NCBI GenBank assembly: GCA_950295325.1
Contig: OX485804.1
Coordinates: 60,790,533 to 60,854,532 of the forward strand
Source: Polytrichum commune
Lineage: Eukaryota > Streptophyta > Polytrichopsida > Polytrichales > Polytrichaceae
Reading direction: 5' to 3'
Length of the DNA stretch: 64,000 bases
Below are positions 1 to 64,000 of the stretch, piece by piece (the first letter of the stretch is position 1; the number at the start of each line of letters is the position of its first letter). The position numbers and the translations under genes are program-made. The notes under the pieces were generated by a model, which did no database searches, was not told where the DNA came from, and was given only the letters and a program-made list of their open reading frames with translations.

Positions 1-312
1 TGGTTTTCTTGTGGACTATTTAGTCTTCCACCAATTGTTTCTAATATTTTTGGATGTTGTGTATAGAAAAATGGAGGAAGCGATGTCCCCCCCCTCATTA
101 ATTGATTCTCCATGTGTATGTCGAGTTTGAGGCGATACGGTTAGCAACCATTATTACACCTCCAAGGCGAAGTAGATCTAAACATTATGATATTCGTATC
201 TTGACATTCATGGATATAGAGGTAGATGAATGTAATGTTCGTGTTTGTAATAATAAGGAGAATAATAGATAATATAATATAGGTGCATGAAGAGGTTTTG
301 CACATGACTTGG

Positions 313-358
<46 letters not shown>

Positions 359-2285
359 TTTTTTTTTTTTGTTGCAATTATCTAGTTTACCCTAAACCCT
401 AACTACTAAGAGTGATTTGTATGACCATTGTCTAAAATCCTTAAACCCTAATGATTTCCATAATATCATTGTTTTATAGCTTTCATCATTGTTTCAAATG
501 TTCATATGAATTGGAGCAATCAATTGGGAAGTTAGTTTTCGGCATGTGACATTTGTTGATGTTTGAGCTACAAATATGTGGTAATAGGATACCAAACTCA
601 CGGTGATGGGTACGTTTCTTGAAATTTTCTCACCCTAATCTGCTCATTAGTTATTGCTCATTACTCACCGCTCATATGATAGCGCTCCCCATACACATAC
701 ACATAAGGTGTCATCAAAAAGTTTGAAATTTTGAGTATATTCCATCTAAGGATGTATGATAACATAATCCATCATGGTTGATTTTCACAATTGGTTAACA
801 ATATAACTATGGTGCATATCATGAGATTAAATGAAAATGATAAATACATGATGATATTATTTTATTTCAATAAATGTAAAATAGGAAAAAATTATAGATT
901 CATTAAAATAAGGAATATCGATGATTTTCATCTTAATATTACTATACCTCTCTTATTTGGATGATTTTTTTTTCATTTTGAAATAATTAAACAACACAAT
1001 AATATCTTAAGATAAATGTGTGTGTTTGTGTGTATATTCATCACAAATGAACATGTTTTATTTAACATATTACATGCTAAAATTCTCGCCTGTATAAAAT
1101 AAATGATGGATTAATCAAAATAAAAATTGGTTGTAACAACGCGCCATAGAGACCTGCCACTTGTTACACATGTGTACACCTAATATAATTAATCAAAATA
1201 AATACGTGGAATCCACTACAACATCATGGCCTTAGTGACAACTCGTACGAAAATAGGGCTAGAGTGTCTCAAAGTTTCATCATGGTTCTATGCCACTTAT
1301 TTGCAAGTTACAAAATAGAAAGAACTTTGGAATACCTTAGGTTGAAAGCCAGTCCAACACATAACAATTCCAAAAATAAAAGTAATTTTTTTTCAAAAAT
1401 AAGAGACACAACTAATAAGTATAAGGCATTTACATTGAAAATTTGCATTGCTAGTGCTTTTTAGTATATATATACTCCCCCCTAAGGTGTCCACAATCCA
1501 TGTGGGATATGTTAACTTGAGAGATGAAGCCCCAATAGTCATTATGTATATGTATATGTCCATATCGTATGTACAAGAACGTCAAATTTCACTTTTGTTT
1601 GTTGAAGGTGCTACTATGTGTGATTGTTTAAGTTTTTTGAGTCTAACACAACTCCCAAAAAAGTTTTCTTCTTAGCAAAATCAAGCTCCGAAAATTTGCT
1701 CATAACACATTTTGTCTTCAAACCTCCTCACTTCTTGAAATGCTTGTTGAAATTCCTTCATGTATTTTGCACAAGAATTTCAAATTTCAAAGTTATTCTT
1801 GGATGTAGTACTCTGTTTCATATACCAACTTTCTTTAGTTGGACACAATTCCAAATAAGTGCATCTTCTATGTGTAATTGAGGTCCAAAGATTTATTAAA
1901 GACATAGACCAAGTTCTTAGTACATGGTATTGCTATGTCATGTTTATCCATATTCTTTGTGATGACTAAGAATGACTTGGAATATAATGCGAACATTTTC
2001 TCTATGTAGTACCTTACAATGGATTATTCACACTACATAAGTTTGTATAGATTGTGAAGGTACCATATTTCGCCAAAAATGTAAGTTGAATCTATAATAA
2101 TTTTGACAAATTGTGTCTATTATTTTCAAAGTTATTATGCCAAAATCAACCTACAATATTTGTGAACTAGTTGGATTTGTGACAAAGTCATAAAAAAAGT
2201 GTCAAAATTTTCAAACTCATTATTTTGAATTGCCAAACCATCCGGATATCAACCTGCGGTAGTTAGGAGGGGACAACATGTCCTA
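1..2285. other. AT-rich intergenic DNA, no gene seen
   Basis: No reading frame with recognisable domains or plausible exon structure was found. The stretch holds the TG microsatellite, a short telomere-like CCCTAAACCCTAA near 390-403, and low-complexity AT sequence. Short frames around 1264-1881 have no domain and no supporting splice context. Confidence 0.6.
318..370. repeat. (TG)n microsatellite followed by poly-T
   Basis: About 18 TG units run straight into a T tract of about 16. Read on the minus strand this gives an artificial His-Thr repeat ORF, which is not a gene. Confidence 0.95.
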
Positions 2286-2381
2286 GGTTAGTTTCCATGT
2301 AGGTCACTAGCCCACTAGATTCTAGTGGAGATACATTTACAAAACAATTTGGTGGGCTAGTGGCCTACATGGAAACTAACC
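2286..2381. repeat. 30-bp inverted repeat with short loop (hairpin)
   Basis: Arms at 2286-2315 and 2352-2381 are reverse complements over 30 bp; the single difference would pair as G:U in RNA. The loop is 36 bases. The size fits either a small snap-back MITE or a MIRNA-type stem-loop. No host transcript is evident, so the role is open. Confidence 0.8.
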
Positions 2382-3163
2382 CTTATACGCCAACTCAAAG
2401 GTACTTAAGGTACCGGGGCCTTAAAGTAACACCTTCCCTTTGGTGACACCTATTGTAAATCCTTAAGCTGTCAATGAGTGAGTACAACAATGCCAACAAG
2501 TAAGTCATTGTTAAAAACGATTAATCATATGCGGCATTAAGTACAAAATAGCACCACTTTGGCCATTCTTAATAACGGTGTAAGAAGGATGCAAGAACTC
2601 TTTTAGCAGAGTACCAACTTTGGGCAATCACAATGGTTAATTGGGGATTTCTCTGCTCAATGAGGTGGTGTAAGAAACGATCCACAAAAGAGGGGGACAA
2701 CACCTTCATTTAATGGAAGATCATGACCTGCAATAAGGTTGATTATGTGGTGATTTTCACTTAGCAAAAGTAAAAGGTTGACAATAAAAGGTTTTCTTTT
2801 TTCTTTTTTCTTTTTCTCTTTTTATAAGACAACTTTGAGACTTTTTGCAGGTTGCATGTGAATTTATTGTTTGGTAGAGTCTGTATAGGAAAGGAAAAGG
2901 AATTTGTGTATGGTGTAATAGGAACTTGGCTCATGAAGAGTAGAGGAATTTTTTAGTGTCCTCTATAAGTTGGAAGGATGAGTTACTGTATGGTTGAGCT
3001 ACATATTTATTGTATTTTATTTATGAGGATTGAGTTTGTGGACTCAATTGCATTCTATGAGAGGAGATGGTTGTGGATGTTTGGAGTTTAATTATTTTAC
3101 TAGTAGCGTGCTGGGTGGGGCCCATATATTCAAACTTAAAACATCATGTTCCTAAACTGCTGG

Positions 3164-3200
3164 CCCCTCCCTCCCTCCCTCCCTCCCTCCCTCCCTCCCC
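3164..3200. repeat. (CCCT)n microsatellite
   Basis: About nine CCCT units in the region upstream of the F-box gene. The strand asymmetry (all C/T on +) is typical of plant promoter and leader tracts, but no specific binding site can be claimed. Confidence 0.9.
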
Positions 3201-3499
3201 CTCACTATGTAGCCAGTACCCACTTCGTACCAGTGAAGATGAGTTACTAGTAACTCACTACACAACTCAACATACTAGTAACACCTCCGAAGATACTAGT
3301 AAGTGACTAAAAGGATGTGGAGAAGTTACTAGTAAGGAGGCAGGGTGCCAGGCTTGGACTAGTTGTCCTATTTTCGCAAGCTCCCCTGCGTGGTCTCCTA
3401 TTTCGCAGCATCGAAGCAAGCAGTCATTCGCAGCGACCAAAATCCTAGGCGCGACATCGGGGAGCATCGTGGACCGGGCTTCTAACATTCATTTGAAGC

Positions 3500-3581
3500 T
3501 GCCGGGTGGTGGGTTTGGAGAAATTGGGTAGAGGCTAAGAAGTTAGAGTTCTCCCACAGGGGTTTGTGTTACTTGCGCGCG

Positions 3582-3622
<41 letters not shown>

Positions 3623-4498
3623 GTTGAAGCGGGGGAGAAGAAGCTCGGTATATGCAGTGCGGGAGCTCGTCGGGGCTGGTTCTTGGAGAGTCATCAGCAG
3701 AGGAGGCGTTTGACAAGTGTTTGGCAAGGTGGATGCTCAGGAAAACACTTGTTTCAAGTTACCCTACTACTACTGGTTTGGTTGTTACAGGTGATGGGTT
3801 GTTGTGGCCCAAGGGATGATGATGTGCGAGAGCATCATCCGTCATTGCAAATTATCGTGGCAATTGCCATGTGTCCGGGATGATGGTGACGAGGGTCCGT
3901 ACATGTGCTCATCATCATCCACAGCAGTAGTTCCGTTAAGGCTGCTTGACGGACGCTTGTACGTGACCCTTTCATTACAAGAAGGCAAGAGTAGAGTTGT
4001 TTGTGACATGTGTGTGTATAAGCCGCCCGGTTAGGGTTGAGAGGTTTGGGCACAAGCAGGGATGATGGAAATCTCGGACAGGGCAGACTAAGACTGACTT
4101 TAGGGTTGTTGATGTCTCGATTTGCTCTACAACAGCAGTTGGAGAATTGCTCTTTTCCTGAGGTCCTCTTTGGGTGGCGAGGAAGAGACATCTCTTTCTC
4201 TCTGTGAAGAAGCACATGAAGAAGAAGAAGAGGAAGAAGAAGTGTTACGACATTCTTTCTTGACTGACTAATTCTCTAAAGTTTGAGTCTGTGTCAAGCA
4301 GTTACTTACCATCTGTAATTAATTGCCTGTTGTCAATCTTACTACGCTTGTGTGGTATGGTGATTAATATTGATGTTTATACTCCTTTTCTGAATAATCA
4401 AACCTTGGTGTTCTCTGTAATGGCTGTGTAGCTGGCTCTCGCAGACTACTATTGGTATTTTGTTGCCATATGTGGCAAATTTGTTAGCCAATCAGGTG
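3500..4498 (+). promoter_or_regulatory. Probable 5' leader/promoter region of the FBL15-like gene
   Basis: This stretch is clearly more GC-rich than the DNA before it and ends at the FBL15 start codon. It contains a (GA)n run at 3585-3618 and GAA-rich sequence at 4216-4245. Several upstream ATGs open short frames (for example near 3804), so it is probably untranslated leader, possibly with an intron. I could not identify a TATA box or transcription start with confidence. Confidence 0.4.
3585..3618. repeat. (GA)n microsatellite
   Basis: About 16 GA units in the leader region of the F-box gene. GA/CT runs are common in plant 5' leaders and can recruit GAGA-binding (BBR/BPC) proteins, but that role is inferred only. 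Translation gives a meaningless Arg-Glu repeat. Confidence 0.9.
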
Positions 4499-7400
4499 AT
4501 GGCAGCCGATGAGTCACCAGTAGGTCCTCCGCAGTGGGTGTCAGAAGAGGCGGGCGGGGAATTGACATCAGGAAGGGAGAAAATTGAGCTTGAAACTGAT
4601 GATGATGCCCATGCGAGGAGGAGGCATGAGTTAATGGTTAATTATAATAGTAGTAATGTTCAAGGTCGACCTCGACCTCGACCTCGACCTCCTCCAGGTG
4701 GAGAATCATCATTGAATGGGAAAGAAGAAGAAGGCCACCGTGGCTTTAATGGCAGTAGAACCGTAGCCAGAGAGCTACTTCGCCAAGTTGGCGATGGAGA
4801 AGCTAGACAGAGAAGAATATTGGTGCAGTCTGATCACGAGGCGGGAAAATATGAATCACTGGAGTTAGCCGAGGTTGGCAAAAAATTTGTAGTACCAAGT
4901 GCTCGTTTTTCATCGTATGGTGAATCATCGATGTTGAATGCCACAGATGATGATTTGTCGCACCATGTGAGACCCACCTCTTTAGAGGCAGCGGAGGAGC
5001 TGGGTTCAGGTTTTGAGAATACGGCCACCCATTTGAATGTCGGCAGATTGAAGGGAAAATTGGATAGCGATGGGGATGATGATGGTGGTGGCCGTGTTGG
5101 GATTCGAAAGTTTTTATTACACAGAGGAGGACCAAATGTGGAAGCTCTTGGATTTGGCCCGAGATCATTGGTTTCATCGTCTCCTCCTCCGAGCAGCTTG
5201 GAAGGGTTGTTGTTGCCTTTGGGTGGTGCACCAGCAGACATCGGATTAGACGCAGAACTATTGCATGCAGAGACTCGGTTAAGGTTGCAGGCTAGTCGGA
5301 GCAATATGGAGGAATTGCAGCAGCAGCAGCAAGGAACCACGTGTCTGCAATCTAGAACAGATATGCATCGCTTAAGATTTCCTGAAAAGACCCCTGATAA
5401 GCTGCATCGGAAGCGAGCTAAAACGCACTCAAATCTCTCTTTGTGAGTTTTCATTTATCACCTCCTACAAAAAATTCAATTTTTTTACAAGTTTATTATT
5501 TTAGTTTATACACAGCTCGCACTTGCTGAAAGTCAAAAAGTAGCCTCGCATGGGTGAGTGCAAGAAGTTTTGAGGTGTCAAAATGGTATGTCTAATGTCT
5601 GGGTTAAGTGTTGCAGTAGAAAGTCATGACTCACACACGAGGATGAGAAATTAATGAAGTTGTCACCAATCGCAAGCCAGGATTTGTGACTAGGAAAGTA
5701 ACTCGGTCTTTCATCTAATTGTGTTTTGAGGGATGTCGACCGTGTAGAACACTGCAATCAGATGTCGAACGTACTCGGGTGGTCCGACGTTAATGTGTGC
5801 AAGAAGGTGGTTCTCCAACTTCTGGGAGGGTCTTTGACTTTATGAAACGTCCAGCGTTCACTGTGTGCGTTAGGTATCAGGACCTGATATGTCTCAGTTT
5901 TTTTTTGGATTTATGTCATCTTGAAGACCAAATTTATATTGACTGCAATTGGGTAGGCTCAAATTTCAGTGAGCACATACCACCAGGCATTTTGCAGTAC
6001 ACGTAACATTGGATTTAGTGTGGTCCACACTATTCATCATCTACCTACATTAATTGTCTTGCAATCACTGGGTAGCAACTAGAGAGGGTGTCACACGACA
6101 CTTGGCGCCACATAACGTGTCACACAGACCACTTTAATTACCATGGCACACTATTTTTAATGGCACACTAAATTAAACGTTTAGTGTAGTTATGTGTACA
6201 TAGCAGCAGTCAGAACCTCACAGCATCCAAAGTTTCTAGACCAATCCTACTCTTGAGCCAAGTGGAGCAATGCCATTTATTTTGCAAGTTTTGTTGGTCA
6301 GCTTTACTGCTGAGGACACATGCTCATAAGCTTTTCTCTTGAATGTTGTTGTTCAGGAGGCAGCAAACACAAACTGGGATGTCAAGAGTCTCCGGCCTGT
6401 CTGCGAATTCGTCCACAAGGTCTTCAGGAATGTCTGAAGGGGCGGATAGACGCAGTTTCCCGTCGGTACCTCCTCCAGTATTGCCTGCAAACCCAGCTCA
6501 GGGCGGTCAAGAACCCATGGATTCTGACTCTGTTGGAAACGAGGATGATGATGGAGGTCGTGGAAATGATGCACAAGGAGAACAGGATAATGAAGCTCGC
6601 ATGGACCTCACAGATGATCTTTTGCACAAGGTGTGTAGTCACGTTTGGAAAACAAGATGTTGTCCAGCATAGCAGCCTTTCTTCTATATAGCAGAGATAA
6701 TGCTGAACATATCATGAAGACAAATGTAAAGAGTAACAAGACAAGTGCTGGTATATATGGAAACCTTAAAACAGTGCTGGGTGAAGCATCTGCAAAGGAG
6801 AAGCCAACTGAATGGTCCAACTGGCTACCTGGAGTGTGGAGGATTACAGGAGAAAATATCTTTAGCTACTGCCTCATCCCTAAGTTTCCTATCCTTCTAA
6901 GTGTGACTCATGGATGGTTGGGAATATCTACACTAATATGTGCAATTAGGTTGCCTCTTGACCCATGCAAATTGCCTTGGGTACAAGCCAGATCACAAAA
7001 AACTTAAATAACTTTGTTTGTTCATTTGTATAGCAACCACAGTAAAACAATAATAAATGCATTTTGCAATTATAGTACTAAATATTCAAAATAGTGTGGA
7101 ATGTCAATAAAGTAAAGTGGGGCAACCTAATTGCACATATGACGAAGATTTTGAGGAAGTTCTTACTGAGTCTGAAGTGAAGTTCCAGATTGAAGGACAT
7201 TCTTTGATTGTCGATAGTTTCAGTCAGCAAGTCACATTTACAGCTACTTCTAAGCAAAGCCAGATAATCTCACCCACCTTTTCTGCAGGTCTTTTCTTTT
7301 CTTGAAGATATTGATCTATGTCGAGCTGCGAAGGTGTGTCGACAGTGGAGAGCTGCAAGTGCACATGAAGATTTTTGGAAGTCATTGAATTTCGAAAGCC

Positions 7401-10400
7401 GCCAAGTATCTCATGACCAAGGTATGCCCAAGATATCCCACTGCATGCAACAGGGAGTAACATAAACAACGAGGAGACTATATAGTTATCCTGTTAATTG
7501 AGAATCCTAAGCAATTGTATTTTTGATTGAGCTGTTGTAAGAGCACAACTTTTAAGAGTTTACAAAAGCTCCCATCCACGACAAATTCGATGGAGGCTTG
7601 AAGTTTCATTGATTATTATATGTACACAAGGCCTTCTTATTGGGGTGGGATTCAAAGAACTGGTTTGGGCATGGAACCTACATGTGCTTCCTGTGCTGGT
7701 TTGAATCCTTGGGAAGGGGAACAATTGTGAGATATACTTGCACAGTAAAGCATCTTTCTATAGTGATGGAAGGTCGTCTCCTTTATGGGAAGGGATCTTG
7801 TAACAACTTTGGATCTATGGATGCCACTTCAGTTGACCCTGTGCATATAAATGTAGTGATAGTGGTTATTAGCTGAGGAACAGATCCTTCCTGGTGTCAT
7901 TGATAGGAGCTTGAGGTCAATGAATACAAGAAGAGTTATCTCCTGGGGTTTTCCAGCAGAGCATTCCAGCCTGGGGTTGAACGCGTGGTGTCATAATGGC
8001 ATGAGTTCATGGGTCCCTTTTTAAATGGATCCTGTGTTCAGGGGCACACATAGAGTGATAATGGGCTGTAGTTGAAGACAAGCATCGTTGTTCTCTGGGG
8101 CTTAACTTCCTCTATTTTGAAATTTAAAATGAAAACAAAGATCTTATCCCTTAATTATTTTAATGGTTTTTATTAGTTCACAAGTAAGCTCAAAGAAATT
8201 CTGCGAAGGCAACTTGTTGAATTTTTGATGATGTCTGAAAAAGTTTAAGTGACATTAAGCTTTTTAACAGCCAAGAAGATTTCCTGTCAAGAAACTACTA
8301 GAGACTTGAATCTTTAGATTCAGCATGTGTGGCTATGATGATGAGATCCCGTCTGTTTATCAAGGGCAGCATGAAAGAGAAGTCATATGAGAACAGAGTT
8401 ACCTGGTGTAGCAAGATTGTATGCAAACAAGTAGTGGGTGTACTTATATGTTGCAGCTACTAAATATCGAAGGATGAATATAAGGGATTAACCTCTACCT
8501 TTAGTTTATGCATTGAAGGCCTCCCCATTGGGCACTTGTCTCTATCAAAAATAGAAAGGAATAAACCTCTAGATGGTGAAGAGATGGCATTCTTTTACCA
8601 TTTTGAGGCTTCTTGGGTTGATGTGGCTCTTGCTTTTGACCTTTTGGACACCCAAGTGGTAATGTGTTGTCGCTCAGAAATGTAGTAGTGCTAAATGTTT
8701 TGAATGTTTGCAGTTACCATATTGTGTGGAAGATACCCCAAAGCAACAGAACTCAACTTGAGGGGCTGTCCTTGTGTCGATGAGGTTCTGGTCCAGGAAG
8801 CAATGCTGTCATTACGGTTAGTGATCTTGTTACTCTTCTTTGTCCTTGTTTTACAATCTGGCTTTCGTCTAGTAGTAGTGATTCCTCTCTATCTTTTGGC
8901 TTTCCACATATGTTGGATTCTCTACTGACAGGGACATTTGTTTAGCCTATTTTTGATTGTATGGTTCTAGATTTCAATTCCTGAATGAAATCTATATTGT
9001 CTATTACAGAGAAAATCACAGGACATTAATTTTTTATAGTCAAGGCTAACTACTTCCATTTGAGTGCTAATTAAGCGTTTCCTGTCTTTTCAACTATATA
9101 GTTTCTTGCAAAATCACGACTTCATTGTCATTATAGTTCATTAGCTGCTGGTGTTAACTATGGCTGTTGATTGCAGGAACTTGGAGATACTGACATTGGG
9201 ACACGGCTTCTTAAGTGATGGATTTTTCTATTTACTTGCTGGGTGCGAGTCTTTGCAAAGTTTGAGTATTACAGATGCAACTTTGGGGAGTGGGGGTGCT
9301 CAAGAGATTCAACTTCGGCATGAATCACTACGCAGTCTACAGATTGTGAAATGTAGAGTGCTGCGGATAGCCATAAGGTTTGTTTTGTGCCCTAAATATT
9401 CAAATTATTTAGGAAGAACTTCTTTGTTTGTTTTGGCATCATTCTTGGAACACAAGTTTGTTTGTGTTAACATTCAAGCAGGTTATTCACTTGCTGTAAG
9501 GGGTGGTTTGAATGAGGGTCTAAGATTAGAAGCACATAGGATTAGATTGACCCTTGCATGCTCATAAATTTGGCTTGGGGGGGGGGGGTTTGATGTCTCC
9601 AATTAGGAAGGGTCGAGGAAAATGGAGGAGGCCCATAGTTGTCCAATAAGATGCTCTTTCTAGTTGTGGATTGGTCATATAAACCCAATGCAGGCATTGG
9701 GTTTTTTGATACCATAAGGTCTTCAATACTATCCAATTTTAGGTTGGACCTCTTTCAGTTCTCTCCAACGTCATGCCACCAAGTTCTGAATTTTGAATCC
9801 CTTGTAAACATGTCTATTAAGGAATTTGTATCTCTTGACTAGTAGGATTGCTCATATTCTCTAGCACTCTCTTGGACTTGTGCTTCATCTTATTGCTCCA
9901 AGATGTCAACTGAGTTTAACCTGTAGTTCTATAAAGTGCAAATTTTTGAATATAGGGTAGCCACATGCATGGAGAGCCCCACCTTAGGTTGATGACTAAG
10001 CTCTAAGAAGCTCCAAAGTAAAATAGGATACATGGAACCTTTTAATATTTTTGAATTCTATGTGTTCTTTCTCAAATTTAACTCCTATTTCTGTTTGGCA
10101 TAGCATCTATTCTCTCTAATTGGTCAATTTCATTCCCTCTCACCCCTTAGAATCTCTTTGCTTTCAGATGTCCGCAGCTGGAGACATTGTCATTGAATCG
10201 GACAGGGACTGCTTCTGCCATGCTTCACTGTCCTCGCCTTGTTAGCCTGGATGTATCATCATGTCACAAACTTTCTGATGCTGGAGTGCGTGCTGCAGCT
10301 ACAGCGTGTCCTCTGCTTGCATCTTTGGACATGTCTTATTGTGCATATGTTAGTGACGAGACTTTAAGAGAGATTTCCCTCGCCTGCAACCTTCTCCGCA

Positions 10401-13400
10401 GCTTAGATGCATCTCACTGTCCAAACATCTCCCTTGAGGTCAGTCTACTGGGATCTACACTGGGGCTGGATAACTGTGACTAAGTAGAGGTATGTTGCCG
10501 TTTGTTACTGCAGTGTCTTCCTGCAAATGTTTACTTGCTAGTTTGTCTGATCCTTGGTGGACCCTGGAGGCTTGGTATTTATATTTGCAAGAGGGGTTAA
10601 ATTAGGATATGGAAAAAGTTGGTTTGTATTCCTTCTAGCCTTGCGTAACTACACTAGATGACTGACAAGTGTTGTTAGTAGTCTATAAAAACAAGGTCTG
10701 GAACCAACATAGGTTCTGTAAACCATGTGGTGGCTTAGTGATATGTGAATACCAGGGTTGCTTTCAGCCTTCAGTAGGTTCTCCTCTATGGGAATTTGGA
10801 TTTTCACTGGTGATAATTTATCAGGTCTATTGCAGGGGTAATCATTAGAGCCAACATCAAAATTTCATGGACTATATTTGTTTTAAGTGTTGCTATGGCT
10901 CCTAGCCTCATTGTTATGTTTTCATGTAATGTGTCTTTTAAGCACTGCCTTCAGACATACTAGTTTCTCCATTGATTTTACTTGATTTTGTTGGTACATC
11001 TTCCAACAGTTTTGTTAACCTCTTGTTGTAAGCCAATAAATTGTTGGAATCTCCTACAAAGCACAAGGTTTGGGGCTCTGCAGGTTATATGGGGCTTTTA
11101 TATCACTTGTAGTTAGAATCTTGTCTAAGAAAGCTGTAACTTGCTGTTACAGGGAGTTCGTATGCCTATGTTGATGGACTTAAAGTTGAAGAGTTGTGAG
11201 GGTATCAATTCATCATCCATGGCTGCCCTTTCACATTGTGTGATGCTGGAGGTGGGTTATTCAGAGTGTTTCAACTTGTTAGGATTTGAGGTCTTTTATT
11301 TCTCTATCTCCTAATTTTTGGCAATGATATCACATATGTTAATTTTAAAGATTACTGACTTGGGACTCATTTATCATTTGTGAAGGCCGTTTCTCAAACT
11401 GTTAATTGACAAGTTAACTGATATTTTTCAACGACTTGCAACTTATGCTCAAATATTGTAACATCTCTACTTAAGGATGAAGGTTTCACATTATGTCTTG
11501 TATGATTGAAATATGTGGTCTGCTGTTGGAGTAATTAATCCTTCACATAGTATTTGCACATGCCTTTTTTTGTTATGGGTCATTCCATCGAGGTAAAAGT
11601 ACAGTTATTTTTTGTTGAAAGAGTTTCTTCAATCTCAACTGCCTGGTCTATGTTTCTTTTTAATTTGAAATTGCTATTTCTGAGTGTTGAATGCCAAAGG
11701 ATTATCTTCTCATTGTATTGTAGGTGCTTCACATGGACCATTGTTGGCTGCTGACTGCTGTCACATTGGACCTACCTCGACTTCGAAGCATTAGTTTGGG
11801 GAACAATCGCAAGTACAGTCTATTTTTTACCTAACTATGGCCCTTACACCCATGCAGCATTCGTGCAGTAGTTTCTGAGTTTGCTTGTAACAATTCAAGA
11901 ATTGTGTAGGCATAGCCAGCTCTGATGGTCTTCATTCTCAAGATTGTGGGTGCTGTTTGGTAGACTAATCTGGAGTTTTCCAGATGTGGACGTTCTAGGA
12001 GTTTAAGTTTCTGACTATAATTGGGGGTTTTGGTAATTCTACAGGTTTGTGGAGCTTACATTACGGACTCCTGCTCTGACCTTGTTGGATCTCAGCCAGT
12101 GTCCTGCCCTCAGTCGAATAGACATTGCGTCTAGCAGCTTAGAGGTACATCAGCATATTGTTTAGAATGTTTATTTCAAAAGTTAAAACATATGGTCCTT
12201 CTTGTCTCAGTTCTATGGTTTCTATTCCTACTAAATGATGTTTGTTGAACTTGAATAGTTGTGGATGACTTTGGTCACTATGTTTGTCCTGTTCTTGGTT
12301 TTCAACTTTTGTAGTGTTAGGTTTTTAATTCTTGGGTGTGATAGGCATTCCCCTAAAGAGAGATATTTGAGGATGTGAATCTCCTTGTGTATGTGACAGA
12401 AATTGTCTTTGAGGCAGCAATTGGGACTCTCCAGCATGGCTTTGCAGTGCCCTTGGCTCCGTGAGGTGGATCTTACTGAGTGTGAGGCTTTAACAGATTC
12501 AGTGTGTGATGTCTTCAGTGAAGGGGGCGGCTGTCCAAAGCTCAACTCTCTCACTTTGGACAATTGTGAGGTATGGAACTTGTCCTGATGCCCAAATGTG
12601 AGTATACTACATTGTGACTGCATTGATTAAAATATCTTGGAGTTGACAAACAGAAAGGAGTTGTGAGAAGGTGATCTAAATACTATGTTTTTTATACATT
12701 GATCTAAATACATTGGTGGGAAATATGCTATATGTCTTTGGCTACTTCAAGAGCACTTGATTATCTTAAACCGTTGTTTGCCTGGTCATATTCATTTATA
12801 TTGCACGATCTTTACAAGGACATTCATGAGCACTTGGTTGCAGGTATTTGACGACTTGATCTACATGTTGTGATGAGTTTGTGAAGGTTGCTATTTTGTC
12901 ATTTGGTGAAAAGTTATTTTTGACAAATTATACTTCATTGAATGTTTAGATTTCTCAAGAAATTACTAATTCAGACTGTTAATTGTGAATCCATGTCTTC
13001 CACACATATTTGCTGTGTATTTGAAAACCCTCCTATCATCCATTGCAATGTTCTCATACAAAAAGGCCACTAATCAGTGAGATGAAATAATTGGTCTACA
13101 CTATCAGCCTTTCTCATTCTCCACACCCATTCACCCTTCAAACCTATTCTCACATCCACTATTAGACAATTTTAAATAAATAGCTCAATCTTAATCCCAA
13201 TAATACTTATGGATGTGTGTCTAAAGTCACAGAGAACAACTTATATTAGTAGCCATTCTAATCTATATGAAAATTCAGAAGACCTCTCTGATGGCTAAGA
13301 ATGACTTTTGGTGTTGCTTAGGGGCTGTTTGCATCATGGACCATGAAGTCGTTCCTTGCTCCTCTAAAATATGTGATTGGCTGTTGAACTCATCCCAGGA

Positions 13401-16400
13401 CCACTTGAGTTTACATCAACAAAAAAATGTAAGAGTGACCATGGAACTTGAGGTCCCCAAATGGACTATTTTCAGGCCTACATCATCCTCTGACATGGTC
13501 CAACAGGTCTTGCAGTGAGAGGCAAAAAGGGTTCTCTCACTGCAAATATCAGGGGACCATGGCAGAGAAATGCCATTTTTATAAAATTTAATCCTCTTTT
13601 TTATCTTTATTTTTATTTGTTTATCCCCCCCCCCCCCCCCCCCCCCGCCAAACGTTATTGTTCTCAAGAGGAAAGAAGGGAAGAAGGGAGAAGGTCAAAC
13701 ATGAAGAAGAAAATCCCAAAACTGCCCTTTTTGGACACATATTAAAAAAAATCAGCACATCCACTTTTGGTGCATGGTTTCTTCTCTTGGTCCACAGTCG
13801 GTTTACACCTAGTGAAGGGCCCAAAATGCTTTAAAAACGCATTTTTCAGAAATCGGACCATAGAAGTGTGACCATGAAGTGTGACTATGGAAAAAGGCCA
13901 TCTGGCATGGGACAACTTTGTGGTCCATGATGTAAACAACTCCTTAGTATTGTTGTGTGATTATCATATTACTATGTTTACTATGTTAGAATGTGGATAT
14001 TCTATGTTACTATGTTATATACCTTTTGTTACTGTGTGGTTATCACATAACTAATGTTTTGGTTTCCCCTAAAAGTTCCAACATAAGCCACTTGACATCA
14101 AGAGTGACCATTGTTTAATAACGGGATTGTAATGGATCAAGGTGTTGTTACTCAAGTTTGCAGGTAATTGTCTATTGTAATATCCACTTTGATATTGAAA
14201 GTGGGAAGTGCAGGGTTTGGAGAAAGTGAGCCTTTCAACAATATCATTGCGCTCACTATCGCTTAACGGGTGTCGGAATGTAGTCTCCCTTAAGCTTTCT
14301 TGCCCCATCTTGCAATGCCTTCGCCTGGATGGGTGCAACCGCCTTATTGCTGCATCCTTTGCTCCCGTATGCCTCTCTCCTCACACATCTTTCTTGCTCT
14401 AAATGTTGTGTAGAAACTGAGTTGAATTCGACAAGGTGGGGTTCTTTGATGTTATCAAAAGATTTGTTCCGCAGTGGAATGGATAATGAGAATAGGAGAC
14501 AAATTTCAATCTCTTGGTTATCTGAAAGAAAGGTCTTAGTGAAGGCAGTTCTTCAGGTTATGTTTGAATTGGAATGTGCTAGAAAGTGAAGATGGAGAGT
14601 TTTTAATGCAAATTCACTTTGATATTCTAGTGAAGAGGATGAGCACTGGGCGTATTATTCTCTTTAGTCCGAATAGAATTATGTTAGTGGTCATATGGTT
14701 GCACCTCTGTTGTTTGTAAGAGTGCCTGATCATGTTGTCAGATCAGTGGAATTTAACAGGAGCAACAGCCACTGACTTTCCTTCCTAAGCATTCCTTCTC
14801 ATTGCTTAAGATTTCAACTATCTTGCAGTAGCCTCTTGGAACTCAAGCATTGCTGCATGTCTGAGTGATATGTTACCATGTTGATGGTTGTTTTTAGGTG
14901 GGGCTGACATCATTGAACCTGGGGATATGCCCTCATTTGACATCACTGGAAGTGGAGGCAGCCCAGATGACTTTACTTGATTTACGCGGTTGTGGTGTCC
15001 TTTATCAAGCTTCCATTCGATGTCCTCACCTTTCATCACTTGATGCCTCCTACTGCAGGTTAGTATTTTTCTAAGAGGCTGATCTTCATGTTTAAGAAAT
15101 TGATAAGGACAAGGGAGTGTCTTAAAATTCACTCCCTGTATATAATAGATGGAGCTAATGTTGGTCCTATGTGCCAACCACACCTTTTGGGATGCAGTGT
15201 ACATAATTGTTGCGTCTCCAGGCCGATAACCCTACAATTGGCAATCTTGCTGGGCTATTCCGTGGAGTCCTTTTGTACAATGCTTGTTGGTCTCATCTGC
15301 CTCTTGGTCTTTTGATGATAAAAGCCCCCTTCTGGTCCAGATACATATGATCACAGGTTTAATGTTTGCATCACTGATTTTCTCAATCAATGTGGTGTTG
15401 AGGACAGGGCCTTGTTTTCCTTTGTTGCACCGTATTGTTACAGTGTGCTTTGTAAAAGTAAAGATTAGGATTTGTAGAGCTGAACATCTTGAGAATTGTG
15501 TTCTGGGATGTGTTTTGAAAATATTTGAAGCTTTCCCAGGATTAGATTTTTGTCGAAGTAGTGTGGGATTGCTGCTTCTGCTAGAAATAATCATGTGTAT
15601 ATCTGGATGTTACAGCCAATTTGGAGACGATTGCTTAGCAGCAACAACGGCAGCATGCCCGGCCATACAAAGTTTAGTTCTGGCATCATGCCCTGCAGTA
15701 GGGCCTGTGGGGTTACTAGCTCTTAAGGAGCTTCCTCACCTCACTGTGTTGGATTTGTCGTACACTTTCCTCACAGACCTGTCACCTATTTTTGAGGCCT
15801 GTCCTCATCTGAAGGTATTTGAAACTTCTATATCAATTACCTTCACAAAGAGAACTGAGGAGGGTGGAGAAGTTAGTATTGTTCAATGTTAGAAATAAAC
15901 CGCGTAATTTATCTTGAAGCGAATTTAATTGAGATATCATATAATTGCCTTGAGAAATTACAAGTGTTGACTTCCATACATGGCAGGTGTTGCGGCTCCA
16001 AGCTTGCAAGTACCTCCGAGAGACAGCTCTCAATGCTCTGCATGGTGGCAAAGTACTCGCTGAGCTGGAGCAGTTGGACATGTCTTATGGGAGCTTGGGC
16101 CGTGTTGCAATTGAGGGTGTTCTAGCATTGTGTCCTCATCTTAAAGAAGTCAGGTTGAATGGCTGTGCCCATGTGACTGATCATCTGTGGAGTCGCCTTG
16201 CAAATCCACCCTCAGCAGTTGACTACATCATCTCTGAAGATGCAGGAATGGTGGATGTTACTTCTCTTGATGGATCTGTGGACCGGCATAGCCCAATGGA
16301 TGCTGTATACCCACAGTCTATATCCACTTCTGAGGTTCTGCAAGATATCATGTCAATTCCTGAGAAAGAGATGATAGGAAACCAGAGAGAGGGTCAGTGG

Positions 16401-19047
16401 CAAGGTGCATCAGCACACAACTTTCATGTACAAACACCTGAAGTGACTGCTGATCCATTGTCCAGTTCCAGGTCAGATGGCTTGGAAATTGAACACTCGG
16501 TGTGCATTCCTAGAAGTGGTGGTTCCCATCAGCAGGTGTTCACTTCAACACAGAGTGAAATGACTGGATCAGTGCGGGCACTTCAGACATTACTTTGTGT
16601 AGGCTGCCCTAACATACAAACAGTAGTTATTCAGCAGGATGCTGCCTGCCTCCATCTCCATTATCTGAACCTCTCACTTTCTGTCAACATCCGTGAAGTT
16701 CGACTAGGATGTGAAAATTTGACATATCTTAATTTGAGGTGAGTTTGCTCTTTCCTACACTTTCAATGAGCATGCCAGAACAACATATCTAGCTAAGAAA
16801 TCAAATTTTTAACTGTTAGTTCGAACATAAGCCTCTGGTAAATATAGATGGGCGATCATAACATGAATACTGATCATTCCGGGTTCAAGCTCTTTATGCG
16901 AACATGTTGAATTGTCATGTATGCTCTTCATCCCAGTTTTAACCAGTTAGCTCAGTTTGATAGACAGGGTTCTGGAAGTTCCACACTCCGTTTGTCAGCA
17001 TACCCCTGTGAGGCCTCCCTTTTGATACTTGCTTGCACAGGAGTAGTAGAAGTGAAGTAAAACACCTAACTGGTTGATGCTTGAATGAGATTACAGCCAG
17101 CGGCATAGCTGCCTTTCTAGTATCCCAAAAGGTTACTTCAATTCAGTGCATCTTTTGCATTCATTGTTCTAGTAGTCTAGAAGCAGCAGCAACTTGTTAT
17201 GTCTGAGCAATTTGAAATGACGTGGGATGTGTATAGCCAATGTCGCGCTCTAGTTGTTCTGGAGCTGAACTGTCCTCGCCTCGTCACACTTCTACTTCAG
17301 GTATTCAAAGATATACCTATTACATCATCACTACTGAATGGCTCCAGAATGGATCATCATTATTAGTCCCTCAGCTTTGCAATTTGAATTTATCAAGTTG
17401 ACAGAGAGTCAGTGCAACTATGCTTTGGGGTCCTATCATTAACACAATTATTCACTCCTTTGCAGGCTTGTGGGATTGAAGCAGAGATGCTTGAGCAGGC
17501 CATCCGTGGCTGCAGTCTCTTGGAAACCTTGGATGTCCGTAATTGCTCTAAGGTATTTCTTTAACATGGGGCTCTTTGTTAAACCCTGAGAAGCTTAAGT
17601 TTGTCTACATTCATGCGCTTGCAATCTCTTGGAGAAAACTCTTTTGGGATTGCTAAAGCAGTGATTAGTATAGAAAGGTTGTGTTGGAACATATCTCATT
17701 TTACTTTTATTCACTGGAAAACTAATATTTGTCAGCACTGCTGCCTCATAAAATGTCAGCAGAATTCGATATTTAGTGAGGTAGATAGGCCTATCCAAAA
17801 ACAAACCCACCAACTATCCATCAATGAGACGTTTTCATTTGAGAAATATGTTGTGTAATACTCCTACACTGATATGTGCAGTTGGGTTGCCTTTGTGAAG
17901 AGGTTGCCTCTTACCTATGCAAATTACTTTGGGTCAAAATCAGATCACAGAAACTTATAACTTTGTTTATCAATCCGTATGGCAACTACAGTAAAATAAC
18001 ATGTATTTTTTTTACCTTAGTAACAAATATCTAAAATAGTGTGAATGTTGATGAATTAGCGTGGGGCTACCTAATTGCACATATTAGTGTAGATGTTGTT
18101 AAGTGCAGAGTCTCAGGCAGATACCTATCTACATTCTTTTGTGCTTGAGAGGCTGTGAGCTAACGTGAGCAGGCCTAATTCAGTTACTTATCTTAAATTG
18201 AACACCTATATTCGATTTGTGGGTGATTGGGTGTGGATCTAAGGACGGACACCTAGAACACATGTGTTTAAAAGAGATTGGGGTATGTGAGCAGAATATG
18301 TTAACTGTTCTAGGTTCAATAGCCAACCTTATTAGGGGGGACCTATATGACCATTTACGAAAGAGAATTTTGACTTCGATACATGAGTTCTGAAAGTTAC
18401 GAGGGAAAATGGTTACATGGCCTTGATACGGATTTCCTAACCTTCTAGTACTTATCACATGTTTTATATATTACGATAGACGTGTATTATTTGGATACTT
18501 TTCCCTCTGCACCTACTTCTTGTAGGATATGAAACAAACAATGCGTGATAAATTTAGCAAATCCAAATTGTGCCCAACCATAGCCATTTGCCTCATAATT
18601 TTTGAAGCTTGTAAGAATATCTTATGCATGATTAAAGTGAAGATTCTCTTGTTCATCAAGAGGTCAAATAGGTCCCCCCCAATCGTGTTCAGTATTGAGC
18701 CTAGGATGGTTAGCATATGTTAAGCACGTAGTCCAATATTTTCTAAGCATGTGCCTTTTTGGTGTCCATTCTTAGATCCACACCTAACCACACACCACTC
18801 AAATATATGTGTTCAAAATCCAGATTGTTGCTATGTTTGATTTAGGCATGTCTACCTGAAGAGAAGTGGGTGCAGAGCTAGAAGTGTCCTTTTTCGGTCC
18901 ACTGACCTTGGTACTTTGTACGTTATGCAACTATGGCAAAGCTTTGTAATGCAACTGTTACTCTTGCAGGTTCCTGTGGGAGCGTTGGCTCGAATGCGAT
19001 CTATCTGCCCAGGGGTTAAACGGCTGTACAACACATCATCTATATAG
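4499..19047 (+). CDS. FBL15: F-box/LRR-repeat protein 15 (SLOMO-type), 17 coding exons
   Basis: Predicted substrate receptor of an SCF ubiquitin ligase; the Arabidopsis relative FBL15/SLOW MOTION affects auxin homeostasis and leaf initiation rate. Exons: 4499-5442, 6357-6630, 7289-7421, 8714-8816, 9177-9377, 10168-10438, 11153-11251, 11724-11812, 12045-12144, 12400-12570, 14214-14366, 14898-15058, 15616-15814, 15987-16738, 17237-17300, 17466-17552, 18970-19047. All junctions are GT..AG, phases match throughout, and the total is 3879 nt (1292 aa plus stop). Residues 1-395 are low-complexity (PRPRP repeat, acidic runs, Gln run). The F-box starts near residue 396 (DLTDDLLHKVFSFLEDIDLC) and continues with CRQWRAASAHEDFW. 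Cys-type LRRs fill the rest, interrupted near 1030-1160 by a Ser/Asp/Glu-rich linker inside exon 14. Arabidopsis FBL15 is roughly 990 aa, so the N-terminus is extended. The ATG at 4499 is chosen because upstream in-frame codons are only TTG/GTG. Splicing matches the family exon by exon. Confidence 0.95.
6936..7140. mobile_element. MITE copy A in FBL15 intron 2
   Basis: A perfect 20-bp terminal inverted repeat, ATATGTGCAATTAGGTTGCC at 6936-6955 and its reverse complement at 7121-7140, bounds a non-coding 205-bp element. A related copy lies in intron 16 of the same gene. No transposase is present, so this is a non-autonomous element; the superfamily is unresolved because target duplications are unclear. 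Confidence 0.85.
12571..14213 (+). other. FBL15 intron 10 (largest intron)
   Basis: At 1643 bp this is the longest intron of the gene. More than a third of it is a Tourist-like MITE (13321-13943). The rest is ordinary AT-rich intron with no exon-like frame. It splits the LRR block between the segment ending LDNCE and the one starting GLEKVSLS. Confidence 0.85.
13321..13943. mobile_element. PIF/Harbinger (Tourist-like) MITE in FBL15 intron 10
   Basis: Termini are imperfect 33-bp inverted repeats beginning GGGGCTGTTTGC on the left and GGAGTTGTTTAC on the right (read inward). Both ends are flanked by TTA (13318-13320 and 13944-13946), the 3-bp target duplication characteristic of PIF/Harbinger elements. 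No transposase frame is present. The interior holds a 22-base C run at 13625-13646. A partial second copy of the internal sequence lies at about 41885-42118. Confidence 0.85.
17864..18092. mobile_element. MITE copy B in FBL15 intron 16
   Basis: Terminal inverted repeats of 28 bp with a few mismatches lie at 17864-17891 and 18065-18092 (core ATATGTGCAGTTGGGTTGCC against GGCTACCTAATTGCACATAT). The interior matches the intron 2 copy (6936-7140), including the shared GATCACA and CAACTACAGTAAAA blocks. It is non-coding. Confidence 0.85.
18195..18810. repeat. Long fold-back repeat in FBL15 intron 16
   Basis: Sequence at about 18195-18450 is the imperfect reverse complement of about 18530-18810. 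Shared blocks include GTGTGGATCTAAG, TAACCATCCTAGG-like and GACCTAT..GACC segments. It lies in the transcribed strand of the intron, so the pre-mRNA could form a hairpin of about 250 bp. Single arms related to it recur near 32465-32650, 42785-42910, 43340-43510, 45420-45740 and 49890-50050. Confidence 0.75.
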
Positions 19048-22000
19048 AAGAGAAAACAGGGGGAACAGCCCTCATACAAGATGAGATTGATGAGATAATA
19101 ACACCATGAAAAACCATACCCAATTTACCTCAATTCCTCCTCACACATTTATCAAAGAGAGAGCAACTGGCAGGCATCCCTTCGAAGATCCCGAACCCAC
19201 TATTGTAGTTCCTAAAAGAAGACATTAATCCTCCTGCTGGCTCTAGTTGTGCACAAGAGTGGCCACCACAAAGCAACCTGTATTTATTGAGTTGCATTTC
19301 TTCCTTTTTTAGGTGGGCTGAATACTCTATTAGAAACTTCACACCTAGCTTAGCTTCAAATCAGGCACAAGGAGTCAACTAGGAAGAAGTGACTATTGCC
19401 TTGTACTATTGTATCACTGGATGCAAGTCCTGAGCCTCTATAGCCTCCCCTCGCTTCTATTTTTTTAAACCCGAAGCTGAAATTATACTTTTGTTAAAAG
19501 TACTCAAGATCTCAGAGACTTATGACATTGCTGTTCATCCCCAGCTTGGATGCATCAGTGAGGCTTTCCAGAACCTTCCCATTTATGAATTTTTTGAGGC
19601 AAGGGTAAAATGTTTATTACTTTGTTCTTGAAAAATTTGGTACAATTGTTAAACTGTGACAGCTCATCAACAGGTTAACCAAGTCTGAAAATTCTGAATC
19701 AAATTTCTGAACTTGCTGTCAGGTTACCAGAGTGGACCAGAGATGATCCGAGGGAATGAATTAAAGGTCATTGTTGAATTAAATTCCAATGAAAGAGGAC
19801 CACCTTAGGTCTCCATGGACACCCCAGGCCAGCCATGTTTCAATATTTTGAACTCCTGTGTAGAATTCTATGGAGTTTCATGGAATCACGTGGAGCATTT
19901 AGCCACACCATCTAATAGAACATATCTGAAGGCATTTGAATGTTATGAGATTTAGGACTGACTTTCAAATTGGTCTGGCATCTAAAAAATAATTTCAGTT
20001 TTGCATGACTGGACTAATGATGTTTTGGTGTCCACCTACATTCTATAATAAAATGTCGTAAGCAATAATTCCGAATAACTTTTGTCAAGGGATTTAGTGT
20101 GGAACTCTTAACTGATTAATTAAACTGCTATATTATCAAAGCTACTAATTTAACTGAAAATAATAACTAATTTATAAGTATATCCTATTATACTATATAG
20201 CTTTAAACTTGTTAAAGAGTGCATGTGAAACTTGTTCATTTGTGTCAATGCCCTAAACACCATGTATCATATGTCCACATTGAATAAACAAAATGAAATG
20301 AAATTGATTTTGGAGTCTGGGACGCAAAATTGGATTATGTTTTGGATAAAAACAAATTCCAAGGAAACACTCAAGGAAGACTTAAAAGGTGATCTTTATA
20401 CTGTTTAGATGTCTAAGACATGCTTTATTTTGGACATTGTTTTATTTTATCCAAGGTTCATTTTAGGTTATTTATGATTTTGGGTTGACAATTCATACAC
20501 TCAAGCATAAGGGTTTAGAAGTCTCTCAACCACAGTAGATGCATTTGGTTACAATCTCTCAATCTCACACTATTTACCTATGTAATAGTCTGGTAGTAAG
20601 TTCATTTTAATTGGACCTTGTGCGGTGCGCAAGCGTAGGCACAACCATCCTCAACAGTCTTGTATGGAGTAACCCATGTTGTCTCTTTACCAAAGGGAAG
20701 GACACTTGGTGTATTTAATTGTCTCATGTTAATTAGCCTTTTTGATGTAACTTGAAAGTGCAATGCGGTCATCCTTACAAGATTTTCATTTTTTCTTAAG
20801 TATTTTATTTTATTTTATTTTAATCATGTTGTCACACTCTAATTTTGTTTTAACCTCAACTCCAATTACAAGTGATAGATATCCACTGCATAAGTCAATA
20901 GGCCACACCACTCTTCAAGTTAGGAGTCCATAGTCTAATTCCTTGAATTCATTTAATTACACTTAATTCCAAAATAAGAATATACAACTCAATCCTCCCA
21001 AGTGAAATAATTACATGGAGTCCTTATGCTTCAACTACACTATGGGTCAACAAAGGATTGAACACTGTAACATGCAAATGCATCACTGGCTAGGTTTTAC
21101 TCTTCCACGTATGGGGATATGAACAATTAGCCATATGAAGGTAAGAATTGTGACCACAACACCAAAGGTTAGACTATTGACTTTTCAAATGCCTTTCCAT
21201 CTATATGTAGTCTCTTCAGTTGAATGCTACAACTACGCCCACATCAATCATCCATTGTTGTAGAATCCACTACACATTATTCCTAGTTCCCTCATGCTAA
21301 ATGTAGGGCACTTAGGAAGGATAGACTATAGAACTAAAATTCACCAAATTTATAGTTTGTGGCCTAGGTTTCTATGATGTGTATTAAAGATATTACTTCT
21401 CATACTATGGACGTAAATCTTCCCATTGGGTGAGAGTCTTGATATGGAAACATAATCTTGGGTAACACCTCTTTATCCTTGCAACTCATTCTCAACTTAC
21501 AAAATGTAAGCCAAGGCTACTTGAGTTTCTCTCACATGCATTAACAACTTTATGATCTCTTCTTTTGATTGATATTAGCTTACATACATATCACAAACAT
21601 CCTAGGTATGAAGTTAATTTATACTTCCATTCAAGTTTACCTACATCTCTCACAAACAATAGGCTTAGAAGAAGGAACTAATCTTGGTTCCAGTACAACT
21701 TACACCGAGTTTCAACAATCAATAGTCAGTAGTCTTTCCCATTACATTCTCATTTACTCCTTAAATGTTTGATAATCAATAGAAACTCTCGGGGCTCCAC
21801 TATGCAAATTAAACTTTGCCAGACAATAACCTTTCTTCATAGGATCTTTAATTTAGTTCGTCACACTCAATATAGATTGTTGTTTAAATACATCAATTCC
21901 AATATAGGCATGCAAGTCAAAACAATCTCAATTCATCTCTTAAGCAGAAGGACAACTTTGATCAAAAACATTATCACCCTTTCAATAGCATAATTTCAAG

Positions 22001-25000
22001 TTTATGAGGAACTAAGACAACTCGTACAAACTCCCTAGTGGTTCCTCAATTCATTCAGACAATAAACATAGTTGATTGAAGGTGAATCACTCATCCAATA
22101 CACAAATTCCTTGATACTACCAAAGATGATTTGTAAAGTTCTAAAATCCAATAGAGGTTCAGTGTTACTCCTCAAACAATTGTACTTATAGTGTACCCCC
22201 CCCCCCAAAAAAAAATAAAAAATCTCCCTACTTATATCTGTCAATATCCATGTGATTGGGTACACCTCTTTCTATCAGATTGTGGCCTCTTTCAAATTTT
22301 TTAATTTGAATCTCAAGCTCAGTCATTTGATTCACATGTCTCTTTAACTTTCTAGTTCCATGTAACTCCATTTACACTGCTCTTTCCTAGGGAACCATAT
22401 TTAGTAAAAAATCAAACACTACATGGAACTTTGAAATAGTATCCAGTGCCAAATATTTGCCAATTTAATTGGTGTGTGGCTTTGTCACAACCTCCTATTT
22501 GTGACAATATTGATAAACCTTTACAAAGTTGCAAAATTGAAAAACATCCATGTGGAGTCTTCATCCTACAGTCTAACCTTGTTAATACAACACTTGTTTA
22601 TACAACACCCTCGATATTACGACACATTTTTGTGTGACCAAACTTTTTGGTTCAAAACTCCCTCTTTTATACAACTACAACATTTGATAATGCAACATTT
22701 AGAATCTCCATTTTGTCATATTAAAGAGGTGGTTAATGCTAAAATTCCTTTCATCTATGTTATGTACATCTAAAATTCATCCATTTTCACTTGGGAACTA
22801 CTTGGGAACTTCACTTACCATTGGGAACTTAATGAGAATTAGGGTTACTAGTGTAGAATGGACATGGTTAGGGTTAGAGTGGCCTCCTACCTAGTATGTT
22901 GCTAAACGTCATGCATCATTGTTGTTTCGTTTCTTATTAGAGAACTCTTTATACTTTGGTGCTAATGAAATTATTAGTTTTCAAAAGTTAGTAGGGAATT
23001 TAGATAAGATGACAATTGCTAACTTGGATAGGCAACATCAACGATCTTTGAACTCCTATTTCAAGAGATCTTGAAAATATTTGTCTTTTGTTTGGAGTTA
23101 TAAGTTATTATTTATCATCTATATTGTTTAAACTCATTGTATGTATATATTTTAAGCTCATGTTACTTATGTTTTTGTATTCCCTCGATAATACAACAAC
23201 TTTATGCCATTTGTCATGTTCAAGAGAAGATGACACCTCGATAATATGTCTTTTTTGGTGTTTCCCAAACGTGTCATACTAGAGAGGGAGAACAATATTA
23301 CATTTTGCCTTGGATGCCTTTAATTGTTCCTTGTGATTTGCAAGGTGCCTATTCAATTGTGAAACCTCAAGCATATTGCTTCCTCTTGATGCCTACTAAT
23401 TGCAACGTTTGACTCTAGGCAAGACAAGAACATTGTTCACATGTTCACATTTTAAGGCTGAGAACCAGTTTTGATGATCAAATTCTGACGTTTCTAAGGC
23501 ATTTTCTGTGGATACTAATGCACTTCTCAGATTCTCAAATTTGGTCTAATGATGTGTGATTGACATTTCTAATTGCCTGAATCTTTCTCTCCGTAATATG
23601 ATTTCTCTGTTTCATGGATACATGTTCCCAGGCTATGAATGTAACTTAACAATCCATTCTGCTGCAAATTCTAGATGATCTTTTGGATTGTCAAATTTTG
23701 GACGACTTTCTATCCGTGGGTCCATAGATAGATTGGCCCACTTAACCAATTGTCTAAATTTGTATCTCCATTTTTTCTTTTTGCAGGAAGTGAAAACTTT
23801 GACAGTTGTTCATGGAAAAAATTCCCTCTAACTATGCAAGGAGCGTATTTCCCATAAATCATGGTGCTCAACTTATGGTCAGTCTGCACCACATCTCTCA
23901 GTACCATCCTACAACCAACTCACATCAACTCAAAAGAACTCACATTTTTCAATTTCGATCACACTAAGCAAGGTTATGCAAAATGGATAAACTCACAGAC
24001 TAAATTCGATCTTGGACGAATTTTGTTGAACTCAGAGTGAAGTTGACACTGTAGTAGCTTATGTAGGGCTTTGGTAGGCAGATCAATGTCATCACAATTG
24101 GAGATTGATCAATGTCACAAGAACACTTTTACGTGAATAATCTAATCTCTCTAATTGTCCACTTTAACTATATGCTCTGATCATCCGCTCTGGTTGCCCA
24201 CTTTGAAGAAAAACAACACCAACAATGTGGGAATACAGAAAGATGCAAATAGAAAGAAATGAGGATGGAGATAGAAAGAACACAATGGGCAAATTTGGTG
24301 GGTTCATTTTGCCACAATGGATCAGCGGACATCATCATCATCAAGAGTCATCACGACATGCACTAATGCCTTCTCTGCCAACCACCCAATAACTGAAGAT
24401 CGGATGTCCATGGATTATCTCCATTTCCCGTCATTGCATGCAATCTTCATCACACCCATCGAGAGGGTATAATCTCTTTGGCCTCCAAACCCTTTCTAAT
24501 GGGAGCCTGAGTGTTATAAAACAATAATTGATATTTAGTCCTGAGGTGTATAATTTTTGTGCAATAATCTACTGCTTCTTATGGCATAAATGGAAGGGTC
24601 AAAACATCTATTTCTTTAAAGTTCTTTCAAAATAATTTGGGTCCCATCTTAACAAACGATGTACACCGTTATGGTATTTAGTGTCATGCACATTATTTGT
24701 AACATAGCTTATTAATCCCAATAAGAACCACAAAGCCAAAGAAGGACAAGTTGTTTTTAACAAAAAATCGACTGAAAGCATTGTAATGTTGAGTGTCTTC
24801 GGATTCTCTTAGCAACCTCTAGTATGTTGATGCCATTTAAAAATCAACATGAAAATCTTGTCCATGGTGAGAACTACACTGATTATCCCACTTAGTGCGT
24901 GTGGTATTAATTCCCGAAACATGCATTATTTTGCCAAATCTCAAATTTTTTATTGAGTGATACTAAATTCATGAATACATGCTCATTTAACATACAATTT

Positions 25001-26600
25001 AGAAAAATTAGTGCATGCTATAAAATGTTTGTAGAGTGCATAATTTGTTTTGGTGAGCTTGAAGAGGTTGCTTCTTTTTAGTTGGTGACATTCATTCATG
25101 AGGCATCTCCTAACACTAAGAATTTCCAACACTTTTGACACTTTGGGCTCCCAACCCTAGATCTTATGGTGGCACTAATTCCCTTAGTGTAAAGAAAGTT
25201 TAGTATCACTTTCACTAATTTCTCACACGCACTACTAGCCTACCCTTGCTAAATGGGATAATCAATGTACTTCAAGCATTAAAATCACCTAACAGAGAAC
25301 CTCCCCCAAAGACTCATAAGAAACAAACTCGGTGAAAAGAAGACTGGAAGGGTCTATACTTGTAGATTTGTAGCTTTGGTGCCCAAGGATGACAATGCAT
25401 CTGACAAATATAATGTAATATTCATTTATAGGTTCCTGATCCTCATAGCATTTGGAATTGGACATGTAGGGCTCGAAATCTAATGGTAAAATATACATTT
25501 TTCTTCAAATTTTATGACCACAAATTTAAACATCCACATCTTCAAATTTATATTGATCAACAACTGAGCAAATGTATCTGCAACAAAACAAACACATGCA
25601 CTGGCTTCAAATAGAAAATCAACAACAATTCTATGCACACATCTTGTGAGATATTATTGTGTCCAAGAGTTAGTTAAATTGAAAGAGAGGACTATATAAG
25701 CAGCTTGTTAAAGTTTGAGAGATTTAGGATAGCAGCACAAGCTACAAACATTTAAAGCACAGGAGAAACAACTAGAATAGAGTACTGCATGTACTCTTTA
25801 AGATGAGAATAAGCTGGCACAAAGGATTTTTGCTACTAGAATATTTCTCATTGATGTGTTACATGCATGTTGCATGTCATCCATAAAATGTACAAAGTAA
25901 AAATTTCAAATAATTTCAAAAGGGAGTTTGGACATCATTGTCGATGTCAGTTGGATGTCAACAAGTCATTTACAATGTCCAATGTGAATTGGTGTTCATA
26001 AACACTACAGACATATCTTACTAGACCACTTTACTTAAGGAAGACGAACAAGAAAAACTTGCAATAAAGGCCTTCTTGAAGCTGTTGAAAGTGTATGTGG
26101 TCAAAAAATCTTAAACCATCCACTTTCAAACAGAAGGAAAGCTGTTTATTTAAAAAAAAGCTGGAATTGGGGATAAACCTTCAGCTAGGTACGCATGAAG
26201 CTCTATTTAAGGCATGACAACCAGCATAGCAATAATAGATGAACCTGAACATGGAGCTCCATCTGAGTAAAATTATGATGAAGGGGGCACTGTAAATGAC
26301 AAGTTTGGATCATACTTGCCCCTCATTCTATTTACTGATATTGTAAATGTGGTGGCATTGGACTTCACATGTCAAACGAGAAAAAACCTGGACAATGCTA
26401 TCCAGGCAAAATCGTTTGAGCCCATGCAAAACTAAAGGATCCAAATTCAATATCCGACACACACTGAAGTCGCCCTCACCTTCATCTGTTGGAGGGTCAA
26501 ACCATGATTGGACTTCATCTTTTTTTTAACATGATTTTTTTGTACCTGGAAGTCAAACAATCAAATCCACAAGTGTTTCAGCTTCAAATGGCATTGGTTC
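19048..26600. other. Intergenic, AT-rich, repeat-derived DNA
   Basis: The start holds the FBL15 3' untranslated region; no single polyadenylation site could be fixed. The rest has only short frames without domains. One recognisable repeat copy is at 22566-23296. No RNA gene was recognised. Confidence 0.6.
22566..23296. repeat. Dispersed repeat, copy 1
   Basis: About 730 bp that recurs as a diverged direct copy at 49080-49851. The copies share CAGTCTAACC at one end and an AGAGGGAGAACAAT block at the other. Internal motifs such as TCGATAATACAACA occur in both orientations, and the CAGTCTAACCT start recalls pogo-type termini, but a true inverted terminal repeat was not confirmed. Confidence 0.7.
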
Positions 26601-26627
26601 CACAAGGTGCAAAATGGTTTGAGAAAC

Positions 26628-27016
26628 TAGAGTCATCCTTAAAATCTTCCAAAAACTTAAGTTCTGGTAGAAAGTTTCGCCCCACATTAGACAAATTATA
26701 ATGTTTAAAGGAGCGTTCAAGTGTTGCTGTAGGAACCCCCCAATTTTGGCCAAGAGATGGTGGTAATATAAAATAAACTCCTTGTCAAATTTCAACTAGC
26801 ACCATTTTAGGTGCCTTCAAAGTTTTTCCACGCAATTCATTTTTACATAGTCATCTTTTGGCCAAAGTCAAACGCCTCCTTTTCATTTCACCATAATTGG
26901 GAGTTCTGACAGCACTTGAACGCTCCTTCAAACATTATAATTTGTCAAAAGTGGGGCAAAACTCCCTACCAAAACATGAGTTTTTGGGAGACTTTAGAAA
27001 TAACTCTACTATCATC
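26628..27016. repeat. Fold-back repeat, about 125-bp arms
   Basis: The left arm (about 26628-26760) and right arm (about 26890-27016) are imperfect reverse complements; both carry GACAAATTATAATGTTT, GGAGCGTTCAAGTG and CCAAAAACT blocks. The spacer is about 130 bp. It lies just beyond the 3' end of the minus-strand membrane-protein gene. Confidence 0.8.
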
Positions 27017-27124
27017 ACGTTTCTAATATAAACACTAAAGAAAATAACTTGGAAATTTTATATTATTTTGATCACAACTGTGGTGAAATGCAAAAAAACA
27101 AATGACCAACTAGTTGACAAAAGA

Positions 27125-27146
27125 GGGGGGGGGGGGGGGGGGGGGG
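27125..27146. repeat. Poly-G tract (22 bases)
   Basis: An uninterrupted run of 22 G, about 20 bp beyond the stop codon of the 27166-28242 gene. On that gene's strand it would be a C run in the 3' untranslated region. Length should be read with caution because such runs are prone to sequencing and assembly error. Confidence 0.9.
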
Positions 27147-27165
27147 TTTACAACACCTGTTAAAA

Positions 27166-28242
27166 TTATTCATACTTTGCCCCTATGTTGTCGGAAAATA
27201 TATTTGTAGCGCCCAATTTTGGAGTTATCCTATTGTTGATGTAGCGGCTGCTTCCGGATTGGTTAGCCACGTAGACAAGCTGTTGCTCACGATAAGCAAA
27301 GTACAATGACAATGCTGAGGCAGGCCCACAAAACATGCTGCCTATCACCACGAGTGTAGCCACATTGAACCCATCTTCAAGCACTATTACATAAAGAAAC
27401 GCTAGTAGCAACACCAACACCTCCAAAAGTAGAATATACATCTGAAACTCAGAATTCTTCCACGAGTGCAGAAGCTTGAAGACTCGCCACGGGAGTTGGG
27501 GGTCGCGAATGACGAATAAAATACCAATGAGATGCCACATGAAGCCTGCTTCTGCTTGAAAAAAATGCAAACCCTTAACCCACTTGTGACCTGAAATCTG
27601 TGAGGAGTTGTCCGTTGTGAAGAATGGCAGCCAAAGGAATGCCACTAAAATAGGACACATTTGAAAAATAAGGATAGCTGTTTCTTTGCCTTTGTTTTCG
27701 AAAGGGAACAAGATTGCTGCCGCGCTTAGTTTCAAGAGTACCACGGAAAAACCAATGGCTCCAACTCGAACCACGGAAATTCTCTTGCGCCATATCCCGC
27801 TGGGAGTTCTATCCCCCGAGTCATAGAGTATATAACATGGCAACCAAATTGCGGGTACCACAACCGAGATACCAATAAGTTGGAAGAGCACAACATGGAG
27901 AGGGATGAGGGAGAGAAGCCATCCGGATTCCACCCTCGAGCCTTCCACTCCCATGAAGGCGAAAACCGACACAAGGGTTGAGATCAAATACCCAGTAACC
28001 CAAGTTCCTTCTCGTGTGCTCAATCCTTGTTCAAATGATTGTACCAACACACACACAAAATCATCGACCGGTTTCAACCCCATCCTCCAGCTGTAGAGAG
28101 GCCCCTCTGTCTGGCAATGGTCCCCAAAAGCTTCAATTGGCTCTCCCGCACGGCCAAAGAGAAGATACGATGCGTAAGCTCCAAAGAGCACGAGTGGCGC
28201 TGCCTTCAACACGCGGATTGCATGTGGATCCATCGTTGACAT
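27166..28242 (-). CDS. Intronless multi-pass membrane protein, fungal-like family, unknown function
   Basis: A single 358-aa frame starting at the ATG of MSTMDPHAIRVL; the frame runs 18 codons further upstream but only from a GTG. About eight hydrophobic segments are visible: near residues 8-25, 78-95, 107-135, 155-175, 185-203, 230-245, 268-287 and 290-315. A loop after segment 1 carries PVDDFVCVLVQSFEQGL, and the last segment carries FCGPASALSLYFAYRE. The overall pattern, with a short first membrane segment, a D..L..LV..F stretch, WLLSLIPLHVVLFQ-like and VVVPAIWLPCYIL-like segments and a GP..A..YRE end, recalls uncharacterised integral membrane proteins common in filamentous fungi. That match is from memory. 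The gene lacks introns, unlike its neighbours. Function is unknown; a broken EMC10 copy lies directly upstream. Confidence 0.75.
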   Translation of the reverse strand: MSTMDPHAIRVLKAAPLVLFGAYASYLLFGRAGEPIEAFGDHCQTEGPLYSWRMGLKPVDDFVCVLVQSFEQGLSTREGTWVTGYLISTLVSVFAFMGVEGSRVESGWLLSLIPLHVVLFQLIGISVVVPAIWLPCYILYDSGDRTPSGIWRKRISVVRVGAIGFSVVLLKLSAAAILFPFENKGKETAILIFQMCPILVAFLWLPFFTTDNSSQISGHKWVKGLHFFQAEAGFMWHLIGILFVIRDPQLPWRVFKLLHSWKNSEFQMYILLLEVLVLLLAFLYVIVLEDGFNVATLVVIGSMFCGPASALSLYFAYREQQLVYVANQSGSSRYINNRITPKLGATNIFSDNIGAKYE

Positions 28243-28429
28243 TGCTGCGCAAGATTTGTACTCACAAAAAGGCTTCCCACCACCACCACTAATCACTCAC
28301 ATGTCCCGTGTAAACTTCAAAAACCAATCAACTTGCATGTCCAGAATAAGGAAGAAGAAAAAAGGCGAGAGGCGAGAGGCTCAAATCACTCAACCCACTC
28401 ACTCTTCACAGCTGCATGAAGTCACCACA

Positions 28430-30400
28430 TTCTTCCCCTGCAACCCCAACAAGCTGGGCAGGAACTCAAAACTTGTAGTAGTGACCATGATCCTTTCTCA
28501 CCAAGTCCTGTTCAAGTCAAAAAGGTTCAAATCAGCAAGCTTTTGCACAATCAAATGGGCTGTAACACTTCACCATATGCGTTGTACATTTCCAGAAAAC
28601 CAACACATTTCCAGAAGGAAAAAGAGAGGATCAAATCATTCAATCCTCTCACTTATCCCAAAGTTGCATAATGTGACCATATTTCCCTGCAACTCAAACA
28701 AGCTGGGTAGGAACTCGAACCTTGTAGTAGTGATTATGATCTTCTCACCAAGTCCTGTTCATGTCAAAAAGGTTCGAATCAGTGAGTTTACACACAATCA
28801 AATGGGCTGCAAAACTTCACCATGTACAATGTGCACGTTGATTGATTGATTATTCTGAGCATCTGATCCACATTATGAGCTTGCCCTGTCTGTCTTAATT
28901 TTCTCAACAAAATTCTTGACTGCAGTAGCATCAAAATCAAGTTCAGTAATAATCACTTCAATGACTTTCACTTGCTCATCCTCTGGTAAAGCATCGGGTT
29001 CTCACCACTCATGGCTTGGTTAAAAGTCTGCAATGACAAACGCGACGTATGTTAACATCAATGAAATAGAAACCCTCCATTTTCAGCTGTATCCATTCAT
29101 TCCACTTCCTCCTCATTGTCTGCATTGCAACTCCATTGCAGACCTCATCCAAAGTAAGATGAAGTCAACATAAACGTATTGTAACAAAACCAAACTGCGT
29201 GCTAATGATCAGATGCAAGTGATAAAAACCAAACAGCCAACATGGATACACAGGAGTATGAACAGATAATCGAAGAATTAGGGTGGTCCATTGCACCCTC
29301 ATGCTACCGCCTGAGCTTCTAACCATTCCTTTCCAGCTACTGCCTACTTGCATTTCACAACTGCCCTAGCTAGCTCACTGAAGAAAAGAACAGAAAATTG
29401 AAGAATTAGGGTGGTCCATTGCACCGTCATGGACAAATGCTAAAAAATTCTAAATATTCTGGACTCGCATATTGAAGGAGTAGCACGATCGAGCAGGGAA
29501 GGGATCAAGTTTGCAATTGGCTTTTGTATCGATTGATTAGGCAGATTTAAGCAAAGAGCACGTGTCTGCTCAAATACCAGATACATCAACACCACGGATT
29601 TACTGGAAAGCTCCCTCGAAACTTGGCTTTTATAAAATTGCTGGACATGTAAGGGCAGCAATTGTGTTGATCATCAATCAGCCCGACATGCTAATGTAAA
29701 CTGAACCCAGGGGTGGCGATTCTCCCCTTTCGAACAGCTCTTTCTGGATCACTTCTTATGCTTGTATTACATTGATGCTTTGTTACTCCACAAAGATTAG
29801 AGCAACATGCTTGGAAAAAGTACGACACTGAGATATCCATCGATACCATTTGTGTCAGAATTAAAAACAATCAGAAGCAATTTTTCTAAACAAGGTCTTG
29901 GCTCCATCCAGACTCACGACGTATTGATTTTCACTTGTAAGAATCCAAAGTCTTATAGATCCAGGTCATGATAGGAGAGCAGCTCCAAAGTATATAATGC
30001 TTCTCGAAAATGATATTTTTAGGATCTCTAAACCAGGTTCTGAAGAAGCTAACCACTGCTGGATCTGCAACACATAGTTAATTGCCACACCAGGAAACTG
30101 AATGCTACTCAATCAGCAATTTGGCTGAGTGATACTCATAGATAGACCACTCCTCAAGTGTTTGCAAAACTGGCTGTGCAGTCGGCTAGGTCTGCAATCT
30201 ATATTTCAGTGTGGGGTGAGGTTTGCAAACAATTGGAGAGTGATCTATCTGCGTCTGATTTAACAGTATGACACGTCACTTGCATTTCATTTCCATGCCC
30301 TAATTGCCAAGGACGACTGTCACCGGCTCCATATCAACTCATCATGCAATGTAGAAACTAGCCACCACCATACATACCTGGCAAGCAGAATTAGCCCTCC
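28430..30400 (-). pseudogene. Truncated, decayed copy of EMC10 (exon 1 end to exon 3)
   Basis: Minus-strand blocks match the intact EMC10 gene in order. The exon 1 end with its donor (30376-30400; CCAG then GTATG) pairs with 54885-54910. An intron 1 block with CATTCCTTTCCAGCTACT (29320-29345) pairs with 53764-53785. The exon 2 acceptor and start (29014-29034) pair with 53580-53600. Exon 3-like sequence occurs twice, at about 28460-28530 and 28710-28790, against 53310-53400. The exon 2 start has one extra T, which shifts the frame, and exons 4 to 8 are missing. It is therefore a partial segmental duplication including intron sequence, not a retrocopy, and not a working gene. Confidence 0.75.
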
Positions 30401-30429
30401 TCAACCACCCTGGTCTCCACAGCCTCCGC

Positions 30430-31280
30430 CCTCGGACACTGCAACTTCGGATATAGCCTCCAACAGAATGTTCCCAGAATCCAAACAAACAGTAGAACTA
30501 CGCTCCGGAGGAGGCAAGTAAGGCAGTTTCACTCTTCAGTCCTAATCCCTCACGCCATGATGCAAATGAAATGAAACTAAACTCCATGAATGACAAAACT
30601 GCAGAAACCCATTTTCAAACATCCACCCACACCACTCCCAAACTTGCCTTCAAAACAAATTGGTTCCAAGAATCCGAATTGACCTCCAAACAGTAGAGCT
30701 AGGCTCCGAAGGGGTAGGAATCAGGTCAGGTATTGTAGTTTCACTCTTGGAAGCCTAACCCTGCAGAATCTTCTCCAAGATCCACAAAACTCCACAAAAA
30801 AAGAGAGCCAAACTGCAGAAACTCACTCCAAAATCCACGCTTTCCACCCCCAAACCCCCCACCCAACAAATACAACTTCGAATATAAGCCTCAAAAACAA
30901 TGTTCCAAGAAACCCCCTCCCCCCCCCCCCCAACACAACTCACCTTCGATACTCCCAAACAGTCACACCAAACAAACAGTGTAGAGCTAGCCTCCGGAGC
31001 CTAACCCCAAGATAGATTCACTCTTGAAAGCCTAACCCTCCAGATTCTCTCCTCCTTTCCCTCACACCATGCGCATGATGAAACTGCAGAAACTCGCTCC
31101 CACATCCAAATCCCCCCCGCCGGATGGATACAGCCACCAAAGAATGTCTCTAGGAATCCAACTTGGACCTCCCTCACTACCACCAAACAATCAAAACAAA
31201 ACAAACAAAACAGTAGAGCTCGGTTCCAGAGGAGGCAGATCAAGTAATTTCACAATTGATAAAAAGCCTAACCCTCCATA
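30430..31280. repeat. Degenerate tandem array, about four units of 200-270 bp
   Basis: Units share the order AATGTTCC or a variant, then CAAACAGTAGAGCTAGGCTCC, then AGTTTCACTCTTG and AGCCTAACCCTCCAGA. They begin near 30465, 30660, 30890 and 31140. The AGAATGTTCC part resembles the EMC10 exon 1 segment at 54957-54980, so the array may have grown from the exon 1 remnant of the broken copy. No reading frame is conserved among units. Confidence 0.7.
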
Positions 31281-31302
31281 CTCTCTCTCTCCTCCCTCAC
31301 AT

Positions 31303-31336
31303 ACTCAACTCAACTCAACTCAACTCAACTCAACTT
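31303..31336. repeat. (CTCAA)n microsatellite
   Basis: Six to seven copies of the pentamer ACTCA/CTCAA. Nothing suggests a coding role. Confidence 0.9.
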
Positions 31337-31802
31337 AACTCCACCAAATCAAAACCTGCAGAAAAACTCACTCCCTCTGCAACCTACCACCACCACTCCT
31401 GCTCATCTGACATAGGACAAGCATGTACAAGAGAGCAGCGCAGGAACCCTAGAGTTGGGAGTGAGACACACTCACTCTTGAAGTTGAGTCCCTGGCTCTT
31501 GTAAATGTAACACTAACCCATCACCCACCCACCCAGTGAATCGAATGTATTGTATGTAAGTTAGTGCAGTATGTAACAAAGAGAGGAGTCCTCATGATGA
31601 TGATGATGATTGAGTGTAAGTAGATGATGAGCAGCAGGTGACTGAGGTTTGGGAGGTGGACCCAGTCTGGGGGAGATGGCTGGAGAAACCGCCAAGTGGA
31701 GATGGGGAGGCTTCCAAGTGGAAGGTGGAGGAGCAACAAGCTCAACTCCCCACTCATCAGCATCAGCATCAGCCAATGACCAGGGACACCCGACCGGTAT
31801 TT

Positions 31803-31912
31803 ACAGATGAACCGGTTGAGTTTGAGAAATAACCGGTTCACATCAATGTCCGGGGAGATTTTGGGCATAATCGGTCAAAATCCTAGTGTTTCCAAGTCCA
31901 ACCGGTTACATG
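31803..31912. repeat. CCGGTT-rich boundary repeat, left
   Basis: Contains GATGAACCGGTTGAGTTTGA, which recurs in direct orientation at 35056. It also contains a block (31852-31912) whose reverse complement is at 35180-35246, running through TTTTGGGCATAA to TCCAACCGGTTACATGT. The palindrome AACCGGTT occurs several times. The pair brackets about 3.3 kb that includes two TIR elements. Confidence 0.75.
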
Positions 31913-32740
31913 TTTTGTGAGCTATTTGAGGTATATTCCAGAGATTCCTCTAAAATGCTAGGTAATTTATGAAGTCTTGAATTTCAATTGGTCATTTTTC
32001 AAACCCAACCGGCTCATCTATAACTACTGGTCGGTTCTCCCAGTTCATTGGTTCAAATTCAAGACTTCAAGAAAATCACCAGCACTCTTTAAAGGAGTTT
32101 ATGGGGTTGGGCACAACATTATCTAGTTGCTATCAACCACTCCATTCTAATAATATTAAGTGACAGTGCTTCATCCGAGTTTATGAGGTTGAATTTGTTT
32201 AGGTAAGCATCCATAAAGCATAACTCTAGCACCTTACATGACATATTCCTAGCCCCACCCATCCTGGTCACTCAATTGAATAATGTTATAGACTTGGAAT
32301 GATTAGGATCTCGACTGATTATGCCCCACAAATTTCCCGTACACTGGCCTCAACATCACATTGTTTGCCTTGCCATGTCCCCACCACCTCAACTGCATGC
32401 TTAAAGGTAGAAATGCCTAATTTGGTTACTACTCTTAATCAATTGCCTATATTTTGTTTAAGAAGATTGGATTGTGTGCTCAAAACAATGATAACAATTC
32501 AAGGCTCAATAGTCAACATAAATAGGGAAGACTTGTATGACCTTTTAAGGAGCCAGATCACTATGCTAATTAAGAAGATATTCATGTAATCTCTAAAAAT
32601 TATGAGGAAATTGGCTATGGCCTTTGATTTGGATTTCCTAACCATTTCATAGTAGAGACATATCTCATCATCTTGGGAGAAGAAGGCTAGTCGGGGAAAA
32701 GAACCATTTATACAAGACCCATCCACTTATAGGCTTCTTA

Positions 32741-33128
32741 GGGCAAGCCCAGTGACCCTGCACCTGAATCTGCATTTGCGCTTTCTCATCCGCGATGCGG
32801 ATGCAGGTGCAGGATATTGGTCTAGTCACCCTGCTATACCCTAAAATTGGATGTAAAATAATATAGGAAGTGTAGAACTCCCTGCATTTTGGCGAGATAT
32901 GCAAGGAGCCTGCTATCAGCTAAGGACAAACAACTTCATGGCGGCTTTTAACTAAAGACAACTTAATATGGTAGGGCCGCAGAAAACTACAAATCATTTT
33001 AGAGGAAATTATGAGGTAGTAAGGTAGAAGGAGTGGTAGTTCTGCCTGGGTCTACATCCGCATTCTAGGTGGAGGCCACTTTTCATTCCCGGATGCAAAT
33101 GCAGATCCAGGAACGAGTGGGCTTGCTC
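32741..33128. mobile_element. PIF/Harbinger-like element 1 of a tandem pair
   Basis: Starts GGGCAAGCCCAGTGACCCTG and ends with GAGTGGGCTTGCTC, giving inverted termini, with TTA on both sides (32738-32740 and 33129-33131). This fits the 3-bp target duplication and G/C-rich start of PIF/Harbinger elements. It is 388 bp with no transposase frame. Subterminal inverted repeats based on GATGCAGATGC-type motifs lie inside both ends. Confidence 0.85.
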
Positions 33129-33131
33129 TTA

Positions 33132-34632
33132 GGGCAAGCCCACTCACCCTGCATCTGCATTTGCACTTTTACATCCGCGATGCAGATGCGGATGCAGGGA
33201 AGTGCCCCACTCAACCTGGCATAACTCAAATGTGGATGAAGAAATTTCCAGGAGGTGCAGAACTCCCTGCATTTCCTCGATTTATGCAGGGTGTCTGCTA
33301 TCAACTAAAGACAAACAACTTTATTGATGTTTTAGAAATAATTGGTTGAGGTTTAACCGGATAGTTACAGATGATCCGGTTTAGGTTGAGAGTTTGATCT
33401 GTGACCGGTTGAGGTTGATTAGGGTGCACAGTAGAATTCATACTTATAGAAAATGATACTTACATATGATCCGGTTTAGGTTGAGAGTTTGATCGTGACC
33501 AGCTGAGGTTGATTAGGGTGAACAGTAAAATTCATACTTACAGAAAATGATACTTACAGATAATCCGGTTTAGGTTGAGAGTTTGATCCATGACCGGCTG
33601 AGGTTGATTAGGGTGCACAGTGGAATTCATACTTACAGAAAATGACACTTACAGATAATCCGGTTTAGGTTGAGAGTTTGATCCATAACCGACTAAGGTT
33701 GATTAGGGTGCACAGTGGAATTCATACTTACAGAAAATGACACTTACAGATAATCCGGTTTAGGTTGAGAGTTTGATCCATGACCGACTGAGGTTGATTA
33801 GGGTGCACAATAGAATTCATACTTATAGAAAATGATACTTCAGATGATCCGGTGTTTAGGTTGAGAGTTTGATCGTGACCGGCTGAGGTTGATTAGGGTG
33901 AACAATGAAAATCATACTTACAAAAAATGATACTTATAGATAATCCGGTTTAGGTTGAGAGTTTGATCCATGACCGACTGAGGTTGATTAGGGTGCACAA
34001 TAGAATTCATACTTATAGAAAATGATACTTCAGATGATCCGGTTTAGGTTGAGAGTTTGATCGTGACCGGCTGAGGTTGATTAGGGTGAACAATGAAAAT
34101 CATACTTACAAAAAATGATACTTCAGATGATCCGGTTTAGGTTGAGAGTTTGATCGTGACCGGCTGAGGTTGATTAGGGTGAACAGTGAAAATCATACTT
34201 ACAGAAAATGATACTTACAGATAATCTGGTTTAGGTTGAGAGTTTGATCCATGACCGGCTGAGGTTGATTAGGGTGCACAGTGGAATTCATACTTACAGA
34301 AAATGATACTTATGGATGATCCGGTTTAGGTTGAGAGTTTGATCCGTGACCGGCTGAGGTTGATTAGGGTGCACAGTAAAAATCATACTTACAAAGAATG
34401 ATACTTACAGAGTTTGATCCGTGACCGACTGAGATTGATCAAGGTGCACAGCAAAAATCATACTTACAGATGTTCATGCCTTCAGAAAATTACCGATCAT
34501 TTTAGAAAAAATCCAAAAGTTAGCAGTGATGGTGTAGGATGAGTGGGAGTTTTGCATGGGTCTGTATCTGCATCCTGGAGGGAGGCCACTTTTCAATCCC
34601 GGATGCAGATCCAGGAATGACTGGGCTTGCTC
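33132..34632. mobile_element. PIF/Harbinger-like element 2, enlarged by an internal minisatellite
   Basis: Begins immediately after the TTA shared with element 1 and ends GGGCTTGCTC before another TTA (34633-34635). Its ends and flanks, including CTGCTATCAACTAAAGACAA near the left and GGAGGCCACTTTTCA near the right, match element 1. The middle differs by about 1.1 kb of minisatellite. It is non-coding. Confidence 0.85.
33345..34460. repeat. Minisatellite, about 95-bp unit, about 12 copies
   Basis: The unit contains TCCGGTTTAGGTTGAGAGTT, a GACCGGCTGAGGTTGATTAG block, GGTGCACAGT and a CATACTTACAGAAAATGATA block. CCGGTTT landmarks fall near 33376, 33471, 33564, 33660, 33755, 33848, 33946, 34039, 34130, 34226 and 34320, giving spacings of 91-98 bp, with a truncated last unit. 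Two sub-types alternate (GATCCATGACC and GATCGTGACC), which suggests unequal exchange or higher-order amplification. Confidence 0.95.
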
Positions 34633-34747
34633 TTACAAGCTATTGGGAGCCCACCTTTGCTTTTGCATTGCTTTTTCCCCTTGTGCACCTTTGTCTTCTG
34701 ACACTCGCACCCGGACCACCACAGGCCCCGGACCCCCCCCACGTGTG

Positions 34748-36120
34748 ACGTGGAAAGCACACCCCGTCTTGAGACCCAGAATGTCGGCCTCGGGATCTGG
34801 GTGACTCCCCCTCGCTTTGACTCGGGCTTTGTGGTGGCATCTAAAGCTAGCTAAACAAGAGCCCATTATTTACAGTCCAGGTGAGTCTCTTGGGAATGGT
34901 TTCATACTACCCACCGATGGGGAATGGTAAAAACATGTCCCCGCTATAGGTTTGCGCACGGCTCGGGCGAACTGACCCGTACACTGGTTTTTGGAGGCAA
35001 GGGTTTAGGCAGCCAACAAGGAACTTGTGATCGGGGAGATTCGGCAGTTAGTTACAGATGAACCGGTTGAGTTTGAGATATAATCGGTTGAAGTTCAAGA
35101 CTCCAGGAAAATTATCGATCATTTTAAAGGAATGTATAGAATATACTCCAATTTGATAAAAGAAAACTGGAGAATGTCAACATGTAACCGGTTGGACTTG
35201 CAAGCACTAGGATCTCAACCAGTTATGCCCAAAACTCTTCCCGATCGCTGCAAGGAACGAGTGTATGAGTTGGTTCGCCCACATCGTTTGTGCACTTGAC
35301 TAATATGGGGTTTTTGATCATGAAATGGGGTCGGTTTTTCTTTAGATAGAGAGATTTACAGACTCTACACTAATCATCAACGTTATTATCTTTCTTCTCT
35401 CCCCATCAGTAGATGGTGTCAACATTCACCTGGTTGCTTTCAGGAGGTTCGGTCTCTCCTAAACGCTAATAAAATTTGGGGGAAAATCTTATAACTTTAG
35501 TAATTCGTGTATGAACCGATGTCATTAAGTTTTCAGACACATGCCTCGTGATGACCTTCCCACGAGTGACATGGAAAGCACACCCTGTCTTGTGACCTAG
35601 AATGTCGGCCTCAGGATCATGGCCTCCCTTCGTTTGCCTCGAGCTTTGTGGAGTCTAAGGTTGATGAGCCTACTACGGCTACTTCCAAGACACTTGGCCT
35701 CTTCTGATAAGCAACACATTCCAAGGAAGAAGAAGAAAAAAACAACAACACCACTAACTTACACTATGAAATCTTGCATGGAACCAATACCATAAGAATG
35801 AGATCAAGATAACAAAATATCGGTTTGTGATGAATTCTCAAAAGCATCTTCTTAGGTGGAGATACAGGTGTTCACAAGGTGGTTAACGTCGAGCTTGTGT
35901 TGACCGGTGACCATTTGGCTAACCCAACAATGAGTTGTTATGTCGTCGTTCCTTAGATTGATATGAGAATCGTTATGTATCAAATTGTTTCCATGTTATA
36001 ATATAGTTGACTCCATTTTCACCTTAAGTAAGATTGGCAGGGAACTCAATCATGACGTGGTAAGCACACCACGTCTAGGGACCTGGAAAAGCCGGCCTCG
36101 GGATTAGGGACCCTCTAGTC
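34748..36120. repeat. Three diverged copies of a GC-richer repeat
   Basis: Blocks with GGAAAGCACACC, GTCTTG or GTCTA, GACC or ACCTGG, and GGCCTCGGGAT recur at about 34748-34840, 35568-35660 and 36055-36120. They look like relics of one old element, perhaps LTR-derived. No coding capacity remains. Confidence 0.55.
35040..35246. repeat. CCGGTT-rich boundary repeat, right
   Basis: Partner of the left boundary repeat at 31803-31912. The first part (35053-35091) is a direct copy and the second (35180-35246) is inverted, so the two ends are not simple terminal repeats. A block with TTCAAGACT..AGGAAAAT..ATTTTAAAGGA also matches 32053-32100 directly. Confidence 0.7.
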
Positions 36121-39100
36121 AAGGAACTGAAACACACTACTTAATTCAGGTGGAGTATTTGCACAAAATTCGTGACCTCTACAACAGTAGGGGAGTTGGT
36201 TCGGCATCTCTATATTTGAATTGGGCCCCACCACCGTTACCCAACGTGCAACGTAGTCAACTAACTATATTCTAGACTGTGTCTCTTGATTTATATTGAC
36301 TCGACCTTGAATTAAGCATAAAAAACCCCAAATTAGTCTTAAAAAACCCACTTAAGAATGTGGGATGATAAGTACACCACAAACCTACGAGGGTCGAAGC
36401 TTTACTAGACCCACTTTACTGAGCAACATATATTGGTTGGGGCCCAGCTCAAATAGGTGGCCTTTGTAGGCGGCTCCCCGCGATTGACCCGGCTCAAAGA
36501 GGCCCCGAGTTCCTGTTTGGGAGGAATTTGAGGTGATCTTGGCTGCATGAGGAGGCACACATGGCAAGGTTTTGTGTGGTGGTGGCCCCTTTTCAATGCT
36601 TGGACATTAATTTTCTCCATGGGTACGTAGTCACGTAAGTTCGGCCTGTGATTTGGCTTTGGATTGTCTGTGGTGTCTATGCTATAGTAATGTCCCATGT
36701 GGGTGTCATTCGCTTACTTTTCTTAATCAAACACGTGTATTCGATTGGTGTGCGGTTCGGTGAGGATCAAAGAACAAAACAACGTAAAGAGATTACATGT
36801 TCAAAAGAGATTAGACTATTTCTTCAAATTTTACTGACTATGTCACACTCACTTGTGTCAAAATCTAATTGGCAGGATCTGTGTATTCAATTTTGGATCA
36901 ACGAACACGCACTTTTGATAACTGTAACTAGATAAGGGGAAGTTTGATTCTCAATTTGATTATTGGTGATGCTTTCACCCTAGAAATCGAATTCGAGATC
37001 TTACATTTGTCTAGTTAGATCAAATTATGATGGTTCAACTATAAACCTATAAGAGATAGGAATTTCAATCAAACCACTAACCTAGTTGCCACAGTTCCTA
37101 AGGCATTTGTTTTTGTGTTATTTGCGGATCACAAACTTGGCCAAGGATTTGTAGCATCCATGTCAACTGAAGGTGGACATATTAACCCTTATAGCTTGAT
37201 TATTTTATTTTTTTAAATTTCTAAAACACATTTGTATGAAGTCTAATTAGCATCATAAACCCTCAAATTGGTGTAGTGGGATTAGGTTGACAATTCAAGT
37301 TGGACATTAACTTGTAAAATGGGAGGTTTTTACTAGATCCCCTAGCATGGTTGTCACGGTGACTCTCCCAAATCCTCAAAGTTCTTTGTTTACAAACAAA
37401 ATTCAAACTTGGTGGATAGTATACCATAACTTAATATTTACAGGAGCCACGCACAATCACATCTGGAAGCTTTATCCTGGTAGTTGTAAAAATACCACGT
37501 TATACACTTCGTTGCTTTGTGGACCCAAGATTAGTGATAACCTTATTAATTGAAAATGGAATTGTCGAAATCTTGTTATGCTAGTTTTGAAAACATTCCC
37601 TAATTCAATCACATTCGACCCCATGATGAAGCACTCATAAAGCTAAGTATAGGAGAGAGGCTATTACGAGAGACACCGTGGCTGCCACGAATCATGAGCC
37701 ACTCTTGTGGGAGGACTCCGATGAGATCGTTACTGTTGTGTCTGCAGCAGCCCACACACGTGGTGAGATTTTTGTTGTTGTACAGTGTTGCCCTTTGCAT
37801 GAAGAGTCAAGGCTATTATTTGATACTAATTTTTCCTTGTGGGTAGGTCCGAGTGCGTAGCATGCAGTACCTATCATGTGATTTGTATTTATATTGTTAA
37901 TTTGCGGATCAAAAAGCTCTCTGTTTGCTTACATTACAGACAAAGAGGCAGTCTTCAACCAAGTGAATAGCGCTTCCATTGTTAAATTCGTAACAGGAGG
38001 CGAAATCTGCGGGTGTCTCATTGTCACTCTTGATCGTTTGGGGTAACATGAGGTGCTTCTTGGTGCCTCTTGGTACATCTCTTTTGATGCCGACCTAGAA
38101 TTTCCACATGGGGTTTCAGAGAGTCTCAAGCAATGTGAGGCCACCCTGTGGTAAAATTTCAAGACCAGTTATTTATTAAGTGCCAACAAATGACACACGC
38201 TATAGGTATTCGATGAGGTTGGTTGCATTGTGACCACAACATACGTGGTAAGATTATCTTCACTTTAATAATGAGTAAGATGTTCATATCACCTTTCAAA
38301 TTTATTAGGAAAATGACTACAGCAGAGGCAGAGGCAGACAGAGAGAGACGTATCAAGAGAGAGACATATGTAAACTTGAGGCGGATTCACAAAGGATCAT
38401 ATTGTACTAGTCCCGTGTTCTCCAACAGGGAGAAGCTTCAACTTCAGGAGAATTTATTGTTGAACTTCTTGGTGCACTAGACACGTTGAAAACAAGTGAT
38501 GCCAAGGAAGTGGAGGAGGCAGTTGCCAACGATGTTTGAGTGCAATTCCTGATCACAAATGCAATGTTACTGAGTGATTAATTGTTATTGGCACTTGGGG
38601 TAGTTGGTGTTCGTGTAAACAAAAAGGTGTTGATGATGGCAACATGTTCAGTCTGCTAGAATTTCATGGAACCGGGTAGAGAATTTGAGCATGTCGTATG
38701 AGGACATGTAGACAAAACTTCCTTATTTGTGGCACATTCTGGTCTTGTAAAATGATCCCTATGTGGTATTTGTGATGATGTCAACATGCTTGACCTCATA
38801 TGTGGTTGGCTCACTAGTGCATGCTTTGTTGATTTTGTTTGTGACTACTTATTTAAGTGTTGGTCGCATGATATCAAGTATAGTATCTATGATTTTGGCC
38901 AATTGAATAGTGATTACAACTTGTGTCAACACTTTGCAATTGAAAGAGGTTGTGATTTTGAAATTAAAGTGAATCAAAAGGACAACACAATGGGTATATC
39001 AAACTTTCATACTCAGTCTCATACCCATTGTGTCATCTATTTCAAAAATATATAGTTAAGTGGGCATGTGAACACCAATGTTATTGTTACCTCATAGGCC

Positions 39101-39779
39101 AGGCTCTATGTTCTCATCCTCATATCTTATGCCACTTGTTTGTGGCACCCAATGAGGGTCCAACGATACCCATCTCGAACCTATGTTGACATCCCACTCT
39201 TGATAGGTTGTGCTTGCACTGATGCAAAGTAGGCTTGTCATTAACCTCCACTTTTTGGATGGTGATTGGATTACAAACAAAAGCAACAATTTCAACACCA
39301 ATTCTAAGCTTTTCTTGCAAACTTGTGTTGTATATTACAGTGTCAATGTTGATATGTTTGGACTATTACACTAGTCATACTGGCAGTGCCATCATGTTGC
39401 ATGTGATGTTGTTGAGAAGATTTTGCATTATGATGCAATTTCTTCATTCTTTAATTGTTTCAAATTATAAGACTTTCATATTGCTTGACATATCATGCAA
39501 CATGATTGACAAGAACATGCTAGAATTGTCCCCAAATAGAGTTCATTGGAATGTTTTCAATGTAATCCAACAAAAAAAATAAAAAAAATCACCTATGATT
39601 AAACATTATAACATTTGAATCAGTGGAATGCCAATCAAATGGAAGTGATTTTGGAGGGGGCTCATCATATAGTGAGCATTTTTTGTCTTGTAAATAGTTG
39701 GCCAAATTTTGCCACCTTTGTCTCAAATGATGCAATTTGCTCTTCTTCCCCTCTTCTTCCACTATAAGTCCAACAAGGT
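36121..39779. other. Intergenic mosaic, no gene recognised
   Basis: Short frames only, none with a recognised domain. The part at 36710-36850 is related, in opposite orientation, to 48040-48110 (both carry AACCACATACCAATC-type and TTGATTAA-type blocks), so it is another dispersed repeat. Confidence 0.5.
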
Positions 39780-40539
39780 GGGGCCATTCACGGTTGGGGT
39801 ACTACTTTTGGCCGTCTAACGGAAAACGGATTTTTTTGGATAACTTCACATGCTTGGTATGCTTAGATTTGTATTGTGAAGCATATTTTGGATCATACCT
39901 ACATTTCATACTCCATATTGAGTACATTGACAAAGTTAATTTAGAAGGAATAGGGTCATCTAAGATATCCTTTTGATTCCTTAAAGGACATTCAAGAGTG
40001 TTGTCTTAATTGTTCACCTTAGGATCAAGGAATGAAAAGGACAACAAGAATCAATCGAAACGATCCCAAATTTTTTCCTCACACTCATCATTCAAGTTTG
40101 TACCAATAGAACCAAATATGTATTGAATAGCAATTGCCCAACTTTACATGTGGCACCAAACATGTCCAAATATACATATACTCACGGCCACACGTAAAAG
40201 GAACGTCTAGTATTAGAATTGGACAAAAAAAATTATATGAATGGACACATGACACTTTCACCAAGGTACCAAGATACATAACAGGAAATAATTAACCACC
40301 AATGCACACCTACATAGCAAAAAAATGCCACTGATGTGGCCTAGGGTTTAGGGTTTAGGGTTTAGGGTGATTATTAAATAATAATAAAAATCTTCCTTGA
40401 TAAAGCTTATGAACTATCTACTTATTTATGTAAAAGTTATTGATCAAATAATAGTAAATCATGATAAAAACCAAGATCAATGCGACAAAGTCCTTAAGTC
40501 CTTTGTCCCAAAAGTAGTACCCCAACCGTGAATGGCCCC
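39780..40539. mobile_element. DNA element with perfect 32-bp terminal inverted repeats
   Basis: Sequence at 39780-39811, starting GGGGCCATTCACGGTTGGGG, is exactly reverse-complementary to 40508-40539. An AGGT motif lies close to both outer ends and may be a target duplication. The 760-bp interior encodes no transposase and includes a short TTTAGGG array (40345-40370). Confidence 0.85.
40345..40370. repeat. Interstitial telomere-like repeat
   Basis: About three and a half consecutive copies of the plant telomere unit GGGTTTA, inside the 39780-40539 element. AAACCCTAAA-type motifs occur again at 40563-40575 and 40638-40660. Confidence 0.85.
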
Positions 40540-40542
40540 AGG

Positions 40543-40705
40543 TATGGATTCATTTCTTCAAACCTTAAACCCTAAAACCAACCAAATATGCAATGAGGGC
40601 AAGCATATTTGGGTGATTTGAAGAAATGTATCCATACCTAAACCCTAAATCCTAAACCGGCCATGTTGCCAAACCACCCAAATATGCTTGCCCTCATTGC
40701 AATTG
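40543..40705. repeat. Overlapping palindromes next to the TIR element
   Basis: TATGGATTCATTTCTTCAAA (40543) pairs with TTTGAAGAAATGTATCCATA (about 40617). GCAATGAGGGCAAGCATATT (from about 40590) pairs with its reverse complement ending near 40702. The two inverted repeats interlock, so alternative hairpins are possible. Confidence 0.8.
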
Positions 40706-41559
40706 TTTGTCTTCATATCAAAGAATGTCCTTCCACACTTGATTTTGATGGGCTATTCTCAAATTCATCCCATGTTAGAGCCATTTTGTGTTTTAATGCA
40801 AGCTGCATTAATTGACATCAATTGTTGTTTAATAGGAAAACTTTATACATTGGCTTGTCACTACTTGTCACTCGTTGTTAACCTACATGCTAATTTTATT
40901 CATAGAAGTCATCAACTTGTCCAACGTAAGTTGTGAGAGGATAGAAATACTCATATTCTACGGATAAAATCTATAGTTTTGTTAAGATATTGGGGTTGGA
41001 AACACATAACATTATTTAGTTGATAAGTTGTGTTCAACTGCCCTCACTTCAAATTTAGTCTAAAGCACTAGGATTCCAACATCCGGAGTCTTTATCTTGA
41101 ATTTATTGTTGGGCCCATGAACACAACTTATCAATTGAGTAATGTTATGGAAGGAGGAGGTTTTAAGTTATCTTCAAATTTTGGGTTTATGGTCATAGTA
41201 AAAGCCCGTCTATACAATCATGTAAGTTAAGCTTGTCTGTATTATTATACAAGTTAAGCTACATTGATTATCCCAATCAGTACTTGTTAATATTCGGAGT
41301 TATGTAGTGCAATAAAGTCTCACTCAAGAGTTCAATTTTTAATAACAAAATTTCAATAGGTTGTTTGGACATTATAGAACATAAATGACTTTGCTTGGAA
41401 AAATATTACATTCTCAATGAATAGTTAGCATTGTGTAACTCTGAATAATTACACATTGCAATTGGGATAATTATCATAGTAGCTTCTCCAATTAAGAAAT
41501 ACTTTGAAGTTTGCAGTACATTGATTCAATCAACCCAAACCTTATGAAGCCATCTCTTA

Positions 41560-41592
41560 CTTCAAGAAAAGAAAAGAAAAGAAAAGAAAAGA
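41560..41592. repeat. (AAAAG)n microsatellite
   Basis: Six or so AAAAG units followed by a short A/T run. Confidence 0.9.
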
Positions 41593-41884
41593 ATTTTTTT
41601 GTGTGACTTGTACATTGACGTGAATGAGAGCCCATTTTTCCTCACATTGGTCATATTTTACCAAGCTTTAGGGTCTCTTACTTCATCTATCAAAACAAGG
41701 TTGAAATTGCACTTAGAATGAGTTTATATGGCTTGGCCAATTTGGAAGTAATGTTACACTATGGTTTTGAGGTGAAAATGCATAAATACAACAATACAAT
41801 TAGAAGATGTTCTAAATGATTAATTGCGAGCTCTATGCCAAAAATTACCATGCAAGGTTGAGATGTTTGTAAGAAGGTTGATCA

Positions 41885-42118
41885 TGAATGGCTATTGAAC
41901 TCATCCCAAGACCACTTCGGTTTACATCAAGAAAAGAAAATGTATGAGTGACCATGGAACTTGAGGTCCCCAAAAGGCTTATTTTCAAGCCTACATTATT
42001 CATTGTCACGGTCCAGCCGGTTTTGTAGTGGGAGAGGCAAAAGAGGTTCTCTCGCTGCAAATGTTAGGGGACCATGGCAGAGAAATGCCATTTTATTTTT
42101 TAGTCATTTTCTTTTCTG
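41885..42118. mobile_element. Partial copy of the intron-10 MITE
   Basis: About 230 bp matching the inside of the 13321-13943 element, including AACTCATCCC, GACCATGGAACTTGAGGTCC and GGGGACCATGGCAGAGAAAT. Terminal repeats are missing, so it is a truncated relic. Confidence 0.85.
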
Positions 42119-45100
42119 CCAAACATTTTTGTTAGGGTTTGCATTTGGATTCTAGACTTTTAAAATTGGATGCTCTTCTTGGGGGGGGGGTAGTCATTGG
42201 TTGGAGTAGCAATATACATGCGAACAAATGATAGGGTATTTAAAAAACATGGGGGCAAAAAATTATCATGACTTTCTCATTGAAAATGAAAGTGTATTCT
42301 ATATGTAATATAGGCCTTTTTAAGAGTTCACCCCCAGGATCACGAATCTTAAATGTGCTTGGCAATTGCATGTAGGTATGCTACGACCCCAATCCTCTTG
42401 GTTATCCAAAATGGGCCAATCCACCATGGTGATAGCTTTCTAGCACCTGGGACCTTCAATGTAATGTTGGAAATACTTACAAGTATTTGCTAGTTCACAT
42501 CATAAAAAGAACTTCTTGTCTCGTCAACATAGTATTTATGCCATTGTTGCACAACAATGGCATGTCCCTTAGCCTAGGCAATTACATCATACATAAGCTC
42601 GGTAGAAGTCTTTGCAGCATGGATTTGACACTTGCTGATCTCACTGACTCTTGTCAAGAGTCATGATATGCAAATTCTACCACAACAAGGAATTCATCCA
42701 AGGCACAAGATTTACACAATATCTTAACATGTCCTCAATGACATGGTTTTACCCATACTATTTGTTCATAAGTTATGATGACATTGGGTTATGTGTTCAA
42801 AATAGAGACCATTATGGGCTTAATAGGTAACATGATTGGGAGGGTGTCTGTGATTGTTAAAGAGAAAGATAATATCAACTCAAACCTCTTTTGAGTTTTT
42901 CATCTCACTTCCGATTATGAACTGAAATGAGATTCTTTGTGGATCGCAATTACTAACATGATGGCACGTGTCAAGCATCTGGTAATAGACATTAAATGAA
43001 CTGCATGGAGTTCTAGTCAAGGTAAGAAACTTCTATGGCCCCAATTTAATATATATTTTTACCAACTGGGTATTCACTCATTGAAACGGAAGAATAGGCA
43101 AGTTGGTAAGGCATGTGTTGTGGTTTTACAAATAACTTTATTGTTTATAACATGATCAAGTTTGAATAGAATGCTCTTTGACCCTAAGAATAACTTCAAT
43201 TGAATTGAATTGGGTTTTAGAATACAAATGCAAGATACAAAGTCTTGATTCAATTACAACTTCAATTTGAAGTGGATGGAAAAGAAGGAGTAGGTTTTAA
43301 GGTAGATCGGCGCTAATACGACACCCCCAAAACTTGAACACCTAAATATGAGTTGTGTGTGGTTAGGTGTTGATTTATGAACGAATGTCAAAAAAAACAT
43401 GTTTGTAAGAAAAACTGGACTATCTTCTCAAAGTATGACCACAATTTGGATTTGTTAATCATCTCGCAATAATTGCATGTTTCATTTTCTACAAGAAGTG
43501 GGTGCAACAAGAAAAGTGTCCAATTGCGGCCCACTTACCTTGCTAGGCTTCAAAAGATAACATTTGTATCGTAGGTGGAGTGATGTTATGTTCTTGGAGT
43601 GAAGTTGTAAATGTGATTTTAATTTTCATCAATCTATCATAGGGCTTTCACATTCTCACATCAACCTTGTGAAAGATTTTGGTGTTTTGAGAAATCATCC
43701 ATTTGCCAGCTGCTGGTGGTGAAGGTGATGGAGGTGACAGACGTAATGAAGACGCTGTGACAATTGAATGGCGGATTGGTAACTATCCGTATATACAAAT
43801 ATATCTTATACCTTGTAAAACAAGCAAGAAGCCGTTCAAAGGTGAAACTCACTTAGATTTAAGTGAAGTGCGCTTTCTGTGCAGCTCTGGAGGAACTGTG
43901 GCAGAATAGACCTCTGGTCCACTTGCGTCCGGAGAAGAAGAAGAAGAACTCCAGTCTCTGGAGGAGGCCGGAGTGAATAAAGTGTCTGTTCATAGAACAT
44001 CCTAGGCCATGCCTTACGGCAGTGGCGTTAGATGTAAAACTACGTCCGGAGATGATAAAGGTGTGTATTGTATCCCTATTGAGGGCACTTCTAACTCCAC
44101 AAAAGAAATTTGATCTTTGGATTAGATCGTGATTTGTTTCCTTCAGTTAGCAATTGTCAATCACACAACTTTGTAATTTCACAACGTGAATTGAGATCTA
44201 AAAGTTTTAACATGTTAGACATTACAAGCATATGAGTCGTGGGTAATTTTCATGCGTCACTAGAATACTTGCAAATCTACTATAGGATTAGATATGGATT
44301 TTTCTTTCACCTACAAAGGATGGTTGCCTAGGACTCTTATGTTGGTAGTGAGAGGAAAGATTAACTTTCTCTTTAAGTGGTTACAAAGGTCCTCCCAATT
44401 GTATTAATATCAAACCTTGAACGACTACACCATTTGTGGTATTTAGTGTCACGTACGCTTTTTGCGAAGGGCCTAAACTAGATGACTAGAGGTCTCAAAG
44501 TGTCACACCCACTAATTGCCAACATGATTCCATTCGTCAACATAAGTAACTTCTTTACGTGAAAAATATCAACATTGTGACATTTAAAGTAGCACATTAG
44601 GATACTTTAGATGATAGCTTGCATTTTGGTGTGCAAGGGGAAGATAATTCGAGCGTACTCATGGCAAGTGTCAGGTGTTTACATTTCAATATGCAAGAGG
44701 AAAGTATTCTTGAGTATACTAATGGCAAGTGTCATTTGTATATAGTTTAGTCAACTTGTAGACCATTGTGTAGCATACGCATGCACCTCGTAATATTATT
44801 GAACATATTCGTGTCAAGATATTACTAAGCGCACTCAAACGCCAAGTGTCATGAGGTGACATTTGTATTGAAGTTGTTAATCATTAGTGTAACCTAGCAT
44901 ACGCCTCAAAATAGGGTAAGTGACATTATTGCGCATGTGACATTAAATACCATAAAATGAGGTAGTATAATTTGAGCACAGACCTAGTCCAATCTCATCA
45001 CCATATGTATCTTTTTGGTGTTTGTTCTTAACTACAGACCTTTGTCATATAATACCTCTCAAAATATAAGCGTCCAATTAAGAAGATCGACCACATAACG

Positions 45101-46319
45101 CCCACATACCTTAGATGGAAGCTTCTTGCTTAGGCTGTGTGGTCACCACACATCAGTCAATAAAGCACAAGAGCTGCTTTCACAACTTTCCACATTCATT
45201 TGAATTCCAAGACCTTGTACAAAACAATTAATGAGGTGAGAGTGACACGAGAAGCAAGCTGTGCCTCTTCCTGAAAAGAGCGCATGACCAATAGCTTTAT
45301 AAGTTGCATCTGTTCTAAAATAAAGCTGTTGGTCATACTACCTTTTCAAGAAGAACATTTGGACGATCAAGTCGTTTGTTGGGTCCCCTATCGAAACTTG
45401 ATTCATCAGGTAGATGTGCCTAAGATGAATACTTTTGCTCTGCACCCACTTCTTGTAGGACATGAAACAAGATGATTAGCAAATCTATCTAGATTGTACA
45501 TGCAGTCATTTTTTTCTCATGACTTTTGGAACTCACACAAATATCTTATTCGTTATCAAAGTGAAGATTCTCGTTCTCATTAAGTGGTTATATAGATCCC
45601 CCAATCATGTTGACTATTGAGTCTAGCATCGTTAGCACATTTTGTGCATATAGTCCAATCTTTTCCAAACACAAATATTTTGGGTGTATGTTTTTTAGAT
45701 CCACACCTAAAACATACCTCTCGAGCATTTAGGCACATCTACCTTACCAAGTACCCTCTTCCATGCCAAATAGATTTGGCAAAAGGAGAAAAGCAAAGAA
45801 AAAGGGTGCAAACTATATTTTTTTTAAAGTATAGTGCTTTTCATATCAAAACTTGATTCATTAACACTACATCGTACCCCTCTTTCATGCCAAAAAAGAA
45901 AAGAATAACCCATGTCGGGCAATCCGATGTGAATTTGAGCCCATTGGCCCTACCTTGCTCAAGAACCCCCTTGGTGCAAGGTGGGGTTTACAGCCTACCT
46001 TGTGGTGGATGGGTTCTTGTTTGTAATATATATATAAATCTCTTCAATGCCAAATATATTAAGCAAAAGAGAAAAAAGAAGGAGGGATCCATATCATGAA
46101 ACAAGTAAAATATCTCCCCATCACATGCTTCAAGTGCAAACAAGAAGTCCTTTCAAAGAAAGTTGCTCTCTTATATATATGCGCACACAACTAACACATG
46201 TCCTTTTCTGAAGCATCTTCAAAGATGTAGCACGTCTCAGCATTTTAGAATGCAAAATCTAGGAGAATTATACATTGGTAGTATTTTTATAAAAGTTTTT
46301 GTTTCTAGGCTCGCATACC
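42119..46319. other. Intergenic mosaic of old repeats
   Basis: Contains single arms of the fold-back family at about 42785-42910, 43340-43510 and 45420-45740. A GC-richer patch at 43690-44070 has an open frame of 68 codons without a recognised domain. No other gene-like structure was seen. Confidence 0.5.
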
Positions 46320-46324
46320 TTAGT

Positions 46325-47500
46325 TAAGTACACTAAATATGATGTTTAGTGTCAAATTGTATTTTATGTCACCATGGTAACTTTTCGGATGACACTTCTT
46401 ATGAATAAGTGAACAAATACTGCCATAGATGATGGATGATAATTTTAAAATCAACCATTGTCCAAAATCATGTTTGCTTTTGTTCGGCCACTCTTCTCTA
46501 GGTTGTGTTGTCTCCACCCTAACAACTCCTCCTTTCACAATTGTGCTTAAGAGTTTACTTGTAGGATTTGTTTTGAATCATTTGCATTCAAGCATTTGCA
46601 AAGTTGCTCTGAAACAATTACCATTTGCTTTGAAACTTCAAGCATCTGCAGAGTCTAGACAACAAGCTATGATTCTTCTTCCTATCAAAATGGAACATGT
46701 GCAACCTCCGATGAAGGTGAAGTTGGCTCCAACACTGCCCCCCCCCCCCCCCTAAATCTTTGACATTGAATATTGAATTGTGTCGAATCATGAGCAACCG
46801 CTAATTCCCCTAACTTAGGTGCACCTCCTCGTCATGAGAATATGGATCTCACCTTTGCAACAGATTCTTCACTTGGATCAACGCTTCTATAAATTGGTTG
46901 TTGTTTAAATGTAAGGATTGTGATGCACTTGTTTTGGCTACAATCACTAAATAGTTGTACATTTTATGTAAATTTGGTTCCACGAACTCCGTATTTTATT
47001 AATGCAAGATCATCGATAATGTTTGTAGATCTTAAAGCTCCTTGCAATGAATTGTAAGACAAATTTTAGTGATCATACGATCTGATTGTGATTCAGAATG
47101 GAGTGGGTATCTACTATCACCATAAGGATTCCTAACTTATATCCCAACTATATTCTTCTATTCACAAATACAGCTCTGTGAACTTAGAAATGGTGAACTC
47201 AAAACCAAATAGGTTCGTACATGAAATTGTGAGAGCCATAATTTGTGAAATCCATGCCAATCATTGAAACAAAGTTGGTATATTGTGCACTCCAACATTT
47301 ACGTAATGAAACATTGTCGCAGATGATCAAAATTTCGAAGAAAAATCACTTAGTAAGTGACAGTAATTGTAGCACTGTAAATCTATAATCCCCCCAGAAA
47401 ATTTACAAGGAATGACAAATAATGTTGGGTTAACACTTAGTGTTGGTGACACTACACCGCGGTTTACAATTAGTATTGAGCACGACAATTAGAATCGGTG
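46325..47500. mobile_element. MITE family ACACTAAATAT, interrupted copy
   Basis: One end (46330-46440) carries the palindromic ACACTAAATATGATGTTTAG followed by TGGTAACTTTTCGGATGACA. The other part (about 47300-47490) carries TAAGTGACAGTAATTG, AATCTATAATCCCCC and GACACTAC. In the 50230-50568 copy these blocks are only about 100 bp apart, so unrelated DNA, including a C run at 46738-46752, appears inserted between them here. Confidence 0.65.
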
Positions 47501-48280
47501 TAGGTTACCACCACTTTTCCTTCCCTCGCTTCTTCACGTCATCTCAAGCACACGATAAAACATGCAGACCAGCTTTCAAACGAACAAAGGTTGGAAGGAC
47601 AAGAGCATGAATGCCTTTAAGTTGCAAAGATTTTAAACACATCTGAGTCAGATGAGGATGGAGGTGGGTACACCAACCCCAAGCTACGCCTTGATGAGCA
47701 ATTGCACATTGAAGCTGGGACCAACAGAGACATATTTGTATGATCTCTCCTCACCTTTCTACACTAGATAGGCCGATGCTTTACGCATACGAAGTGTTGG
47801 GGTGTTACTCAGTTTGTGTTCCATGTTCTCCAACTCCTACGGATTAGATTCACATAGCCAAACTTGTGTTGCATAAGCAAATCTACACCGAAGAAATCGG
47901 ATTGGAAATCGGACCTTTCTTGATTTAGTTATGTATATCGGAAGTGCATGGTTGTGGATTTCTTAACTGAAAACATGGGTTTTCTCAATTGTCTTCACTA
48001 TTATGTGTAGAGTTAAAGATGTAAGTCCAATCTCTATTGAACATCTTTATGGTGTTTGTTCTTTGGTCCTCACCGAACCACATACCAATCAAAGACAAGT
48101 GTTTGATTAAATATAGTTCCTGAAATGCATTTGTATATCTTACATTAGGGTATGGTCCAAGAAACTTTGGGTCCAAAACCTACTTTCAGACTCAAGATTG
48201 CCCCAAAGCTTGAATGTCGGTTTCTCAAACTAGGAGCATTTTCTTGAGTGGGGACCTCCGAGAGTTGACATGAGATTGAT

Positions 48281-48875
48281 GCCACATTAGAGTTATCCTT
48301 TAATTCAAAGGAGTTTCTTACAAAACCTTCCATGTTTGGCATGCTTGAGGTGCATGCGTCGGAGGTCGTGTGGAGGTTTGAACCAATAACATTCGGATTT
48401 GCCTAAATACCCCCGACGACCGTGGCTCGGAGGCTAGGTTCGGGAGGGGGTGGCAGGGTTGGCATAAAACATGCCCCCTATTTTTTTAATTGGGTGGGGC
48501 CTTATTTGATCTCATAAGGGGCTCCCTAGGGTAATTTGGGGCCGCAGGACCCAAATTTAGCCAAAAAAAACCAAAAAAAGTCACCAAGTGGCTAAAACGG
48601 GGAGGGCCAGAAAAATAAACCCCACCGAACCTGGCCTCCGAACCTGACACCTGCAACGCTCGTCGGGGGTATTTAGGGAGCCCCATAACATTCTATATCG
48701 GTGCATGCGGTGCTAAAATGAGTTTGATCCTCAATGAACCGATATAGAATGTTATTGGTTCAAACCTCCACACGACCTCCAACGCATGCACCTCAAGCTT
48801 GCCAAACATGGAAGGTTTTGTAAGAAACTCCCTACCAAACTCATTTGAATTAAAGGATAACTCTATTAGCGCCAC
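48281..48875. repeat. Fold-back element, about 130-bp arms, carrying a nested insertion
   Basis: The left arm (48281-48394) and right arm (about 48729-48875) are close reverse complements; blocks include CCTTCCATGTTTGGC and GGTTTGAACCAATAACATTC. If the nested element at 48395-48684 is removed, the left arm continues through ATAACATTCTATATCGGT, matching ACCGATATAGAATGTTAT in the right arm. The loop would then be only about 35 bp. Confidence 0.85.
48395..48684. mobile_element. Mutator-like MITE nested in a fold-back element
   Basis: The 290-bp element has ends that share CCTAAATACCCCCGACGA in inverted orientation. It is flanked by the 9-bp direct repeat ATAACATTC (48386-48394 and 48685-48693). 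A 9-bp duplication is typical of Mutator-like insertions. It is non-coding and GC-richer than its surroundings. Confidence 0.85.
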
Positions 48876-49079
48876 TTTATTTTTTCATATTTTGAACCCC
48901 AACTTGGGTAAACTCCTTGGTCCAAATTTTGCGCTCGACCAATAAGATCCCTCAAACTTCAATCTTCTTTTGTCTTGCACTCTTGTGACACCCATCCTAA
49001 GGTATGCAAACCTTATGTGGTCGCTCTTCTTCATAGGCCATTTGTATTCGAGTGGTGTATGACAATGTTTGTAGTCTAC

Positions 49080-49851
49080 AGTCTAACCTCGTTAATAGGA
49101 CACTCGTTTATAAGACACCCTCAATATTACAACACATTTTTGCAAGACCAAACTTTTTAGTTCAAAACTCCCTCTTTGATACGACTATGACACTCGATAA
49201 TATGACATTTAAAATCTCCGTTTAATCATATTAAAGAGGTAGTTAGTGCTAAAATTCCTTTCATCTATGTTATGTACATCTAAAATACATTCATTTTCAC
49301 TTAGGAACTACTTGGAAACTTCACTTATCATTGGGAACTTAATGATAACTAGGGTTACTAGTGTAGGATGGACATGGTTAGGGTTAGAGTGGCCTCCTAC
49401 CTAGTATGTTGCCTTCAACATGGGTGATATAGTATCATCAATATCTTGATGCTAAATGTCATGCATCATTGTTGTCTAGTTTCTTATTAGAGAACTCTTT
49501 TATATTTTGGTGTTAATGAAATTATTAGTTTACAAAAGTAAGCAGAGAATTTATATAAGATGACAATTGCTAACTTGAGTAGGCAACACCAGAGATCTTT
49601 GGACTCTTATTTCAAGAGTTCTTGAGAATATTTGTATTTGTTTGAAGTTATGAGTTATTATTTCATACCATCTATATTGCTTAAACTTGTTGTATATGTT
49701 TTTAAGCTCATATTACTTATGTTTTTGTATTCCCTCAATGATTCGACAACTTTACATCATTTGTCAATTAATGAGAAGATGACACCTCGATAATACTACT
49801 TTTTTTGTGTTTCTCAAACATGTCATACTAAAGAGGGAGAACAATAATTAG
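49080..49851. repeat. Dispersed repeat, copy 2
   Basis: Direct, diverged copy of 22566-23296, with shared blocks such as AAACTTTTTAGTTCAAAACT, CTTTCATCTATGTTATGTAC and AGGGTTACTAGTGTAG. It contains about 50 bp not seen in copy 1 (near 49412-49450). Confidence 0.75.
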
Positions 49852-50229
49852 ATACATAAAAGACTTAGCATGATGAGATTCAACTATGTGCTCAAAAATC
49901 TAATGGCCATCATGGGTTCAATAGTTAACAGAATTGGGAAAAGTATGGTCACGTAAAAGAAACAAATTAACTCTTCACTTTGAATCCCTATAATTTTTAC
50001 AACTCAATTCTAATTTTGGAGCTTGAAAACGACAATCTGCATGATCCACAATTGCTCAGCAGATGAGACAATTCCCAAACCAATCTAATGGTCGGAAATG
50101 TCTATGAAGTTGGAAGTGCCCATAATAGGCCACATACTTTATAGTCCAAAAGCTCTAGAAACATCAATAATTTGAACAAATGTGTGTTCTAGTATTATGA
50201 GATGAATCTGGAAGGAGTTGTGGCAAATC

Positions 50230-50568
50230 ACAAGCTTCTATGATAACTTTTCGGATGACGCTTCTTATGAATAAGTGAACAAATACTGCCATGGATGATG
50301 GATGAGTTCATGCATTGACCAAACCCCTACCTTCTCTTGTAGGCAACCTGTGTCGAAACATTGTCATAGATGGTTGAAATTTGGATGACAAATCACTTGG
50401 TAAGTGACAGTAATTGCAACACTGCAAATCTATAATCCCCCCAAAAGTTTACAAGGAATGACAAACAATTTTGGGTCAACATTTAGTGTTGGTGACACTA
50501 TTCCGCGGTTTACAATTATTATTGAGCAAGACAAGAGAAATGGTGACACTAAATATCATATTTAGTGT
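50230..50568. mobile_element. MITE family ACACTAAATAT, near-complete copy
   Basis: Runs from TAACTTTTCGGATGACGCTT to the terminal palindrome CACTAAATATCATATTTAGT. The central TAAGTGACAGTAATTGC and CCGCGGTTTACAATTA blocks match 47300-47500 and, inverted, 61035-61375. No coding capacity. Confidence 0.75.
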
Positions 50569-51099
50569 AGCATCATTGGAGAACTTACAGTATTCATTTA
50601 GTGACAGCAAGACAAGAAAATTGGAGAACTGGAGGAATACAGAGGGAATCTCTAATGAACTCTCCACAGTTTGGGGTTTGAAGTAAAAATTTGACCCAAG
50701 AATCACCAAATCTATTTACGCTGATGGGAACTGTACAGTTCACATAACATGACTGGAGACACATGGTGTTGAGTATCTGCAAAAATGATTTGTTTGACAC
50801 TTAATGCGGAGAGGAAACATAGAATGCTTTAGACCCCTGCACTGAATAAAATTGAATTCATGAACTCACATCTGCTCATGGGTCTTCCATCTATACTTGA
50901 CTGGCTGCTACCCTGCATTGTACCTTCTACTATTCCAAGTCCCATAAAGTGAAATTCTTCCATGTATGGAAACTCATGAGGACTGTCTAGTCTCATGACA
51001 TGAATGATACATGTGCCTGAAATAAAAAGGTGAGAAAATGTACATGCTTCAAAGGAAGGGCTTAAAAATAAATATTACTGTCACAAACAGAGAACTTGT

Positions 51100-54000
51100 T
51101 CATCGTCTGCGACCTCCAGATCCTGCAATTCTCTGTGCGGGTGCAGCTGGTGCAGTCCCTGATTGTCCAGCAGGTGGATCCTCTGGCATGTTAGCAATTT
51201 GAGTGATGGCGTTCACTACAATGAGCCCAAAGGGCACAATGTACATCCACTGCAATTCATCAACCAAAACCATCCCTGATCAGGATCAACATTAAAAAAT
51301 AAACACTATTGATAAGCAGGGGGTATATTTTAGTAAGATGTAAGCTTACTACAGTGGTTTAACCTTTCAGCGGACTGGGGGTATGTTTATGAGAGATGCG
51401 TCACAATTTGTACAAACCCCCAAACAAGTATTGAAATATTATTAGTCGGTCTACAATCCATATTTAGCACAACCTATCAAAAAGAGGACGAGAATATGAA
51501 GCAATATATAATATGGTGTTTAAATGTGCATGGTCTGTATTTAAGTCTAGGTCATAAACACAAGCTCAAATCTCCCTCTTCTACATATGTGTATGTTCCA
51601 ATTGCATTATATCAAATGGCTAATTTTAGATAGGATACGTTTTGACAGTTTTAGCTTAAAAAATCGTGAAGTAATCTTAAACCCCTCTGTATGACACATT
51701 GAGGCCCAAAATGGGCCTCTCCAACCATTAAGGGTTAAGGTACATTCACAGGAAGTATTTAAATTCAGGATGTGGAACAGAGTGTTGTGGTCATGCATTT
51801 TTTAGTCACAGACCTTAGACAAGAAATGTATAAGGTACAATTATTAAGTGGACTTGATGACCAAAATTCCACACTCTGGCAATATCTTATGACAAATAGA
51901 CATGTATCCTCATTGCACAAACTTCTGGTAGCAAAAACAAGAACAATCAAAGCCAAAACATACAGCCTTGAAGTGAAAGAAGAGAAGCCATACATATTTC
52001 TGCCAGAACGTCTTCTCTACAACCACCTTGACCCCATCTTCACCTTCGACCGTTTTTTCACCCTCCTTGGGGATGTACATAGTCTCAGAAGGTATAAGCC
52101 TGCAAATTCATAGTAAATATTATTGATATTAGTTGCTATCACTTCATAAACATTATCTGTATCTAATCAAGTCACTCCCATAAAATATTTTGAATTCGTA
52201 AATATTGCCAAATGCAGGTGATGGTCAATGTGAGCACCTGGGTGCCTGTTCACTACTTCTGGAAACAATCAATGTGTCAAATGTCCATGTTGCCGGCTGC
52301 CAAAAACACAGATAAACATCAAAACCAAGTCTCATAGTTACAGGAACAACCAGAATGTGGACTTCAATTATTAAATTAATGAAATTAAAATTGATGTACA
52401 ATAAGAAACTTACAAATACTTGAGGACGAGGAAAGGTGCAGTCAGCCAGAGGGGAGTAGGTCAAACCAATCAAATTCCCTTGATCCTGCACAATTGATTT
52501 CAATATCAATAATGGTACACCTCAATTGCAGACTCCAGAGCACATTAGATAGCGATTCCAGATGCACATCTTGCTTTTGCGAGCCCTCTTATATCCTCAT
52601 TTTAAGCTAATTGTGTCAAAAGCGACCTTATCTGACATTAACTTATTCTTCAAGTGCACTATTTAGATTGGCTCAACACCTTAATGTTGTTATAGATTTG
52701 GATGCTCACTTACTATTTTGATCATCAATGTCATATATGGGTATAGTTTTATTTTCTCTTTGACATATAATACAGTACTAAATGGGATTTCAAACCCATA
52801 AATGCAAAAAATGCAATTTTAAGACTTGGCGAGGCTCGTAAAAATTGTGCATATAGGCTATAAACTGCCTCTTAGTCCTTTAAGGGTAGCATATCCTAAG
52901 GGCAATTATACAGACATACCAGATTCAGGTCAAAGCGCTCCTTCAAACCTGCTGCAGCCAAGCATCGCTGTGGAATAGAACAAACAGAAATATCAGTGTA
53001 CAAGTTAAGATGTTACTCAGAGTGTGTTTGTGTGGTTTGTGTTAGCATCTCCAGAAAGGAAGTTGCTTCTCTTTCCTCTTGACCCTAAAATCAAATGAAG
53101 CAGAGAATGTGCCCATCAAGTAATCGTTCTTCTCTCAATGCTTAAAAAAGTGAAAATTGCAATAACATGCAAGAAGCTATTCCTGAACACAAGCAACCTC
53201 ATCAAGAAAATTCCCCATAAAGTATACCAAAAAGATATGAAGGGACAAGAGCCAATCTTACAGCTTTTATTGAAGCCATCACATATGAATTTCGTGGATT
53301 TACGAGACTTGCAGGAACTCGCACCCTGTACAAACCATCCTCTCTCACCAGATCCTGTCCAAGTGAAGAACCCAAATCAGGCATTAAATGCACAATTTGG
53401 TATCCATGAGACATTACCATGTATGTGTTAATTATTATTTTACCATCTCATCACTTAGATTATTCCCTATCTTCTTTCTCAACAAACTTCTCCACTTCAT
53501 GGGTATGTAAATCAGATACGGCAATCACCTCAAATGCCTTCTTCTCATCATTTGATAATGGATGTCTTGCTAGTCGCAGCTTGGTTAAAGTCTGCAATGG
53601 AAAAAAACTCATTAAAGTCAGAAACATAAAAAAAACACTGCATATTTCTCCAGATTAATTACATGGCAATTCTTTTGTATGACCTCACCCAAAGTAAGTC
53701 AATTCAACAAAACACCACAGAATAATTTATATGCAAGCTGCAAAAGCCACCACCTGGACTTCAAGCCATTCCTTTCCAGCTACTACTTACATTACACAAC
53801 TAAAATGGCTTAGTGTATGACGTTCTTCATTGATCATCACAAACAAGTTCCTACTTATGATCTGGCATGAAGTTCCTTCCAAACAAAGAAGTTGGAGCTG
53901 GGAAGGGATCGCTTCTACAGCTGCCACCATCTTCTTTGCATCCAATAGGTAAAGACTAAACTTATGAATTTTCATTCCCTGTTTGCGGCTCAGAGCATGT

Positions 54001-55256
54001 GTAGGCTCAAATATCTAATACCGCAAGTCAATTCTAAAAGGCCACTCAGCTGCAAGGCATGAAGCCAAAAAACCGAATAGTTTGCACCTTGGCCCCTCAT
54101 TAATTGCTGGAAATTTTGGCATGTGCTGTGGTGAGTCAGAATGACATCCTAAGCTAAATGATAACAAATATGTAATTTTTTGCTGACTAATGTTGACACA
54201 TTCATCAACATTACCTAAACAAAGAGCGTTAGGTGGTCATTGAGGGGTGGCTTAAACCAAGGCCTTAGCCCACATCCCATGGGAGCTCTGAGGGGTAAGC
54301 TGCCTAAGGCTGGAATGATTGGGGGTATCTGGATGAACCGGATATTTCAACCAACTATATGAGAACCTAGGGGCTTGCCCTTTAGGGAGATAGATAAGTG
54401 GAGGTCGGCTTGTCCGCGCCCATCTGTTCAAGGTATTCACCTCTGAAATGAGGCAGTAGTCTTCACAGGAAGCAGTACTCTTCAGGGGGTCTCTAATTCT
54501 CGTGATGCCCATTTTGGGATTCCACATAGAGTTAGAAGAACTCGAAGATGAAGAAGCGACACCATAATTCACGCTGGTGGCAGCATCGGAGTCGTCTCTT
54601 CACCTCAGCGCCTAAATAATTGCTGGATATTAGGTGAGTTGCTGTGATCCATCAGAATTATATACTCAGCTAAATGATAATGAATATGTACATTTTGCTC
54701 ATTCATACTCACAGATTGCCTCACTCTCATCCAACAATGAAAGCTAACCAAAGAGCATTGGATGACCATCCGTGTCGCCGATTGCAGATAATAGGCTATA
54801 CCACACCCCTTGCACTTCATTCCGTGCCCTAATTACCAAAGCCAACATTGCACACCACACAATCCATTGACACAAAATAAGTAGCCATCATACCTGGCGC
54901 CCATTGGCAGAAGTCCTCAACCTAGCTGAAAAGGTCCCAGCCGATGAGAATTCGGAGTCTCCAAAAGAATGTTCCAAAGTGAACTCAAGAAGATTGTCTC
55001 CTGTCACGCCGGTTGGAGTTGTAGAGGTTGCGGGGGCAGGTTTCCTCGCCTTGACGCCTGCGCTGACGCTCCCTCTATAATCCAAATCTCCTTTATCGAT
55101 TGAGGCCCGGGTCTTGATAAGACCCGGCTCTCCGCCTACCAGTCCCCACTCCTCCTCATCTTCGGCGAGCTCGTCGGATTGGAAGGCCGCGACATGGGGC
55201 GATGCGATGACGATGATGCCCAGCAGTGCGAGCAGCAGCAGATGCTTGATCGCCAT
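51100..55256 (-). CDS. EMC10: ER membrane protein complex subunit 10, 8 exons
   Basis: Subunit of the ER membrane complex, which inserts and stabilises membrane proteins. Exons on the minus strand: 54894-55256, 53529-53591, 53262-53354, 52920-52967, 52414-52485, 52238-52296, 51994-52099, 51100-51249. All junctions are GT..AG and the sum is 954 nt (317 aa plus stop). The protein starts with a signal peptide (MAIKHLLLLALLGIIVIASP, then HVAAFQ), followed by an acidic stretch. The lumenal domain is recognised by LEFTLEHSFG, FSSAGTFSARLR, TLTKLRLARHPL, DGLYRVRVPASLVNP, SYVMASIKARCL and SSEQAPR. A C-terminal membrane segment (WMYIVPFGLIVVNAITQ) precedes a short Pro/Ala/Arg-rich tail. The order and spacing match plant EMC10. 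The exon 2 donor was chosen so that KKAFE joins DLVREDG, as in the family; reading through instead soon meets a stop. The gene looks intact. Confidence 0.94.
53592..54893 (-). other. EMC10 intron 1 with a GC-richer patch
   Basis: This 1302-bp intron contains a GC-richer open stretch at 54252-54572 on the minus strand (106 codons, Ser run near its start) without a recognised domain. The part around 53760-53800 is conserved in the broken EMC10 copy at 29320-29345, while the GC-rich patch has no counterpart there. The patch may therefore be a later insertion. Confidence 0.6.
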
Positions 55257-55275
55257 GGCTCTGGCTATGCCGTCC

Positions 55276-55348
55276 TAGGGTTTCAAGCGCTTCACTTCCC
55301 CTGCAATTCTAGAGCATGATGCTCGCAGCATTCTCATAACTAGGGTTT
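55276..55348 (-). promoter_or_regulatory. Two telo-box motifs in the EMC10 5' region
   Basis: AAACCCTA on the minus strand occurs at 55276-55283 and 55341-55348, about 20 and 85 bp before the ATG. In plants this motif is frequent near transcription starts of housekeeping and ribosomal-protein genes. Activity here is inferred. Confidence 0.5.
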
Positions 55349-55499
55349 CGTCTGTTCCAAAGTGTTTAAGATCTTCGTTTTCAAACGTCATTTACATTGG
55401 GAAGAGAATATTCCCCCTACCCGGGGTTTCTTAGGGTGAACCACACATTCGAGAACATCCACCTCACTTAGGCAGATGGGTCTTATTTGGTTACTTTTT

Positions 55500-58289
55500 G
55501 TTGTTTGGTATTTTATACTACATGAAGGAAGCTAGCATGTGTGCAGTGACGGGGAAAAAAAGTCCAACAACGGCTATTAAGTAAGGATATCAATACAATT
55601 GGGTTATAAATTTTGGATATAATACGTTTGAGAGACAATAAATATTGAATTGGACCCGATTACTATGGATTATAAGGTGAATGATGATTCATGATTATGG
55701 GTACTTTATTGAAATGACAAATACATAAATGAAGTGTGAAGTGTGAAGTGTCTTGTTATGGCGAACAACCAAATAGTTGCACCATCATTGTGCACATTCA
55801 TATCCCACATGCTAACATATATGTTTCTATCTCAAAATTATGTGTCCATGCCAAGCACTAACATCACTCTTAGCCAGTTTTGCCACACCCGTAAGCTTGA
55901 GAAGATGCATCGCCTCATTGCAGGTGAATGTGGGTGCATGAATGATTTTGTCAGTGGCATAGTCAACCTTGCACAATTACCTAAAAACATAATATAAATG
56001 TTTGCAAGAAACCCATTGATTCTTCTTCCCCGTTGGCATTGATGATATTATAGCACAATCAAGGCAAGAACATTATTTGCAATTGACATGAGGTAAGCCT
56101 TTTCCTCCTTGGAGACTATGGTTATAATGCAACCAAATCTTGGGTAGGGGATGGTAGTCGCTCCCACCACATAATACCCCTCCGTATGTAATCAATTCTC
56201 CCTTTTATTTCTATGTTCCGCCAACCGTGCTGCCATATTACAATGAATTGCCTTCGAAAACCATGTGGTGGGGTGAGCATTTGATTTTGTTGGAACACAA
56301 AAATGTGATCGAGGGATGGGAAGATTGGGCATTGTACCCAAACGATGATGTGGTGACATGGCCTCCCATTGCTGCAATTGAGAAACAACATCCTCCAACG
56401 CAAAAACTTCCTTTCGTGTGAGGGTTGTTCCAACCTTCACCAACCACATAGTTACAATATTCAACCAATAAACACCCATTTTTCTTGCTAGCTTTCACGC
56501 AATGGTTAATGTCAATTGTGCAAAACCAAAAATCCGTAGTTACATGGTTGTTGGAATGGAACTCCTTCTTCAGACCTCTGTAAGTGGTCGCGAGTATATC
56601 ATGTTTATTTTCCCCCAGTTTGGGCTTGCATGGATGCCTTGTGTTGGCCTACAAAGCATGGCACTCTTCTTCGATGGATAAGGCAATCTAGAAATGTGCC
56701 AATAAGTATTATGGACATTTTGATTCCAAAACTTTGTTGGTGTGAGACAACACATTGTCATCATTTATGAGGAACTCCTCAATGCATGCCCTTAGTGAAT
56801 ATTGTGTTAGGGCAGGGGATGGAGTAGTTCACCTTCTTTGGACGGTGAAAATCATACTCAGACCTCAAAGGCAAGTCCAATTTCTTTTGGTTGATCCAAA
56901 CAATACATACACCCCCAACACATAGTTTTTTTTTGTGTTGAGGTCCTCTACCCTTGGACAAGACCTCATAGCCTTTTCAAGGAGCTTGGGATCACTAATG
57001 TGAGCTACAACTTTCAACTTCAATGAAGGTTGTTATGGCCTTTCCTTCAAAGAACCAATTTTAAGCCATGAACGGTAATTAACAATTTGCATAAATGCTC
57101 AAATCATGTCATCCACCGTTGCCTTATATAGGCATGTCATTTTGTAACCTAGCTACTGCAACCACTTGTTATGCATTGGTTTAATGAGGTTGCAAGTAAG
57201 CATCTCAATACATTACTCCAAAATCATTATATTCGGTAATCGGAGACTTTTTCATAATTTTGAGACTATTGAAGGACATAGTTTTTCAAATAAAGAACAA
57301 GAATAACACAAAAATATATTCAATGTGACTTAATAAAGTGATTTGCATGGGCAACATTAACCAATTTGGCACAAGTACATGTCATCACAATAAGAAATTG
57401 AACTAGATATTAAACCATTTGCATTTATTTTGAGACTTTCCAAAGTCACTAATTAACAAATATAATAGTGATCAAAGTAAGATCCTACAATAGGTGACGT
57501 AACACAAATATTACAAGAGTTTAGGAAATTGAGACCGGAACAAAATGTAAGAGGATGCATAATAATTATGTAATTAAGGACACTTACAATGAGCATGTGA
57601 CCTCCTCATTGTCTATATTGCTAATGCCAAAACCCCAACCACTCGGACAATATGTACATGTTTTTCTTTGTGCTTGCTCCCAATGACAACCACCAAGCTC
57701 GTATAACATGGTATTTGACATCCGCCTCCTTCATATTGTTGGCGCCCTTGTATTCCATGTAAAGTTGATTGTGTTGATTTTGCAATGACAACTATATATG
57801 TTTTTGTGTTACCTTATACAAACTAGTGGATCAATGAAAAATATGTGTATGCTCGTGCCCCTCCAAAGGATCGGTTGGATCACCATCACCATAGACCTTC
57901 TTCACATCACTCCAATTTGTTTGTGCATTGTATGCCATGAAACCCTTGAAGCTAACATTGTGACATCATTTTTGAGCATGACTACATTAAATTTCTCTTA
58001 AAACAAGGTATGAGCACGGGCATTGTTTGATTACATATCACAACATGCTACCATGAGTACCTTACAATGTTTGTTGTCATAGATATGGCATGCCATCGTA
58101 GTCCAATCATAAGACCATTTACATGGTCAACCATCATCCAAAAATCCTCCATGTCTCTCTCCCAAGAAGAGACGACACCAAAAGTCTCCAACAAAACATC
58201 GTGACCACAACGCAGTAGCTGAGAGCAGTCATGCTCATGTCGCAACAAGTGCGATACCTACTCCATCTATTGATTCGTCTTCCTGAATC
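55500..58289. other. Intergenic, with decayed minus-strand coding-like fragments
   Basis: Overlapping short minus-strand frames at 56122-56498 and 56779-56961, and another at 58048-58248 (with MEDFWMMVDHVNGLMIGLRW), have protein-like composition but are broken by stops and frameshifts. They may be relics of a transposon protein. No family could be named. Confidence 0.4.
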
Positions 58290-59485
58290 TCAAGTGAGGC
58301 TTATTATGCTCGTCTCACTTCAGAATACCCCACCAATGATTCTCTGTGGTTTGCGTATTTAGACACCACAAAGCATATGACAGATATGAGGCATTGGTTT
58401 TCTATTTCTCAAGATGTGAATGATAAGTGTTGGACAATTTCGGTTGCTAATGACCATATGATGTATGTGCGAGGTATTCGTGACATCGATGTCAATTCTA
58501 TGTTCAACATGGTTGTGCCCACACTCAGACTGAAGGACGTGTTATACGTTTCCAAGCTAAAAAGAAACCTTGTCTCTACCAGCCGTTTAACAGAGAATAG
58601 GGTGGCGATTGTTCATGTCAGGAATAAGTGCAAGATGATAAGCAAGGATGGCCATGGCTATTTTGTGATGACAGATCAAAAAGCAGGAGGGTTGTGGCAA
58701 TTGAATATCAAGACCTTTCGATATCAATCATCTGCACACATGGCCGTTTCAGCACCCCATGCGCCCTCAACTGGTGGACACACACGAGTTACCAAGACTC
58801 TCATGCGGAGGCACGCCATGTCAATTTTCAAACCATCAAGCAGATGAGCCGACTCAAAACAGTTCATGGTCTATTGTCATTTGAAAAAGCAGATTCCCTA
58901 GTGTGTGTAGGGTGTGCACACGGGAAAATTCACCGATCACCTTTCTCCATCAATCCTGACAGAAAACGTGCATTCAGACTTGGTATGTTTTTCCACACTG
59001 ATATATATGGACCTCTACAAGTCGCATCTAAAGGGGGACATCGCTATTTCATCACCTATAAGGATGATCATAGTGGGTATAGATTAGTATTCTTCCTTAA
59101 GGATCATAAGAAAATTCTGGATACTTTCAAGAGCATGTACAAACTAGCCAAGCGTGAGACATGTCATGCCATGGTTAGATTGAGGTCGGGCAACGGCTGA
59201 GAGTATTTATCTTATGCATTTCATGAGTATCTCCGGATAAAAGGCATTCGTCATGATGTGAAGAGACCGTATTCTCCCGAACAATATGCAGTGGCGGAGA
59301 GAGACAGCAGGATGTTAGCAGAGTGCGCCAGAAGCATGCTCTATCATAAGCAGATGCCCCTTCATTTTTGGGGAGAAGCTATCAATACTGCAGTATATGT
59401 CCTCAACAAGGTTGCAAGCAGAACCATCCATGGTTTAACACCATTGCAAAAGTGGAGTACCAAAGCAGGTGCGACAGAAGCTTGA
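58290..59485 (+). pseudogene. Copia protease / gag-pre-integrase / integrase region, broken
   Basis: A protease-like active-site region (FAYLDTTKHMTD) is followed by LKDVLYVSKLKRNLVS, then a frame change near 58790. A zinc-type VCVGCAHGKIHR and the integrase core with HTDIYGP and DDHSGYRLVFF follow. The motif normally reading RSDNGGE has lost its catalytic Asp (Gly codon at 59189-59191) and carries a TGA at 59198-59200. The later VAERDSRM retains the Glu. A further stop ends the frame at 59483-59485. Confidence 0.9.
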
Positions 59486-60119
59486 CAGCAAGGCACGTGA
59501 ATGCATGTCTGTGGATTATTGTAACACATCGAAGGCTTATCGCTTATGGTGTTTCTAGAAACAGAAGATTATTGTCACACGCGATGTTATTTTCGACGAG
59601 GACGTCATGTCCTATCCACAACCCACTTTGACTTCACTGGGACCAAATTATTTGAGTTTTTTTCTTCAGAAGCCATTGAATATATGCGGGTCCAACATCC
59701 GTCACTGTCATTGCAGTGGAAGATATCCCCGGCCTTGCTTCAACAGTAGAAGTATCATCAGTGGGAGTAAAGCCTGCTATCTCGGCATCTTTACGTGGCT
59801 CTCATGATTTTTTCTGCAGGGCACTTTCACGTTTCTCCATCAGGTTCGGAGAGAATGCTAGAGTCACCTAGCTAGTATTAGTTCTTCCTCACAAGATATT
59901 TCCTCCAGGTCACAAGTGGACAGCTCATCACCCACTCAAGATGGCTCATCATCCAATCATGGTGGTTCTTCTTCGTCATTGGAAGATGAATCAAGAAGTG
60001 AAACCTGTTGTCTACGAATTCGCAGTCTTACCGACATTTACAACCACACAAGCACAGGTACATCGATGACATGCGTTGTTCTTACCCACAAGGGGGATAC
60101 GCCTCGAATATTAGTTTTG

Positions 60120-61000
60120 CCTCCAGAACCTGTGACGTGTGCTCAAGCGTTGAAATCCGATGATTGTGAGGAGTGGAAGAAGGCTATGATGGAAGAAATC
60201 AACTCACTGTTGAAAAACGAAACATGGACGTCTGAGAAGCTACTTCTAGTAAGAACCACTGTCAAGAACAAGTGGATTTTCAAAATCAAGGTGAAGTCTA
60301 GTGGAGAGATCGAACGGTTTAAAGCACGGTTAGTCGCTGAAGGGTTCTCTCAAACCTATGGGATGGATTACCAGGAGACATTTGCTCCTACAGCGCGCTC
60401 AAAGAGCATTCGAATTGTACTATCAATTGCGGGGGCCAATGGGTTTCACTTGGTACAGTTTGATATTAAAACTGCATACCTTAATGCCCTTATTCATGAA
60501 ATCATCTTTAAGGATTTACCTATTGGGTTCGAAGACAAACTTTATCGTACGTTTCCACATTGTAGAGGGATGGTGTGTAGGATTCGAAAAGGGTTGTATG
60601 GCTTAAAACAATCCGCGAGAGGTTGGAATAAGACTTTCTCAGTTTTTCTCAAACAATATGATCTGCTTCAAAGCTCTGCTGATCCATGCATTTTCTATTC
60701 AAGCTCGTTTTGGCTTTGTGGGTTAATGATGGACTGGCTATGTGCCATGACAAAGCTCTCCTTTCACAGATGACTTTTTAGTTGAAGACCACTTTTGAAG
60801 TCACAGAGGAAGATGCTGACATGTATGTGGGTTTACACATTACACGCGACAGGTTTACTATTTATTGATCAACAACGATTCACAGAGACACTTCTGACCA
60901 AGTATGGATTCCAAGAAGCCAATCCCGTGGCAACACCAAGTGGCCCTCCTGTTCATTTATGCAGACCAAGCCCAGATGACATTGATACTGATATCCTTGT
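60120..61000 (+). pseudogene. Copia reverse transcriptase, broken
   Basis: Visible motifs are EEWKKAMMEEI near the start, NKWIFKIKVKSSGEIERFKA, RLVAEGFSQTYGMDYQETFA, FDIKTAYLNA and KGLYGLKQS. The frame shifts before the catalytic box, which reads WVNDG at 60719-60733, so the first Asp of the usual pair is Asn. In-frame stops follow near 60778 and 60867. The RNase H part is absent. Confidence 0.9.
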
Positions 61001-61034
61001 TTTCCCATATCGCCAATTGTATTTGTCTTGCTCA

Positions 61035-61375
61035 ATTGTGAACCGCCTGTGTTGTGTCACTAACTCGAAATATAAACCTCACATTATTTGTCAATCCTTG
61101 TAAATAAAAATCGGGTATTATAGATTTACAGTGTTGCAATTACTGTCACTTACTAAGTGATTTCTCATTCAAATTTCAATCATCAATGACAATATATCAT
61201 TACAGAAATGTTAGGATGCAAAATACACTACAATAGGGCAATGGATGAACCAAAAGTAAGTTGGGGTGACAGTAGTTGTAAACTTATTCATAAGTGTCAT
61301 TAGAAAAGTTACCATAGTTACATGAAATACCATATGACACTAAATATAGAATCTAGTGTAGTAGGATTGTGGGTA
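61035..61375. mobile_element. MITE family ACACTAAATAT, inverted copy at the Copia breakpoint
   Basis: Reverse-complement copy of the elements at 46325-47500 and 50230-50568. It begins at the point where Copia homology stops (TGAACCGCCTGTGTTGTGTC matches the inverted CCGCGGTT..GACAC block) and ends with a CACTAAATATAGAATCTAGT palindrome-like terminus. Confidence 0.75.
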
Positions 61376-61976
61376 CCATGTGATAGTCATTTGACTATGT
61401 TTTTACACAATATGAGTCTTCCCACATGTGTAAATGCATGAACACTCTCTCATGCAACCCAATAAAATTGTTGTAGTTGGGGTCGTGTGCTAACGACCAT
61501 GCATCATCAAGTGGTTTGGGACTTCTTGTCTTGTGATATGGAGTGTCAAATTGTCAGAGGGCCTTGATCCTAGTGTCATTGTCTAAATGGCCTCTCTAGT
61601 TTTACCCCAACCCATACTTTACAACACATGCGAATACAACAACCACCTACAATAACGTATGGGTGTACCTTATTGGTCTATTATGCCAACATAATTAGTT
61701 GGTTTACACTTTTGCTGCAGTTTATGTATGGTCGTCACTGTTACTTCTAGTAATTTGTGTATATGGTGTTACTGCATAGTCATCACGCTATTGTTACTAT
61801 TGAGATTATTTAATGTGGTTTTTGTTTTGCGGAACTTCCTCGATGTTTGCGCCCAACCAAAATCGTATGCAGAGTTGGAGGTGCACGCATCTTGAAATGT
61901 GAGCACGCTGCCCATATGACCATTGCATGCATGTGATTGAGTTGCCAAAGTATAAGAATCTACTGCTATGTATTAG
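61376..61976. other. Intergenic, nothing recognised
   Basis: AT-rich with no open frame of note and no repeat shared elsewhere in the window that I could see. Confidence 0.5.
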
Positions 61977-62266
61977 GTAATCGTTTTATTAACCGGTTCT
62001 GTCAAGGTGGCGAGCCCGCGGGCGAGCCAGCTTGACAGAACCGGTTCTGCACCGATAACCGGTTCCAATAAAACGATTACCGGACGTAACCGGTTGGCCG
62101 CTTTGTTGAGCCGCACAGGTGACCTAAACAGTGGGTCACCTGGCACCATAACCGATTTAGATGATCATAACCGGCTGGGATGTCGAGGTTATCGTCTGCA
62201 AACCTGTGTGCTCAGAGCCATTCGTGTAGTGCCACCTCGGCGAAACAAAGCGGCCAACCGGTTACG
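61977..62266. repeat. GC-rich multi-stem inverted-repeat structure
   Basis: Three sets of inverted repeats lie in 290 bp. GTAATCGTTTTATT with AACCGGTTCTGTCAAG (61977-62006) pairs with parts of 62031-62080. A perfect 23-bp pair lies at 62085-62107 and 62244-62266 (core TAACCGGTTGGCCGCTTTGT). A 9-bp pair with a 9-base loop lies at 62116-62142. AACCGGTT occurs four times. An open frame from 62007 crosses it but is probably incidental. Confidence 0.85.
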
Positions 62267-63460
62267 AGATATTGCCAAAGAACAAGAAATTCGTAATGAT
62301 CACTTCAAAATTAGCAATAACCCTTGCAAACCACTTCAACTCGTTAATCATCGTTTTACCTTGCATTAGGGAACGTGGGCCCAGATAGGGGTTCTAAGTA
62401 GGGACCAGGTAGGGCTTCATTAATGAGTTTCTCTATTATATTTTGAAGTTAAGGTTTCTTACAAGAACTGTAACCTCCTACTCATGCTAATTACATGTTG
62501 GATTTTAAGAGATGATTCTGTAAGTTTGTTCGGTGTTGCAATTTGTGTAATGTTTGAAAGCTGTACAAAGCATGGAGATGGAAAGAAGTTGTTGGTCCTC
62601 TTACAGCTCTAAATTTGCCCAGTCATTAGAACTATGTGGTTCTTGCATCAAGAGAACATTTCATACTAAGCCACACAGAAATTACCGTGGACCAATTTGT
62701 TTGCACTTCAGCTGTCAAAAGTACCACAGAAGCAATAAAAACCATTGGGGAATTCTGTCATATAATTTGTTACAATGCTGATACACACCTCTGCATTAAG
62801 TTAGTTGGTTAGAGATTACTATGCCGCAATCGCATTATTGATAACCAAGTTCGCATTGGGGGAGCATTTGAAGAATAAAGTTCTGACGATTATCTGTTGC
62901 AGCCTATAAAATCATCGGTCCAGACTATTTCTATCCACATTATTGTCTTGACATGAGTGCTCCTTGTCAACAAGGTGGGCAGTGAACATATCTCATTCTG
63001 CCAATTGTGCCAATCATATGAAGTATTCCTCCACAAGTTCATTGGTATTTTACCATTCTGCTAACAATTTCGATATACGACATTGATTTCTAGAGCCATA
63101 ATTTTTTTGATCGCCCATGTCCACCCTGACCATAAAATATCTCCTCGAGAATCTAGATGTTGAGTGCTTAATATTTGTGATGAACAGCTCTCATAAAGAA
63201 TATATAGTTTTGCAATACACGGCGTTGGAGTGGAGGGCATTTCAATACTAGCTTCACAAAAAATCCTCATCTTCAAAACCTGTGCTTAATTAGAAAGAGT
63301 ATAATATGTGCAGTGAGAGAAGAATCATGCGTTCTTTAATTTGATACAAGATAACAGCAAATAATGCTGGTAATATTGTACAAGTCATTGTACATGGTGG
63401 CGAAGAATGAATGTCCTATACACAAGCTGCAAAATCTGCAGGGATGTACTCCTGCATGGA
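62267..63460. other. Intergenic and 3' flank of the right-edge gene
   Basis: No gene-like frame. The last few hundred bases are probably 3' untranslated sequence of the minus-strand gene ending at 63461, but no polyadenylation site is assigned. Confidence 0.5.
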
Positions 63461-63782
63461 CTATCTTGGTACTAGGGATTGAGCACTGAAGTTGCCAATA
63501 CCTTTCATGGGTGAGTGCACATTGCGAAGCTCGTTCAACCTTTGCTTCTCTCCTATAATCCGTATCTGTTCAGAAAAGTTTAGTCAAATTGTATCAGAAT
63601 ACCACAGTGATGGAACAGTTCTGTACGCACAGTAGAAAATTCAATTTACCTAAGCAATTTACCTTAAGTTTGCAGTCTTCTAACTCCAGTTTTGTTGCCT
63701 CAAGGCCAGATTTCAGTTGGCGGAGTGCTTCTAGGGCCACACCAGGTTCAGTACTGCTTTCCGTGTCAGAAATTCCTGCAGC
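63461..63782 (-). CDS. C-terminal two exons of a coiled-coil protein (partial, continues past 64000)
   Basis: Exon 63663-63782 (120 nt) joins exon 63461-63565 (105 nt including TAG) across a GT..AG intron, both phase 0. They encode AAGISDTESSTEPG, then a heptad-like stretch (LEALRQLKSGLEATKLELED) running across the splice into GEKQRLNELRN, and end with HSPMKGIGNFSAQSLVPR. This looks like the end of a coiled coil with a short tail. The acceptor at 63783-63784 shows that more exons lie upstream, at least partly outside the window. I do not recognise the family. Confidence 0.65.
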
Positions 63783-64000
63783 CTGTCATTCGTCGCACCA
63801 GATATTGATCAACACATATTGACAACAAGGTGGTAGAAAATCGGACAAACTCAATGCTCGAGAGAGATTATAACAATCAGAACAATTAAATTTGTAGAAC
63901 AATCAAATTAAGTAAGTGATACAGAAGAGCCCAGGAGAGCCACAAATAAGTCAGGTATTTAGGAACTGATTGCGGGAAACATATATGAATATTTGTAAAT

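Follow-up and report, generated by a model that had tools for sequence, protein, structure and literature searches.

The open frame at positions 27166–28242 of the window, by which we mean the whole 64,000-nucleotide stretch of Polytrichum commune DNA analysed here, is a real, maintained gene of an unnamed three-copy family of plant membrane proteins. Our best overall explanation, which we hold tentatively, is that the gene is one of a set of paralogues encoding membrane or ER proteins, that these act as epoxide-opening enzymes in the manner of the fungal proteins AscI, AurD and CtvD, and that the family had a fungal ancestor. The features referred to below are as follows.

27166..28242, minus strand: single-exon open frame of 358 aa, with ATG at 28242 and TAA ending at 27166; the window copy (contig C2) of the three-gene family.
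27307..28212, minus strand: stretch with nine averaged hydrophobic segments, from alignment-averaged hydropathy (coordinates converted from residues 11–312).
27166..27285, minus strand: C-terminal tail following YREQ (residue 320 on), unlike the sisters in the three-copy alignment.

The preliminary description of this DNA had noted an intronless open frame without giving its strand. The frame is real, occupies exactly this interval with 358 codons in a single exon, and lies on the minus strand. It is the longest ATG-initiated ORF in the whole window, and a chance origin was rejected because, when the window was simulated 60 times with a first-order Markov model, the longest ORF reached 139 aa on average and 213 aa at most. 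On the plus strand of the same interval, the one frame translated was full of stops, and the longest ATG-initiated ORF in the three frames was 69 aa. The coding GC content is 47% for this copy and 49% and 55% for its sisters on contigs C4 and C5, respectively, and GC3 across the three copies is 50%, 53% and 69%.

These sisters were found by a six-frame search of the window protein against its own assembly (408 Mb, 64 contigs), which returned four rows from three genes. One row is the window copy itself on C2, another is a gene on C4 (46% identity over residues 2–328), and the remaining two are parts of a gene on C5. With the C5 protein as query, these three genes came up again, together with a single row at E 0.5 that we took for chance. 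The C4 gene encodes 330 aa in a single exon. That on C5 (335 aa) has two exons separated by one 699-bp phase-0 intron with GT..AG ends, and its joined exons align precisely in frame with the intronless sisters. By eye, this intron (C5:32367734-32368432) seems to contain a short inverted repeat, which may be an inserted element. We also considered the possibility that the C2 and C4 genes are intronless as retrocopies of an intron-bearing gene.

The gene had been described as conserved-looking and maintained from a single copy, and the sisters bear this out: both align with the window protein over most of its length, at 45% (C4) and 48% (C5) identity in the three-copy alignment, and they are 67% identical to one another. 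Divergence between C4 and C5 (dN 0.22, dS 1.15–1.32, ratio approx. 0.17–0.19) indicates purifying selection between these two sisters. dS was obtained for this pair only; the C2–C4 and C2–C5 pairs were judged by codon-position differences, with third positions differing at 0.65–0.66 and second positions at 0.28–0.30. Taken together, the codon divergence argues that the family is old within the lineage and constrained. A recent segmental duplication was rejected, since in blastn the window matched the flanks of C4 in 17 rows and those of C5 in 7, and these rows resembled scattered repeats. In the corresponding tblastn comparison, eight of the ten rows fell in a stretch of Ty1/copia remnants at window positions 57208–60773, which includes a reverse transcriptase match (60066–60773) and has relatives close to the C5 copy. 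A stretch of about 150 nt upstream of the start codon is present twice within 28433–28835, 247–249 bp apart and 84–85% identical; the interval 28243–29000 matched only itself in the genome search.

An intronless frame raises the question of whether the window contains fungal contamination or an assembly artefact. For the latter, a run of 22 G on the plus strand (27125–27146), just downstream of the gene, marks a possible assembly-error site. The gene is located 60.82 Mb along the 70.3-Mb contig C2, one of seven contigs (77.9, 70.3, 59.2, 59.1, 52.9, 44.7 and 42.1 Mb) that make up almost the whole genome, the next, C8, being 0.15 Mb. The two diverged sisters sit on other chromosome-scale contigs, one beside ORFs with B3 domains and one carrying an intron, as expected for integration in a plant chromosome. 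Against contamination, too, is a foldback (inverted-repeat) element that begins about 150 bp downstream of the gene and is found genome-wide. It spans 26623–27013, has arms of 104 nt with 83% complementarity, and is present on each of the seven large contigs in at least 89 rows (40 scored of 600 candidates), mostly 72–83% identical. Judged from the assembly rather than from reads, contamination is very unlikely, given the placement in a 70.3-Mb contig and the two diverged sisters in the genome.

Pfam scans covered eight of the 169 ORFs neighbouring the C4 and C5 copies. Beside C4, five carried a B3 DNA-binding domain and one had no match; near C5, one was an LRR protein and one a Ty1/copia reverse transcriptase. 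The C4 sister has five or more ORFs with a B3 domain around it within C4:3846000-3869999, which may form a local B3 cluster. Within the window itself, the only matches of three ORFs from the area ascribed to FBL15 were to LRR models and lay below the cut-off, and no Pfam match was obtained for the ORF at 54888–55256, which we take to be the start of EMC10. The dynein heavy-chain family had 13 matches in the genome, 12 of them above the cut-off, and none in 14 control genomes; flagellar dyneins mark plants with motile sperm. Together with the seven large contigs, these matches suggest a seed-free plant, probably a moss, and seven chromosomes in the haploid set would agree with the Polytrichaceae. 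A search of the genome for a tRNA-end pattern found nothing.

The preliminary description had counted about eight membrane segments. Hydropathy gives eight for the window protein, eight for the C4 sister and nine for the C5 sister, and averaging over the three-copy alignment resolves nine (residues 11–29, 56–74, 81–99, 109–127, 160–178, 189–207, 227–245, 270–288 and 293–311). The product is thus probably a polytopic membrane protein, and what we say of it beyond this is what we infer. Combining the alignment with the averaged hydropathy reveals that invariant charged and aromatic residues gather at the segment ends; among the many residues common to all three copies are D60, E100, D141, R246, D247 and E289. 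The proteins diverge at the C-terminus, where the C4 and C5 copies terminate in SKKGQ, of the KKXX type, while the window copy lacks such an end and has a different and longer tail. A KKXX ending is an ER-retrieval signal of membrane proteins, so the KKGQ ends in two of the three copies suggest that at least these two reside in the ER.

Database searches yielded no credible relative in the prokaryote, virus, phage, plasmid, Pfam, NCBIfam or PDB collections. For the window protein, no Pfam family scored above its cut-off, the nearest being DUF2834 (15.3 bits against a cut-off of 22.9, E 0.024) and DUF4293 (8.7 bits against 27, E 2.6). Across the three family members, DUF4293 matched two (best E 0.00067), and the NCBIfam model ntrB matched one (E 0.00076). 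We read the DUF2834, DUF4293 and ntrB matches as chance hydrophobic similarity. Among PDB sequences, the window protein matched just seven phospholipase A2 chains (E 1.9–3.1) and a profile of the three copies matched none. Structure prediction was too poor to use: AlphaFold models of two sequences had mean pLDDT values of 38.7 and 44.9 (pTM 0.23 and 0.43), and with an E limit of 10 Foldseek on the better model returned 53 rows from PDB and 19 from BFVD, the best at E 1.7 and 0.37 and none at or below 0.001. Given the model quality, we treated these rows as meaningless.

The same searches bear on whether the donor was a bacterium or some other non-fungal organism. Mosses do acquire genes from bacteria, as in the bacterial NAS described for Tetraphidales in the excerpted account of that gene (PMC12454661). 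For the present family, the genomes of 84,980 prokaryote species were scanned twice by pattern, a method that reaches close relatives only; these scans gave 81 and 58 stretches, none of them confirmed. Four scans of viral contigs, with the same reach, gave 34, 80, 29 and 63 stretches, again with none confirmed. Plasmids searched by tblastn with the window and C5 proteins gave nothing, and phages gave nothing for the window protein at E up to 1. For the C5 protein, phages gave nine records (E 0.3–2, approx. 27% identity over 36% of the protein), which lie under methylase or activator genes where annotated and which we took as chance. We regard a bacterial or other non-fungal donor as improbable.

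Turning to function, the explanation that we favour would make 27166–28242 a working nuclear gene, one of three diverged paralogues. Its product would be an intramembrane acid–base enzyme working like the fungal membrane epoxide hydrolases AscI, AurD and CtvD, opening an epoxide on a lipophilic chain and steering ring closure. Invariant acidic residues at the segment ends would be the candidate acids and bases and, by analogy with AurD, the six residues named above are the candidates. The enzyme class, like the fungal origin, is a less certain part of this explanation and is suggested by a presumed sequence resemblance. For the fungal enzymes, the excerpts available give AscI as 29% identical to AurD and 27% to CtvD (PMC8827043), describe hydrolases of this type as membrane-bound (PMC12312803), and report TreD as approximately 21% similar to AurD, with TreD and its P450 partner both membrane-bound (PMC10682982). 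Calculations on AurD are reported, in the part of that work available, to favour a mechanism in which acidic and basic residues provide activation at the same time (PMC4979870). Cyclases of the AscF/MacJ type were our first lead; this was dropped on the excerpted statement that AscI is not similar to AscF and DMOA-type cyclases (PMC8902786).

The same family could instead consist of transporters, channels or non-catalytic ER membrane factors, a reading that we consider quite possible, if rather less than even. Eight or nine hydrophobic segments fit many transporters as well, and we recognised no catalytic signature in the family. Invariant charged and aromatic residues at segment ends fit an enzyme, although they would also fit a transporter, and neither Pfam nor NCBIfam offers a well-matching transporter family.

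As for origin, the epoxide-opening explanation has a gene of fungal ancestry passing into this plant lineage ahead of the divergence of the three copies. We take the window protein to resemble fungal integral membrane proteins and, on this presumed resemblance, put a fungal origin of the family at near even. The preliminary description had also argued for transfer from the absence of introns. Introns are indeed absent from the window copy and from C4, but not from C5 with its GT..AG intron; with an intron in one of three copies, missing introns are weak evidence of transfer. The intron would also fit an old plant or eukaryotic family that descended vertically: an unnamed membrane protein of bryophytes or streptophytes that would have kin in other seed-free plants, would have been lost or gone unnoticed in flowering plants, and would look fungal only since so few families of the kind have been described. 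The three diverged copies, with their saturated dS, point to long residence and fit this account. Against it are the presumed fungal pattern of the protein and the lack of a named Pfam family scoring above its cut-off for the window protein, the more so as Pfam covers many plant membrane families. Vertical descent is accordingly a serious contender, to which we give somewhat under an even chance.

Transfers of this kind have precedents. According to the available part of the NAS study, mosses received this gene in independent transfers from fungi and from bacteria; Polytrichales carry a copy of fungal type, for which passage from one moss to another is the explanation given, and some of the moss copies contain introns (PMC12454661). 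Fungal-like terpene synthases (MTPSL) and a possible fungal GH88 are reported for bryophytes in an excerpt of a further study (PMC12890914), and approximately 20 well-supported fungus-to-plant events are counted in another (PMC12448838, likewise excerpted). The present genome contains one match to the nicotianamine synthase (NAS) family (PF03059, E 9.1e-60, in a 395-aa open frame at C4:11912553-11913218); one of the 14 control genomes also matches. Among the literature matches listed (titles and the starts of abstracts), none reported that bryophytes had gained a membrane epoxide hydrolase or cyclase by transfer.

If the family is fungal, it would bring a class of membrane enzymes into the set of genes transferred to early-branching land plants and would be a candidate for moss specialised metabolism. 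If it is AscI/AurD/CtvD-like, the gene product would be an ER enzyme of specialised metabolism, and a true ring-closing activity would make this an enzyme class not known from plants. The fullest version, in which a seed-free plant acquired a fungal intramembrane epoxide cyclase, kept it through the divergence of three membrane copies and makes ring-closed polyether- or meroterpenoid-like metabolites with it, is unlikely. If the family is not fungal, it is still a maintained three-copy family of plant membrane proteins without a Pfam name.

Like AscI, AurD, CtvD and AstD, the window family is polytopic, with 8–9 hydrophobic segments in the three copies. It presumably also has its motifs in a similar sequence to theirs, with an acidic residue ahead of the second group of segments, VEGxR, and a late GPA followed by R-E. 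The fungal genes are described, in the excerpts available, as members of polyketide or meroterpenoid gene clusters, whereas no such cluster was seen by the three plant copies in the ORFs scanned: the eight of 169 neighbours of C4 and C5 and seven other window ORFs gave B3, LRR or Ty1/copia matches or nothing in Pfam, with no epoxidase or polyketide synthase among them. A second comparison, by description, is with meroterpenoid cyclases of the Pyr4/Trt1 type, which are presumably shorter (approx. 240 aa, against 330–358 aa) and are described in excerpt as seven-membrane-spanning, against the 8–9 segments here. They too are multi-pass membrane enzymes, reported in the available parts of two accounts to start ring closure by protonation (PMC10949012, PMC8235479). 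The documented fungus-to-bryophyte transfers of NAS, MTPSL and GH88 are based on phylogenies that include both fungal and plant sequences, while the present family, a membrane protein without a Pfam name, is linked to fungi by presumed resemblance. As in those transfers, the gene sits among the plant genes of a seed-free plant and, as in the excerpted account of moss NAS, an intron is present in some copies (PMC12454661).
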